Made by a program: the position numbers and the translations under genes. Shown here piece by piece: positions 1 through 54,438 of a stretch of DNA of 54,438 nucleotides. Below the pieces are notes generated by a model. It was not told where the DNA came from. It made no database searches and worked only from the letters and a program-made list of their open reading frames with translations. Source of the DNA: Granulosicoccus sp. (lineage in GTDB: Bacteria > Pseudomonadota > Gammaproteobacteria > Granulosicoccales > Granulosicoccaceae); contig JAHDGK010000034.1 of the NCBI GenBank assembly GCA_020627685.1, forward strand, positions 1 through 54,438. The letters are read 5' to 3'. Each line of letters begins with the position of its first letter. Within the stretch, counting starts at the first letter, position 1.

Positions 1-2
1 AC

Positions 3-1142
3 ACCATCATGGGGCCGTGTGCAGGATTGTTATTGGCGGACTTAGGTGCGGATGTCATTAAAGTTGAGCCGGGGCCTGATGGTGACAAAACACGCTACCT
101 ACCGGGTTTTGCTGCAGGTTTTTTCTCAACATTCAATCGAAACAAACGCAGCATAGTTATTAATTTAAAAACAGCGGAAGGTCAGCGCGTTGCCCATGAA
201 CTCGCTAAGCACGCCGATATCGTGTTGGATAACTATGGCCCGGGCACGATGACAAAGCTGGGTTGTGATTGGCCGCAATTAAAGGAGGTTAATCCAAAAC
301 TTATTTATTTATCGCTTAAAGGCTTCCTGAAGGGACCTTGGCAAGACAGGCCGGCTCTTGATGAAGTCGTTCAATTTCACAGTGGCCTTGCGTATATGAC
401 TGGGCCACCGGATCAACCCATCCGTGCTGGTGCTTCTATTGTTGACATATTGGGTGCGGTCTTTGGAGTGACCGGTGCATTGGCTGCATTAAGGCAAAGG
501 GATATAACCGGTATAGGGCAGAGGGTGGGTAGTTCATTGTTTGAATCAGCTGCGTTTATGATGGCCTCGCACATTGCCGGTGGTGCTGCTATGGGTGAGA
601 AGGTGCCACCCATGACCGCTCGTAAAGGTGCCTGGGGTGTCTACGATGTGTTTAAGTCAAAAGACAACGAGCCTTTGTTTATCGGTGTCACAAGCGATGC
701 TCAATGGCTACGGTTTTGCGATGAATTCGGCTTGAGTGAATTAAAAGCGGATGAGTCACTAGCGACGAACCCGCAGCGAACCATTGCACGCGATACCTTA
801 TTGCCTAAGTTGGTAACATTTTTCGCAACAATAAGCCTTGAGCGAATGGTGCAGGGTTGCCGGCAAGCCGATGTTTCCTGGTCGCCGGTAGGGACACCGG
901 AAGATCTACTGACTAATGAACAATTGCAAGTGCCGGGTGGATTGTTAGATGTTGCGTTGCAAAGTGTTTCCGGACAGGTACCGCTTCCGGGGTTGCCACT
1001 GGAGTTCGGCGATGCGCGAAGTAGAATCGGTTTAAAACGACAACCACCCCAATTAGGTGAACACACGCACGAGGTGTTGCGTGAACATCACTATTCGGAC
1101 ACCGAGATTGAACAGTTAACGTCTGTGGGTGCGGTCGTTTAG
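3..1142 (+). CDS. Family III CoA-transferase (CaiB/BaiF type), 5' end missing
   Basis: The protein belongs to the CaiB/BaiF (formyl-CoA transferase) family, which moves CoA between carboxylic acids. The opening motif MGPCAGLLLADLGADVIKVE is the family's N-terminal nucleotide-binding signature and normally lies about 15-25 residues into the protein. The reading frame is open to the left edge, so the true start is outside the window and the ATG at 9 is internal. The motif SIVDILGAVFG holds the expected catalytic Asp, and a TGIGQRV segment follows, as usual in the family. The C-terminal PLPGLPLEFG...LGEHTHEVL is also typical. The CoA donor and acceptor cannot be told from sequence. The next gene is convergent, only 3 bases away. 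Confidence 0.88.
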   Translation, partial: TIMGPCAGLLLADLGADVIKVEPGPDGDKTRYLPGFAAGFFSTFNRNKRSIVINLKTAEGQRVAHELAKHADIVLDNYGPGTMTKLGCDWPQLKEVNPKLIYLSLKGFLKGPWQDRPALDEVVQFHSGLAYMTGPPDQPIRAGASIVDILGAVFGVTGALAALRQRDITGIGQRVGSSLFESAAFMMASHIAGGAAMGEKVPPMTARKGAWGVYDVFKSKDNEPLFIGVTSDAQWLRFCDEFGLSELKADESLATNPQRTIARDTLLPKLVTFFATISLERMVQGCRQADVSWSPVGTPEDLLTNEQLQVPGGLLDVALQSVSGQVPLPGLPLEFGDARSRIGLKRQPPQLGEHTHEVLREHHYSDTEIEQLTSVGAVV

Positions 1143-1145
1143 TCG

Positions 1146-2294
1146 CTACTCATCATTGAGTCGTCTTATTTGCTCGCGCCTGTCAACGGCCCACTTGTAT
1201 TGTGGTGGCCACAGGTTGAAGTCCGGGTCAGCGTTCAAGGTTTGTGCAGCATGTAATGGCCAGAACGGGTCGTACATAATTTCACGGCCCAAGGCCACTA
1301 AGTCTGCCTGTTTGTCAGTAATGATGGACTCGGCCTGATGCGGATCAATGATGACGCCAACGGCCATGCTCTGTAAATTGGTTTCATCCTTTATGCGCTG
1401 CGCGTAAGGAACCTGAAAGCCTGGTGCTCTCGCAGATGAACGCTTAAGCGGTTTGCCATCATTGCTGACGCGAAAACTAGGTGCGCCCTGAATACCGCCG
1501 GATGAGCAATCAACGACATCAATTCCCGCTTTTTCTAACTCCTTAGACAAAGCCACCGAGTCATCCATTGTCCAGCCACCTTCCACGTTATCGACGGCAG
1601 AAATACGAAAGAACAAGGGGATATCTTCACCGACCGCTTCGCGCACAGCACGGGAAACTTCCAGTGGAAAACGCATTCTGCCGGCTAAGTCTCCACCGTA
1701 TTCATCTTGTCGTTGATTAGCGATGGGAGACAGAAAACTGTGTAAAAGATAACCGTGTGCTCCGTGCAGTTCTATGACACCAAAGCCGCACTCAAGCGAT
1801 CGTTTAGCAGCCGTTACAAACGATGCCACCAGTTGCTTTATATCGTTAACGCTGAGTTCGCTAGGCATGGGGAAGCCTTCAGCAACGGGTATCGCGCTGG
1901 GTGCAACGACTTGCCAAGCACCTTCATCGCCTGGGAGTAATGGCTTCGCGCCGGTAAACGGTGCAGACGTTGATGCTTTTCGTCCCGCATGCGCAAGCTG
2001 GATACCAGCGACTGAGCCCATGCTGGTAATAAAATCAACCAACGGTTTTATAGACTGCGCGTGCTCATCGCTCCAGATACCTAAACAGTTTGGCGTAATC
2101 CGGCCTTCAGGTTCGATGGCGGTTGCCTCTGTGAACACTAAACCAGCTTTGCCACGAGCAAACGAACTCAGGTGGGCGAAATGAAACGGTTGCGCAAACC
2201 CGTCCACGGCTGAGTACATGCACAGGGGTGATACAACAATTCGGTTGGGCAGGGTAACGCCACGAATCGTATGGGGGGTAAAAAGTGCTGACAT
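1146..2294 (-). CDS. NADH:flavin oxidoreductase, Old Yellow Enzyme (YqjM-like)
   Basis: This is a 382-residue FMN enzyme of the Old Yellow Enzyme family, expected to reduce activated C=C bonds with NAD(P)H in the cytoplasm. The N-terminus reads TLPNRIVVSPLCMYSA, including the Cys that marks the YqjM (thermophilic-like) subclass. HGAHGYLLHSFLSP supplies the substrate-binding His pair, and DEYGGDLAGRMRF is the conserved flavin-side motif. Length fits the family. The start is supported by AAAGG a few bases upstream. The physiological substrate is unknown. It could share a transcript with the minus-strand HerA-like gene 28 bases upstream of its start. Confidence 0.9.
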   Translation of the reverse strand: MSALFTPHTIRGVTLPNRIVVSPLCMYSAVDGFAQPFHFAHLSSFARGKAGLVFTEATAIEPEGRITPNCLGIWSDEHAQSIKPLVDFITSMGSVAGIQLAHAGRKASTSAPFTGAKPLLPGDEGAWQVVAPSAIPVAEGFPMPSELSVNDIKQLVASFVTAAKRSLECGFGVIELHGAHGYLLHSFLSPIANQRQDEYGGDLAGRMRFPLEVSRAVREAVGEDIPLFFRISAVDNVEGGWTMDDSVALSKELEKAGIDVVDCSSGGIQGAPSFRVSNDGKPLKRSSARAPGFQVPYAQRIKDETNLQSMAVGVIIDPHQAESIITDKQADLVALGREIMYDPFWPLHAAQTLNADPDFNLWPPQYKWAVDRREQIRRLNDE

Positions 2295-2322
2295 AAGCCT
2301 TTAGTGAATCCTGTACGCGCTG

Positions 2323-4740
2323 TTAGTTAACCGGCATCCAAACCAGTGTTGCATCATCGACCGTGATATCCGTTTTTTCTAAACCGACGGTCATGCTTTC
2401 AATCTCAGATGCCTTGGCCGTCCATTCATCTTGAATTTCGTACAAGTCTTCACTGAGTTCATCTTCCAGAGCTTCTTTGTCTTCAACTAAAGAGTTGTAT
2501 CGATTCTCGGCTGTCTTTAAACGCTCTTCTGCTCTGGCTGCCATGCGCCCTTTGCTTTGGCTGCGTCGAATACCGCCTGTAAGAATGGATGTCGTACTTC
2601 TACGCCCACCGAGTAAACTGCCAAGAAGGCCGCCCGCGATATCCAGCACTTGACTGGTTCTCTGATCTTTCTTGCGGCTGGCTGCATCGAACTGAATCTC
2701 GCGCATCTTGTCTTCAGATTTTTCTATAGCTGCATTTATGCGATCTATCTTGCGAGACAAAACATCCCGTAGCTTGTTGGCGTCGGCATCCATCTTTTCC
2801 TCTGCAACCGTGTTACAACGCGCTTCAAATTCATCTCTGGTTTCACCCACGCGTGAGAAAACTTTTAGCTCACGGTTTATGAAGAGTTCCAGTTCCTGGC
2901 TTCGATACAAGTGATCTTTTACGGCAGTTTTTGCCGCATTGAAGTAGGTTTTATTCTTCAACTTGGCATCGGGAAGCACATAGATGGCCCCCTCAGGTTC
3001 TTGCTTTACCAAGTCTCTATCATCGAAGTCAACGATGATGGCATCGTCCGGATCAACAGGGCCATCTAACGGAGAAATAATGGCTTCCCACTCTGACTCA
3101 TGGCGCAGCTTGGCTTTCGTGTCATCGAAAAGCATATGCACTCGAACCGCTAAACCTGCGACAAGTTTTTTACCCTCGGCAGCTACACCCAGTTCGGAGG
3201 CGTAGGGCACCGATGGATCTAAGTACCGTACTCTGACATTGTCAGCAGTTTGCGGTGCAACGGCGCTTTCATTGTCTGCCAACGCGGCAGGAGCTGCAGC
3301 CGGTGCTGGCGATGTGCCATCTGCATTGGGAGCCGCAGTTGCAGCTTTCGCAACGCTTTCTGCCGCTTGTCTTGATTCGTCGGTAGTCAATCGTCCGATT
3401 TGATCCCGCGTTAGGGGGCCCGCTAAATAGGACATCGCCCAGCGTGTAGAAAATTTCTTCGGCGCTGAAGAGCGAGTGGAATGCAATACAAACTGCCGCT
3501 TATCCAGCGCTGAAATGGTATCTGCTACTGTTTTAAGATCGACGGACCCATCGGACGCACCCATGCCATCGAGCAGCCGTTGTTTATCACGATCAGTTTG
3601 TAGGCGGCCAATCATCCAGGTACCGGCATTGGAGATAGCTTTGTAATCTATATCAACCGGATTCTGTGTTGATAATACAAGACCGACACCGAACGCGCGA
3701 GCCTGCTTTAAAATGGTGAGGATTGGTTTCTTGGAGGGAGGAGACTCTACTGGCGGTACATATCCGAATACCTCGTCCATATAAATAAGCGCGCGTAAAT
3801 CACCTGTGCCCGGCTGTTTACGCATCCAAGTCACCATCTTGGACATAAGTAAGGTTACAACGAACTGTCGTTCTTCTTCGCTTAAGTGACCGAGTGAGAT
3901 GATAGCTGCCTGTGGTTTACTGCCGTCGCCGTACAACAGGCTTTGAATGTCCAGCTCAGGACCTTCACTCCAACTGGCAAATGAGGGCGATGCCGCCAGT
4001 CCGTTGAGCTTCATCGCAAGCTTGACGCGATCGGCTGGTGGAAAGAAGGTATCCAGATCGATAACACCGAGCTTTCGCATGGGCGGCTGTTGCACAAGAC
4101 CAATCAGCATGCCCAGATCAAGACTTTTACCTTGCGACCAGTACCAGTTAATGATGTTAGATAACAGTATGTGTTCTCGACTGCTCAGTGGGTCACCGCT
4201 GATGCCGACTAAGGCCAATAGTGACGAGGCAAAGCCTTCGATTTCATCTTGCAGTGTTTCCGCATCGGTACCGGCAGCCGGAGCATTTAAAGAGCCGATG
4301 ACATTTAACGGGATACCTGCTGTGGAGCCCGGTGTGTAGATGGAGAAATCAGCTGTGTCCCGCAGTTGCTGAATTCGTGATGCATCAATACCGGAACGTT
4401 CCAGCCCGGCTTTCCATTGACTGGCTTTATCGAAGGCGGCTTGCGCTACGTCGTCACCGGCCTCTGATTCGCTGATCCAGGGCATGAAATCTGTGGGCAA
4501 TAAATTGGGGAACGTGAGCATCAGATTGCCCATGTCGCCTTTCGGGTCAATGATAAGCGCAGGCACGCCGGATTGAAGGGCTTCTTCTAACAACACAACC
4601 CCAAGACCGGTCTTACCGGAGCCAGTCATACCGACGATAACGCCGTGGGTAGTAAGGTCTGATGCCTCCAGAAACAGGGGTTGCTGGCTCTCCGGTTCCG
4701 TTCCGAGGTAGAAATGTCCTGACGGCGTGTCTATACCCAT
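2323..4740 (-). CDS. HerA/DUF87-like P-loop ATPase with C-terminal coiled coil
   Basis: This is an 805-residue protein related to the HerA/FtsK-type ATPases (DUF87 group). Walker A is GMTGSGKT at residues 37-44 and Walker B is ALIYMDEVFGYVP near 317-329, followed by the sensor-like GLVLSTQNPVDID near 353-365. After an Ala/Pro-rich linker near 470-490 there is a second region. Its end, about 640-790, is highly charged and should form coiled coil (RLKTAENRYNSLVEDKEALE). HerA relatives act as hexameric DNA translocases or in NTP-dependent processing. No NurA nuclease or defence partner is adjacent, so its job is unclear. It is divergent from the voltage-sensor gene. Confidence 0.8.
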   Translation of the reverse strand: MGIDTPSGHFYLGTEPESQQPLFLEASDLTTHGVIVGMTGSGKTGLGVVLLEEALQSGVPALIIDPKGDMGNLMLTFPNLLPTDFMPWISESEAGDDVAQAAFDKASQWKAGLERSGIDASRIQQLRDTADFSIYTPGSTAGIPLNVIGSLNAPAAGTDAETLQDEIEGFASSLLALVGISGDPLSSREHILLSNIINWYWSQGKSLDLGMLIGLVQQPPMRKLGVIDLDTFFPPADRVKLAMKLNGLAASPSFASWSEGPELDIQSLLYGDGSKPQAAIISLGHLSEEERQFVVTLLMSKMVTWMRKQPGTGDLRALIYMDEVFGYVPPVESPPSKKPILTILKQARAFGVGLVLSTQNPVDIDYKAISNAGTWMIGRLQTDRDKQRLLDGMGASDGSVDLKTVADTISALDKRQFVLHSTRSSAPKKFSTRWAMSYLAGPLTRDQIGRLTTDESRQAAESVAKAATAAPNADGTSPAPAAAPAALADNESAVAPQTADNVRVRYLDPSVPYASELGVAAEGKKLVAGLAVRVHMLFDDTKAKLRHESEWEAIISPLDGPVDPDDAIIVDFDDRDLVKQEPEGAIYVLPDAKLKNKTYFNAAKTAVKDHLYRSQELELFINRELKVFSRVGETRDEFEARCNTVAEEKMDADANKLRDVLSRKIDRINAAIEKSEDKMREIQFDAASRKKDQRTSQVLDIAGGLLGSLLGGRRSTTSILTGGIRRSQSKGRMAARAEERLKTAENRYNSLVEDKEALEDELSEDLYEIQDEWTAKASEIESMTVGLEKTDITVDDATLVWMPVN

Positions 4741-4861
4741 GTGTGCGTAAACTCTGTCGTTAGTCGATATTGCCGTAACTATAGCAATAGGAGAGTTGCA
4801 GAGCGAAATATCAGCCTAAGTTTTGCATTTATCACTCACCCCTGCGCCTTGGCGCATTATC

Positions 4862-5914
4862 ATGCGTACCGCGACCATTGAAACCAACACTGAAATGAGT
4901 CAGGAAACCGAAGACCAAACTAGAGCCAGTCAAATTGCCCCGGCCATGTTTGCGCTGTCTGTGCTGTTTGTTGTTTTACTGGCCTCGTTGATTGTTCTAC
5001 GTGTCGATATTCCACGGGTGGCCGAGTTGGCTGTTGTTGGTGGCACTGAGTCTGAAGCTGTCAGTGAGATCAGTGAAGATCTCGATCAGGTTGAAGCCTT
5101 GGTTCAAGAGAATGCGTTGGTACGCCAAGCAGGTCCCTGGGCGAGGGGAACAGCCTTCGTTCTGTTTATGCTTTGGCCATTATTCTGGTTGGAATATGCG
5201 TTTTCATTGCGACTTAACAGTGCTCAGCTGACAACGAAAACCGGCAAAATTTTCAGGATATTGGCGTGTATCGCGCCTCCTTTGAGGATGGCGACGCCGT
5301 CTGCCGCACATGGCGGGAAGATCTGGTTACCCAACTGGGGTTGGCGTCTACCAGGAAAAGCGTTGCACGCAAATTTGATGCGCGCATTCAGTAAGCCGAT
5401 GCTGATCATTGCGCTGCTCATTTTACCCGTGCTGCTTATAGAGTTCGGGCTTCAATCCTTGGTTGAGCAACATCAGTGGCTGCGGATTTTGTTGCATGCG
5501 TGCACAGGTTTCATCTGGTGCGCGTTCACCATCGAATTCATCATCATGATGAGCACAACCGACAAACGGTTTGCCTACGTTAAGAAAAACTGGATTGATC
5601 TGGCAATCATCCTTCTGCCCCTCATCTCGTTTTTACGCTCTATCAGGGTCTTGCGTCTGGCGCGTTTAGCCAAAGTCCAGAAGCTTGCGAAAATGGGCAG
5701 GGTATTTCGTATGCGTGGGCTTGCGATGAAAACCATGCGAGCGCTCATGCTATTCGGATTCATTAACCGCCTGTTGCGTATAACACCTGAAAAGCGGCTG
5801 AAGAAGCTGAAAGATCTGTACGAGGATCAGGCTGAGGAATTGGCCGATTTGCAGATGGAAATCAATGAGTTGGAAGAAAGCATTGCCCTCGAGCAGCACC
5901 CCGATCGGGCCTGA
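4862..5914 (+). CDS. Voltage-sensor-domain membrane protein without a pore, C-terminal coiled coil
   Basis: This protein has 350 residues from ATG 4862; a TTG at 4823 would add 13 and an ATG at 4895 would remove 11. Hydrophobic segments lie at about 28-47, 97-115, 180-198, 207-230 and 243-257. The last three, plus the next helix, read as S1-S4 of a voltage sensor: S2 has FTIEF, S3 has NWIDLAI, and S4 carries nine basic residues at every third position (259 to 283). No S5, pore loop or GYG-type filter follows. Instead an amphipathic stretch leads into a charged coiled coil at about 311-345. The layout resembles Hv1-type proton channels more than tetrameric K+ channels. Ion selectivity is unknown. 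Confidence 0.72.
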   Translation: MRTATIETNTEMSQETEDQTRASQIAPAMFALSVLFVVLLASLIVLRVDIPRVAELAVVGGTESEAVSEISEDLDQVEALVQENALVRQAGPWARGTAFVLFMLWPLFWLEYAFSLRLNSAQLTTKTGKIFRILACIAPPLRMATPSAAHGGKIWLPNWGWRLPGKALHANLMRAFSKPMLIIALLILPVLLIEFGLQSLVEQHQWLRILLHACTGFIWCAFTIEFIIMMSTTDKRFAYVKKNWIDLAIILLPLISFLRSIRVLRLARLAKVQKLAKMGRVFRMRGLAMKTMRALMLFGFINRLLRITPEKRLKKLKDLYEDQAEELADLQMEINELEESIALEQHPDRA

Positions 5915-5963
5915 TTTCGAGCGCCTCCGCGGCGCCTTTTCCCGCCTGAAATCGTAGTTTTTC
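5913..5963 (+). terminator. Weak hairpin after the voltage-sensor gene
   Basis: GCGCC (5921-5925), a 5-base loop and GGCGC (5931-5935) are followed by CTTTT. Outer arms GATTTC and GAAATC can extend the structure. It lies directly after the stop codon, so a Rho-independent terminator is plausible, though the T run is short. Confidence 0.4.
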
Positions 5964-6010
5964 CCAAAAAGAACAAAAATAAACCCACCATTGGTCGCTT
6001 GATTTCGTAT

Positions 6011-6030
6011 ATTTCAGTAATTACTGAAAT
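6011..6030. promoter_or_regulatory. Perfect 20-bp palindrome, candidate GbsR/MarR operator
   Basis: ATTTCAGTAATTACTGAAAT is a perfect 20-bp palindrome whose right end is 23 bases before the ATG of the GbsR/MarR regulator at 6054. MarR-type dimers bind such symmetric sites. Its position fits autoregulation of the regulator and the downstream cytochrome bd genes. Assignment to this regulator is inference. Confidence 0.65.
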
Positions 6031-6053
6031 TACAGAAACAAGAGAAATTGACC

Positions 6054-6608
6054 ATGAAGCTATCGGCAACGCATCAGAAGTTTGTTATCCATTTTGGTGA
6101 GATGGGTGCCCGGTGGGGTATGAACCGGACAGTGGGGCAAATCTATGCGGTGCTGTTCCTGTCTGAGAATCCTCTTTGCGCCGATGACCTGGTGACGGCG
6201 TTAGGTGTCTCCCGATCGAATGTATCCATGGGTCTCAAGGAATTGCAGGCCTGGCAGTTGGTGCGGCTTCAGCATCAAGCCAACGATCGCCGTGATTTTT
6301 TCTCAACTCCCGGTGACCTGTGGGAAATCGTTCGCACCTTGGTCGATCAACGTAAAGCGCGTGAAATTGACCCGACGCTGACCATTCTGCGCGAACTGCA
6401 ACTTGAAGATGATTTCGAATCGAGTAGTGAATTTGCGCAAGAGCGAATTCAGAAAACCACCGAAATGATTGAGTTGCTAACGCAGTGGTACGACGAGATG
6501 CGAGTTGTCGATTCAAAGCGTTTGGAAAAGCTACTCAAGATGGGCGCGGCAGCTCAAAAAGTACTCGACTTCAAAGACAAAGTGACTGGCAAAGGGGGGA
6601 ATAGTTAA
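6054..6608 (+). CDS. GbsR/MarR family transcriptional regulator
   Basis: This is a 184-residue winged-helix protein. Residues about 10-100 hold the HTH (PLCADDLVTALGVSRSNVSMGLKELQAWQLV), followed by a DRRDFF wing and a helical, charged C-terminal half for dimerisation. This is the GbsR branch of the MarR superfamily. ATG 6054 is preferred over TTG 6048 because AAGAGA precedes it. Its stop overlaps the start of the oxidase subunit I gene (TAATG), so it is translationally coupled and probably controls that oxidase. No effector is evident. Confidence 0.88.
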   Translation: MKLSATHQKFVIHFGEMGARWGMNRTVGQIYAVLFLSENPLCADDLVTALGVSRSNVSMGLKELQAWQLVRLQHQANDRRDFFSTPGDLWEIVRTLVDQRKAREIDPTLTILRELQLEDDFESSSEFAQERIQKTTEMIELLTQWYDEMRVVDSKRLEKLLKMGAAAQKVLDFKDKVTGKGGNS

Positions 6609-7981
6609 TGGACGCTTTATTACTGGCCCGAATTCAATTCGCAGCCAATATCTCTTTTCATATCTTGTTTCCAACGATCACGATAGCGCTGGGATGGGTG
6701 CTGCTTTATTTTCGTCTGCAATCAAACCGAACCGGTGATGCAGGTTGGATGCAAGCGTATCGGTTTTGGGTAAAGGTGTTTGCCTTATCGTTTGGACTCG
6801 GTGTGGTATCCGGTATCACCATGAGTTTTCAGTTTGGCACTAACTGGCCTGGCTTTATGGAGAAGGTGGGAAACATTGCCGGTCCTTTATTAGGGTACGA
6901 AGTGCTCACAGCATTTTTCCTCGAGGCAGGCTTCCTGGGCATTATGTTGTTCGGCGCGACTCGGGTATCTACCAGAGTACATACCTTGGCTACGTTCCTG
7001 GTGGCATTCGGCACAACCTTGTCGGCGTTCTGGATACTGGTGCTAAATTCCTGGATGCACACACCGGTTGGTTTTGAAATGCGTGACGGCGTTGCGTTTG
7101 CAACAGATTGGATGGCCATCATATTCAACCCTTCAATGCCTTATCGTTTAGTACATACGTTAATTGCATCCGGTTTAACGGTGGCGTTTCTCTTAGCAGG
7201 CATCAGTGCTTTGCGTTGGTTGTGGAACGATAAGAGTCTGGGTATCAGAAAGTCTATGCGTACGGGTGTATACCTGGGAGCAGCGTTAATACCTGTGCAG
7301 ATCATCGTTGGCGATATGCACGGATTAAATACCTTGGAGCATCAGCCTGCAAAGGTTGCCGCTATGGAGGCTAACTGGGAGACGGGTCCTAACGTGCCTT
7401 TAGTGTTGTTTGCATTGCCCGATGAAGAGACGCGTCAAAACAACTTTGAAATTGCCATACCCGATGGGGCAAGCTGGATACTTAAACATTCAGCCGACGG
7501 GGTGGTTCCAGGCTTAAACGATTACGTTAGCGATGATGGAGCAATACTTCATCCGCCTGTGGCGCCGGTGTTCTTCGGTTTTAGAATCATGGTTGGCATT
7601 GGCATTCTGATGTTGCTTGTCAGCTGGAAAGTGGCTTATACGCTGTACAAGAAGGGTGAACCCTCTCGCTGGGAAGCCTACGTTTTGGTGGGAACAACGT
7701 TCTCCGGTTGGGTTGCAACACTTGCGGGTTGGTATGTCACCGAGATAGGGCGGCAACCGTGGATTGTAACGGGCATTGTCGACACTGCCAGTGCCGCATC
7801 AACACATCCGGTTCCTATCCTGGGGCTGTCGCTTGCAACTTACCTGACCATCTATGTCGCGTTGCTGGCAGCCTACATAGGAACGCTATGGCATTTAGCT
7901 AAAACGGCAGCTAACTCTGATGAAGCGAAGGAGCTGGATGCAGGTCAATTTAAAGGCGCTGTAGCGAGGGCGTTGTCATGA
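6608..7981 (+). CDS. cydA: Cytochrome bd ubiquinol oxidase subunit I (cyanide-insensitive type)
   Basis: This is the 457-residue integral membrane subunit that oxidises quinol and carries hemes b558, b595 and d. The key residues are visible: His18 (NISFHILFP), Glu98 and Glu106 in the third helix region, His183 (YRLVHTL) and Met328 (FRIMVG) as b558 ligands, Lys249 and Glu254 in the Q loop, and the GRQPW motif. The Q loop is short, as in the CIO branch, so cioA is an alternative name. It starts in the stop codon of the GbsR gene and overlaps subunit II by ATGA. The enzyme allows respiration at low oxygen or with heme-copper oxidases inhibited. Confidence 0.95.
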   Translation: MDALLLARIQFAANISFHILFPTITIALGWVLLYFRLQSNRTGDAGWMQAYRFWVKVFALSFGLGVVSGITMSFQFGTNWPGFMEKVGNIAGPLLGYEVLTAFFLEAGFLGIMLFGATRVSTRVHTLATFLVAFGTTLSAFWILVLNSWMHTPVGFEMRDGVAFATDWMAIIFNPSMPYRLVHTLIASGLTVAFLLAGISALRWLWNDKSLGIRKSMRTGVYLGAALIPVQIIVGDMHGLNTLEHQPAKVAAMEANWETGPNVPLVLFALPDEETRQNNFEIAIPDGASWILKHSADGVVPGLNDYVSDDGAILHPPVAPVFFGFRIMVGIGILMLLVSWKVAYTLYKKGEPSRWEAYVLVGTTFSGWVATLAGWYVTEIGRQPWIVTGIVDTASAASTHPVPILGLSLATYLTIYVALLAAYIGTLWHLAKTAANSDEAKELDAGQFKGAVARALS

Positions 7982-8991
7982 ACGTAACTGAACTTCCTAT
8001 CCATGATTGGTTGCCCATTGTATTTTTGGGTTTAATGGGGCTGTCAGCACTGATCTATGTCGTGCTCGATGGCTTTGATCTCGGTGTTGGACTGCTGTCT
8101 CCATTGTCCAAGTCTGAGAGTGATAAAAATCTTATGATCGGTTCAATAGGGCCTTTCTGGGATGCTAACGAAACATGGTTGGTTCTGGCCGTTGGCATAC
8201 TCTTGGTAGCTTTCCCGTTGGCTCACGGAGCCATACTGGGTGCACTGTATCTGCCTACGATGTTTATGTTGGTGGGTCTAACGCTGCGGGGAGTGGCCTT
8301 TGAGTTTCGTGCAAAAGGGCCGGCACACCAAAAGCAATTATGGAACCGAGCATTCTTTGCAGGCTCTTTGTTGGCCACTGTGTCGCAGGGCTATATGTTG
8401 GGTAAGTATGTTATCGGTCTTCAAACCGGTTTGTACGCGGTGTTGTTTGCATCACTAGTTGCTGTTTGTTTAACCGCATCGTATGGCTTGGTGGGAGCTT
8501 GTTGGTTAATCGCGAAAACTGAAAACGCATTGCAAAAACAGGCGGTAGAGTGGGCTAGAAAATTGTTAATAGGTACGGCAATGGGAATGTTAGCGTTGTC
8601 GGTTGCAACGCCATGGGTTAGCCCGCGTGTGTTTGACGCTTGGTTCAGTTTCCCTAACATTATCGGTTTAGCACCGATACCCTTGGTGTCAGTTGCGTTG
8701 GTGATAGGTTTACACGTTATTCTAAAGAGCCTGCCGAATGCCGATGACAAATACCGCTGGGCGCCCTTTGCGATGACGGTAGCTTTGTTCATCCTCGCTT
8801 TCTCAGGACTGGCGTATAGCTTCTTCCCGTACGTCGTGCCGGAGCAATATACCGTGTGGGATGCAGCGGCAGCTAGGGAATCGTTAACCATCATTCTAGC
8901 AGGCACGCTGGTAACCTTGCCCATGATCGTGGCGTATTCTGTTTTCGCTTATAAGGTATTTAGTGGTAAAGCTACACCGCTAACTTACTAG
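7978..8991 (+). CDS. cydB: Cytochrome bd ubiquinol oxidase subunit II
   Basis: This is a 337-residue membrane protein with about eight or nine helices. DGFDLGVGLLSP near residue 30 and GPFWDANETWLVL near 60 are the family signatures. The start overlaps the subunit I stop by 4 bases. No CydX-like small subunit or cydCD assembly genes follow, in line with the CIO subtype. Its last 20 bases overlap the 3' end of the convergent amine oxidase gene, so no separate terminator fits between them. Confidence 0.95.
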   Translation: MNVTELPIHDWLPIVFLGLMGLSALIYVVLDGFDLGVGLLSPLSKSESDKNLMIGSIGPFWDANETWLVLAVGILLVAFPLAHGAILGALYLPTMFMLVGLTLRGVAFEFRAKGPAHQKQLWNRAFFAGSLLATVSQGYMLGKYVIGLQTGLYAVLFASLVAVCLTASYGLVGACWLIAKTENALQKQAVEWARKLLIGTAMGMLALSVATPWVSPRVFDAWFSFPNIIGLAPIPLVSVALVIGLHVILKSLPNADDKYRWAPFAMTVALFILAFSGLAYSFFPYVVPEQYTVWDAAAARESLTIILAGTLVTLPMIVAYSVFAYKVFSGKATPLTY

Positions 8992-10072
8992 TTATTTGTT
9001 CTACCACTCTTTCGGCGGCATCAAGGGCACCTTCTAAATAGCCGTTGTCGCCGGAAGACGTGGATGCGGTTTCTGAACCTGCCCAATACAGGCTTTGATT
9101 CCAATGAGGTTCTGTAGTCACAGTCTGATGGGCATGCGCTCTAGGTCCAGCTCTATCAGAATCTGTTGCTGTTAAGTTGTCTTCCGCCCAGTCTTTATAA
9201 AATATGGCCGTAGGGCTGGCAGCTTCACTACCGAACATGCGGGTGAGTTGTTCTATTGCGGCCTCTTTAATGTCTTCTCCACGACCGCCCCTTGCAGAGG
9301 CAGGTACGCCTACAAAACCAAACAGGGCATAGGGTGCTCCACTTGCTGAAGAAGCATCGTGAATTTCACCCAAAGGGCCAATCTCACTAACCCCGTCGCC
9401 TGAGAGCCCTTGTTCCCGCCAAAAAGGTTTTGCGTAACTGGCTGAGAATTTGGCCTGACCTGCCATCCAGGTGGGAGTGTGGTTCATGAGATCTTGATTG
9501 TTGGCGTCCCAGGCGGGCGAAAACTGAATGGTTTGCGCGATAACCCTTGGAGGCGCCGCTAAGACAACGTGTGATGCAACTATCGTGTTGAGTTCACCGT
9601 TGTGACGATAAGAAACGTCAACACCGTCATCCACCATTGCAACGGCCGTCACTTGAGTATCGAGTTGTATGTCATCGCTTGCGAGTCTGCTACTTAACGC
9701 GTCAACCAAGGTTTTTAAGCCCCCCTTCAGTCGTAGGGAGCCCGCCATGGAGGCAATGCCAGCTTGCTTTAGCAATTGTCCATTTCGATATTCCGCAACA
9801 GATAGTCCATCGCTGTACTGCTCATAAATACCCGCTTCCAGGTCGAGTTCCTGCATCAAGGCCATCATGCGCTTTTGCCATGGCCAGAACCAGGACGGCC
9901 CCATGTCCAAGCCGCCTTCACCAAAATCGTTTGCGATGTGTTTGGAATGTATCCGACCACCCACGCGCTTGCGCGAATCGAGTACTTTTACATCGATGCC
10001 AGCTGCATGCAGTTGCTGTGCAATACGCAAGCCTGATAGCCCTGCGCCGATGATGACAACATCAGTCTTCAT
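8972..10072 (-). CDS. FAD-dependent amine oxidase (monoamine oxidase-like)
   Basis: This 366-residue flavoprotein begins with the FAD dinucleotide fold VVIIGAGLSGLRIAQQL and then RVGGRIHS, both standard in flavin amine oxidases. It ends with the FAD-binding tail LYWAGSETASTSSGDNGYLEGALDAAERV (split over about residues 328-356). It should oxidise an amine to an imine with release of H2O2. The substrate is unknown. It overlaps the upstream aminotransferase gene by 4 bases, so the two are one operon, possibly handling one amino compound in sequence. Confidence 0.88.
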   Translation of the reverse strand: MKTDVVIIGAGLSGLRIAQQLHAAGIDVKVLDSRKRVGGRIHSKHIANDFGEGGLDMGPSWFWPWQKRMMALMQELDLEAGIYEQYSDGLSVAEYRNGQLLKQAGIASMAGSLRLKGGLKTLVDALSSRLASDDIQLDTQVTAVAMVDDGVDVSYRHNGELNTIVASHVVLAAPPRVIAQTIQFSPAWDANNQDLMNHTPTWMAGQAKFSASYAKPFWREQGLSGDGVSEIGPLGEIHDASSASGAPYALFGFVGVPASARGGRGEDIKEAAIEQLTRMFGSEAASPTAIFYKDWAEDNLTATDSDRAGPRAHAHQTVTTEPHWNQSLYWAGSETASTSSGDNGYLEGALDAAERVVEQITSKLAV

Positions 10073-11247
10073 GATGCATATTGTTGTAAGTGTGCATCAA
10101 AGACAGCCAAGCCTTCGTCAAGTTCCAATCGTCCGTAGCCTAAGCGAAAGTGGTTATCAGGCGTGCTTCCTAGTTCCGATTGATAGATGCTACCCGGCAG
10201 CAGTAACACACCACTTTTTTCAACCAGGTTTTGCGCGAATACCTCGACGCCATCGTCTCCTAAATATTTTGGAAAACCCATGCATGAGCCGTCTGGTCGA
10301 CTCCATTGAAATAAATTCGGGTACTTGGCAAAAAAGGCATCCCACTTGGGTAGGTTTTCGTCAACGATAGAACAATTCCTGGCGATTATTTTCTCGCGGT
10401 TTTTAAGCGCTACCATGGTCAATCGTTCGCTGGGGCCAGAGTTGGATATCGACAAGTAATGCTTCATGCGTTCCATTTTGGAAAGAATCGCTTTGTCCTG
10501 GCAGGCAATCCAACCGATTCTCAAACCCGGTAAGCCATAGGACTTAGACATCACGTTTAAAGAAAGTCCGCGTTCGTATATGTCTGCAATAAACGGTAAA
10601 TGCTGTGTACCGGTAGGTCCTAGCCCGTTAAAGATTTCATCGTGCAAAATATAAATGCCATGCTTTCGGCAAACATCAACAAGTGCGAGATAACGATCGA
10701 GCGGCAGTATGGCGCCCGTTGGATTATGCGGAAAATTAATAGTGACAAGTTTTGTATTGGGTCTGATGGCATCCGCAACAGCATCGATATCTAAAGACCA
10801 GTTGTCATCAGGATCCAATGCTACGGCACTGGCCTCGCAAATAGCTTGAGGGAGCGACTCATGCGATTGGTAGTTGGGCGTCACAACAATGGCATGGCTA
10901 TCACTATCCAGCAAAATGTTGTTAGCGGCGTAGATGCCTTCGCTAGCGCCTGCAAAACATAAAATATTTTCTGTGTCTTGTTGTTGATAAGTTGCTGCAA
11001 TGGCTGCGCGTAAATCAGGTGCTCCAAATGTTTCGGTATACCCCAGCCAAAGCTGCTCGAAGGCTTCGCGATCTTCGTCTGTGGCCATGGCCAATAAGTC
11101 GGCCATGGTCATGCTTTGTGCATCGGAGGCCGTCATGTGATAGCGCGCTTTAAACTCCCACTTCGAAAAATGAGTTTCCAGTCTGAAATCGGGTAATGTC
11201 GTCAAGATAATTCTCGGTGTACGGGCGCTTGCAGCTGGGTCGCCCAC
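10069..11247 (-). CDS. PLP-dependent aminotransferase class I/II
   Basis: This is a fold-type I aminotransferase of up to 392 residues. NFPHNPTGAIL and NVMSKSYGLPGLRIGW are visible; the Lys in SKSYG forms the PLP Schiff base and the later Arg-containing GRLELDEG lies near the C-terminus. The GTG at 11247 opens the longest frame. A TTG at 11205 just before TTLPDFRLETHFSKWEF may be the real start because homologous proteins usually begin near LPDF. The amino donor is not predictable. It is co-transcribed with the downstream amine oxidase. Confidence 0.85.
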   Translation of the reverse strand: MGDPAASARTPRIILTTLPDFRLETHFSKWEFKARYHMTASDAQSMTMADLLAMATDEDREAFEQLWLGYTETFGAPDLRAAIAATYQQQDTENILCFAGASEGIYAANNILLDSDSHAIVVTPNYQSHESLPQAICEASAVALDPDDNWSLDIDAVADAIRPNTKLVTINFPHNPTGAILPLDRYLALVDVCRKHGIYILHDEIFNGLGPTGTQHLPFIADIYERGLSLNVMSKSYGLPGLRIGWIACQDKAILSKMERMKHYLSISNSGPSERLTMVALKNREKIIARNCSIVDENLPKWDAFFAKYPNLFQWSRPDGSCMGFPKYLGDDGVEVFAQNLVEKSGVLLLPGSIYQSELGSTPDNHFRLGYGRLELDEGLAVFDAHLQQYAS

Positions 11248-11400
11248 TTTAAAGTGCGTGAATAGTATCTAAATTCGCCCCATGCGTATAGAAATCCAGT
11301 GGCGGTTATGCTTTCAGTTAAAGAGCATCCACTCGACTTGTAAAAGATAATGAGGTGTGTGAATCTTTAGTGATGAACCACTGAGGAAAATCGTAGTTAA

Positions 11401-12042
11401 ATGATTGATTTATATACTTGGGGTACGCCCAATGGGCGAAAAGTGTCCATTGCGTTGGAAGAGATGGGATTGGACTACACGGTTCATCCAATCAACATTG
11501 GTCAGGATGATCAGTTCTCGCCGGAATTCTTAGCAATAAGTCCTAACAATAAAATACCAGCCATTAAAGACGGCGAGCAAACTGTGTTTGAGTCCGGTGC
11601 TGTGCTGATGTACCTGGCGCGTAAATCTGGAAAGTTTCTGGCTCCGGAAGGCAGTGCAGAATACTGGCAAACCATGGAGTGGCTGATGTGGCAAATGGGT
11701 GGCTACGGCCCAATGCTTGGACAGGCTCATCACTTTTTGCAGTTTAATCCGGGGTTATCGGAATATGCAGAAAAGCGTTACCACGCCGAAGCGCAACGAC
11801 TCAGCGGTGTTCTTAATAAACAATTGGGCGGGTCTCGCTACCTTGCCGGTGATGAGTTGTCTATTGCCGATTTCGCGATATGGCCGTGGACGTCGCGATT
11901 TGATTTTCAACGCTTAGACTTAAATGATTATTCAAATGTAAAGCGCTGGTATTTGGAATTAGCGAAACGTCCGGGATTTATCAAAGGCTATGACCAGCCC
12001 AGCAGTGGTAACAGTATTCCAATGCCGGAGGGTGAGACTTAG
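11401..12042 (+). CDS. Glutathione S-transferase (Nu-class, YfcG-like)
   Basis: This is a 213-residue cytosolic GST. The thioredoxin-fold N-terminus reads MIDLYTWGTPNGRKVSIALE, with the Thr/Asn catalytic pattern of YfcG/Nu-class enzymes rather than Tyr or Ser. SPNNKIPAI carries the cis-Pro and FESGAVLMYLA the glutathione-binding Glu-Ser. The all-helical domain follows with SIADFAIWPW. Nu-class members often show disulfide-bond reductase activity. It is 2 bases before the sulfurtransferase gene, which suggests a shared role in thiol metabolism. Confidence 0.9.
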   Translation: MIDLYTWGTPNGRKVSIALEEMGLDYTVHPINIGQDDQFSPEFLAISPNNKIPAIKDGEQTVFESGAVLMYLARKSGKFLAPEGSAEYWQTMEWLMWQMGGYGPMLGQAHHFLQFNPGLSEYAEKRYHAEAQRLSGVLNKQLGGSRYLAGDELSIADFAIWPWTSRFDFQRLDLNDYSNVKRWYLELAKRPGFIKGYDQPSSGNSIPMPEGET

Positions 12043-12044
12043 TT

Positions 12045-12884
12045 ATGTCTGTGTCGTCTGTAGTCAGTGTTGAATGGTTGCACGAAAATCTTAGTAATGT
12101 GCGTGTCGTTGACGCATCATGGCATTTGCCACCAACCGGCCGCAACGGGTCCGAGGAATACGTCAAAGCCCATATCCCTAACGCGGTGTATTTCGATATC
12201 GATGTATGCGCTACAGCAGGTGATTTACCGCATACGTTGCCTAGCCCTGAAGCGTTCGCTCAGTATGTGGGGAAGCTTGGCATTTCCGAGCTCGATCACG
12301 TGGTTGTTTACGATGCCAACGGGTGGTTTTCAGCGCCCAGGGTATGGTGGATGTTTCGCCATTTCGGCTGTGCATCGGTCAGCGTTCTTGATGGTGGGTT
12401 TGTGGCGTGGATTGAACAGGGTCTTCACACAGAGTCCGGTGAGGCGTCTCCTAAGGCAACCACTTTCAAAACTTCGGAACCCCGGGGTAATACATTCAAG
12501 GTGGTGCGCGCGAGTGATGTATTGGAGGCGTCTCAAACTGGAATGTCTCAAATTGTCGATGCGCGGCCAGCTGCACGATTCCACGCTCAAGAGAAAGAAT
12601 TCAGGCCCGGTTTGCGCAGCGGCCATATTCCCAACAGCCAGAATATTCCTATTGCTGAGTTGACCGAGAACGGTCGTTTAAAATCAGATGATGCATTGAA
12701 ACAGATCTTCGATGAAGCTGGCATGACGGGTAGTAAGCCTGTCATCAGTAGTTGTGGGTCAGGTGTCACGGCAGCCGTTCTGTTGCTGGCCATGGAGAAA
12801 ATAGGCTTCAGCGATCTTTCCCTTTATGATGGCTCGTGGAGCGAGTGGGGTAGTTTGGAGGCATTGCCAATTGTGTCTCAATAA
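12045..12884 (+). CDS. sseA: 3-mercaptopyruvate sulfurtransferase (two rhodanese domains)
   Basis: This 279-residue protein has an inactive N-terminal rhodanese domain (VRVVDASWHLPP, GHIPNAVYFDID-like region) and an active C-terminal domain with the loop SSCGSGVTA. CG(S/T)GVT is the loop of mercaptopyruvate sulfurtransferases, whereas thiosulfate enzymes have CRKGVT. It should transfer sulfur from 3-mercaptopyruvate to an acceptor thiol or cyanide. It starts 2 bases after the GST stop, so they are one operon. Confidence 0.9.
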   Translation: MSVSSVVSVEWLHENLSNVRVVDASWHLPPTGRNGSEEYVKAHIPNAVYFDIDVCATAGDLPHTLPSPEAFAQYVGKLGISELDHVVVYDANGWFSAPRVWWMFRHFGCASVSVLDGGFVAWIEQGLHTESGEASPKATTFKTSEPRGNTFKVVRASDVLEASQTGMSQIVDARPAARFHAQEKEFRPGLRSGHIPNSQNIPIAELTENGRLKSDDALKQIFDEAGMTGSKPVISSCGSGVTAAVLLLAMEKIGFSDLSLYDGSWSEWGSLEALPIVSQ

Positions 12885-13005
12885 TTGCCCGGCTCAGAGC
12901 GGGAAATGGCTTAGACTGGTGAGACTAATTAGCACCTGAGTTTATGCATCAGTACCGGCTCTTGTGCGATTGACCACGAAATATTGAGGAGTTGGAGAGA
13001 ACCCT

Positions 13006-14142
13006 ATGATGATGAAAAAAGTAGCTGCGACGTGCGTTGCAGCAATGTGTGCCTTGCCTTTGTCGGCGGTTGCCGATTCGGTAAAGGTTGGCATGATTAC
13101 TACCTTGTCCGGTGGTGGTTCAGGTCTGGGAATCGATGTCAGAGATGGTTTTATGTTGGCCATCAAAGATAACAGCGACATCGAACTTATTGTCGAAGAT
13201 GATCAGCGCAAGCCTGATGTAGCGGTTCAGCTTGCTGACAAAATGATTCAATCCGAAAAAGTCGATGTTATGACCGGCATCATTTTTTCTAACCTGGCAA
13301 TGGCGGTTATTCCAGCTGCAGTCAATCAGGGGAAATTTTATTTGTCGCCAAACGCCGGGCCCTCAGCGCTAGCAGGAAAAGGGTGTCACAAAAACTACTT
13401 TAACGTCGCATGGCAGAACGATAATCTGCATGAAGCAGCGGGTGGTTATGCAAACACAGAAGGTTTTAAAAATTCTTTTATCCTGGCGCCTAACTACCCT
13501 GCGGGTAAAGACGCGTTAACAGGCTATAAGCGTTTTTATGAAGGTGAGTTGTCGGGCGAGCTCTACACCAAGTTAGGCCAAACAGACTACGCCAAAGAGA
13601 TTGCGCAAATTCGTGCATCCGATGCTGATAGCGTGTTCTTCTTCCTACCGGGTGGCATGGGCATTAGCTTCATGAAGCAGTGGGCTCAAGCTGAAATTGA
13701 TACGCCAGTATTAGGTCCTGCGTTTTCATTCGATCAGGGAATACTCGGTGCTGTGGGTGAAGCAGCTCTGGGTGTCAAAAATACATCTCAATGGTCAAAA
13801 GATATAGACAATGAGGCTAACAATGCGTTCGTTGCCGATTTCCAGGCAACTTATGGCCGCCTTCCTTCTCTGTATGCATCACAAGGGTACGACACGGGTA
13901 AGTTACTTATCTCAGCAATGGAAAAAGCGGATGTGTCTGACGCTGATGCGTTCCGCGCTGCATTAGAAGCAGCAGACTTCGATTCCACACGTGGCAGCTT
14001 CTCGTTCGACGCCAGCCATCACCCCATTCAGGACATCTACGTTCGCGAAGTGGTTAAGGAAGGTGACATTCTGACCAACAAAATTGTGTCGGTTGGATTA
14101 AAGCAGCGTTCAAATGCATACGCCGAAAACTGCTCAATGTAA
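13006..14142 (+). CDS. ABC transporter substrate-binding protein (branched-chain amino acid type)
   Basis: This is a 378-residue periplasmic protein of the Peripla_BP_6 (LivJ-like) family. It starts at a run of three ATGs after TTGAGGAGTTGGAGAGAACC, a strong ribosome-binding region. Residues 1-23 are a Sec signal peptide ending AVA before DSVKVGM. VGMITTLSGGG and the later YDTGKLLISAMEKA are family-typical. No permease or ATPase gene is adjacent, so it is an orphan binding protein. The ligand is unknown; amino acids, amides and aromatic acids are all used by relatives. Confidence 0.88.
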   Translation: MMMKKVAATCVAAMCALPLSAVADSVKVGMITTLSGGGSGLGIDVRDGFMLAIKDNSDIELIVEDDQRKPDVAVQLADKMIQSEKVDVMTGIIFSNLAMAVIPAAVNQGKFYLSPNAGPSALAGKGCHKNYFNVAWQNDNLHEAAGGYANTEGFKNSFILAPNYPAGKDALTGYKRFYEGELSGELYTKLGQTDYAKEIAQIRASDADSVFFFLPGGMGISFMKQWAQAEIDTPVLGPAFSFDQGILGAVGEAALGVKNTSQWSKDIDNEANNAFVADFQATYGRLPSLYASQGYDTGKLLISAMEKADVSDADAFRAALEAADFDSTRGSFSFDASHHPIQDIYVREVVKEGDILTNKIVSVGLKQRSNAYAENCSM

Positions 14143-14168
14143 TTCTTTGTAAAGTTGTTCGATAGATC

Positions 14169-14197
14169 CGTGTCACCCCTCAATCTGGGGTGGCACG
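14169..14197 (+). terminator. 11-bp hairpin after the substrate-binding protein gene
   Basis: CGTGTCACCCC (14169-14179), a 7-base loop and GGGGTGGCACG (14187-14197) form an 11-bp stem with one G-U pair, 26 bases after the stop codon. No clear T run follows, so it may be a weak terminator or an mRNA-stabilising 3' stem. Confidence 0.5.
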
Positions 14198-14296
14198 TTA
14201 AGCGTGTATTCAGTTCCAATAGGTAATACTACGTGCGAGTTAGCCCCCCTAACTCGTTATACTTCGTTACCAGACCGACCATTGGAATCAAAAGCC

Positions 14297-15787
14297 ATGA
14301 AAACGCGCGACATTAACAGTCCGACTTTCCGCAAATCGCTGATCAATGCGGGTTGCCTATGCGTAATCACGGCGAGCCTCGTGGCCTGCGGCGGCAGTAG
14401 CAGCTCTGATAGCCAGCCCTCTAACGATCCAACAAGCTCTGGCGGCGACAACAATACGCCTGAAAATCCTGGCAACGTAGCCACCGTTACAGCAACTACC
14501 GAGGAAATTCAGCGCACGGCCGCGCGATCCGTCTCATCGGGTATGAGCACCAATCTGGATGCCTTAAAAGAGCTTAGCGACGAGGCCTTGGCGGGTGTGC
14601 AGCCTGACTCCATAGGCGCCAATCTTATCGGCGATATCAATGTTGATTCTCTGTCCCAGTTGGACACGACCAACAGTAACTTCATGAACAATACCCTCGG
14701 ATTAGACGACGCCAACGCCATGGTCACGCGTGAAGGCAATGTGGTCACTATCGATCCTGATGAAAGCAGAGTGTGTGCGGCCGAATTTCCATTACTTGAC
14801 CTCGCGGGCCTGACACTCACTAATTGCGAGCAAGTCATGAGTGACATGAGGGTCGAAATTCAGGCCACAAGCGATGAATCGGGAATCATTACCTATTCAC
14901 TACAAAATGATCAAATCATCACCATCAATTATGCCGCTGATTCTATGGCCTATGAATTGCGACTAGCGCCACTGCAACAACTGTCACAGCGTTCTGATGA
15001 ACTTGCCGGATCGGTCGTCGATACTTCCACTATCGTAGACGGAGCATTAAGACTATCTGCAGTTGTGACTAACGATGAGCCAGGTGCCGTCGCTGGTGAA
15101 CTTTCGCTGGAAGTGACAGAAGCATTAAGCTTTCGGGTCACAGAGACTGTTGAAGAATCCTTTACGCTCGCACCGTCCACTGTCTTCAGCATTGCATTAG
15201 ATGAAGCCACAGGCAATGTCACCACGTCTGTTGATTGGGGTGCACTGCAGCTCATAGCCGATGACAGCGATTTTGAAGATGGTAGCTCTATGTCTGAAGT
15301 CAGCTTGGCCGGGCTGACTGCTGCGGCAACCTTGAATGCCAATTCATCGGTCCTTGCCTTATCAAACGTAGGCATCAAAGATACGCCTTTACGAATAAAT
15401 ATTAATCAGGTCAATGTTCTTCAACTCAGCCTATCAACGTTCGATGTCACCATCGATGCAGAACAAAACCAGATTACTTTCGATGGTGCTTTAGGGGCTC
15501 TGTTTACCATGAACAATTTATTGAATTCAGCACCCGAGCTGCCTACCGATACACAAATGAGTTTAAGCATCAACGCGGCGGCTGGTACAACGTTAAAAAG
15601 CTTAGGGGACAATTCAGGTCAAGTGCTTAACAACGGACCGTTTGGTATTTCGGCAAGTGTTGCCAGCAGCAGTAGTGGAGTATCGCTGGAGCAAAGCACA
15701 AGCTTTAATCAGGGTGAGTGCTTTGTCTCTGATGAATCAGTGGATGCAGGCTTGGGCGTGAGTTTAGTGGCTATAGCCTGCCCTTAA
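14297..15787 (+). CDS. Large outer-membrane-type lipoprotein of unknown function
   Basis: This is a 496-residue protein from ATG 14297. A basic start (KTRDINSPTFRKS) and hydrophobic stretch end at lipobox LVACGG, so Cys near residue 27 should be lipidated. A Ser/Asn/Gly/Pro-rich linker of about 35 residues follows. The rest is acidic, rich in Ser, Thr, Asn, Asp and short beta-prone stretches, with few aromatic residues. Cysteines near the end (NQGECFVSD, VAIACP) could form a disulfide. I do not recognise a domain. The residue after the lipid Cys is Gly rather than Asp, which by the +2 rule points to the outer membrane. It is convergent with ilvY. Confidence 0.75.
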   Translation: MKTRDINSPTFRKSLINAGCLCVITASLVACGGSSSSDSQPSNDPTSSGGDNNTPENPGNVATVTATTEEIQRTAARSVSSGMSTNLDALKELSDEALAGVQPDSIGANLIGDINVDSLSQLDTTNSNFMNNTLGLDDANAMVTREGNVVTIDPDESRVCAAEFPLLDLAGLTLTNCEQVMSDMRVEIQATSDESGIITYSLQNDQIITINYAADSMAYELRLAPLQQLSQRSDELAGSVVDTSTIVDGALRLSAVVTNDEPGAVAGELSLEVTEALSFRVTETVEESFTLAPSTVFSIALDEATGNVTTSVDWGALQLIADDSDFEDGSSMSEVSLAGLTAAATLNANSSVLALSNVGIKDTPLRININQVNVLQLSLSTFDVTIDAEQNQITFDGALGALFTMNNLLNSAPELPTDTQMSLSINAAAGTTLKSLGDNSGQVLNNGPFGISASVASSSSGVSLEQSTSFNQGECFVSDESVDAGLGVSLVAIACP

Positions 15788-15805
15788 ATCAACGTCATTT
15801 TAAAT

Positions 15806-15830
15806 GGGGGCTTTGAGAAACAAAGCCTCT
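15806..15830. terminator. Hairpin between the lipoprotein gene and ilvY
   Basis: GGGGGCTTTG, loop AGAAA and CAAAGCCTCT pair over 10 bp with two G-U pairs, in the 70-base gap between two convergent stop codons. GTTTTT follows about 10 bases later on the plus strand. It probably works as a terminator in at least the plus direction. Confidence 0.55.
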
Positions 15831-15857
15831 CGCTACTCGCGTTTTTCTAAACCGCTT

Positions 15858-16742
15858 TTAGCTGTCAACCATCGACCAAAAAGCGTTAATTAACGGGTTT
15901 TTCAGGTTGCGTTTGGTGGTTATCAAACCCAGCTCGTAGGGTTCCAGCGTCGGTGTGACTGATAAGGTTTGAACACGCTTAGCAAACGGGCTGTTGTCTA
16001 AAACAATTTTGGGTACCACGCCAACTCCCAAGCCCAGGCTTACCATGCTAACGATGGCTTCATTGCCAGCCACCTGAGCATAAATTCGTGGCGTCACTTT
16101 AATTGCTTTGAACCACTGGTCGACGCGTGTGCGAGCGATGCCTCCCTGGGACAAAATCATAGGTACCTGCGCCCATTGCTGAACGTCTAACGGGGGCTCG
16201 CTCGGTATATCCTGATCGCGAGGGTCAATGGGGGCAATGAACACTAAGGGTGAATCCGTAATGGATTTAAACAGTAAGGGTTTGGGCAGATTGGCAGGGT
16301 AGGCTGCAATACAGAATTCCTCGTCACCGGACAGCACTCTGGAGATCGCATGCTCCGGATCGCCGGTATGCAGTTTTATATCGATGTCCGGATATTCAGG
16401 GCGGAACCGATTCAGCAAGTCGAACAGGATGCTGTAGCTGGCGGTGACTGAGCAGTACAAACTGATTTCACCCTGTAACTTTCCAGAGGAGTCGCTCAGG
16501 TCACGGCGAACCTCATCCCACTTAGCCAGTGTCTCCCGTGCATAGTGTTCGAAGGCTTTCCCTTCAGGTGTAACAACCACCGAACGGTTGTCACGCGTGA
16601 AAAGGGAAACCCCGACTTCTTCCTCCAATTGCCGGATGTTTCGCGACATGGCGGACAGGCTGATGTTGGCTTCCTCGCTGGCTCGCCCGAAATGCAAGGT
16701 GCGAGCTAGCAGCAGGAAATGCTCAAGAGACTTTGTATTCAT
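15858..16742 (-). CDS. ilvY: LysR-type activator of ilvC (IlvY)
   Basis: This is a 294-residue LysR protein. Its HTH region ([34 protein letters not shown], in residues 15-48) and [28 protein letters not shown] match the E. coli IlvY pattern as I recall it. It is divergent from ilvC with a 133-base spacer, the classic arrangement. IlvY activates ilvC when the substrates acetolactate or acetohydroxybutyrate are present. Assignment is strong because both sequence and position agree. Confidence 0.92.
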
Positions 16743-16782
16743 AGCTGCACACGATAATACTGAGTGTTGCGTAAAAAGAAAC

Positions 16783-16801
16783 GATATATTTCAAATATAT
16801 C
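16783..16801. promoter_or_regulatory. Perfect 19-bp palindrome, candidate IlvY operator
   Basis: GATATATTTCAAATATATC is symmetric around the central C and lies in the ilvY-ilvC spacer, 75 bases before the ilvC ATG. A TATAAA at 16825-16830 could be the ilvC -10 element. LysR proteins bind dyads just upstream of -35, so the spacing fits IlvY activation of ilvC and autoregulation of ilvY. Confidence 0.6.
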
Positions 16802-16875
16802 AATTTACGAAATGTATTTATCGCTATAAACTGCGCCCAAACCCCGTAATCCCCCTAACAGCCGGAGTCTCAATC

Positions 16876-18348
16876 ATGGCTAACTACTTTAATACTCTGC
16901 CACTGCGTGAGCAGCTGGAACAACTCGGCAAATGCCGCTTCATGCACCTTAACGAGTTCACCGACGGTGTAAACGCGTTAAAAGGCAAAAAAATGGTCGT
17001 TATTGGCTGTGGAGCCCAGGGCCTGAATCAAGGCTTGAACCTTCGCGACAGTGGTCTTGATGTGTCTTACACCCTACGCGCAGAAGCCATTGAGCAAAAG
17101 CGACAGTCGTGGAAAAACGCCACTGAAAACGGTTTTACCGTGGGTACTTACGAAGAACTCATCCCGACTGCAGACGTTGTATTGAACCTGACTCCTGACA
17201 AGCAGCACACAGCCGTTGTTAATGCCATCATGCCGATGATGAAGCAGGGCGCATGCTTGTCTTACTCACACGGTTTCAACATCGTTGAAGAAGGTATGCA
17301 AATCCGTGACGACCTCACTGTCATCATGGTTGCACCTAAATGCCCGGGCTCTGAAGTTCGCGCTGAATATGTGCGTGGTTTTGGTGTTCCAACTCTGATT
17401 GCTGTTCACGAAGACAACGACCCTAACGGCGAAGGTCTTGAATTGGCAAAAGCATATGCGGTTGGTACAGGTGGCCATAAAGCCGGTGTACTCATGTCAT
17501 CTTTCATTGCTGAAGTTAAGTCTGACCTCATGGGTGAGCAAACTATCCTGTGCGGCATGCTTCAAACCGGTTCACTGTTGTGCTACGACAAAATGATCGA
17601 AGAAGGTGTTGATGCTGGATACGCCTCTAAGCTCATTCAGTACGGTTGGGAAACAGTCACTGAAGCGCTGAAGTATGGTGGTGTGACAAACATGATGGAT
17701 CGCCTGTCTAACCCGGCGAAAATCAAAGCATACGATTTGTCTGAAGAAATGAAAGACATCATGCGTCCTCTTTATCAGAAGCATCAGGATGACATCATGA
17801 CGGGTCACTTCTCTGCGACCATGATGGCTGACTGGGCAAATGACGATGCACAGTTACTCGGATGGCGAGCAGATACGGCTGAAACAGCGTATGAAAAAAT
17901 GCCAGCTGGTGATGTTGAAATCTCCGAACAGGAATACTTCGACAACGGCATTCTTATGGTTGCCATGGTTAAAGCGGGCGTAGAGCTGGCGTTTGAAACC
18001 ATGACGTCTGCCGGTATCATTGCAGATTCTGCTTACTATGAATCGCTGCACGAAACACCGCTTATCGCGAATACCATTGCGCGTAAGAAGTTGTATGAAA
18101 TGAATGCGACTATTTCTGATACCGCAGAATACGGTTGTTATCTGTACAACCACGCGTGTGTTCCATTGCTGGCTGACTTCATGAAAGGCATCAAGACTGA
18201 CGTTATCGGACGAGGTCTCAACCTCAACGACATGAGTGTTGATAATGCACGCCTTATCGAAGTCAACCATGCCATTCGAACTCATCCGGTAGAAGATATC
18301 GGTAGTGAGCTGCGCGGCTACATGGCAGACATGAAGCGTATTGTCTGA
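16876..18348 (+). CDS. ilvC: Ketol-acid reductoisomerase, class II
   Basis: This 490-residue enzyme converts acetolactate to dihydroxyisovalerate in valine/isoleucine/leucine synthesis with NADPH. The N-terminus [20 protein letters not shown] is the long enterobacterial-type form, and [20 protein letters not shown] is the NADPH fold. [19 protein letters not shown] and the duplicated knotted C-terminal domains ([16 protein letters not shown], Mg-binding acidic residues) are intact. ATG 16876 has GGAG 8 bases upstream; the open frame runs further back, but that part lies in the regulatory spacer and opposite ilvY. The modF-like gene begins 9 bases downstream. Confidence 0.97.
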
Positions 18349-18357
18349 TCCCGTTTT

Positions 18358-19776
18358 ATGAGCGCCTCTATCGAGCTTTCTAAGCTGACCGTCGATTTCG
18401 ACGGTCGGTTTCAGCTACGTGACCTTGACTGGCAAATTCTGCCCGGTCAAAACTGGATGATTACCGGAACCAATGGCTCCGGCAAATCCGCGCTGGCAGC
18501 CGTATTGGCAGGCGTTGGTGATCACCTATCCGGAGAGCTGAGTGGCTTACCCGAAAGGGTGGCATTAGTCTCCTATGAAGCTCAGGGAGAACTGATAGAG
18601 GCAGAACGTAAAAAAGATGACGCCGATATTCTCGACGTTATTTCAGAAGGCACACCGGTACGGGAAATTATCGATGCGGTGTGCTTAGATCAACCATTAG
18701 CCGAGCAGTTGATTGAACAGTTCGGTCTTGGCTCTTTGCTAGATCGGGCTTTTCGTAAACTCTCTACCGGGGAAACCAGAAAGGTCATGCTCATTAGAGC
18801 GCTGACCAGTAAACCTGACCTCTTGGTGCTCGACGAACCCTTTGATGGTTTGGATGTAAAAACTCACGAGATGCTTCACGAGCATTTGAAAAGCCTTGTG
18901 GGACAGACACCGATGGTGATGGTGTTGAACCGGTTTGACGAGTGTCCTGACTTTGTCACACATATCGCTTATTTGGATAACGGTGAACTTCGCCATCAGG
19001 TTTCCAGGAATGATCAGCAGGCTTACGACGAGCTTTATCAACTGCTACACCTGAAAACCAGCGATCTGGAGGTTCCCGCAGCCGACCCGATATCAGAATT
19101 ACCGCCGTTGGATCCTAACCAGCCTTTAGTACGCATTAAGAATGCAAAAATTCAGTACGGCGATACTGTCATTTTTAGTGATCTATCGTGGACGATAGAA
19201 CGCAATCAACACTGGCAGTTAACCGGGCCGAATGGAAGTGGTAAAACAGGGTTGTTATCGTTAATTACCGGCGATCACCCTCAGTGCTATGTCAATGATA
19301 TCTATGTGTTTGGATTTCAGCGCGGGCAGGGTGAGAGCATCTGGCAGATCAAGCAATACATTGGTTATGTGTCAACCGCACTTCAGTGGGAATATCGAGT
19401 CGGTACCAGCCTGCGGCACGTGATTATTTCAGGCTTCTTTGACAGCATTGGTTTGTATGTAAAGTACACCGACCGACAACGGGATATCGCTAACGAATGG
19501 TTGGAAGTCTTAGGTATGAGTCATCGGGCAGATGAGCCTTTCAATAAACTCTCCTACGGTGATCAACGTTTGTTGCTTATCGCTCGAGCGATGGTAAAGC
19601 ATCCGCCTTTGCTGATCTTAGATGAACCATGCAATGGTCTTGATGATATGAACCGCCAGCGTGTACTGGCATTGATTGAGAAAATTTGCGCGGACTCTGA
19701 AACATCCGTGTTGTATGTCAACCATCACCCCGAAGACAAGATCAAAGGTATCGATCAGTATCTTGCGTTGTCGTAG
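18358..19776 (+). CDS. modF: ModF-like protein with two ABC ATPase domains
   Basis: This 472-residue protein consists of two ABC ATPase units and no membrane domain. Walker A motifs are TGTNGSGKSAL and TGPNGSGKTGL, signature motifs KLSTGETRKVML and KLSYGDQRLLLI, and Walker B motifs LLVLDEPFDGLD and LLILDEPCNGLDD. This matches ModF/PhrA, a soluble tandem ATPase found in or near E. coli molybdate genes, whose exact role is uncertain. No molybdate transport genes are near. It follows ilvC with 9 bases between, so ilvC transcription probably includes it. Confidence 0.82.
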   Translation: MSASIELSKLTVDFDGRFQLRDLDWQILPGQNWMITGTNGSGKSALAAVLAGVGDHLSGELSGLPERVALVSYEAQGELIEAERKKDDADILDVISEGTPVREIIDAVCLDQPLAEQLIEQFGLGSLLDRAFRKLSTGETRKVMLIRALTSKPDLLVLDEPFDGLDVKTHEMLHEHLKSLVGQTPMVMVLNRFDECPDFVTHIAYLDNGELRHQVSRNDQQAYDELYQLLHLKTSDLEVPAADPISELPPLDPNQPLVRIKNAKIQYGDTVIFSDLSWTIERNQHWQLTGPNGSGKTGLLSLITGDHPQCYVNDIYVFGFQRGQGESIWQIKQYIGYVSTALQWEYRVGTSLRHVIISGFFDSIGLYVKYTDRQRDIANEWLEVLGMSHRADEPFNKLSYGDQRLLLIARAMVKHPPLLILDEPCNGLDDMNRQRVLALIEKICADSETSVLYVNHHPEDKIKGIDQYLALS

Positions 19777-19852
19777 TTATACCAAAGGTAATAGACGACT
19801 GCATTTATATGTCGTTGGGTATAGCTAGAACACTTTGAGCGGTGAATTATCG

Positions 19853-19884
19853 TTCTTTGTAACCTGTCATTCGTTGACAAAGAA
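19853..19884. repeat. Inverted repeat TTCTTTGT / ACAAAGAA upstream of luxR
   Basis: TTCTTTGT (19853-19860) and ACAAAGAA (19877-19884) are perfect 8-bp arms with a 16-base spacer. They lie in the 230-base gap between modF and the LuxR gene. They could be a regulator site or part of a weak terminator. A second short hairpin AGGAT/ATCCT with TTATTTT after it lies at 19904-19927. Confidence 0.4.
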
Positions 19885-19980
19885 TGCTGCGTATAAAAAC
19901 ATGAGGATCTGGAAAATCCTTTATTTTCATTCTGATATGCGCGATTTATACAACGACTTATTCACTGGACAGATGGAGCT

Positions 19981-20005
19981 ACGCAAGCGATCGAACGGCT
20001 TGCGT
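19981..20005 (+). promoter_or_regulatory. 25-base dyad abutting the luxR start codon
   Basis: ACGCAAGC (19981-19988) and GCTTGCGT (19998-20005) are perfect arms around a 9-base loop, ending one base before ATG 20007. The nearest Shine-Dalgarno-like GGAG is at 19975-19978, 28 bases before the ATG. Folding of the dyad would bring it close. It may be a translational hairpin or an autoregulatory operator; it does not match the usual lux-box length. Confidence 0.55.
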
Positions 20006-20006
20006 T

Positions 20007-20837
20007 ATGTCTGAGCCAACTGTATCTGATCGCAATCGTTCGACAACTTCAAGTGACGTACACAAAGCTTCGCTTGATCAATCAGTTGAGCAACTTCCAC
20101 AAGACGCAAGGCGCCTGTTGTATTTCGAATTGGCGAATTTAATTAGTGGAGCGTTAACAACTGATGAGCTGAAAAAGTATTGCCAGTCAGCCACAGAGGC
20201 GTTGGGTTATGACTACTACTTATTCGGTGGGTTTTACCCGATGGTTGAAAGCAGTGTTATGTGGAGTACGTTCCCAGCTGAATGGCATGCAGAGTATGAG
20301 GCGAACGGATACATCGCTATAGACCCGACGGTGAAGCATTGGTGGACAAGTACCAACCCCATTGTGTGGCGCAAGGTTGAATATTCGGAAGGTAAAACCG
20401 GGGACTTGGAACGCATGGTCATGGAACAAGCCCGCGTGTTCGGGCTACGATCGGGAATCAGCGTGCCTGTACATGGATCGGGTGCCGAAGGTTGTATGCT
20501 GAGTTTGGCCTCGAAAGAGGAGCATGCTGATTTTGAAATACATGACGAAGCCGGACTAAAAATTATCGTACACGCCATGCATGAAGTGACGAAGCGAATC
20601 ATCGCAACCACGTCTATCGGTAATGAACCCAATATAGAAACACTGACCCCACGCGAAATTGAATGCTTAAGCTGGACTGCGAAAGGCAAGACGTCCTGGG
20701 CGACATCCCGCATTCTGGATGTTTCTGAAAACACCGTCATTTTTCATCTTCGCAATGCCATCAAGAAATTAGAGGTCAACAACCGCTCGCATGCCGTGGC
20801 AAAAGCGGTTGCACATTCGAAAATAACGCCCTTCTAG
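20007..20837 (+). CDS. LuxR-type quorum-sensing regulator (solo)
   Basis: This 276-residue protein has an N-terminal autoinducer-binding domain (about residues 45-200) and a C-terminal LuxR HTH (TPREIECLSWTAKGKTSWATS ... VIFHLRNAIKKL, about 212-265). The acyl-homoserine-lactone pocket looks complete: Trp and Tyr in AEWHAEY, the Asp-Pro of YIAIDPTV, Trp in PIVWRK and the Gly of RSGISVPVHG. An extra Ser/Thr-rich N-terminal extension of about 25 residues is present. No luxI-type synthase lies in the window, so it is a solo that may sense self-made signals coded elsewhere or foreign ones. Targets are unknown. Confidence 0.9.
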   Translation: MSEPTVSDRNRSTTSSDVHKASLDQSVEQLPQDARRLLYFELANLISGALTTDELKKYCQSATEALGYDYYLFGGFYPMVESSVMWSTFPAEWHAEYEANGYIAIDPTVKHWWTSTNPIVWRKVEYSEGKTGDLERMVMEQARVFGLRSGISVPVHGSGAEGCMLSLASKEEHADFEIHDEAGLKIIVHAMHEVTKRIIATTSIGNEPNIETLTPREIECLSWTAKGKTSWATSRILDVSENTVIFHLRNAIKKLEVNNRSHAVAKAVAHSKITPF

Positions 20838-21062
20838 TTGTTTCACTCTTTACGAGGCAAGTTATGTAAGTGCCGGTTTTTTGCGAATAAAATCTGTCGT
20901 TGTCTTATCGGAATTGAGGGCGATATTTCGAGCGTAATTGCCGCGCTATTTATATCAAGTTACGGGATAAGCTATTCGTATCACTGGCAAGAGAAAATCA
21001 CTATTTGACGCAATGTCTTATTTAGGCGAATCTTGCGGCACAAGAGAAACCTGCGTACTGGC

Positions 21063-21884
21063 ATGCAACAACTTCAAGAAGACTATGAGAGTCTTCGTAC
21101 AAGCGATACAGGGCACCTGAGGGCGGCCATCAGGGCGTCCCGGTATACCGGTCATACTGCAGGGCTAGCGCCGGGTCAGCTACAAGCCAACATCGTTATA
21201 TTGCCCGAAGCCTACGCATTGGATTTCATGCGCTTCTGCCAGCGTAATCCGAAACCGTGCCCCTTGGTCGGCGTGTCAGAGACAGGCGATCCCATGATGC
21301 GAACGTTGGGTCGCGATATCGATATTCGGAACGATGTGCCTCTCTACAACGTTTACCGTCATGGCGAACTCCATGAATCAGGCACCGATATTAATCACTA
21401 TTGGGAAGACAATTTTGTTGCATTTGCGCTTGGGTGTTCCTTTACGTTTGAAGACGCTTTAGCTCGTGCGGGTATACCGATCTGGCATATCGAAAACAAC
21501 AAGACAGTGCCAATGTACCGCTCTTCCATACAAACCATTCCGGCAGGGCCTTTTCAGGGGGAAATGGTTGTTACCATGAGGGCTATTGACGCGAATCGAG
21601 TTAATGAAGCCATTGAAATCTCCAGACGCTATCCCATGGCTCACGGTGCGCCTGTGCATGTCGGGGACCCATCAATCATTGGGCTCAATGATTTAAGTCA
21701 ACCGGAATGGGGAGATTCCCCACCACCTTTGGAAGATAAAATTCCCGTGTTTTGGGCGTGTGGAGTTACACCACAAAACGCCATTATGGGCGCAAAGCTA
21801 CCGATATCTATTACGCATACACCCGGGCACATGCTCATCACAGATATCGATGAACAAGCCGAAGTTCCCGTATTAGCGACTTAA
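21063..21884 (+). CDS. DUF1445 family hydro-lyase / D-glutamate cyclase-like
   Basis: This is a 273-residue protein from ATG 21063; a TTG at 21033 would add 10. LAPGQLQANIVILPEAYALDFMRFCQRNPKPCPL, residues about 35-70, and HYWEDNFVAFALGCSFTFEDAL near 117-138 are the family signatures, and PAGPFQGEMVVTMRA lies near 163. Bacterial members are called putative hydro-lyases, and the mammalian homologue is D-glutamate cyclase. Its stop overlaps the amidase gene's stop region by 4 bases in a convergent arrangement. It probably belongs functionally with the amidase/TRAP island. Confidence 0.82.
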   Translation: MQQLQEDYESLRTSDTGHLRAAIRASRYTGHTAGLAPGQLQANIVILPEAYALDFMRFCQRNPKPCPLVGVSETGDPMMRTLGRDIDIRNDVPLYNVYRHGELHESGTDINHYWEDNFVAFALGCSFTFEDALARAGIPIWHIENNKTVPMYRSSIQTIPAGPFQGEMVVTMRAIDANRVNEAIEISRRYPMAHGAPVHVGDPSIIGLNDLSQPEWGDSPPPLEDKIPVFWACGVTPQNAIMGAKLPISITHTPGHMLITDIDEQAEVPVLAT

Positions 21885-23152
21885 CGAAAGATACTTTCGC
21901 ACCGCTGCGCCACATTGAGCAAGGCATCGTCGTGCAGATTCGCAGCCGTTAACATCACGCCTATGGTGTGGCTTTGATGCTTATACGGTAGTGAGACGCT
22001 GCAGGCATCCAACACATTGGCCACAGAGGGGTTACGAAGCACCTGTAAATTCGTGGCGTAGTAGCGATCATCGTCGTCTAATAAGTCGGCAAGTTTGGGC
22101 GGTAACACAGGGCAGGTGGGCATCAAAATGATGTTGTCTGCTTCATCCGCCTGATACTGCGATATTAAGGTTCTCCTTGCAGATAAAGACTGACAGTAAC
22201 TCACCGCATCGACGTCTTTGGCTCTGGCAATCCGACTGGCAACGCGAGGATCCATGATATCGATATGTTTATCCATGGCCTGTTGATACTCAGCCATTGA
22301 TTCAACCGATGCAAAGTGCCAAAGCGGTAACGTTTTTAATGTATCCAACACGGGGATAGAGCGCTCTTCAACCGCAAAGCCTGCATTCGATAGTTTATCG
22401 AGAGCGGCTTTGAATCCATCGCTGACTGCTGAGTCTAAGTCGTCCATACCAAAGTTAGTGGGAACGACAAAGGAAGCTTGCTTAAATGTTTTAAACGCTT
22501 GAACACTCTGTCTCATGGCGTGATAGGCAAGGCGGACAGCGCGGACATTGCCAGCCATAGGTCCGACACTATCGAGTGAACTGGACAGAGTTTTACAACC
22601 TTGCCTTGATACTGAAATCTGGCTGGGTTTAAAACCCACTATGCCGTTAAAGGCCGCTGGAATTCTAAGAGAGCCACCCGTGTCAGTGCCCACGGCGATA
22701 TCGGCCAAACCCGTTGCCACTGAAACAGCGCCGCCTGCCGTAGAGCCTCCCGGCACAGTACCCGGAATTAAGGTGTTTGCTGGTGTCCCGTAGTGTGGGT
22801 TTATCCCCAGACCTGAGAACGCCAGTTCGGTCATATTCGTGTGGCCTACCATCACGGCTCCCGCTTTTCTCAACTGACTGATTGGGGGCGCATCGCAGAG
22901 GGCCGCGGCGTCGTTTTCCATGAACTTAGTGCCTGCCCGAGTGACATGTCCTTCAACATCGAATAAATCTTTAACGGAGACAAGTGCGCCGGCCAACGGG
23001 CTCTTTACGGGCTGTTTTGTCTTCACGTTGCCGGGGGCGAAAGTCGACGTAAATACCGCTTTGACGTCTTTGTCGTTTTTACTCACCCGATCCAACGTCT
23101 TGGTAAGTCTCTCACTAACGTTGTTGACTGACCAAGGTATGTTTGTACCCAT
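21881..23152 (-). CDS. Amidase signature family hydrolase
   Basis: This 423-residue enzyme shows the Ser-cisSer-Lys triad. Lys is in ALVSVKDLFDVEG near residue 56, cis-Ser in VPGGSTAGGAVSVA near 135 and the nucleophile in GTDTGGSLRIPAAF near 158. It should hydrolyse a carboxamide, but the substrate is open. The glycine-rich loop reads GGSTAGG instead of the usual GGSSGG, a mild variation. It is the last gene of a minus-strand run with LysR, DUF2848 and TRAP genes, 46 bases after the LysR gene. Confidence 0.85.
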   Translation of the reverse strand: MGTNIPWSVNNVSERLTKTLDRVSKNDKDVKAVFTSTFAPGNVKTKQPVKSPLAGALVSVKDLFDVEGHVTRAGTKFMENDAAALCDAPPISQLRKAGAVMVGHTNMTELAFSGLGINPHYGTPANTLIPGTVPGGSTAGGAVSVATGLADIAVGTDTGGSLRIPAAFNGIVGFKPSQISVSRQGCKTLSSSLDSVGPMAGNVRAVRLAYHAMRQSVQAFKTFKQASFVVPTNFGMDDLDSAVSDGFKAALDKLSNAGFAVEERSIPVLDTLKTLPLWHFASVESMAEYQQAMDKHIDIMDPRVASRIARAKDVDAVSYCQSLSARRTLISQYQADEADNIILMPTCPVLPPKLADLLDDDDRYYATNLQVLRNPSVANVLDACSVSLPYKHQSHTIGVMLTAANLHDDALLNVAQRCESIFR

Positions 23153-23198
23153 GTTCGTGCTCTACGCAATTTTTACGAGGTTGGACAGTATAAGTGAT

Positions 23199-24068
23199 TC
23201 AATCCTTTAGGTATTCCATTGCAACGCGGCCAGCAAGCTCTGCAGCGTGAACACATAATTCGTTACGCGGTTCACCGATAAATGAGGCGGTAAAGTGCAA
23301 AGGGGCGAGTTTCCAGCCCGGGTCGAATTCGACAATGCGATTCTGATTGATCAGTTCTTTGCCGAGTTGTCTTGGAAAGATGCCGACTCCGATGCCTGAC
23401 GCAACCATTTCAAGGCCGGCGTAGATGGAGCTGGAAGGGAAGATTTTCGTATTCTCGCCATGGCGTTTCGTGGCTTCACGCCGAAGTTCCCGGTAGGGGC
23501 GCGAATTTCGGTTGTAGGAAATGATAGGCACTGTGCCCATTTCCGGAACTGGTGCATCTGCGGATGCAAACCAGGCAAGTTCAACGGGTGGAAGCTCTAC
23601 GTTGTCTACTGAGAATTCAGATACCGGGCCCATTAAAATGGCCAAGTCGAGAGAACGTTCTATGAGTTGTTGACGTAAATCAACAGTGACGTCCACTGAA
23701 ATTTCAACATTAAGATTGGGGTATTTCTCATACAGCGCTGATAAAAAACTAGGTAGCCATAGTTGCACTATGGTTTCTGCAACGCCGATACGTAATAGGC
23801 TGTTAACGCTTTCGGCCGGTACGACGTTAGACTTAATTCTCTCAACAAGATCGGCTATTTTTTCTGCGTAGTCTCTGAGTAATACACCTTGCTTTGTAAG
23901 AGTCACACCTCTATGCGTGCGCTCGAACAGGGTGGTGCCCAGTGATTCTTCTAAAGCGGAAATTCGACCCGATACAGCCGGCTGCGTGATATTCATTTCC
24001 TGTGCAGCTTTGCGGACGCCCCCTAGCCGAGAGACCCACAGAAAGGTTTTAAGTTGATCTAGCGTCAT
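23199..24068 (-). CDS. LysR-type transcriptional regulator
   Basis: This is a 289-residue protein with an N-terminal HTH (GGVRKAAQEMNITQPAVSGRISALEESLGTTLFERT, in residues 16-50) and a LysR effector domain from about 90. It sits inside the island, 10 bases after DUF2848 and 46 before the amidase gene on the same strand, so it is probably co-transcribed with its own targets. This differs from the more common divergent layout. The effector is unknown. Confidence 0.9.
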   Translation of the reverse strand: MTLDQLKTFLWVSRLGGVRKAAQEMNITQPAVSGRISALEESLGTTLFERTHRGVTLTKQGVLLRDYAEKIADLVERIKSNVVPAESVNSLLRIGVAETIVQLWLPSFLSALYEKYPNLNVEISVDVTVDLRQQLIERSLDLAILMGPVSEFSVDNVELPPVELAWFASADAPVPEMGTVPIISYNRNSRPYRELRREATKRHGENTKIFPSSSIYAGLEMVASGIGVGIFPRQLGKELINQNRIVEFDPGWKLAPLHFTASFIGEPRNELCVHAAELAGRVAMEYLKD

Positions 24069-24078
24069 GTGTCTATCA

Positions 24079-24732
24079 TCAGTTAACGACGGGTAGCTCT
24101 GTTACGGCATAGTCCAAATCGATTGATTTATTCAGTACTGGATCTTGGAGTCGCATTTGGTAGCGCAAAGCCGGTCGAACACCACCTATTGCGCCCAGAG
24201 TGCCGCAGAGCATGGCCGCTTGCTCAGGCAAGTGCGAGTCATCGATCAATTGCTGCAATGGCAGGATATTCGCCAGTGAACCTTCTTGATAAAGTTTTGG
24301 CTCGTTGTCTTCTGTAATGGTACAACTCATGGTGATCTCATCCAGGTGATCCTTCACAGAATCAAATAACCACAATTCGGATGCAACAGGTTTTAAACAC
24401 GCTTGTTTAGAGGCAGCAACCGAATGAGCTTCCAATTCTCTATCTGTATGGTCACTGGCAAGCCCGATATACCAAGCATCGTGTTGGCGAATGAGTAAGG
24501 GTTCTACTTCCCCTGAGCTACCCGAGCCCAATACCTGAATGTGTTTCTCTTGCGTCAACAAGGCATTCGATACGCGGTAATAGAGTGGAACCTGGGACGG
24601 TGGTGAAATACCTATTTGCGCAAGCTCCTCAATGTGATGATCTACAGCATCACGATTGCGGCCCGTCCAACCCGCAACAACAACCTGCTGGATGGAACAT
24701 GGTATTGCTTCATTGTTGCAGGTGAAATTCAT
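24079..24732 (-). CDS. DUF2848 family protein
   Basis: This is a 217-residue protein with the DUF2848 pattern GSGSSGEVEPLLI (about 70-82), YIGLASDHTDRELEAHSV (about 88-105), SKQACLKPVASELWLFDSVKDH and GSLANILPL. It has no signal peptide. The acidic and His residues in SGEVEP and SDHTDRE look like possible metal ligands, somewhat like FAH-fold hydrolases, but this is inference. The start is 15 bases after the TRAP large permease stop. Members often sit with TRAP transporters and amidases, as here. Confidence 0.8.
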   Translation of the reverse strand: MNFTCNNEAIPCSIQQVVVAGWTGRNRDAVDHHIEELAQIGISPPSQVPLYYRVSNALLTQEKHIQVLGSGSSGEVEPLLIRQHDAWYIGLASDHTDRELEAHSVAASKQACLKPVASELWLFDSVKDHLDEITMSCTITEDNEPKLYQEGSLANILPLQQLIDDSHLPEQAAMLCGTLGAIGGVRPALRYQMRLQDPVLNKSIDLDYAVTELPVVN

Positions 24733-24747
24733 TGGGTCACTCGCACA

Positions 24748-26028
24748 TTAAAAGTTGTCAGGTAAGAACAGTGCAATTGAAGGAAACATGACTAGCATGG
24801 CCACCATAAAAAGCATCGCAATGGCGTAAGGGATAACGCCAATCATGACATCGGAGAAGCTTCCGTTTTTACGCGCGGCTTGAACGACATATAAGTTAAG
24901 ACCGACCGGTGGAGTAATGAGTGCCATCTCTACAAGCATAATCATCAGTATGCCGAACCACAGAGGGTCGTAGCCTAGCTGGATGATAATGGGCACCACA
25001 ATAGGAATGGTTGCCACCATCAAAGACAGTGTCTCGATGAAAAAGCCAAGCACGATATACATCAGAATGATTACGAGCAGCGTTGATAAAGGCCCTAAAC
25101 CCAATTGGCCTAGAAAATCCCGTAAAGCACCACTGACGCCGGCAGCGGTCAGTACAAAATTAAGAACGTAGGCGCCGACGACCACAAGCATTATCATGGC
25201 GGTTGTGCGTACGGTCCCTTTCAGACTTTGGACGATCATGGGAATCGTTAGTGCCTTCTGACCGGCTGCGATAAGTATCGCCATTGCCACCCCGACCGCG
25301 GCAGCTTCAGTGGGTGTTGCCCAACCCGCATATATAGACCCTACGATGGCACCGAATAATCCTAATAGTGGGAGTAGGTCGACAAGCCCCGCGAGTCGAT
25401 GTGACCAGCTTCGAGTAATCCCCGGGCCTCCTAATGAAGGTTTCATTAAACACAGAATTGCTGTCACTATCATGAAGAGAAGCGCCAGTAGCAGCCCTGG
25501 GATTAAACCTGCGAGAAAGAGTTTTGGGATAGAGGTTTCGGTCAGAAATCCGTACACAATCAAATTGATTGAGGGCGGTATCATTATGCCAAGTGTGCCC
25601 CCAGCGGCGATGGCCCCAGAGAACAGGCGAGGGTCGTAATTGAGGCGTTCTGCCTGCGGCATGGCAACCGATGCAACTGTCGCAGCGGTGGCGACCGAGG
25701 AGCCGGACGTTGCAGAGAACAGCGTAGCGGTGGCAACGTTCGCGTGAATTAACCCACCTGGCAGCCAAGAGACCCACGATTCCAAAGCAGAATAGGTGCG
25801 TTGTGCGATTCCGCTTCTTACGAGTATTTCGCCAAGCAATACGAAAAATGGAATAGCAATTAGTGTTGCGCTGTTTGACGAGGACCAAATGACTTGTCCT
25901 AAACCACGCATTAAAGGAAATGGACTAAAGAAGGCGTCTATTCCAAAGGCGAGTAAAAAAAGAACAATGCCGACTGGTATAGACAGCGCTAGAAAAACCA
26001 GTAAGCCTGAAGCGGTAAAAAGGATCAT
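24748..26028 (-). CDS. dctM: TRAP transporter large permease (DctM)
   Basis: This 426-residue membrane protein of about 12 helices forms the Na+-driven translocation channel of a TRAP transporter. ATSGSSVATAATVASVAMP and GGTLGIMIPPSINLIVYG are DctM hallmarks, and MALITPPVGLNLYVVQAA lies near residue 365. It overlaps the DctQ gene by 4 bases and continues into DUF2848. The gene symbol is generic to the family; the substrate need not be a C4-dicarboxylate. Confidence 0.93.
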   Translation of the reverse strand: MILFTASGLLVFLALSIPVGIVLFLLAFGIDAFFSPFPLMRGLGQVIWSSSNSATLIAIPFFVLLGEILVRSGIAQRTYSALESWVSWLPGGLIHANVATATLFSATSGSSVATAATVASVAMPQAERLNYDPRLFSGAIAAGGTLGIMIPPSINLIVYGFLTETSIPKLFLAGLIPGLLLALLFMIVTAILCLMKPSLGGPGITRSWSHRLAGLVDLLPLLGLFGAIVGSIYAGWATPTEAAAVGVAMAILIAAGQKALTIPMIVQSLKGTVRTTAMIMLVVVGAYVLNFVLTAAGVSGALRDFLGQLGLGPLSTLLVIILMYIVLGFFIETLSLMVATIPIVVPIIIQLGYDPLWFGILMIMLVEMALITPPVGLNLYVVQAARKNGSFSDVMIGVIPYAIAMLFMVAMLVMFPSIALFLPDNF

Positions 26029-26558
26029 GACTCGTCAGTAATTCCAACCGCGTTGTTAATGGCAGGAAAATCTTGCTTAACGGCGTAGTAAATCAGGGCG
26101 GTGCAAAGTACGCACGCTGTGACAGCAAACCATACCCATCCGGCCATCCATAACGATTGCGGGATCCACAATGGTGTTTCCAATGTAGTGTTAGCCGTTG
26201 ATTGATTTTTAATGGATTTCTCAAGCACTGGCCAAACGCGATAGGCAATAACAACCGCAGTGGCTGTCAGCGACAGCAGTGCAATGGCGTCGAACACAGC
26301 GCGCAGCCTGGAACCGCAGCGCGATCTGACTAGATCAATACGCACATGTGCAAGACAGGTAAGCGCATAGCTCATACCCCAGCTTGTGGCGATAGCCATG
26401 GCATAACCTGATAGCTCGTCAGTTCCGCCTAACGAGTGACCTACTTGACGAGCGATGATGTCAAATAAGGTGATTGCAACGCTTAACAGCAGTAACCCTC
26501 CTGCCAGCACAGCCAGACCGTTGTTAAAGCGCTGGAGCAGGAGGATTGCGTTCTTCAT
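26025..26558 (-). CDS. dctQ: TRAP transporter small permease (DctQ)
   Basis: This 177-residue membrane protein has four hydrophobic segments (about 12-34, 48-65, 86-107, 134-157). VTLFDIIARQVG-like and ATSWGMSYALTCLAHVRIDLV are typical of DctQ. It starts 13 bases after the binding-protein gene and overlaps dctM by 4. It pairs with DctM to dock the periplasmic binding protein. Confidence 0.88.
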   Translation of the reverse strand: MKNAILLLQRFNNGLAVLAGGLLLLSVAITLFDIIARQVGHSLGGTDELSGYAMAIATSWGMSYALTCLAHVRIDLVRSRCGSRLRAVFDAIALLSLTATAVVIAYRVWPVLEKSIKNQSTANTTLETPLWIPQSLWMAGWVWFAVTACVLCTALIYYAVKQDFPAINNAVGITDES

Positions 26559-26571
26559 AAAGCGTATGCGT

Positions 26572-27618
26572 CTACTTCAGTTCTATTTGAACGCCTGTTG
26601 CATTGCCCACGGTATCGTTCCATCTTTGGGCCCAATCACCACCGGCACGCTCTGCCCAATCTGGCAGAACCTTACTTACAAGGATGTCTCTGGCGGTCGC
26701 GAAGTCGGCATCACTGGCGTTGACCAGGGTCATATCTCTTTTGTCACCCGGGCAATCGCCTTCGCCGGTTAAGCATGCAATGTCGGTAGCCAATGCCGTT
26801 TGAGCTGTGGCCCATGCAGGGGCTTCTAAGTTTTCACTCACTTGCTGCTGTACCAGTGCTTGTTCATCACTGCTTAAGCTCGTCCACTTATCCATATTCA
26901 TGGCGGTGACGACGGGGTCCCAGCCACCGAGTGGAATGGGAAGCAGGTGAGTCGACACTTCCCACCAGCCGGCGCTGTAGCCAGAGCCCGCGCCGGTTAC
27001 TGCGCAATCAACGACGCCACGCTGTAGTGCACCGGGCACTTCACCAAAGCCGACATTCACAGCTTCTGCGCCTAGTGCTTCGAGTAACTTGCCTGTGAGC
27101 CTGCCCGATGCGCGAATTTTCTTACCGGCTAAATCTGCCAAACCCGCGATCTCGGCGTTACAAAAAACAACTTGCGGAGGGTAGGGAGCGATACCCAGCA
27201 CCTTGGCATTAAAAACATCTTTGTAAATGTCATCGACGAGTGGCCGTGCTGCCTCAATCATGGTTTTGGCGGAATCTGCATCGGTTGCTATTAGAGGAAC
27301 ATCTAAACCCTCAAGTGCCGGCGAGTCAGAGACGGCGTAATCGGCGACGGTCATTCCAACATCGAAGACACCCGTGCCGAGCATGCGGAAGACATCGCCT
27401 CCCTTGATACCCATTTGATCGTGTGTTGTTAGGCTGACCGTGAAATTTCCTTCACTTGCTGCCGGCAGCGTCTCATTCCAAAATGGAGCTTCGTAGAGTT
27501 TGTGCAGTGGGAGCCCACTCCAGCTTCCTACGACAGACAATTCTTGCTCAGCATGAGTGACTCCACTCATAGCCGAACACCCCATCGCTACTCCTATCGC
27601 TAGCGCGCGTATTCTCAT
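26572..27618 (-). CDS. dctP: TRAP transporter solute-binding protein (DctP family)
   Basis: This is a 348-residue periplasmic protein. Residues 1-23 are a signal peptide ending THA before EQELSVV. GKKIRASGRLTGKLLEALGA carries the conserved Arg that binds the solute carboxylate in DctP proteins, and GFGEVPGALQRGVVDC is the usual loop after it. GGGAG-type ribosome site (TTGGGAGAAATC) precedes the ATG. The ligand is unknown but probably carries a carboxylate. It is the first gene of the TRAP operon. Confidence 0.92.
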   Translation of the reverse strand: MRIRALAIGVAMGCSAMSGVTHAEQELSVVGSWSGLPLHKLYEAPFWNETLPAASEGNFTVSLTTHDQMGIKGGDVFRMLGTGVFDVGMTVADYAVSDSPALEGLDVPLIATDADSAKTMIEAARPLVDDIYKDVFNAKVLGIAPYPPQVVFCNAEIAGLADLAGKKIRASGRLTGKLLEALGAEAVNVGFGEVPGALQRGVVDCAVTGAGSGYSAGWWEVSTHLLPIPLGGWDPVVTAMNMDKWTSLSSDEQALVQQQVSENLEAPAWATAQTALATDIACLTGEGDCPGDKRDMTLVNASDADFATARDILVSKVLPDWAERAGGDWAQRWNDTVGNATGVQIELK

Positions 27619-27794
27619 TGATTTCTCCCAATCTCGGTTTCAGGCGGATAAGCAAGACGCGTGAGTTCCGGTGGCAGAAATACGTGCAACCGGACGGTCT
27701 ATCTCAATGAAAGAATGCAAGTGCTGAGGTATAAATGCAAATCGTATATTTTTGTACGTTTATATAACCATACTTTATCGGTCAAATGTGGCTT
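27619..27794 (-). promoter_or_regulatory. Upstream region of the TRAP operon
   Basis: This 176-base spacer separates the dipeptidase stop from dctP. It is AT-rich at 27731-27780 and contains TTGTAC at 27752-27757 within TATATTTTTGTACGTTTATATA-like symmetric sequence. The same hexamer core occurs twice around the GntR/dipeptidase spacer, so a GntR site is possible. No clear terminator for the dipeptidase gene is visible. Confidence 0.35.
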
Positions 27795-28769
27795 TTATGT
27801 TGAGGGTGAAAAATTCTCTGAGTAAAACCGATACCAGTTGCGCCCCATAACCGCCGCCACTTCGTCGGAATTCATGCCCACAGCAGAGAGCCCTTGTTCG
27901 ATGTTGCCGAAATCGCGATTATCTTGAAACCATTCAGGCATGGGAGGGAAGCCGGGTGACGCGGCTGAGCCTTCGCCGTAATCTATTTCCTTACTCCAGC
28001 GGCCCACTCTCATCCATTCGACAATAGAGTCGGGTTGGTCTTGACACAGGTCGGTGCCCATGCCGAGGTGTTCTACTCCGTATTTATCGGCCATGCGAGC
28101 GATCATGGTGCAAAAGCTTTCCAACGTGCAGTCGGTTTTGCCCTTTAAATGATGTGGGTATAAGGAAAAGCCGAACATACCGCCATGACTAATGACGGCT
28201 TCGATGACCGAATCGCGTTTATTCCGAAGTGCCGGTTCCCATTCGTGAGGGTTTGCATGGGTAATCGCGATAGGGCGAGTTGACCACTCAGCGGCATCGA
28301 TGGTCGATTTATCACCTGAGTGACTCATATCAACGACTAAGCCCACTCGATTCATTTCCCGTACAACCTGTTTACCCATTCGGGTAAGGCCGCTGTCGTA
28401 AGATTCATAACAGCCTGTGGCCAGTAGCGACTGGTTGTTGTAGGTGAGTTGCATGAATCGCGCACCCAGCGTGTGCACAATCTCAACAAGACCGATGTCA
28501 TCTTCAATCGGACTTGGGTTTTGGAAACCGAAGAAGATGGCTGTTCGATTAGTCGCAACGGCAATATCAACATCTGTTGCTTCTTTACCCGCAAAGATCA
28601 ATTCAGGGTATTGCTCGAACCATCGGTTCCACTGTTCAAAGTTAAGGACTGTTTCCCGAAAATTCTCGTGGTAGGCAATGGTCACGTGTACAGCGTGCAC
28701 ACCACCTTCATTCATTTGTCTGAATATTTTTTCAGACCAATTAGCGTATTGAAGGTTGTCTATGCGCAT
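27795..28769 (-). CDS. Peptidase M19 (membrane dipeptidase) family, variant metal site
   Basis: This 324-residue protein has the M19 barrel motifs VGLVVDMSHSGDKSTIDAA (His near 151) and RPIAITHANPHEW (His near 170), and GVEHLGMGTDLCQD late in the protein. The classical N-terminal IDGHNDLP-type motif reads RIDNLQYANW instead, so the usual His and Asp ligands of one zinc are replaced by Leu and Tyr. M19 enzymes hydrolyse dipeptides, including D-residue ones, and some beta-lactams. TAAGGA precedes the ATG. It probably acts with the TRAP island on the same strand. No signal peptide is evident. Confidence 0.8.
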   Translation of the reverse strand: MRIDNLQYANWSEKIFRQMNEGGVHAVHVTIAYHENFRETVLNFEQWNRWFEQYPELIFAGKEATDVDIAVATNRTAIFFGFQNPSPIEDDIGLVEIVHTLGARFMQLTYNNQSLLATGCYESYDSGLTRMGKQVVREMNRVGLVVDMSHSGDKSTIDAAEWSTRPIAITHANPHEWEPALRNKRDSVIEAVISHGGMFGFSLYPHHLKGKTDCTLESFCTMIARMADKYGVEHLGMGTDLCQDQPDSIVEWMRVGRWSKEIDYGEGSAASPGFPPMPEWFQDNRDFGNIEQGLSAVGMNSDEVAAVMGRNWYRFYSENFSPST

Positions 28770-29244
28770 GTGAATTCCTTAAGAGATATTGACAGGTGTA
28801 CAAAACCTGGCCGACTTTCGTTTAGTTTAAAACAGCTGTTTTTATGACGGGTGTTTAGTTACGACGCGTGCAAGCGTTTGCAACTGCTTGAGTGTGCGAA
28901 CAAATTTTTCAATGTAACCATTTTTATTCATAGTTTACGTTATCCGAAAAAATCGGGTAAACGATTGAAACGGAGATATAAATCATGTTCAGTTGTGTAC
29001 AAGCACGATACACCGAGCGTATGCGTAACGGGTTAACCATCCAAATCGGCTCATTCGAAGCTATTAGATAAGCAGCCCAATAGAAATTTTCTTTGATTTC
29101 TATGTCTCTTTCGGTGAGCAGGATGAGTATTCACTGGATTGTATAAGGGACGAACTGGCAGCAGCGGCGACTGACTCGGTGATTCTCGAGTTGTTTAAGC
29201 GGTAAAAGGTTGGGTATCTTTTCGGCTAAAAGAGAACAGGACGC
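28770..29244. promoter_or_regulatory. 475-base non-coding divergent spacer (dipeptidase / GntR)
   Basis: No convincing gene lies here. It holds two GTGTACAA elements (28796-28803 and 28995-29002), a perfect palindrome AAAACAGCTGTTTT (28829-28842) and a perfect inverted repeat ATAGAAAT-N8-ATTTCTAT (29080-29103). These are candidate operators for the adjacent GntR/FCD regulator, whose family often recognises TTGTAC-type half sites. Confidence 0.45.
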
Positions 29245-29943
29245 GTGACTAGTAAAACTTCGCAGCAGGCTAATAAGAACCATTTTTATGAAGAACTAAA
29301 ATGGAAAATACTGACCATGGATTTAGCTCCGGGTGTAGATCTCGATGAGGTCGGACTCAGTGAGCTTTACGGATTATCCAGAACCCCGGTTAGGGATGTT
29401 TTTAGGCGAATGGCCGGTGAAGGCTTTGTAGAAATAGTGGGCAATAAAGGTGCATCGGTTGCGTCAATGAACCATAAAACGCTTAAGGAGTTTGTTCAAA
29501 CGGCTCCACTTATATATGTTTCGGTTACCCGTCTTGCGGTGAATAATGCGACACCGGCTCAACTCAAAGAGCTTAAACGCATTCAGACCAAATACAGAAA
29601 TGCAGTAAAGAAAGCTATGATTGACGAGCTGGTTATCTTCGACAATCAGTTTCATACGATGCTAGGGGAGATGGCAGATAATCACTACCTGGCGGTGAGC
29701 TTGCAACGGCTTTTGATTGATCATGCGCGTATATCGCACAGCTATTTTGACCGCACGGCATTTAACGAATGTGACTTGCTGGAAAAATCTGTCGATCAAC
29801 ATGACAAACTCATTGATGCCATTGACAACGGGCGTGAAGAGACAGCGGTCGCCATCACGCTAGAACATTGGGACGTATCTAAACTCCAATCAGATATGTT
29901 TGTTAATCCTGATCCCATACCGTTAGAGGCCATGGTCGGTTAG
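29245..29943 (+). CDS. GntR family regulator, FadR/FCD subfamily
   Basis: This 232-residue protein starts at GTG 29245 behind GAACAGGA. An N-terminal winged helix (YEELKWKILTMDLAPGVDLDEVGLSELYGLSRTPVRDVFRRM; RTPVR is the family motif) is followed by an all-helical FCD domain with metal-type His/Asp positions (FDNQFHTMLGEMADN and ...VDQHDKLIDAID). FCD members respond to small organic acids. It is divergent from the dipeptidase and probably controls the TRAP island. Confidence 0.9.
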   Translation: MTSKTSQQANKNHFYEELKWKILTMDLAPGVDLDEVGLSELYGLSRTPVRDVFRRMAGEGFVEIVGNKGASVASMNHKTLKEFVQTAPLIYVSVTRLAVNNATPAQLKELKRIQTKYRNAVKKAMIDELVIFDNQFHTMLGEMADNHYLAVSLQRLLIDHARISHSYFDRTAFNECDLLEKSVDQHDKLIDAIDNGREETAVAITLEHWDVSKLQSDMFVNPDPIPLEAMVG

Positions 29944-29989
29944 CACCGTGGAAATTCATGGGGCGTCGCAGCCTCATTCTTTTAATGAT

Positions 29990-30445
29990 TTAGTTGTTCT
30001 CTATTTCATCCAAGGCTTGCAAACTATCCAGCAAGTCTTCATAGCGCCGTTTTCCGAGCACCGTCACGAAGGTGTCTGATATCTCACGTGAGCGCGTTTG
30101 GTTATCGAGGATTATTTTACGTCCCTTGGCGGTGATGTTGATAAGTTGACGACGCCTGTCTTTTTTATCTTCGGCTCTTGTCACCAGGCCTTTGTCGAGC
30201 ATGGTCTGCACAATACGAGTCAGACTGGGTAATAGAAGGCAGGCGCGATCCGCAAGTTTGCTGGCATCCAACGCACCACTTTCAGATAAAACCCTTAGCA
30301 CTCTCCACTGCTGCTCCGTGATGCCCGTTTCGCTAAGCATATCTCTTATTGGAGCCATGACTTTTTCGCGGGCGCGGGCCAAGGCAATTGGCAGCGACCT
30401 CGACGTGGGTGGGAGTTCAGATATTGGCTGTTTCTTTTGTGTCAT
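29990..30445 (-). CDS. hpaR: MarR-family repressor of homoprotocatechuate genes (HpaR)
   Basis: This is a 151-residue MarR protein. RSLPIALARAREKVMAPIRDML and TEQQWRVLRVLSE are characteristic of HpaR. The HTH lies at about 55-85 (DASKLADRACLLLPSLTRIVQTMLDKGLV) and the wing has DKKDRRRQLI. It is divergent from hpaF, as in other hpa clusters. HpaR represses the meta-cleavage operon until 4-hydroxyphenylacetate or homoprotocatechuate is present. Confidence 0.9.
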   Translation of the reverse strand: MTQKKQPISELPPTSRSLPIALARAREKVMAPIRDMLSETGITEQQWRVLRVLSESGALDASKLADRACLLLPSLTRIVQTMLDKGLVTRAEDKKDRRRQLINITAKGRKIILDNQTRSREISDTFVTVLGKRRYEDLLDSLQALDEIENN

Positions 30446-30508
30446 GGCATCGATTAACCGATGAGAATCGGCATGCTTTTCATGTCTTGACAGTTGTGTC
30501 GAAATTAA

Positions 30509-30537
30509 CTTAACATATTAATACTTAACTTGTTAAG
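30509..30537. promoter_or_regulatory. Candidate HpaR operator
   Basis: CTTAACTTGTTAAG (30524-30537) is a perfect 6-2-6 dyad and the preceding TTAACTTAACATATTAATA repeats its half site. The site lies 12 bases before hpaF and 78 bases from hpaR's start, where a MarR repressor could cover both promoters. Binding by HpaR is inference from position. Confidence 0.6.
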
Positions 30538-30549
30538 CAAAATTCAGTT

Positions 30550-30927
30550 ATGCCACATATCATTGTTGAGTATTCACCGAATTTAGAGAACCAGTTGGAC
30601 ATGACTGCGTTTTGCGATCACTTGCGAAGCACAGCTGCAACGGTCGATGCACTGCCTATGCCGGGTATTCGGGTGAGGGCAATAAAGGTTGATCACTACT
30701 CCATAGCCGATGGCAACCCGAAACATGGCTTTATTGACGTGTCTCTAAGACTGCGCGCAGGCCGAAGCATGGAGGTTCGAAAACATGCCATCGAAACCTT
30801 GTTTGAAGCTGCGCGCGAGTTCGTCTCTGCATACCTCTCAGAGCACTCTTTAGCCTTGTCGTTTGAAGTGCGCAATATAGATGCGGATTTGTCGCCTAAG
30901 TGCGGCTCCATTCGCGACCACCTTTAG
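30550..30927 (+). CDS. hpaF: 5-carboxymethyl-2-hydroxymuconate delta-isomerase
   Basis: This 125-residue protein starts MPHIIVEYSPNLE; removal of Met exposes Pro1, the catalytic base of the tautomerase superfamily. HIIVEYSxNL is the CHMI signature. It isomerises the ring-cleavage acid between HpaE and HpaG in homoprotocatechuate breakdown. It is the first gene of the operon, and its stop codon touches the ribosome site of hpaE. Confidence 0.93.
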   Translation: MPHIIVEYSPNLENQLDMTAFCDHLRSTAATVDALPMPGIRVRAIKVDHYSIADGNPKHGFIDVSLRLRAGRSMEVRKHAIETLFEAAREFVSAYLSEHSLALSFEVRNIDADLSPKCGSIRDHL

Positions 30928-30931
30928 GAGA

Positions 30932-32452
30932 ATGAAACAAGTGTCTGATCTGAACACAAACACTGAGAAGCTAAGCGGTTATCTGAAACAGTTTGGTGGT
31001 CAAGGCGTCTTAAATTTTATCAATGGCGAATCGGTAGCCGCGCAAAGCGGCGATACGTTTGAAAACCATTCGCCGGTTGATGAGTCGGCTATTTGCAGGG
31101 TTGCGAAAAGCTCCGATGCAGACATTGATGCAGCGGCAAAAGCCGCAGCTGATGCGTTTCCAGCGTGGCGAGATATGCCGGCTAAAGAGCGCAAGAGCAT
31201 CTTAATCCGAATTGCAGAAGGTATTGAAGCACGCGCCGAGGAGATCGCGTTTTGCGAATGTTGGGACACCGGCCAGGCACTTCGCTTTATGTCAAAAGCG
31301 GCCATCCGCGGCGCGGAAAATTTTCGCTACTTCGCCGATCAAGTCAGTTCAGCCAGAGATGGTAAAAATCTGCCGTCACCAACGCTGATGAACGTAACAA
31401 CGCGCGTACCCATTGGCCCCGTGGGTGTTATAACGCCGTGGAATACGCCGTTTATGCTGTCAACCTGGAAAATTGCGCCCGCGTTGGCAGCGGGTTGCAC
31501 CGTTGTACATAAGCCTGCAGAACTGAGCCCCTTAACCGCGCGTTTGCTGATGGAAATAGCGCATGAAGCAGGTATGCCTCCCGGTGTTTGGAACCTTGTT
31601 AACGGAATGGGTGAGGACGCGGGGCGAGCATTGACAGAGCACCCTGCCATCAAAGCGATTGCCTTTGTCGGAGAGAGCAGGACCGGTAGTCTTATCACAC
31701 GCCAGGGGGCCGATACACTCAAGCGAATGCACTTTGAATTGGGTGGTAAAAATCCGGTTATCGTCTTCGATGATGCAGATGTAGACCGTGCACTGGATGC
31801 CGTCATATTTATGATTTACTCCATAAACGGCGAACGTTGTACCTCGTCTTCTCGTTTGCTAATTCAAGAAAGCATCCGCGAAGAGTTCGAAGCCAAGTTG
31901 ATAGAGCGTGTCAACAATATCAAGGTCGGTCACCCCTTAGAGCCGACCACTGAGATTGGGCCGTTAATAGGCCAGGAACACTTCAGCAAAGTCACAGACT
32001 ACTTTGATGTAGCAAAGGACGATGGCGCAACCATTGCCGCTGGCGGAGTCAGAGTGGGAGACAAAGGCTACTTTGTCAGACCCACGCTCTTTACTATGGC
32101 CAACAATCAAATGCGCATTGCGCAAGAAGAAATATTTGGTCCGGTGCTGACATCCATTCCATTTTCCACCGAAGAGCAAGCCATTCAGATTGCTAACGAT
32201 ATTCCCTATGGCCTAACAGGTTATGTTTGGACTAATGACTTGACCCGGGCACTACGCGTGAGCAACGAGCTGGAAGCGGGCATGATTTGGGTCAATTCTG
32301 AAAACGTGCGTCATCTGCCCACGCCGTTCGGTGGTGTTAAAGCCAGTGGTATTGGGCGCGATGGTGGTGATTGGTCGTTTGAATTCTATATGGAGCAAAA
32401 GCACATAGGATTTGCTTTAGGTAATCATAAAATCCCTAAACTAGGTGCTTAG
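30932..32452 (+). CDS. hpaE: 5-carboxymethyl-2-hydroxymuconate semialdehyde dehydrogenase
   Basis: This is a 506-residue NAD-dependent aldehyde dehydrogenase. Catalytic residues by position are Asn171 (TPWNTPF), Glu269 (HFELGGK) and Cys303 (NGERCTSS). It oxidises the semialdehyde made by HpaD. AGGAG at 30926-30930 is only one base from ATG 30932 but 10 from GTG 30941, so translation may really start at the GTG three codons later. Order hpaF-hpaE-hpaD is conserved with known hpa operons in content though not in order. Confidence 0.93.
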   Translation: MKQVSDLNTNTEKLSGYLKQFGGQGVLNFINGESVAAQSGDTFENHSPVDESAICRVAKSSDADIDAAAKAAADAFPAWRDMPAKERKSILIRIAEGIEARAEEIAFCECWDTGQALRFMSKAAIRGAENFRYFADQVSSARDGKNLPSPTLMNVTTRVPIGPVGVITPWNTPFMLSTWKIAPALAAGCTVVHKPAELSPLTARLLMEIAHEAGMPPGVWNLVNGMGEDAGRALTEHPAIKAIAFVGESRTGSLITRQGADTLKRMHFELGGKNPVIVFDDADVDRALDAVIFMIYSINGERCTSSSRLLIQESIREEFEAKLIERVNNIKVGHPLEPTTEIGPLIGQEHFSKVTDYFDVAKDDGATIAAGGVRVGDKGYFVRPTLFTMANNQMRIAQEEIFGPVLTSIPFSTEEQAIQIANDIPYGLTGYVWTNDLTRALRVSNELEAGMIWVNSENVRHLPTPFGGVKASGIGRDGGDWSFEFYMEQKHIGFALGNHKIPKLGA

Positions 32453-32513
32453 TACAACTAGCAAAATATTAAACAACCTATCGTTTGTAGAATAATTTAT
32501 TTAGGAAAAAGCC

Positions 32514-33494
32514 ATGCCGGTTCCCGCTTCTGTTTTATACCCTCCGTTCAATATTGTCCGATTGAGCCATGTTGAATACAAAGTCACTGATCTTGCCAAA
32601 AGCCGCTCATTCTACGTCGATACCTTAGGTCTGCAAGTCACCCATGAGGACGCTTCGTCCATCTATTTGCGCGCTATGGAAGAAAGGGGACATCATTGTA
32701 TTTCTCTGGTTCAGGCTGATAAAGCCGAAGTAGGGGTGCTGGGTTTTAAGCTGTTCAGTGACGAAGACCTCGACAAGGCCGAGGCTTTCTTTTCATCCAA
32801 GGGCTTACCGGTCGAATGGATTGAGAAGCCGTTTATGGCGCGCACCTTAAGAACTACCGATCCGTGGGGTATACCCTTGGAGTTCTATGTGAAAATGGAT
32901 CGGCTGGAACCCATCCATCAACAGTATAAGTTGTATAACGGCGTCAAACCCCTACGTATCGATCACTTCAACATGTTTAGCGCAAACGTCGATGCAAGCG
33001 TTGAGTTCTACAACGAAATAGGGTTTCGCACTACCGAATATACGGAGGATGCTGAAACCGGTCATGTGTGGGCTGCCTGGATGCAGCGTAAAGGCGGGGT
33101 TCATGATGTCGCGTTCACGAACGGTATCGGGCCACGTCTGCACCATACGGCCTTCTGGGTGCCGACCCCGTTGAATATCATCGATTTGCTGGACTTAATG
33201 GCAACTACCGGTTGGGTCAACAATATTGAGCGTGGACCAGGCAGACACGGCATTTCCAACGCTTTTTTCCTGTACATTCTGGATCCAGACGGGCATCGAA
33301 TCGAGATCTACTGTTCGGACTACCAGACAATAGATCCCGATCATGAACCGATCAAATGGGATTTAAAAGATCCGCAGCGTCAAACGCTTTGGGGGGCAGC
33401 CGCTCCACGCAGTTGGTTTGAACACGGGTCAACATTTGTCGGTACCGATGTCCAGGAACCTGCGTTAAAGGCACAGCCCATCATTGCACCGTAA
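32514..33494 (+). CDS. hpaD: 3,4-dihydroxyphenylacetate 2,3-dioxygenase (type I extradiol)
   Basis: This 326-residue protein has two vicinal-oxygen-chelate modules (about 14-125 and 147-265). Fe/Mn ligands should be His151 (LRIDHFN), His211 (PRLHHTAF) and Glu264 (HRIEIY), with His197 (GVHDVAF) as the acid-base residue. This matches Brevibacterium HPCD/Arthrobacter MndD, not the unrelated LigB-type HpaD/HpcB of E. coli. It cleaves homoprotocatechuate next to the hydroxyls. AGGA lies before the ATG. Confidence 0.92.
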   Translation: MPVPASVLYPPFNIVRLSHVEYKVTDLAKSRSFYVDTLGLQVTHEDASSIYLRAMEERGHHCISLVQADKAEVGVLGFKLFSDEDLDKAEAFFSSKGLPVEWIEKPFMARTLRTTDPWGIPLEFYVKMDRLEPIHQQYKLYNGVKPLRIDHFNMFSANVDASVEFYNEIGFRTTEYTEDAETGHVWAAWMQRKGGVHDVAFTNGIGPRLHHTAFWVPTPLNIIDLLDLMATTGWVNNIERGPGRHGISNAFFLYILDPDGHRIEIYCSDYQTIDPDHEPIKWDLKDPQRQTLWGAAAPRSWFEHGSTFVGTDVQEPALKAQPIIAP

Positions 33495-33506
33495 GAGAAT
33501 TTATTC

Positions 33507-34970
33507 ATGCTAACCCTCAAAGATCCCAGTTTATTCAGGCAAGCGGCCCTCGTTGGAGACACGTGGATAGACGCAAGTGCCGATAACGGTATTGCTGTTA
33601 ATAACCCTGCAACCGGTGAGTTGCTGGGGTATGTGCCAAACCTGGGTGCGAGTGAAACGGATGCTGCGATAGCGGCGGCCGAACTTGCGCGTGGCCCTTG
33701 GGCAGCACTCACTGCTAAAGAGCGGACAACGACTCTGCGACGTTGGTTCGACCTCATGATGGAGAATCAGGATGATTTGGCCACGATTCTTACCGCAGAA
33801 CAGGGAAAGCCAAAAGCAGAGGCTATGGGTGAGATTGCCTACGGCGCTTCTTTTGTTGAGTGGTTTGCCGATGAAGCCCGACGTGCTTATGGCGATGTCA
33901 TTCCCGGGCATGCGCAGGACAAACGAATCATCGTGTTAAAGCAGCCTGTTGGTGTTGTGGCAGCTATTACACCCTGGAATTTTCCGACAGCCATGATCAC
34001 CCGCAAAGCTGGTCCTGCATTTGCGGCGGGTTGTTCAATGGTTTTAAAACCCGCTAGTCAAACTCCGTTTTCGGCCATCGCGTTGGCGGTGCTGGCACAA
34101 CGTGCGGGATTACCCGATGGGTTGTTTTCTGTTATCACCGGTGCTGCAAGAGAGATCGGCGCGTCGATGACGTCAAGCCCGATTGTTAAAAAATTAACAT
34201 TCACTGGTTCAACAGAAATTGGCGCCAAGTTGTATGAGCAGTGCGCACCGACCATCAAAAAACTCGCGTTGGAGCTAGGTGGGAATGCACCGTTTATAGT
34301 TTTTGATGATGCCGATATCGATGCTGCCGTCGAAGGCGCCATCATTGCCAAATTCCGAAACAACGGCCAAACCTGTGTTTGCGCCAATAGAATATATGTA
34401 CAAGATGCCGTCTACGATGAATTTGCGAAAAAACTGAATGCAAAGTTATCAACGTTGCCTGTTGGCGATGGTTTTGATGAGGGCGTGGTTTTCGGTCCGT
34501 TAATTGACGATGCGGCAGTTGATAAAGTGATGGAGCACATCAGCGATGCAACTTCTAAAGGGGCTACGGTATTGTCGGGCGGTGAACGTCACGAGCTGGG
34601 CGGTACTTTCTTTCAACCCACCATCCTTACCGATGTCACCTCAGACATGGCGGTTGCCACTGAAGAGACGTTTGGTCCAGTAGCACCCCTATTTCGTTTT
34701 ACCAAAGAATCAGAGGTTGTTGCGGCTGCAAACGCAACTGAGTTCGGTTTAGCGTCGTATTTTTATTCTCGCGATTTAGCTCGTGTCTGGCGAGTGGGTG
34801 AGGCGTTGGATTACGGCATGGTGGGTGTGAACACCGGCCTCGTGTCAACGGTTGAAGCCCCTTTTGGTGGCGTTAAGTTATCAGGACTGGGGCGTGAAGG
34901 TTCGCACTATGGTCTTGATGAGTTCTTTGAATTGAAATACCTATGTATGGGTGGTATCGAGGCGGAATAA
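33507..34970 (+). CDS. gabD: Succinate-semialdehyde dehydrogenase
   Basis: This 487-residue aldehyde dehydrogenase has Asn158 (TPWNFP), Glu256 (LELGGNAPF) and Cys290 (NNGQTCVCANR), the GabD pattern including the second Cys two residues after the nucleophile. In this operon it would oxidise succinic semialdehyde, the last product of homoprotocatechuate cleavage, to succinate. Its stop overlaps the hpaG start (TAATG). Confidence 0.92.
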   Translation: MLTLKDPSLFRQAALVGDTWIDASADNGIAVNNPATGELLGYVPNLGASETDAAIAAAELARGPWAALTAKERTTTLRRWFDLMMENQDDLATILTAEQGKPKAEAMGEIAYGASFVEWFADEARRAYGDVIPGHAQDKRIIVLKQPVGVVAAITPWNFPTAMITRKAGPAFAAGCSMVLKPASQTPFSAIALAVLAQRAGLPDGLFSVITGAAREIGASMTSSPIVKKLTFTGSTEIGAKLYEQCAPTIKKLALELGGNAPFIVFDDADIDAAVEGAIIAKFRNNGQTCVCANRIYVQDAVYDEFAKKLNAKLSTLPVGDGFDEGVVFGPLIDDAAVDKVMEHISDATSKGATVLSGGERHELGGTFFQPTILTDVTSDMAVATEETFGPVAPLFRFTKESEVVAAANATEFGLASYFYSRDLARVWRVGEALDYGMVGVNTGLVSTVEAPFGGVKLSGLGREGSHYGLDEFFELKYLCMGGIEAE

Positions 34971-35830
34971 TGAGCAATTACCGGTTTGCAAGCTTTGAGA
35001 GTGCGGGTGAAGTCCACTACGGCGCTGTTACCGATGAAGGTATGATTTCATTGCAAGCGGAGTTTCCGCAGTGGCCGACGCTGCAAAGTGTTATTGAAGC
35101 CGGTGCGCTGGATCAGCTAGCGTCAGCGGTGAGTGGTAAGCAGGTCACTCACACCGAGTTTACGTATCAAATTCCGCTACAACGACCCGGTAAAATAATC
35201 TGTGTAGGTGTTAATTTCCCCGATCGAAATGCGGAATACAAAGACGGGCAGGAAGCACCACCCAATATGTCTTTGTTTATACGTTTTCCCGGTTCTTTCA
35301 CCGGTCACAATACGTCGCTTATCCGTCCGCCGGAATCCGAAAAACTCGATTACGAAGGCGAGATAGCGATTGTTATCGGAAAAGGCGGGCGACGTATTAG
35401 CCAGGACAATGCGTACGATCATATCGCCGCCATCACCTTGTGCAATGAAGGCACTATTCGCGATTGGGTTCGGCATGCAAAATTTAACGTAACCCAAGGA
35501 AAGAACTGGGATAACTCGGGTGCTATCGGACCCTGGTTAGTGCCGTTTAACGATGCGGCTCAGTTAGATGATGTTCGTCTGTGTACACGCGTCAATGGCG
35601 AGCTTCGCCAGGAAGACCGAACCAGTCGAATGATGTTTCCGATTCGTCGTCAAATTGAATATATCTCAACGTTTACGACGCTTGAGCCTGGTGACATCAT
35701 CATAACCGGTACACCTACCGGTGCTGGTGCAAGGTTCGACCCACCGAAGTTTCTGGTGCCGGGCGATGTTATTGAAGTCGAAGCAGAAGGTATCGGTACG
35801 TTGGTTAATACGGTTGAGGATGAAGCGTGA
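34970..35830 (+). CDS. hpaG: Fumarylacetoacetate hydrolase-family isomerase/decarboxylase (HpaG-type)
   Basis: This 286-residue FAH-fold protein has GKIICVGVNFPDRNAEY and EKLDYEGEIAIVIGKGGRRI, whose acidic residues bind the divalent metal, and GDIIITGTPTGAGARFDPPKFL near the end. In E. coli HpaG is one chain with two such modules (decarboxylase and isomerase). Only one module is coded here. The start in the preceding stop codon and the GTGA overlap with hpaH show tight coupling. Which half-reaction it performs is unknown. Confidence 0.82.
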   Translation: MSNYRFASFESAGEVHYGAVTDEGMISLQAEFPQWPTLQSVIEAGALDQLASAVSGKQVTHTEFTYQIPLQRPGKIICVGVNFPDRNAEYKDGQEAPPNMSLFIRFPGSFTGHNTSLIRPPESEKLDYEGEIAIVIGKGGRRISQDNAYDHIAAITLCNEGTIRDWVRHAKFNVTQGKNWDNSGAIGPWLVPFNDAAQLDDVRLCTRVNGELRQEDRTSRMMFPIRRQIEYISTFTTLEPGDIIITGTPTGAGARFDPPKFLVPGDVIEVEAEGIGTLVNTVEDEA

Positions 35831-36633
35831 GCCTAACGCCTGAACAAGTCAGTGATAGTGCTTCTCGTTTGCTCGAAGCTGAATCCACGCGTCAGCAAAT
35901 ACGACTGTTATCGCGTGAATATCCGTCGTTGGATATGGACGATGCCTATCAGATACAAGCTGATCTTATGGCGCAGAAGCTGGCTGCGGGAAGGCGCGTA
36001 CTCGGTTGGAAAATTGGTCTGACGTCCCGAGCTATGCAGATGGCCTTGAATATCACAACACCTGATAGCGGTATTCTGTTCGATGACATGTTGTTCCCCA
36101 ATAAGGGTGCTGTTCCCGAAGGGCGATTCATTCAGCCAAGAATTGAAGCCGAAATAGCCTTTGTTATGAAAGAGGCCATTGCCGGAGAAAACGTCACACG
36201 CGAAGACGTTATTGCGGCAACCGATTATGTTGCCCCGAGCATTGAGATTCTCGATACTCGTATTTTAAGAGTTGATCCTGATACAGGCCAAACGCGAAGT
36301 GTCTTTGACACCATTTCAGATAATGCGGCTAATGCAGGTATTGTCCTCGGTGATGAAAAACATGCTGTGGATGCGCATGATTTACGTTGGGTGGGAGCCA
36401 TTGTCAGTGCTAATGGTAGCGTTGAAGAAACCGGGTTAGGCGCTGGTGTCTTGAACGATCCTGTTGAAAGTGTGGTATGGCTGGCTCGCCGTATGGCTCA
36501 GTACGGGCAAAAGATAGAGCCGGGTCAAATCATTCTTTCCGGTAGTTTTATTCGTCCGTTGGAATGTCCGTCAGGTACCCAAATCCGTGCTGACTTCGGT
36601 AGCTTCGGTCGAGTAGCGATTGACTTCAACTGA
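35827..36633 (+). CDS. hpaH: 2-oxo-hept-3-ene-1,7-dioate hydratase
   Basis: This 268-residue protein of the FAH-like hydratase group (MhpD/HpaH) starts at GTG 35827, overlapping hpaG by 4 bases. RRVLGWKIGLTSRAMQMAL, RIEAEIAFVMKE and QIILSGSFIRPLECPSG are HpaH motifs with the metal-binding Glu pair. It hydrates the dienoate before aldol cleavage. The usual next gene, hpaI aldolase, is not here; a DMT transporter follows. Confidence 0.9.
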   Translation: MSLTPEQVSDSASRLLEAESTRQQIRLLSREYPSLDMDDAYQIQADLMAQKLAAGRRVLGWKIGLTSRAMQMALNITTPDSGILFDDMLFPNKGAVPEGRFIQPRIEAEIAFVMKEAIAGENVTREDVIAATDYVAPSIEILDTRILRVDPDTGQTRSVFDTISDNAANAGIVLGDEKHAVDAHDLRWVGAIVSANGSVEETGLGAGVLNDPVESVVWLARRMAQYGQKIEPGQIILSGSFIRPLECPSGTQIRADFGSFGRVAIDFN

Positions 36634-37519
36634 CACCTCGTCCGACGCTAATGTCCGCGGTGCATTTTTTATGGTTGTCGCTATGGCTGCGTTTTCTGTG
36701 GAAGACATGCTGGTTAAGGCCATTACTCAGACGCTGCCGATAGCGCAAATACTGATTATCTTCGGTGCATTGGGCATGTTGTTCTTCATGCTATGCGCAG
36801 CCATTCGAAAAGAGCGAGTATTCCATCCGGCTATAAAAGAACGAGCGTTGATCTTTCGCTCAACCTGCGAAATTGCGGCACGCTTGTTTTTTACCTTGGC
36901 GCTGGCGACCACGTCATTATCAAGCACGTCTGCCATCTTGCAAGCCACGCCCTTGGTCGTCATGGTAGGCGCGGTTTTTTTCTTCAATGAGAAGGTCGGT
37001 TACCGTCGATGGTTGGCAGCCATCATTGGCTTTGTTGGAGTCTTGCTCATTATCAGGCCCGGTGCCGAAAGCTTTGAACCTGCATCGCTGTTTGCCGTTT
37101 TAGCGACATTGGGTTTTGCAGGTAGAGATTTAGGGACGCGTGCGGCGCCCGATGGTTTGTCGTCCGTGCAGTTAGGTGTCTATGGGTTTCTGATGCTACT
37201 CATTGCAGGATTAGTGGCGTGGGTAGGAAATGCTCAGTGGAATCCACTGACGTTGATGCAGGCCCTGCATCTGTTGCTAATTGCTGTCGTTGGTGTCGCG
37301 GCGTACCTCGCGTTAACGAGCGCTATGCGTTGCGGTGAAATAGCCTTGGTATCACCGTTTAGATATACACGACTTTTGTTCGCGCTGTTATTAGGTGCCT
37401 TGGTGTTTTCAGAGGTGCCTGATTTTCTGATGTTGCTAGGGTGTGTGTTAATCGTAGCCAGTGGTATTTTCAGCCTGAGGCGCGGTGCTAAACGTACGCC
37501 TCAGGCTGAAACCAGCTAG
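36620..37519 (+). CDS. EamA/DMT-family transporter
   Basis: This 299-residue protein has ten predicted helices in two EamA repeats. TTG 36620 lies inside the hpaH end in another frame; the first helix starts at GAFFMVVAMAAFSVEDMLVKA, so a later ATG (36671) would cut into it. Position at the end of the hpa operon suggests uptake or export of a pathway compound such as an aromatic acid, but DMT proteins have diverse substrates. Its C-terminal codons form a perfect 14-bp inverted repeat. Confidence 0.82.
   Translation: MTSTDTSSDANVRGAFFMVVAMAAFSVEDMLVKAITQTLPIAQILIIFGALGMLFFMLCAAIRKERVFHPAIKERALIFRSTCEIAARLFFTLALATTSLSSTSAILQATPLVVMVGAVFFFNEKVGYRRWLAAIIGFVGVLLIIRPGAESFEPASLFAVLATLGFAGRDLGTRAAPDGLSSVQLGVYGFLMLLIAGLVAWVGNAQWNPLTLMQALHLLLIAVVGVAAYLALTSAMRCGEIALVSPFRYTRLLFALLLGALVFSEVPDFLMLLGCVLIVASGIFSLRRGAKRTPQAETS
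37469..37510 (+). repeat. Perfect 14-bp inverted repeat inside the transporter 3' end
   Basis: TTCAGCCTGAGGCG (37469-37482) and CGCCTCAGGCTGAA (37497-37510) flank a 14-base loop, all within the coding end of the DMT gene. The RNA stem would be very stable. It may pause transcription or protect the operon's 3' end, next to the downstream bidirectional hairpin. Confidence 0.6.
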
Positions 37520-37542
37520 TTTTTTGAATGTTTAAAACTAGC
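37515..37542. terminator. Bidirectional terminator containing both stop codons
   Basis: GCTAGTTTT (37515-37523), a 10-base loop and AAAACTAGC (37534-37542) form a perfect 9-bp stem between two convergent genes. The TAG stop of the transporter lies in the left arm and the TAG stop of the SDR in the right arm. T-rich sequence follows in both directions within the structure. Confidence 0.6.
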
Positions 37543-38296
37543 AGGTGTAGTTCATACCAATTCGGCCACCATCAACATAGATGGTTTCGCCGGTAATGTA
37601 GCTGGCTTTGTCAGAGAGTAAAAATGACACCACGTTGGCAATTTCATCGGGTGAGCCAACACGTTTTAGCGGTGTACGTGACATGACCATTTCCATGGCT
37701 GCCGGGTTAGCGTTTACCGACGCCATCATTTCTGTGTCTATCGAGCCCGGGCCCACTGCATTCACTCTAATGTTGTGAGGGGCAAGTGCCAGTGATGATG
37801 ATTTCGTTAACTGCATTACACCACCTTTTGACGCACAGTAAGCAGCAATAGATGGAATTGCTACCAAGGCGTTGATTGATGACATGTTAACGATGGATCC
37901 TTCGATATTGTTGGCAACCATGCCTTTAGCCGCTCTTTGCAATGCTACGAATGTACCCACTAAATTGATGTCGATAACTTTTCGGAACTGCTCAACGGAG
38001 GTTTCAAGAAAATCACCCGGCAGTGCAACTCCGGCACAATTAACTAGCAGGGATACGTAGCCATAGTCATTCTCAATTGTGTCGAACAGGGTAGACACGG
38101 CTTGTTCGTCTCCCATGTCACACGTGAGGCCAACAGCTCCATTGCCCATATCCTCTGCAGCTTTGACGACACCTTCAGAATTGATGTCGGCCAACACGAC
38201 CCGGGCGTTGAGATCATTGGCAATGGCCTTGGCACACGCTAAGCCTATTCCTTGAGCTCCTCCAGTAACCAGGGCGAGGGGGCGCTTGTCGTTCAT
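37538..38296 (-). CDS. SDR-family oxidoreductase
   Basis: This is a 252-residue classical short-chain dehydrogenase. TGGAQGIG is the cofactor loop, CDMGDEQAV and NCAGVA follow, and the catalytic set is NMSSINA, then YCASK. Asp in ADINSEG after the second strand suggests NAD(H) preference. The end IYVDGGRIGMNYTC is longer than in FabG. Substrate unknown. It is convergent with the hpa operon and probably not part of it. Confidence 0.88.
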   Translation of the reverse strand: MNDKRPLALVTGGAQGIGLACAKAIANDLNARVVLADINSEGVVKAAEDMGNGAVGLTCDMGDEQAVSTLFDTIENDYGYVSLLVNCAGVALPGDFLETSVEQFRKVIDINLVGTFVALQRAAKGMVANNIEGSIVNMSSINALVAIPSIAAYCASKGGVMQLTKSSSLALAPHNIRVNAVGPGSIDTEMMASVNANPAAMEMVMSRTPLKRVGSPDEIANVVSFLLSDKASYITGETIYVDGGRIGMNYTC

Positions 38297-38417
38297 GCGT
38301 TAAACTCCTTGAAATGTGTGTTTGTTTAGAATTCTCAGTCTGAATCATAACAGTGCCAATCGCTGTGTTGTGTCAATACAGGCTGGGTTGAGCTAGCGTC
38401 TTCGAAGGGTTATCGCT

Positions 38418-38621
38418 ATGCAGCGTCAAATTACAGGGTTTCACCTGGATGATAAAAATGATTGGGTGGCTGAGCTCAGTTGTTGTCACGGTCAGCATGT
38501 TCGTCACAACCCACCTTGGACCAACCGGGAGTGGGTTGTTACTGAAAAAGGACGTGAAGAGAAATTGGGAGAATGGTTGAATTGCGTCAAGTGCGATAGT
38601 GGACAGCCCGCTGATTTTTAA
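38418..38621 (+). CDS. DUF3565 small protein
   Basis: This 67-residue protein matches the DUF3565 pattern MQRQITGFHLDDKNDWVAEL, then CCHGQHVRHNPPWTNREWV and a final CVKCDSG. The Cys and His residues (CCHGQHVRH and CVKC) could bind a metal ion. The function of the family is unknown. It stands alone with AT-rich flanks. Confidence 0.88.
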   Translation: MQRQITGFHLDDKNDWVAELSCCHGQHVRHNPPWTNREWVVTEKGREEKLGEWLNCVKCDSGQPADF

Positions 38622-38734
38622 GGGTGTTCCAAGTCATCATCAATCCAATGGCTCAGGCGGGCGTCGAAAAAAAGTGTGTTTTGTCATATTTCACGGGTAG
38701 ACTGACCATTCCACATCAATAGGAGTTTGTCGTT

Positions 38735-40702
38735 ATGGCGTCACACTGTCCCAATGGCCGATGGAGTCTTCGTCTCGGTCTTGTAGCTGGCTTTTTCTCA
38801 ATGGCTCTATCCGGTGCGGTCTCTGCTGCCGATGTGAAGCTACGAGTTATGCAGACCACCGATTTACACATGCATGCCATGAACTTCGACTACTACCGTA
38901 ATACCGAAGTCGATGGGTTCGGGCTGGCACGCACAGCGACACTTATTCGTGATGCGCGAGCGGAAGCACGCAACAGCGTTCTCTTTGATAACGGTGATCT
39001 TATCCAGGGAAATCCCATGGGGGATTTTATGGCGCGCTCACGTGGTTTGAGTTACGGTGAAGTACATCCGATGTTTAAAGCCATGAACCTGCTGGGTTAT
39101 GACGCAGCCAACGTAGGTAATCACGAATTTAACTACGGCTTAGAGTTCTTGCTAAAGTCATTAAGCGGTGCAAATTTCCCGTATGTGTTGTCTAACGTTT
39201 ATGCGGTTGACGGCGATGATGACGCCAGCAACGATAAGCATTACTTCCAGCCGTACATCATTCTGTCCAGACGTGTCATGGACGAAGAGGGCGCTTGGCA
39301 TGATCTGAAGATCGGCGTCATAGGTTTCACTCCACCGCAAATTATGAGTTGGGACAAAGCCCATCTTGAGGGCAAAGTATCCGTGCGTGGAATTGTCGAA
39401 ACTGCCGAAGCACTCGTACCGGAAATGCGTGACGCTGGAGCCGATATTGTTATTGCCATTCCGCACAGTGGTCTTGCGAAGTCTCATCCTGACGGGCTCA
39501 AAGAAAACGCCACAGCCGAGTTGTCTAAAGTTGCTGGTATAGACGCCATTCTATTCGGTCACGCGCACAGTGTTTTCCCGTCGAAAGCGTATGAAGATTT
39601 TCCAGGTGCCGATCTTGAAAAAGGAACACTCAACGGTGTGCCTTCAGTGATGCCAGGGTTCTGGGGAAGTCACTTAGGTCTTATTGATTTAACGTTGACT
39701 AACAACGGTGATAGCTGGAGTGTTGTGGACAGTTCGGTCGAGAATCGTCCTATTTTTCGTCGTGAAGGACGCAAGCGCATTGCTATTGTTGGTTCTCAGC
39801 AAGACATCGTTGATGCCGTCAAAGAAGAGCATGAAGGCACGATTGAATGGGTAGGCCAGCCAGTGGGCACCATTACCTCGCCCATTAATAGCTTTTTTGC
39901 CTTGGTACAAGACGACCCTTCCATTCAGATTGTTAACAATGCTCAGGCTTGGTATGGCAAGCAGGTTATTGAAGGTACAGAGTATGAAGGTTTACCTGTG
40001 TTGTCAGCGGGTGCACCGTTTAAAGCAGGTGGTCGGGGAGGTCCTGAGTACTTCACCAATTTACCGGCAGGTGAAATTGCGATACGAAATGTGGCTGATT
40101 TATACATCTACCCGAACACGGCCCGTTTGGTAAAACTTAACGGTGCGCAGGTTAAAGAATGGCTTGAGCGATCCGCCGCTCAATTTAACATGATTGACCC
40201 CGCATCCACTGAAGTACAGCAACTGATCAGTGAGACACATCCGTCGTATAACTTTGATGTCATTGACGGTGTCACGTACTCAATAGACGTGACTCAACCG
40301 GCTAAATATGGCGACAAAGGGGAGCTCATGAACGAAGATGCCAGTCGTATCGTCGATCTGTCCTTCAATGGTGCCCCAGTCGATCCAGAGCAAGAGTTTG
40401 TGGTGGTTACCAATAACTACCGTGCAGGTGGTGGCGGTACATTTCCGTCACTCGATGGCAGTACCATTATTGTCGAAGCGCCTCAAACTAACCGTCAGGT
40501 ATTGGTCGACTACATTCTGGCCTCGGGTGAGTTAGACCCTCAAGCAGATTCAAACTGGGGGTTTGCCCCGATTGACGGCGATGTCCAGATCGTCTTCGAT
40601 ACTGCGCCAACGGCTGCTGAGGCCAGTAACGCCGCCAACTTTGAATTTATGGAAACGCTAGAAAACGGGTTTGCCCGATACCGCATTCAAATGGGCGAGT
40701 AA
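38735..40702 (+). CDS. cpdB: 2',3'-cyclic-nucleotide 2'-phosphodiesterase / 3'-nucleotidase
   Basis: This 655-residue periplasmic enzyme has a signal peptide ending VSA before ADVKLRV. The metallophosphatase motifs are in order: TTDLHMHAMNFDYY, DNGDLIQGNPMGD, NVGNHEFNYGLEFL and GHAHSVFP. The C-terminal substrate domain has the nucleotide-stacking segment LSAGAPFKAGGRGGPEYFT and VVTNNYRAGGGGTFPS. It salvages nucleotides from extracellular cyclic nucleotides. A 9-bp hairpin (GTGCGGCTC / GAGCTGCAC, 40721-40744) follows in the convergent gap. Confidence 0.95.
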   Translation: MASHCPNGRWSLRLGLVAGFFSMALSGAVSAADVKLRVMQTTDLHMHAMNFDYYRNTEVDGFGLARTATLIRDARAEARNSVLFDNGDLIQGNPMGDFMARSRGLSYGEVHPMFKAMNLLGYDAANVGNHEFNYGLEFLLKSLSGANFPYVLSNVYAVDGDDDASNDKHYFQPYIILSRRVMDEEGAWHDLKIGVIGFTPPQIMSWDKAHLEGKVSVRGIVETAEALVPEMRDAGADIVIAIPHSGLAKSHPDGLKENATAELSKVAGIDAILFGHAHSVFPSKAYEDFPGADLEKGTLNGVPSVMPGFWGSHLGLIDLTLTNNGDSWSVVDSSVENRPIFRREGRKRIAIVGSQQDIVDAVKEEHEGTIEWVGQPVGTITSPINSFFALVQDDPSIQIVNNAQAWYGKQVIEGTEYEGLPVLSAGAPFKAGGRGGPEYFTNLPAGEIAIRNVADLYIYPNTARLVKLNGAQVKEWLERSAAQFNMIDPASTEVQQLISETHPSYNFDVIDGVTYSIDVTQPAKYGDKGELMNEDASRIVDLSFNGAPVDPEQEFVVVTNNYRAGGGGTFPSLDGSTIIVEAPQTNRQVLVDYILASGELDPQADSNWGFAPIDGDVQIVFDTAPTAAEASNAANFEFMETLENGFARYRIQMGE

Positions 40703-40749
40703 TTTGTAGTTTTTCGTAGTGTGCGGCTCAAGGATGAGCTGCACAAGAC

Positions 40750-41553
40750 TCACGTTGTTATTTGCATGCCATCGTAACCGGGCTCAATGTGTACCGGTAA
40801 GCGTTCTTTAAGAGCCTCATAGTCCAAGTCGCTATGCATGTTGGTGAGCACCGCGCGTTTAGGCTTGATGGCTTCAATAAACGCCAGAGATTCTGTCAGA
40901 CTCATGTGGGCAGGGTGATTCTTCTCACGCAATGCATCAACAATAAGCACATCGAGATCTTGCAGCGCCTCCAGCCCACGGTTATCGGCTATGCGTTTCA
41001 TATCTGGCAGGTATGCGGCATCGTTAACACGAAATCCGAGAGAGTGGATGTCTCCGTGATCAGCCACGATAGGTTGAAAAGCCAAATCACCTCCCAAACC
41101 GCTGATAAGCGTTTCTCGATGATGGTTAATGAGGTGGTCTGAACAGAACGCAGGGTAGCTGCTGGTCGGTGCTTGATGGAAAATATACCCAAACGGTGGC
41201 ATCACAATTTTTGCTGTCAGCTCATCCATGTGCACCGGAATCGGTGTTTGCATAACCAACGCTAATTGACGTAGGTCGTCTAGGCCGAATATATGGTCAG
41301 CGTGCGAGTGAGTCAGCAGTACTCCGTCCAAGTGTGTGACGTTGGCAGACAGCAATTGTTCGCGAAGGTCAGCACCTGCGTCCACCAGCGCGGATGTTGT
41401 CCCGTGAGAGCTTGATGTCTGGAACAGCGCAGCGCAGCGTCTGCGGCGATTCTTTGGATTGGTCGGATCACATTTTCCCCACTGATTTCCAACCCGGGGT
41501 ACGCCACCGGACGAACCGGTTCCCAGAAGCGTAATGGTTGTTTGAGTGCTCAT
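40750..41553 (-). CDS. MBL-fold hydrolase, PhnP-like
   Basis: This 267-residue metallo-beta-lactamase-fold protein starts TITLLGTGSSGGVPRVG, typical of the PhnP/RNase Z-like branch. The metal motif is LLTHSHADHIFGLDDL, with later His in VADHGD and MHSDL. PhnP opens cyclic ribose phosphates, which would fit a role beside the cyclic phosphodiesterase CpdB, though no phn genes are near. Other small cyclic phosphates are equally possible. Confidence 0.85.
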   Translation of the reverse strand: MSTQTTITLLGTGSSGGVPRVGNQWGKCDPTNPKNRRRRCAALFQTSSSHGTTSALVDAGADLREQLLSANVTHLDGVLLTHSHADHIFGLDDLRQLALVMQTPIPVHMDELTAKIVMPPFGYIFHQAPTSSYPAFCSDHLINHHRETLISGLGGDLAFQPIVADHGDIHSLGFRVNDAAYLPDMKRIADNRGLEALQDLDVLIVDALREKNHPAHMSLTESLAFIEAIKPKRAVLTNMHSDLDYEALKERLPVHIEPGYDGMQITT

Positions 41554-41722
41554 GACAATATTCTAGCAACGTGTGCGCCTACCCACTGAGGGATAGTGTT
41601 GTTTTTGTCGTGAAAGTGGATTGTGACTAGTAGAAATTTCGGAAAATGCAACTCACAATAATGTAAGTTTTGAAGTGGGTCTATGGCGTTTTAATTGCAG
41701 CAAAAGTGCACTGAGTCAATCA

Positions 41723-42502
41723 ATGGTCACGACACAAATGCACACGTTCGGAATACCCCTTAATCGCGCGAACAGTCTCATGATTGCTGCCATTGTTTTG
41801 ATCGCGTCTGGTTGTATGTTTGTCGCGTTCGAGCTCGGTGGCGTCACGCTTGCCACGATTTTTCATGCCCTGTGTTTAAGTTTATGCGTCGGCTACTTCA
41901 TTGATGAACCGAGGCGGGTTCAGCGCAAAGTGAAAAAGCGTACATCAGCGCTTCAAGATCTGGCGTATCGAGATGGCTTAACCGGGTTGCCGAACCGTCG
42001 GTTTTTTCATTGGTATCTGGAGCAATACCTCCCGCGTCAGATCACAAAAGCTACGAAAACCTCACTCGACACGCATGTCGTGCTGTTCGACTTAAACGGT
42101 TTTAAGGCGGTTAATGATAATCATGGCCATGATGCCGGTGATGAACTCCTTAAATTTATTGCTGAAACCATGGGTACGCAATTGCCACCCGATGTCCTAT
42201 TGTCACGCTTGGGTGGCGACGAATTTGTCGTGCTCGTACGGGATCAGCGCAATGGACGAAAACTCCAACGAGTTCTACACACGATTAGAAAATCGGCAAG
42301 GAGCCCGTTAAAGTATGAAGATAAAAGCATTCAAGTGTCTGCCAGCATTGGCGTGTCGTCGACACATCGAAAAAGGCCTGATTTGAGCCAGATGCTTCGT
42401 GAGGCGGATAAGCTTATGTACGTGGATAAGGCTGCTCAGAAAAGTTCGGCTAAGCCGTCTCCAGCGAATGCGTTTTTGAACTTAAAGTTAGAGACGCAGT
42501 GA
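41723..42502 (+). CDS. Membrane diguanylate cyclase (GGDEF)
   Basis: This 259-residue protein has two hydrophobic segments (about 18-36 and 42-59) then a GGDEF domain. YRDGLTGLPNRRFFHWYL, FDLNGFKAVNDNHGHDAGD and LSRLGGDEFVVLV are intact, so c-di-GMP synthesis is likely. The stretch before GGDEF reads QLPPDVLLSRL, without the RxxD product-inhibition site. ATG 41723 is chosen; GTG 41675 or ATG 41738 are possible. It is 79 bases before the toxin-antitoxin pair. Confidence 0.88.
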   Translation: MVTTQMHTFGIPLNRANSLMIAAIVLIASGCMFVAFELGGVTLATIFHALCLSLCVGYFIDEPRRVQRKVKKRTSALQDLAYRDGLTGLPNRRFFHWYLEQYLPRQITKATKTSLDTHVVLFDLNGFKAVNDNHGHDAGDELLKFIAETMGTQLPPDVLLSRLGGDEFVVLVRDQRNGRKLQRVLHTIRKSARSPLKYEDKSIQVSASIGVSSTHRKRPDLSQMLREADKLMYVDKAAQKSSAKPSPANAFLNLKLETQ

Positions 42503-42544
42503 GCCGCAGGCTTTTAGCGTAAAAGCCGACCAGGCGGTTAAATA

Positions 42545-42573
42545 TTGCATAATGACCATTTGGGACGTATAAT
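42545..42573 (+). promoter_or_regulatory. Sigma70-type promoter of the antitoxin-toxin pair
   Basis: TTGCAT (42545-42550) and a consensus TATAAT (42568-42573) are separated by exactly 17 bases. The expected transcription start is about 42580-42582, at the antitoxin ATG (42582). The mRNA would be leaderless or nearly so. Confidence 0.7.
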
Positions 42574-42581
42574 CTGATCAT

Positions 42582-43022
42582 ATGAGCATAACCGCCAAAA
42601 ACATTGCATCTGTCCTCGGGGGCACGAAAAGTCTGGGCAAGCGCATTACCACTATGCGGGACCTGGAAGCCTTGGTTGCCAGTGGCCTTCCTAAGTCGGC
42701 CCTGGATACCCTGGTGGATGGTTTTGGCAGGCATTACACCGGTCAGTCTGCCAATGACATGCGCTACAAAATTGTGCCAAGAGCCACTTACAAGCGAGTG
42801 GACCGCTTCAACCTACAGGCCAGTGAAACTATCGAGCGCATCGCCAGGCTTTACGCCATGGCGCTGTCGGCATTTGTCGAGCCTGCTGCTGCTACACGAT
42901 TCATGATGCGCGCTCACCCGGAGCTGGATCAGCGATCACCGTTCGAAACCGCTTTAACCGAGCTGGGTGGTCGAGCGGTAGAGGAAGTCATAGAAAGAGG
43001 CTTGCATGGCCTCCCGGTCTAA
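42582..43022 (+). CDS. Xre/MbcA/ParS-type antitoxin of a RES toxin
   Basis: This 146-residue protein has an N-terminal Xre-like helical region (ASGLPKSALDTLVDGFG) and a C-terminal MbcA/ParS toxin-binding domain (ASETIERIARLYAMALSAF, then a final segment ending ETALTELGGRAVEEVIERG). These antitoxins neutralise RES toxins and usually repress their own promoter. It overlaps the toxin gene by 17 bases. Confidence 0.9.
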   Translation: MSITAKNIASVLGGTKSLGKRITTMRDLEALVASGLPKSALDTLVDGFGRHYTGQSANDMRYKIVPRATYKRVDRFNLQASETIERIARLYAMALSAFVEPAAATRFMMRAHPELDQRSPFETALTELGGRAVEEVIERGLHGLPV

Positions 43023-43461
43023 AGCCGGCACGTCTATTTATCGAATTGTAAGCAATCAGTATCCACCGTTTGACGGCGGCGGTGCTTATCGCTGGGGCAG
43101 TCGTTGGGTTGGGCCAGGGCGTTTAGTGGTGCACGCAGCGTCCAGCTATTCACTGGCAATTCTTGAAAACCTGGTGCATTGGCAATCGAACGCCTTGCCG
43201 CCTACCTTGGTATGTGTGGTGGCAACCATTCCCGACTCGGTCAAACAGTCACGCATGGCACCTGCTGATATTCATGACGACGAGTCGTGTAGAGAAATTG
43301 GCAACTCGTGGTTCGATGATGCAGAAACAGCGGTGCTCTGGGTACCTTCGGTGGTCTCTCCTTACGAGGAGAATGTGCTTATCAATCAAATGCACAAAGA
43401 CTTTTCAAAAATAAAAGTCTCCGAACCGATCAGTACCCAGATCGATCAACGTTTACTGTGA
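43006..43461 (+). CDS. RES-domain toxin (NAD+-degrading family)
   Basis: This 151-residue protein begins with the RES signature: IYRIVSNQYPPFDGGGAYRW, WVGPGRLVVHAASSYSLAI then LENL, and VPSVVSPYEENVLIN. The invariant Arg, Glu (near residue 54) and Ser (115 or 118) are present. Known RES toxins (MbcT, Res) deplete NAD+ through phosphorolysis or hydrolysis. All active-site features look intact. Its last 9 bases overlap the convergent decarboxylase gene. Confidence 0.9.
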   Translation: MASRSKAGTSIYRIVSNQYPPFDGGGAYRWGSRWVGPGRLVVHAASSYSLAILENLVHWQSNALPPTLVCVVATIPDSVKQSRMAPADIHDDESCREIGNSWFDDAETAVLWVPSVVSPYEENVLINQMHKDFSKIKVSEPISTQIDQRLL

Positions 43462-44871
43462 ATTAAGGCCTCTGGCAATTTCGACGATGGTATCAAATGC
43501 AATGTTGATGTCGTCATGGGTCATATCAAATTGCCCGGTCATAAACCGAATAACAAATACACCATCGTGCACGGATTGCGTGAGGTAAATTCGGCCATCG
43601 TCGTTGATCGCATCAACAAGTTGCCTGTTGAGTTCATCAAGTTCCACACGGCTATCGGATGGCTTATAACGAAATGTGAATAGTGAGAGTATGGGCTGCG
43701 TGACTATTTCAAAATCATCGCAGGCATCTAGTCGAGCGCAAAGCTCCTCACTCCATGTCACATGATTCCTGATCATCTCACGCAAGCCTTCAAGGCCATA
43801 GGCTCTTAATAGAAACCAGACTTTTAAGGCACGAAATCGACGACCCAGCTGCACTGACCATTCACTGAAGTTGATGATGCCGTCTTTGCCATAAGTCTTC
43901 AGGTATTCGGGTTGAATAGCCAAGGTTTTAACAAGTGTTGTCGGGTCTTTAACAAAGTGCGCCGAACATTCCATGGATGCACCCAGCCACTTGTGTGGAT
44001 TTAACACGATGCTGTCAGCTAGCTCCGCACCTTCCCACAGATGTCGGTACTCGGGGCAGATCATGGCGGAGCCTGCCCAAGCTGCATCTATATGCGTGTA
44101 AAGGCCTTCACGCTTTGCTAACTCACAGACTTCACGGACGTTGTCGGTGGCGCCCATACTGGTACCGCCCACGCACACGACAATACCCGCTGGAAGAAGT
44201 CCGTTTTCGCGATCCTCTTTGATTGCTTTAGCTAGCTCATCCACGTCCATGGAGTAATCGTCTTTGGTGCTTATCTTCACCAGATTGTTTTGACCCATGC
44301 CGGCAACCCATAATGCTTTGTCGATTGAACTGTGGGTGCGAGTTGAGGCATACACACGGGTTGTTGGCAGGTTGCTCAAGCCCTCTTGGTTGCCACGCCA
44401 ATCCAATGCTATTTCACGCATAGTGAGTACTGCGCACAATGTGGCGGTAGAGGCTGTGTCTTGGAAAACACCTTTGAAATCTTCCGGCAAACCTACCGCC
44501 TGACGCAGCCAGTCCACCATACGAACTTCAATTTCGGTTGCCGAAGGTGAGGTCTGCCACAGCATGCATTGCGCTGCCATGCTGCCAGCGAGTTGCTCGG
44601 CGATCATTGCTGCGGGCGCGGCGTTACTGGGAAAATAGGCAAAAAAACGTGGATGCTGCCAATGCGTCATACCTTCTGGAACAATGCGCGCAAAATCATC
44701 CATGATCGATTCCATGGTCTCGGATGCTTCTGGTGGAGCATCGGGGATTTGCTTGGCGATATCCCCGGGCGCTGTTTGAGCCCGCACCGGGAATTGGTCA
44801 ATATTGTTTAAATACTCTGCCGACCATTCAGTGGCGGCTTTTGACCATTGGGCGTAATCAGATTTTTTCAT
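43453..44871 (-). CDS. PLP-dependent amino acid decarboxylase, group II (aromatic type)
   Basis: This 472-residue enzyme resembles DOPA/tryptophan/tyrosine decarboxylases. MTHWQHPRFFAYFPSN is the conserved substrate loop, THIDAAWAGS positions the PLP-binding Asp, and LNPHKWLGASMECSAHFVKD carries the PLP Lys. It should make an aromatic amine and CO2. It is divergent from the amine dehydrogenase gene with 243 bases between, which hints at amine production and oxidation under shared control. Substrate specificity cannot be fixed by eye. Confidence 0.88.
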   Translation of the reverse strand: MKKSDYAQWSKAATEWSAEYLNNIDQFPVRAQTAPGDIAKQIPDAPPEASETMESIMDDFARIVPEGMTHWQHPRFFAYFPSNAAPAAMIAEQLAGSMAAQCMLWQTSPSATEIEVRMVDWLRQAVGLPEDFKGVFQDTASTATLCAVLTMREIALDWRGNQEGLSNLPTTRVYASTRTHSSIDKALWVAGMGQNNLVKISTKDDYSMDVDELAKAIKEDRENGLLPAGIVVCVGGTSMGATDNVREVCELAKREGLYTHIDAAWAGSAMICPEYRHLWEGAELADSIVLNPHKWLGASMECSAHFVKDPTTLVKTLAIQPEYLKTYGKDGIINFSEWSVQLGRRFRALKVWFLLRAYGLEGLREMIRNHVTWSEELCARLDACDDFEIVTQPILSLFTFRYKPSDSRVELDELNRQLVDAINDDGRIYLTQSVHDGVFVIRFMTGQFDMTHDDINIAFDTIVEIARGLNSQ

Positions 44872-44885
44872 ACAGGCGTATATCC

Positions 44886-44902
44886 GCCGACAAAGTGTCG
44901 GC
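44886..44902. promoter_or_regulatory. Dyad GCCGAC-N5-GTCGGC, copy 1
   Basis: A perfect 6-bp dyad with a 5-base spacer (AAAGT), 14 bases upstream of the decarboxylase ATG. Its match at 45017-45033 has the same half sites, so both are candidate operator sites for one regulator. Confidence 0.6.
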
Positions 44903-45016
44903 TCCGGTAAAGATGGAATGGTGTTAGTTTACCCCATGCCAGCAGGGTAAAAAGCATGAGCTTGTTCGTTCAATTCAAGTGCAAAGAAACCTGCTTTAAT
45001 ACCCTTTTATAGTCAA

Positions 45017-45033
45017 GCCGACCCAACGTCGGT
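45017..45033. promoter_or_regulatory. Dyad GCCGAC-N5-GTCGGT, copy 2
   Basis: Same half sites and spacer length as copy 1 (spacer CCAAC, last base T instead of C). It lies 81 bases before the amine dehydrogenase ATG and 131 bases from copy 1. Confidence 0.6.
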
Positions 45034-45114
45034 TCGAATATTGACACATGCTATTTTCAGTGAGAGATTGACTTCTCAATCACTAAGATTCCAACGACAG
45101 AGCGCGAAAGCTAG

Positions 45115-47187
45115 ATGCGAGAGAGTGAACGATCGACCTACAGCGTATTGTTCGAGCCTGTAAACATTGGGCCGGTTACCGCGCCAAACCGGTTTTATCA
45201 AGTACCCCATTGCACAGGCATGGGATATCGCTTTCCTCGCACAGAGGCAAAACTTCGCGGGATGAAAGCGGAAGGTGGTTGGGGCGTCGTCTCAACCCAA
45301 GAGACAGAGATTCACGCCTCCTCAGATCTGACACCTGCCAACGAAGGGCGTCTTTGGGATGAGCGTGATATACCCGCTTTAAGACTGATGACGGAGGCTG
45401 TGCATGAGCACGGTAGTTTGGCGGCTATTCAGCTGGTTCATAACGGCTTGCATAGCACTAATCGCTATAGTCGAGAGATCCCCATTGCACCTTCAGCAGC
45501 AATCGTCGATCAAAACGATCCTGTACAAGCGCGGGAGATGTCAGTCTCCGATATCAACACGTTTAAACAGTGGCATAGGGATGCTGCGCTACGTGCAAAA
45601 TCAGCAGGCTTTGATATCGTCTACGTCTATGCTGGGCACGATATGTCCTTGCTGCAGCATTTTTTGCTTCAAAGGCATAATCATCGCAGCGATCAATACG
45701 GCGGATCTTTCACTAATCGTTTGCGTCTGTTCAAGGAAGTCATTGCAGAAACACGCGATGCTGTTGGCGACACATGCGCTGTAGCTGTAAGACTCGCCGT
45801 TGACGAACTTCTAGGCGAGGAGGGGTTGCAGCATGATGGTGAAGCCCGGGACATCATAGAAGCTCTTGCAGAAGAACCCGACCTGTGGGATGTGAACTTA
45901 TCCGATTGGTCTAACGATAGTCAGACATCCCGTTTCTCTGAAGAAGGTTATCAGGAGCGGTACACCTCATTTGTTAAAAGCGTTACGACGAAACCGGTTG
46001 TGGGTGTTGGACGATATACCTCTCCGGACACCATGCTCAGGTTAGTAAAGTCCGGGCATCTAGATTTTATAGGCGCAGCGCGTCCCTCTATCGCTGATCC
46101 CTTTCTACCCAAAAAAATAGAGGAAGGACGCGTAGAAGATATTCGAGAGTGTATTGGTTGCAATATTTGTATAACCGGCGATAACACCAACGTTCCAATG
46201 CGATGTACTCAGAACCCGGCTGTCGGGGAAGAGTGGCGACGCGACTGGCACCCCGAGTACATTCGTAAGCTTAAGGCACCGGAGGACTATCTGGTCATTG
46301 GTGGAGGACCATCGGGTTTAGAAGCCGCCAGAGCATTAGTGCAGCGCGGCGCACAAGTGATCCTTGCAGAGGCTTCCGAGCAGTGGGGTGGTCGAGTGAC
46401 GCTTGAAAGTCAACTTCCCGGTTTGGCGGTTTGGTCGCGAGTGCGTGACTGGCGTTTACATCAATTGCAGCAGCAAGCCAATGCACAGCTTTACTTGCAA
46501 AGTCCATTAACTGCAGAAGATGTTTTGAGCTATCAAATTCCAAACGTTGTGTTGGCAACAGGATCTTCCTGGCGCCGAGATGGAGTAGGGCGCGCGAACA
46601 GACGCCCCATAGCTCAACTTGTGCCCGAGCGAGTGTTGACTCCTGACGATTTAATGAAACAAGGGGTTGACGCTATAAAGCACGAAGGTCCTGTTGCAGT
46701 GTTTGACGATGACCGGTTTTACTTAGCCAGTGTACTTGCCGAGCAGTTGGTAATCGCAGGGTATGATGTTATCTATGTGACGCCATCGCCAATCGCTGCC
46801 GCCTGGACTGAGCAAACCTTAGAGCAAGAGCGAATTCAAAAGCGTCTTATCGATTTAAATGTGAAGCTCTTGTTATCCCATAACGTTGCCTCAATGAGCG
46901 ATGATAGTTTAAGCGTGAGTTGTACGTATACGGGTAGAGTCACTGAGCTTTCAGTTGCAACTCTTGTCTTGGTGACGTCTAGAACTTCGAACGATACGCT
47001 TTGGCAGGATTTATCAGCGAAACAGGAACACTGGAAAGCTGCAGGTATCAACCGTGTGGATCGAATCGGTGATTGCTATTCACCGGGATTAATAGCAACG
47101 GCTGTTCAGGCAGGCTTTGCTTACGCACAAAACGTGGATGCCACTGAAGCGCCGTTGGTGCGTAGAGAAGACATCTCTCTGTTATGA
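45115..47187 (+). CDS. FMN/4Fe-4S amine dehydrogenase (trimethylamine/histamine dehydrogenase family)
   Basis: This 690-residue protein has an FMN barrel (1-370), a 4Fe-4S cluster and a C-terminal ADP/FAD-like domain (VIGGGPSGLEAARAL near 394). RFYQVPHCTGMG gives Cys33, which in trimethylamine dehydrogenase bonds covalently to FMN. Tyr172 and His175 (VYVYAGHDM) and the cluster Cys346, 349, 352 and 364 are kept. The aromatic cage is not: the position of Trp355 is Asp356 and that of Tyr60 is Glu63. Asp there recalls histamine dehydrogenase, so a primary amine is more likely than trimethylamine. It overlaps the AnmK-like gene by 4 bases. Confidence 0.85.
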   Translation: MRESERSTYSVLFEPVNIGPVTAPNRFYQVPHCTGMGYRFPRTEAKLRGMKAEGGWGVVSTQETEIHASSDLTPANEGRLWDERDIPALRLMTEAVHEHGSLAAIQLVHNGLHSTNRYSREIPIAPSAAIVDQNDPVQAREMSVSDINTFKQWHRDAALRAKSAGFDIVYVYAGHDMSLLQHFLLQRHNHRSDQYGGSFTNRLRLFKEVIAETRDAVGDTCAVAVRLAVDELLGEEGLQHDGEARDIIEALAEEPDLWDVNLSDWSNDSQTSRFSEEGYQERYTSFVKSVTTKPVVGVGRYTSPDTMLRLVKSGHLDFIGAARPSIADPFLPKKIEEGRVEDIRECIGCNICITGDNTNVPMRCTQNPAVGEEWRRDWHPEYIRKLKAPEDYLVIGGGPSGLEAARALVQRGAQVILAEASEQWGGRVTLESQLPGLAVWSRVRDWRLHQLQQQANAQLYLQSPLTAEDVLSYQIPNVVLATGSSWRRDGVGRANRRPIAQLVPERVLTPDDLMKQGVDAIKHEGPVAVFDDDRFYLASVLAEQLVIAGYDVIYVTPSPIAAAWTEQTLEQERIQKRLIDLNVKLLLSHNVASMSDDSLSVSCTYTGRVTELSVATLVLVTSRTSNDTLWQDLSAKQEHWKAAGINRVDRIGDCYSPGLIATAVQAGFAYAQNVDATEAPLVRREDISLL

Positions 47188-48362
47188 GTGACAATGGCGC
47201 TTTCAACGCAGGCCCCCTTCATGAGCCCATCTGGGCAGTAGGCTTAATGACTGGCACGGTGCTGGATGGACAAATTGATGTTGCGTTAGTTAAGACTGAC
47301 GGACAATCGATTGCAGAGTTTGGTGAGTACGCTTTGCGTCCTTATCAGCCGGAAACGGTTGAACTGTTAAGAGAGGCTTTGCAAGAAGCTCTTGTGTGGC
47401 AGTTTAAAGGGCCACTTCCGGCAATTTTCACCGAGGTAGAAAAGAGACTCACTGAAGAACAATCGGACGCAGTGTCTTGGTTGGTAAACAAAGCCGGTTT
47501 AAGCCACAGCGATATAGGTGCCATCGGTTTTCATGGTCAAACCGTGCTTCACCGGGCACCTGTAGAAGGTGTTCTTGGTGCAACATGCCAGTTGGGTGAT
47601 GGCGCTCTTATGGCGAAGCGTTTGGGTATATCGGTAGTCAATGATTTTCGGTCTGCTGATATGCGACACGGCGGGCAAGGCGCTCCCTTGTGTGGCATTT
47701 ATCATCAAGCTTTATTAAGGGGCTTAGATGCTAGCGGTAAAACGGCCGTACTCAACTTAGGAGGTATTGGAAACATTAGCTATTGGGATGGCGATGAGCT
47801 TTTAATTGCCTTCGATACCGGGCCTGCCAATGCACCAATCAACGATCTGGTTCGTGAATATGGTCTAGGTGATATGGACAAAGACGGTGCCCTGGCTGCG
47901 GCCGGTCACGTCAATGAAGTGAAGCTGCAAACACTACTACAGCATCCCTATTTTGAAGCTCCGTATCCTAAGTCTCTCGATCGATTCGATTTCCCTTGGA
48001 CACTGGCCAATGAAGAATCCCCTGAAGATGGAGCAGCATTGCTAACCGCATTATGTGCAGCTGCTGTGGGCAAAGCGTTGGATAGTCTACCGGGTAGACC
48101 TGAACGACTTATCGTGTGTGGTGGGGGTAGGCGTAATGCGAGCTTGCTCGAAGCTATTCGCCTCCGTGCTGATGTCGTTGTTGAACCTGCAGAGCATGTA
48201 GGCTGGCGGGGTGATGCTATTGAAGCGGAGTGCTTCGCTTTTTTAGCAGCCCGGAAGCTAGCCGGGTTGCCAATCAGCTTTCCCACAACTAGCGGTGTTA
48301 GTCGCGCCATGGTGGGTGGGGTGGTGCATATGAATCGAATAAAACTAAACCGTCTTACATAA
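47184..48362 (+). CDS. anmK: Anhydro-N-acetylmuramic acid kinase family (AnmK-like)
   Basis: This 392-residue sugar kinase has AVGLMTGTVLDGQIDVAL, GFHGQTVLHRAP, VNDFRSADMRHGGQGAPL (catalytic Asp) and LNLGGIGNISYW, then FDTGPANAPINDL. AnmK phosphorylates and opens anhydroMurNAc in murein recycling. The first motif has one extra residue (DGQIDVAL against the usual DGIDVAL), and its operon partner is an amine dehydrogenase rather than a murein gene. It may be a divergent member with another substrate. Confidence 0.82.
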   Translation: MSDNGAFNAGPLHEPIWAVGLMTGTVLDGQIDVALVKTDGQSIAEFGEYALRPYQPETVELLREALQEALVWQFKGPLPAIFTEVEKRLTEEQSDAVSWLVNKAGLSHSDIGAIGFHGQTVLHRAPVEGVLGATCQLGDGALMAKRLGISVVNDFRSADMRHGGQGAPLCGIYHQALLRGLDASGKTAVLNLGGIGNISYWDGDELLIAFDTGPANAPINDLVREYGLGDMDKDGALAAAGHVNEVKLQTLLQHPYFEAPYPKSLDRFDFPWTLANEESPEDGAALLTALCAAAVGKALDSLPGRPERLIVCGGGRRNASLLEAIRLRADVVVEPAEHVGWRGDAIEAECFAFLAARKLAGLPISFPTTSGVSRAMVGGVVHMNRIKLNRLT

Positions 48363-48665
48363 GGCTTCAGATTAACTTGAAACTTACCAGAGGCTTTCGG
48401 CCAAAATCGGATTTAAAATCTGCTAGGTGGCAAGGGCGGCTTGGTACTTTAAGTGGGAGTTGCTGACTTTCGAATTGAATGAAAGCGTTATGTCAGTAAT
48501 CGGCCACTTTCAGACGTTCGTGGGTTGGTGTTGTTGGGCTCTGAAGTGACATTGAACCTAAGGAAAAGGATACTCAGGCAGCAGCCATTGACCGCTGCAG
48601 CATTTAAATGTACTGATTAAAGCTAGCGCAAAGAACTTGCTCATTGTCCTCGGCTAATAAATATT
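48363..48665. other. 303-base gap without a visible gene
   Basis: Between the AnmK-like gene and the AraC gene I see no open frame with coding character, no strong terminator and no RNA gene. The sequence is AT-richer than the genes to the left and marks the beginning of the accessory-looking end. Confidence 0.5.
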
Positions 48666-49592
48666 TCACAAGCGGGCAGTTGACCTGTCGTTGCTCGGAG
48701 ATGTTGTGAATCTCCTCGAATACTCGCGGCTGAATTGAGCAGGGCTATCATATCCAACATCATACCCAATCATCGCAATTGGCCTGTTACCGTCCCGGAC
48801 AAATGTTCGCGCTTTTAGTAAACGTAACTCTTTTATATATGCCAATGGACTCATTCCAGTAACTGCTTTAAAGTGTATATGTAGTGCAGATTTACTCATT
48901 CCGATGGTTTCAGCTAGTTCCGATATCGACAGATTCGTACTCAAGTTGTCGCTCATTAGCTTTATTACCTGTGCTATCTGGTTGGCTTTTTTATCTTGCC
49001 ACATGAGATGGGCTAATCGTGGCCCTAGGGACGAATGAAGCAATCGGATATGTATTTCATCTTCAATCAAAGGGGCTATCGAAGAAGCGATATCCATCTC
49101 TTCGTCAAGTGCAAGTAGACGACCAATTGAGGATTGCAATGGTGAGTCAACAGGATGGCATGATAATGCTGCGTTTGCATAATCAAATTTCTTGGCGTTC
49201 AAGGGTTCGTAAAAACGACCAAGCTTTTCTCGATCTAAAGGCAATATGACAGAAATATATGGATTGGTTTTGGAAGCTTCAACGATTTGACTCACCACTG
49301 GCAACTGGTGGCTGACAAGAATCATTTGGCTCACCGAACAAATGACTTTATGGTTCCCGGCAGACACTTCTTTAGCACCTTGCAAAACAATGCAAATCAG
49401 TGGCTGGTAAACGGTTGATTCAATCGGCGAGGTTTGAGACCAGTGGGCTAGCACGATCTCGCTATAGTCGAATCGAATGATCCTTTCATGTTGCGGTCTT
49501 TTGTCGGCGCATCTTTGGGCAATCTTCTTAATTGAAACTGTTTCCACACCTGATTCTCTTTCAATTCGACTGAGGTCATTATTATGAGCCAC
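48666..49592 (-). CDS. AraC-type transcriptional regulator
   Basis: This is a 308-residue protein with an AraC_N cupin-like domain (about 35-195; VYQPLICIVLQGAKEVSAGN) and two C-terminal HTH motifs (TNLSISELAETIGMSKSALHIHF and PIAMIGYDVGYDSPAQFSREYSRRF). This subclass usually sits next to, and controls, oxidoreductases. It is divergent from the Tat-leader SDR gene, which is the likely target. An AATAAT-GG-ATTATT dyad lies in the spacer at 49622-49635. Confidence 0.9.
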   Translation of the reverse strand: MAHNNDLSRIERESGVETVSIKKIAQRCADKRPQHERIIRFDYSEIVLAHWSQTSPIESTVYQPLICIVLQGAKEVSAGNHKVICSVSQMILVSHQLPVVSQIVEASKTNPYISVILPLDREKLGRFYEPLNAKKFDYANAALSCHPVDSPLQSSIGRLLALDEEMDIASSIAPLIEDEIHIRLLHSSLGPRLAHLMWQDKKANQIAQVIKLMSDNLSTNLSISELAETIGMSKSALHIHFKAVTGMSPLAYIKELRLLKARTFVRDGNRPIAMIGYDVGYDSPAQFSREYSRRFTTSPSNDRSTARL

Positions 49593-49765
49593 AAAAATTG
49601 CGAAATATAATTTAAATCCTAAATAATGGATTATTATGCAAGAATATCGGACTTTTATGATAGTTAATTGGCCATAAATGGGATTAAATATCTCTCCTAC
49701 GGACAGTCTTTAACGCAAAGATGGTTCTGTTCAATCAAGGTTTATTTACTAGTGAGAGATCAAAA

Positions 49766-50740
49766 ATGAAAGAAGGTCAAGATTGGTCAATCCGTGAAAA
49801 TCAATTGGAAAACACAAGTCGAAGAACAGCGTTGCTGAGTGGAGCCGCAGGGTCGATCGCAGCAGTAGGAATGCTAGGCATTTCTCAAGCATCAGATTCT
49901 TTCGATCAACCAATTGTCAAGGATATGGAAGGAAAAACCGCCTTTATTACAGGTGGCGCGCGCGGCATTGGATTGGCATCTGCGGAGGTGTTAGCGCAGG
50001 CGGGAGCTAACATCGTTATTTTCGATATTGCTGAAAACATCGATCAAGTGCCTTACAACCTGGCAACGGCAGCAGATATGCAAAGTGCTAAAGCTCGAAT
50101 CGAATCCTATGGGGTAGACTGTCTCACCGTTCAGGGTGATGTTCGAGATCGCGTTGCCTTAAAAGATGCAGTTACCAAAACTATTGCACGATTTGGCTCT
50201 CTGGATCATGTTTTAGCCAATGCGGGTATTACTCAGGTAGGTCCAATCGAAGCGTTAGGTGCTGATTACAATCAGGCTGTTGTGGATATCAATATCCTCG
50301 GCGTCGTCAACACAATTGGCGCAGTTGTACCAGTGATGCGCGATCAAAAATCGGGCAGCATCGTAGCCATCTCTTCGATACTTGGTCGCAGATCCAATGA
50401 GTGGTATTCGGTTTACGGTGCGAGCAAGTGGGCAGTAATCGGTCTGGCTAAATCGGCTGCTCTGACATTAGCACCTCATGGTGCGACATGTAATGTTTTG
50501 TGTCCTACGCTGGTTGATACGCCACTGGCCAGATCACTTATTCCCGCTTTTAGTCCCCAAAATCCAACGTGGGAAGCAGTGGAAGAAATCATGAGTGGTC
50601 TCAATCCTTTGCCGATTTCAGTACTAGAGCCAAAACAGGTTGCACAGATGGTTAAATTCTTCGCAAGCGACAGTGCCAAGCATATCACTGGTGAGGTGTT
50701 TAACCTTGATGCAGGTGCATTGGCAGAAGCCACTGTTTAA
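49766..50740 (+). CDS. SDR oxidoreductase with Tat-type leader
   Basis: This is a 324-residue protein from ATG 49766, preceded by GAGAG. The leader has SRRTALLSGAAGSIAAVGML, a twin-Arg followed by a hydrophobic stretch ending near AS-DSFD, so export by Tat is plausible. The SDR core follows: TGGARGIG, NAGITQ, AISSILG and YGASK. Conserved end FNLDAGALAEATV. Most SDRs are cytoplasmic, so a leader is unusual. Substrate unknown. Confidence 0.82.
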   Translation: MKEGQDWSIRENQLENTSRRTALLSGAAGSIAAVGMLGISQASDSFDQPIVKDMEGKTAFITGGARGIGLASAEVLAQAGANIVIFDIAENIDQVPYNLATAADMQSAKARIESYGVDCLTVQGDVRDRVALKDAVTKTIARFGSLDHVLANAGITQVGPIEALGADYNQAVVDINILGVVNTIGAVVPVMRDQKSGSIVAISSILGRRSNEWYSVYGASKWAVIGLAKSAALTLAPHGATCNVLCPTLVDTPLARSLIPAFSPQNPTWEAVEEIMSGLNPLPISVLEPKQVAQMVKFFASDSAKHITGEVFNLDAGALAEATV

Positions 50741-50844
50741 TGGATGATTGGGCTAGTAGAGACTCTGCTGATCTAATTCATTTGGTTGTAATGTACATAG
50801 CCAACTAATTCATGCTGTAACTTATTTAATCAATGGTCAATTGA

Positions 50845-51657
50845 ATGAAAACAATTTTAATTACCGGCGCGTCTTCAGGCATAGGAAAAACGACTGCCGA
50901 GTTGTTCCAATCCAAAGGATGGAATGTTGTCGCAACCATGCGAAATCCGGGAGCGGGGGCTGATTTAGCCCAACACGAGTCAACTTTAGTAACTCGATTG
51001 GATGTCACAGACTCCGATTCAACTCTGGATGCTGTGCAGGAAGCGGTAAATCGATTCGGTTCGATAGATGTTTTGCTTAACAATGCAGGCTACGGGGCCT
51101 ACGGCCCACTTGAAGCATTTTCCATGGACAGAATCGAACGTCAGTTCGATACCAATGTCATTGGGCTTATGTCTGTGACCAAAGCAGTTCTACCACACAT
51201 GCGTGCAGCGAAATTCGGAATCATTGTTAATATTTCGTCAATTGGCGGAAAAATGACCTTTCCGCTTGGCTCCTTGTATCACGGGTCTAAGTTTGCTGTC
51301 GAGGGTATTTCTGAAGCCCTTCACTTTGAACTGGAACCGCTCGGTATCAAGGTGAAAATAGTTGAACCCGGTATGATTAATACTGATTTTGGCGGGCGTT
51401 CTTTCGATTTTGAAATGGGAACAGAATTGCCTGATTATCAACCTGCAATCGAAGGTATGCAAAAAGCCATGGGACACTATGCTGCAAACTCCTCATCTCC
51501 CGATGTTGTGTCGAATGTGATCTGGAGCGCTGTTAGCGATGGCTCGTCAAAGTTACGTTATCGAGCAGGAGATGACGCAAATGTTTTGCTGGATGCGCGC
51601 AAAAAGATGGATGACGATACGTTTATTGGTGAGATGAAAAAGAATATGGGTTGGTAG
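50845..51657 (+). CDS. SDR-family oxidoreductase
   Basis: This 270-residue short-chain dehydrogenase has TGASSGIG, NVVATMRNPG (basic residue suggesting NADP(H)), NNAGYGAYGPLEAF, NISSIGGK and YHGSK. The first part up to PGMINTDF fits the family of many AraC-linked SDRs. It follows the Tat-leader SDR by 104 bases on the same strand and may be co-regulated by the AraC protein. Substrate unknown. Confidence 0.88.
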   Translation: MKTILITGASSGIGKTTAELFQSKGWNVVATMRNPGAGADLAQHESTLVTRLDVTDSDSTLDAVQEAVNRFGSIDVLLNNAGYGAYGPLEAFSMDRIERQFDTNVIGLMSVTKAVLPHMRAAKFGIIVNISSIGGKMTFPLGSLYHGSKFAVEGISEALHFELEPLGIKVKIVEPGMINTDFGGRSFDFEMGTELPDYQPAIEGMQKAMGHYAANSSSPDVVSNVIWSAVSDGSSKLRYRAGDDANVLLDARKKMDDDTFIGEMKKNMGW

Positions 51658-51757
51658 AAACACATTTATTTAACATCGACGAGTGTTCTTTTTGAAGCTT
51701 TTCGACGGAATGTATGCAGTAACCGGAAGAATTATGTATATCTGTTTTGGGCGGCGA

Positions 51758-51883
51758 AAATACGCGTATTGTTGAAATCGTAAACCAAGTACAGACATTT
51801 ACACTTTTTAAGCTGACGTTACCCAAGTGTCGTTCCCCTCCAAGCTAGCCACCATAAAGTCGATAAGTTTACGCGTCAGTTTT
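51758..51883. repeat. Direct repeat, copy A (LysR gene tail)
   Basis: 126 bases match 54314-54438 with about seven differences including one indel; the last 50 bases are identical. It starts with palindrome AATACGCGTATT and covers the last 25 codons of a LysR gene on the minus strand. Confidence 0.85.
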
Positions 51884-52185
51884 TTCTGGGTGCTGCTGTC
51901 TGGCCACAACGCACAAATACCCATTGCCGGTGGTGTCCATTGCGGCAGTATGCTGTCAAGCTCCCCGCGTTCTAACTCTTGTTGAACTTCATTTAGTGGC
52001 AGTATATGTACGCCTAAGCCTGCCAGTACCGCCGCTTTTTTGCCGAGTTTATTGAATTCACTTCAATACGTGTATCCACCGGTTCAAATTGCGCAAGCTC
52101 ATCTCCAAATAGCTGAGCTCTAACAGCGAATTGTGGTCGGCCAAGTGAAATAGCGTATGGCAGAAGCAACGAGCCTTGGCTGCGT
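51808..52185 (-). pseudogene. Decayed LysR-type regulator (C-terminal part)
   Basis: Minus-strand translation gives a LysR effector-domain end: KKAAVLAGLGVHILPL, LERGELDSILPQWTPPAMG and ALWPDSSTQKKLTRKLIDFM to the stop at 51808. At about 52060 the frame shifts; the upstream part continues in another frame as LGRPQFAVRAQLFGDELAQF. Further upstream, stops appear and no HTH is found. The N-terminal half is missing, so this is a remnant. An apparently better-preserved copy of the same end begins at the right edge. Confidence 0.8.
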
Positions 52186-52316
52186 CAAGGTTTTATTCAA
52201 AGCTTGATCGTCTGGATCCGGTCATTCGCTATTCCATGAAGACAGAGGTTGAAAACCGAATATAAGTAACAAATCAATTATTACTCGAATTGCAATCGAG
52301 CATCAACATGACAGCT

Positions 52317-53339
52317 TTATACCCACCATTCATATAAGTATCCAGCTGCAAGCGATCCTAGAATGGCCAATGCGAGGTAAAGTATAAATGGCTTTAGCTT
52401 GAGAACCGGTAGAATCGCCATTGCTCCCCAAATGCTTACGACACCTCCAGAGACTAAAAACGCCATCGCTGCACCCTGAGACATACCATTTTCAATCAAG
52501 CCTCTGGCTAACGGGAGTGCTGCGTATCCATCAATGTAGGCAGGAGCCCCAATAAAAACAGCTAGAGGAATTGCCCACCATTGGTCTATCCCCACATAAG
52601 CCGCAAGTGAATCTGGTGCGAGCATCGCGTTCAGTGCATATTCCACAGTGAAAGCCGGGATTAGACAAATTAAAATAAGTCGCGTGGTGGCCCAAAATTG
52701 TTTCGAAAAGACACGAACTCTATCCGGTGATTGCCAAACCCGTGGCTCAAAACTTTGATCGTCACTGCAGCCGGAGGTATCCAGTTGCCGCACCAAACTA
52801 TTTTTACGCAGTGCGTTATTACTCCATGACTGTCGAGAGAACATTGCAGTCACAGCTCCTCCAAAAATACCTAGGCCAAAAGCTGCAACGGTTTTTCCGA
52901 TTGCAAATGACATCCCTAAAGTAGCGGCAGTTGTGGCCAGCATGGCAGGGTCAGTAATTGGTGAAGAGAGCCAGAATGCCATTATCGGAGCCAATGGAAC
53001 TCCCGCGGCCAACAGGCCCACCATCATCGGTAAAACTGTCACGCCACAAACGGGTGTGATGGCACCAATCAGCGATGCGAGCAATACCGTTCGCAACATT
53101 TTTCCTTCAAAAGCTCCCGCAACGCGCGAGTTTGCTCCGCTCGCGAGAATCCACGCGGCGACGATAATGCCAGGAATGGCAATCGGAGCGACTGATAACA
53201 ATCCCCAGAGCACAAAAACGGATACATCCAGAGCATGGTGGGGCCACGTCACCGTGATCGCTACGAGAAGGGCGACGCAACTAGTCAATAAGGCTAGTCT
53301 CCATTCTTTGCGTTCCCTGTAAAACGCTTTTTCGGCCAT
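52317..53339 (-). CDS. UPF0718/DUF318-type permease
   Basis: This is a 340-residue membrane protein from ATG 53339, preceded by AGAGGG; the open frame runs further but over the divergent LysR gene. About ten helices. AITPVCGVTVLPMMVGLL and VFIGAPAYIDGYAALPLARGL, then MSQGAAMAFLVSGG, are the family's repeated motifs (YraQ/ArsP group). ArsP members export organoarsenicals, but most members are uncharacterised. It is divergent from a LysR regulator with an 86-base spacer. Confidence 0.82.
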   Translation of the reverse strand: MAEKAFYRERKEWRLALLTSCVALLVAITVTWPHHALDVSVFVLWGLLSVAPIAIPGIIVAAWILASGANSRVAGAFEGKMLRTVLLASLIGAITPVCGVTVLPMMVGLLAAGVPLAPIMAFWLSSPITDPAMLATTAATLGMSFAIGKTVAAFGLGIFGGAVTAMFSRQSWSNNALRKNSLVRQLDTSGCSDDQSFEPRVWQSPDRVRVFSKQFWATTRLILICLIPAFTVEYALNAMLAPDSLAAYVGIDQWWAIPLAVFIGAPAYIDGYAALPLARGLIENGMSQGAAMAFLVSGGVVSIWGAMAILPVLKLKPFILYLALAILGSLAAGYLYEWWV

Positions 53340-53425
53340 ATCAAACCCTCTGTGTCCTTGCAGAGTACGGGAACTTAACGTATATATGAAACGAATAATA
53401 TTGATATCTGCCATCGATAATTCGT
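53340..53425. promoter_or_regulatory. Divergent promoter region permease / LysR
   Basis: An 86-base AT-rich spacer between the start codons. It should hold both promoters and the LysR binding site (TACGGGAACTTAACGTATAT region), but no perfect dyad is visible. Confidence 0.4.
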
Positions 53426-54289
53426 ATGGATAAGCTAGACAGCGATCTACTGCGCACCTTTCTGGCCGTGGTACAAGCAGGAAGCATTTCCGAGGGTGCT
53501 GAACGAATCCACCGCTCACAATCTGCAACCAGCATCCAAATCAAGCGATTGGAGGCACTGCTTGGACAGCAGGTTTTTGAACGACATGGTCGTGGCGTGG
53601 TACTTTGCGACGCTGGGCGCCGTCTCCTGCCGGTCGCTCATGATGTCACTTCCCGTCTCGATACGGCCTATCGAGAAATCTCTGGTACCGCCATCAAAGG
53701 CAAACTAAGACTGGGCATTCCCGATGACCACAGTCGTGAGAAACTGACTAAAATCATCGCAGAGTTTGTGCGACAACACCCAGAAGTTGAGCTCGATGTT
53801 ACCTGTGCTCAAAGCGCTCGTTTTCCAGCGGCGCTTAAGAAAGCCGAGCTGGACCTGGCTGTTTACGAAGTCAATGAACTAATGGAAAATGAAGAGCTTT
53901 TAGCAGAAGACCCGACGTGTTGGGTTTCCACCATTCGGCAAGATTTTTCAACAGATCAGAGCCTGCCGGTGGCGCTATTTGATGATGCTTGTTGGTGGCG
54001 GGATGTAGCAATCGCATCACTTAAAAAAAGAGGGCAACCGTATCGTGTTGTGTACTCCAGCCAAAGCGTGTCCGGGGTACTTGCTGCGATTCAGGCAGGC
54101 ATCGCTGTCGGGTTGTTGGGTCGTTCATCGCTTCATCCTGGGCTTACAATTGTTGATCAATCCTACGGGTTTTCAACATTGCCTATGTCCAAACTCGTCA
54201 TGGCGGCGAGCAAACGCAATAAAAGCGCCCCAATCGCCACGATGAAAACCGCGATTCGTAGTGCATTTCTTCGCGAGAGTTTATTGTGA
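53426..54289 (+). CDS. LysR-type transcriptional regulator
   Basis: This is a 287-residue LysR protein with HTH AGSISEGAERIHRSQSATSIQIKRLEALLGQQVFERHG in residues 17-54 and an effector domain with KGKLRLGIPDD and IQAGIAVGLLGRSSL. Complete and in frame. It is divergent from the permease and most likely controls it. It is not the same gene as the LysR remnant at 51808-52185; the C-termini differ. Confidence 0.9.
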   Translation: MDKLDSDLLRTFLAVVQAGSISEGAERIHRSQSATSIQIKRLEALLGQQVFERHGRGVVLCDAGRRLLPVAHDVTSRLDTAYREISGTAIKGKLRLGIPDDHSREKLTKIIAEFVRQHPEVELDVTCAQSARFPAALKKAELDLAVYEVNELMENEELLAEDPTCWVSTIRQDFSTDQSLPVALFDDACWWRDVAIASLKKRGQPYRVVYSSQSVSGVLAAIQAGIAVGLLGRSSLHPGLTIVDQSYGFSTLPMSKLVMAASKRNKSAPIATMKTAIRSAFLRESLL

Positions 54290-54313
54290 ATGTATGCAAA
54301 GGGCACTAAGCGG

Positions 54314-54438
54314 AAATACGCGTATTGATGAAATCGTAAACTAAGTACAGACATTTACATTTTTAGGCTGACGCTACCCATGTGTCATTCCCCTCCAAGC
54401 TAGCCACCATAAAGTCGATAAGTTTACGCGTCAGTTTT
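54314..54438. repeat. Direct repeat, copy B (LysR gene tail), cut by window edge
   Basis: Matches 51758-51883 at about 94 percent. It continues to the window edge, so the full repeat may be longer. Confidence 0.85.
54363..54438 (-). CDS. LysR-type regulator, C-terminal end only
   Basis: The minus strand codes KLTRKLIDFMVASLEGNDTW then VASA and a stop at 54363-54365. It differs from the remnant at 51808 by one residue (VASA against VTSA), which suggests coding constraint. The rest of the gene lies beyond the window, so it is not known whether this copy is intact. Confidence 0.65.
   Translation of the reverse strand, partial: KLTRKLIDFMVASLEGNDTWVASA

Follow-up and report, generated by a model that had tools for sequence, protein, structure and literature searches.

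Pore-less voltage-sensor proteins with a probable new architecture in three bacterial phyla

The window analysed in this study, a stretch of 54,438 nucleotides from a Granulosicoccus genome, encodes a member of a real, conserved, scattered and largely unannotated protein family with a probable new architecture. Residues 166–285 of the protein are established by sequence as one complete voltage-sensor domain (VSD), its charge-transfer centre canonical and its S4 basic. No pore follows this domain, a coiled coil is predicted at the C-terminus, and the front half most probably represents a degenerate copy of the same domain, comprising S1', S2' and an S3' stub that ends in PPLR, with no S4'. The original prediction of an 'Hv1-like' pore-less sensor with a coiled coil in a bacterium was upheld and could be widened to a family of three phyla, the likeness to Hv1 being one of layout only.

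In a 2023 review, the known prokaryotic voltage-sensing domains are all said to be accompanied by a pore domain, and the origin of Hv channels is placed in an early eukaryote (PMC10377628). The former statement is contradicted by the conserved pore-less family described here, which is present in three bacterial phyla. Among the titles and abstract openings listed in a literature search, most subscription journals lying outside its reach, none describes a pore-less bacterial sensor. The family adds a second line of sensors that have become independent of a pore. If it does sense voltage, it would be a small bacterial protein with which cells could read their membrane potential directly, as well as a new tool for isolated-sensor studies. 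The repeat, having lost its S4, would offer a natural experiment on what the remaining helices do alone.

Results

The gene and its product

The gene is an open frame of the plus strand with a single match in its own genome. Its features are listed below; residues are numbered from the ATG at 4862, and residue counts here and throughout refer to 43 aligned members of the family.

4862–5914, + strand: complete coding region for the pore-less sensor, 350 residues; an alternative start at ATG 4895 is possible
4934–5005, + strand: first N-terminal membrane helix, residues 25–48, proposed S1' (hydropathy; hhalign to S1)
5135–5215, + strand: second N-terminal membrane helix, residues 92–118, proposed S2' (Trp105-x-x-Phe108-x-x-Glu111 at 5174–5194; hhalign)
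5237–5293, + strand: short helix and 'LACIAPPLR', residues 126–144, proposed S3a' stub without S4' (hhalign to S3; AF2 helices 126–137 and 139–144)
5318–5347, + strand: short beta hairpin region between the halves, residues 153–162, presumably cytosolic (AF2 strands 153–156 and 160–162; conserved Trp)
5396–5452, + strand: S1, residues 179–197, with Pro189 (43/43) and Glu194 (acidic in 41/43); no acid at 178–193 in any of the 43
5474–5557, + strand: S2, residues 205–232, charge-transfer motif Phe222-x-x-Glu225 (Trp219, Phe222 and Glu225 in 43/43; structural matches)
5591–5629, + strand: S3, residues 244–256, with Asp246 (D 39, E 3, N 1) and Pro253 (43/43)
5636–5716, + strand: S4, residues 259–285, nine basic residues in a three-residue register
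5723–5776, + strand: amphipathic helix after S4, residues 288–305, too short and polar for S5 (AF2 helix 284–304)
5786–5896, + strand: predicted C-terminal coiled coil, residues 309–345 (heptad count, PDB coiled-coil matches, predicted helix 309–345)

The closest relative, L001, is 71% identical to the window protein and starts at the codon equivalent to Met12, immediately after an in-frame stop; the true start may therefore be ATG 4895. The residue numbers originally assigned hold under ATG 4862 and would each fall by 11 if ATG 4895 were the start. An NCBIfam search of the window protein returned no significant family, and promoter and terminator scans gave nothing above shuffled sequence.

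The voltage sensor

The S4 helix was predicted to carry nine basic residues at strict three-residue spacing, and this was confirmed (Arg259, 262, 265 and 268, Lys271, 274 and 277, Arg280 and 283). Within residues 259–285, basic residues occupy all 9 in-register positions compared with 1 of the 18 off-register positions (Arg285). The chance that nine random basic residues over 27 positions would all fall in this register is 2e-7, or about 2e-6 by hand calculation with Arg285 included. The counter-charges proposed for S2 and S3 were also found to be a family trait, with Glu225 present in every aligned member and position 246 acidic in 42 of 43. The Phe-x-x-Glu of S2 and the Asp of S3 are the classical charge-transfer residues. 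Pro139, Trp155, Pro189, Trp219, Phe222, Glu225 and Pro253 are all invariant.

Conservation varies along S4. Position 259 is R in 41 members, K in one and Q in one, and position 262 is R in 36, K in 2, Q in 3, T in one and a gap in one. The middle positions are variable, while the inner positions 280, 283 and 285 are basic in 41, 42 and 43 members, respectively. The outer pair is Gln/Gln in L061, Lys/Thr in L057 and Arg/Gln in L024 and L053, and the sensor may be weakened in these members with lost or reduced outer charges. The stretch from Pro253 to Arg285 measures 24, 27, 30, 33 or 36 residues in the 38 of 43 members that preserve the S4 register. On the tree at least ten changes of S4 length are needed, of which at least four shift the register, against two thirds expected by chance (about p 0.08, by hand); a preference for S4 lengths in multiples of three is only suggestive.

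The VSD half aligns with the sensors of ordinary 6TM channels, with hhalign values of 99.4% and 99.3% in two comparisons; a reversed 6TM-sensor profile still gave 28.7%, its score being 27.0 against 121 for the real profile. Searched against PDB sequences, the VSD profile found two weak matches only, one to a bacterial Na+ channel sensor (E 0.16) and one to that of Kv2.1 (E 2.4).

The acidic S1 selectivity residue of Hv channels is Asp112 in human Hv1. According to PMC10377628, Hv channels are recognised by this acidic residue and by the S4 motif RxWRxxR. None of the 43 members has an acid at 178–193, the span that presumably holds the Hv1 position, and none has a Trp within residues 255–285. 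Glu194, the sole S1 acid, lines up with the outer acid in S1 of ordinary 6TM channels, L026 among them. With neither mark found, membership of the Hv1 family is unsupported.

Absence of a pore and the C-terminal region

Several observations uphold the claim that no S5-pore-S6 follows S4. Only 65 residues lie C-terminal of Arg285, and the Pfam Ion_trans match to the window protein (residues 182–301; 25.7 bits, the cut-off being 25) runs from profile position 8 to position 135 of 241. Comparison of the VSD half, taken to residue 300, with the pores of 6TM channels gave 0.3% in hhalign, and no 19-residue hydropathy peak above 1.2 occurs past residue 267. A pore, which would speak against the proposed layout, was looked for in the aligned members and not found. 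The single regex match to a pore motif, TVGF in L014, sits in the helix after S4 and was rejected. No Pfam phosphatase match follows S4 in the window protein.

The C-terminal coiled coil held up as a prediction. Hydrophobic residues fill 8 of 11 a/d positions of the tail (309–345) in the best heptad register, and the family tail profile matches coiled coils in solved structures (best E 0.02 in the PDB search). The one match named 'Ion channel', PDB entry 3wkv, is an Hv1 chimera and was matched over the coiled-coil part only (E 5.4).

The N-terminal half

Hydropathy peaks at 28–46 and 98–116 bear out the two extra helices that were proposed to precede the sensor. Their presence thus stands, and what had been missed is that they probably form a degenerate S1-S2(-S3) repeat. 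Residues 20–164 align with residues 165–300 across S1-S2-S3 (hhalign 92.4%, score 41.1), and when the halves were realigned separately the internal-repeat probability was 92.2%. Column shuffles in windows of 4, 8 and 16 reached maximum scores of 32.0, 25.1 and 24.0 (100 trials each), the best shuffle still attaining a probability of 73%. Reversed profiles scored 10.2 and 10.8, and 12 unrelated membrane families, drawn from gene neighbourhoods and shallow at 2 to 8 members each, scored at most 16.3. Against the sensors of 6TM channels the N-terminal half gave 82% in hhalign, compared with 0.4% against their pores.

The spacing of Trp105-x-x-Phe108-x-x-Glu111 is identical to that of Trp219-x-x-Phe222-x-x-Glu225. 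An aromatic residue occupies position 105 in 42 of 43 members (W 28, Y 12, F 2, L 1) and position 108 in all (F 34, Y 9), and position 111 is acidic in all (E 37, D 6). The query lacks an Asp at the aligned place in S3' and has no S4', so the front half is not expected to sense voltage. Conserved residues of the linker include Pro139 and Trp155 (both 43/43), Arg142 (39/43) and Trp161 (41/43).

In the search of PDB with the whole-family profile, the N-terminal half aligned to the opening helices of BH1501, a bacterial Na+ channel (6vwx, E 0.057); this region is S1-S2 of NaChBac. Searched alone, it gave no sensor among its four matches, the best being the membrane hairpin of ArcB (E 0.12).

Structure models

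The full-length AF2 model has a mean pLDDT of 72.5 and a pTM of 0.64, and the VSD half modelled alone a mean pLDDT of 73.7 and a pTM of 0.46, from shallow alignments of 10 and 11 rows. In both, S4 is poorly predicted (block pLDDT about 44–65) and drawn as a single continuous helix with S3, so the models do not confirm the S3-S4 hairpin. In the 6TM channel L010, 12 residues separate the Asp from the first Arg, compared with 13 in the window protein; since L010 must fold back to reach S5, the continuous helix is read as a limit of the shallow alignment.

A re-examination of the 110 best Foldseek chains for the VSD-half model listed 50 structural matches, all of them sensor-bearing entries (48 channels and 2 SLC9C1), with Z of 7.4–9.3 over 84–105 residues and rmsd of 2.1–4.6; such middling Z values can reflect merely a common helical arrangement. 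These matches span S1-S3 and the first turns of S4, ending by about residue 269. The six best matches of the full-length model are sensors, including 8f0p (Z 8.6), NavAb and its chimera, KCNQ1 and SLC9C1, and below them sensors are mixed with unrelated helical proteins. Foldseek itself gave no match at E ≤0.001 for either model, and its whole-protein list is headed by ABC transporters and other helical proteins. Hv1 structures are absent among the matches listed for either model, which says nothing by itself. In the monomer models S1-S3 match known sensors, and S4 stays at low confidence with no hairpin drawn.

Distribution and selection

Forty-six distinct pore-less relatives were read across three phyla, and 45 of them share the added N-terminal part. 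Relatives occur in Granulosicoccaceae, among Planctomycetota (Mariniblastus, Pirellulaceae) and among Bacteroidota (Cyclobacterium, Flammeovirgaceae). The gene is patchy, occurring in 11 of 27 genomes of the same genus (own included), and a strong match was obtained in 2 of 9 genomes of the same family outside the genus, with a third (G034) weak and unclassified. Fourteen of the 274 genomes sampled from the class gave a match; those of the own genome, L023, L024 and L025 are of the family type and the other ten (L026–L035) are pore-bearing 6TM channels. In the own phylum there were four matches among 349 genomes, namely the own gene, L066, L067 and the 6TM channel L068. The phylum of the Cyclobacterium genome gave matches in 2 of 345 genomes and that of the Pirellulaceae genome in 24 of 343, that genome included in each case. 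Among these 24, 22 show the full layout (one with an internal stop), L063 is a shorter pore-less protein and L064 bears a pore. Viral contigs yielded 35 pattern matches, none of them a relative, and spread by viruses is not supported.

Left out before the 43 members were counted were nine repeat loci (L012, L015, L018, L036–L040 and L065), L062 as a near copy of L061, L045 with its in-frame stop, and L063, which lacks the N-terminal pair; the matches G030 (strong) and G034 (E 5e-4) are not part of the family set. Pfam Ion_trans at E 0.01 recognises only 12 of the 43. The shorter L063 (1384–2181), from the Planctomycetota sample, also has a reduced S4 and no Pfam match at E 0.001.

The family is under purifying selection. 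Eleven pairs were compared, seven of which are saturated at synonymous sites, and the four unsaturated pairs, all from the Planctomycetota sample, gave dN/dS of 0.06–0.20. The window protein and L001 form a saturated pair (pN 0.18, pS 0.82).

Three members from Planctomycetota (L003, L005 and L042) are 43–49% identical to the query, compared with 28–36% for the other aligned members of that sample, and their stretch from Pro253 to Arg285 has 36 residues against 33. Their similarity hints at gene transfer between phyla, their position in the tree not being resolved.

Genomic setting

On one side of the gene is a HerA-like ATPase, encoded on the opposite strand, and on the other a MarR-type regulator and then cydAB. 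Of the stretches that were compared, L001 alone shares the regulator-cydAB run. No neighbour gene was found to be conserved across lineages in the 30 stretches compared, in two of which (L079 and L088) the family gene itself went unmarked; sharing was seen only between close relatives.

The HerA-like ATPase (2323–4740, minus strand, 805 residues) has Pfam HerA domain matches, and the named HerA/TraD families were matched far below their curated cut-offs. On the other side, a MarR/GbsR-like regulator stands directly before subunits I and II of a cytochrome bd oxidase (6048–8991). Just upstream of the regulator and cydAB is a perfect 18-base palindrome, TTTCAGTAATTACTGAAA (6012–6029), which is likely to be an operator; shuffling the window 100 times produced no match. 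Its inner 16 bases recur exactly in 3 of 94 loci, all of the own genome, and are missing from L001.

Elsewhere in the genome (G000), L093 (contig C91, 1501–2295) codes for a voltage-gated Na+ channel of the BacNav type, whose filter reads TLESWS. A match at E 1e-30 is present in 19 of the 27 genomes of the genus, own included. The locus L090 (contig C104) holds a frame of 376 residues in which a K+-channel-like filter, TTTGYGD, lies within an apparent split solute-binding domain; it resembles the GluR0 type of glutamate-receptor channel.

Discussion

The preferred reading, to which we give slightly less than even chances, is that the protein is a stand-alone membrane-potential sensor with a degenerate front copy, resembling TMEM266 or the sensor of a VSP and not Hv1. 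A TMEM266-like sensor is favoured because the layout matches that of TMEM266 and because the S4 Trp and the acid at S1 178–193 are missing. The coiled coil would pair two chains, and upon a change in membrane potential S4 would slide past Phe222. By pulling on the amphipathic helix and the coiled coil, S4 would then signal the voltage to the cytoplasm or to some partner whose gene is not adjacent, while the S4-less front half would act as a structural partner of the sensor, occupying the place that the pore domain has in channels. The broader proposal, that bacteria of at least three phyla possess a class of stand-alone voltage sensors that are dimers, have per chain one working VSD and one S4-less pseudo-sensor arisen by duplication, and report without a pore, is a little less probable still.

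Among the alternatives, a scaffold, or a sensor of lipid, pH or osmotic stress built on the inherited sensor fold, is unlikely but has to be taken seriously. Its S4 charges would anchor or orient the helix and be immobile in the field, as suggested by the loss or reduction of outer charges in some members, the variable middle ones and the better kept inner ones at 280, 283 and 285. The two conserved Trp of the linker and the PPLR motif suggest another function too. However, the invariant Phe222 and Glu225 and the nearly always acidic position 246 would be needless for a pure anchor, and Arg259, the outermost S4 charge, is R in all but two members. A voltage-gated or leaky pathway for protons or cations through the sensor, as in Hv1 or the isolated Shaker sensor, appears improbable. 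The pore-less VSD does carry a predicted C-terminal coiled coil, and the isolated Shaker VSD cut after S4 was reported to conduct (PMC12332018 and PMC13095418). Against such a pathway are the lack of the S1 acid (at 178–193) and S4 Trp in the whole set, the alignment of the outer acid Glu194 with that of ordinary channels, and nine S4 charges compared with three in Hv1 (PMC10377628). Ci-VSP, which is without the same two marks, shows gating currents and no typical proton-selective current according to that review (PMC10377628).

Less probable again is that the protein serves as an accessory voltage-sensing subunit for some channel or transporter whose gene lies elsewhere in the genome, for example the Na+ channel L093. 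The genome does encode this BacNav-type channel, and with no conserved partner adjacent, a partner would have to lie elsewhere. The two genes show no linked occurrence: within the genus, BacNav is present in 8 of the 11 genomes that carry the gene and in 11 of the 16 that lack it, several of these genomes being incomplete, and the pairing with BacNav was rejected. It is scarcely credible that the protein is an annotation artefact, or a 6TM channel that was truncated or has decayed. Its VSD half does show a clear relationship to 6TM channels, and L045, one of the 46 relatives, has an in-frame stop; nevertheless, so many pore-less relatives in three phyla, all but one with the same N-terminal addition, and the low dN/dS of the unsaturated pairs speak strongly against this reading, and a broken channel was rejected.

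Comparison with known systems

The stand-alone sensor proposed here shares with Hv1 the pore-less sensor, a C-terminal coiled coil, here a predicted one, and the Phe at the charge-transfer centre (PMC10377628). It differs from Hv1 in its number of S4 charges, given above, and in its two extra N-terminal helices.

Human TMEM266 is reported to be a voltage sensor and not a proton channel (PMC6392501). The likeness to it is again one of layout, namely S1-S4 without a pore and a C-terminal coiled coil, which pairs the chains in TMEM266 (PMC6392501). The nearest relative of TMEM266 is said there to be Hv1, whereas the relatives found for the window family are bacterial 6TM channels, and the N-terminal half-repeat is a further difference. 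With Ci-VSP the window protein has in common a pore-less sensor that lacks the S1 acid and S4 Trp of Hv1 (PMC10377628 and PMC12332018). Unlike Ci-VSP, it has no enzyme domain in the 65 residues after Arg285.

The bacterial Ion_trans 6TM channels (L010, L026–L035 and L068) share the S2-S3 signature, the basic S4 and a sensor profile match of 99%. These channels possess S5-pore-S6 with a TVGYGD-type or variant filter, whereas the window family is pore-less and has an added N-terminal half-repeat and linker.
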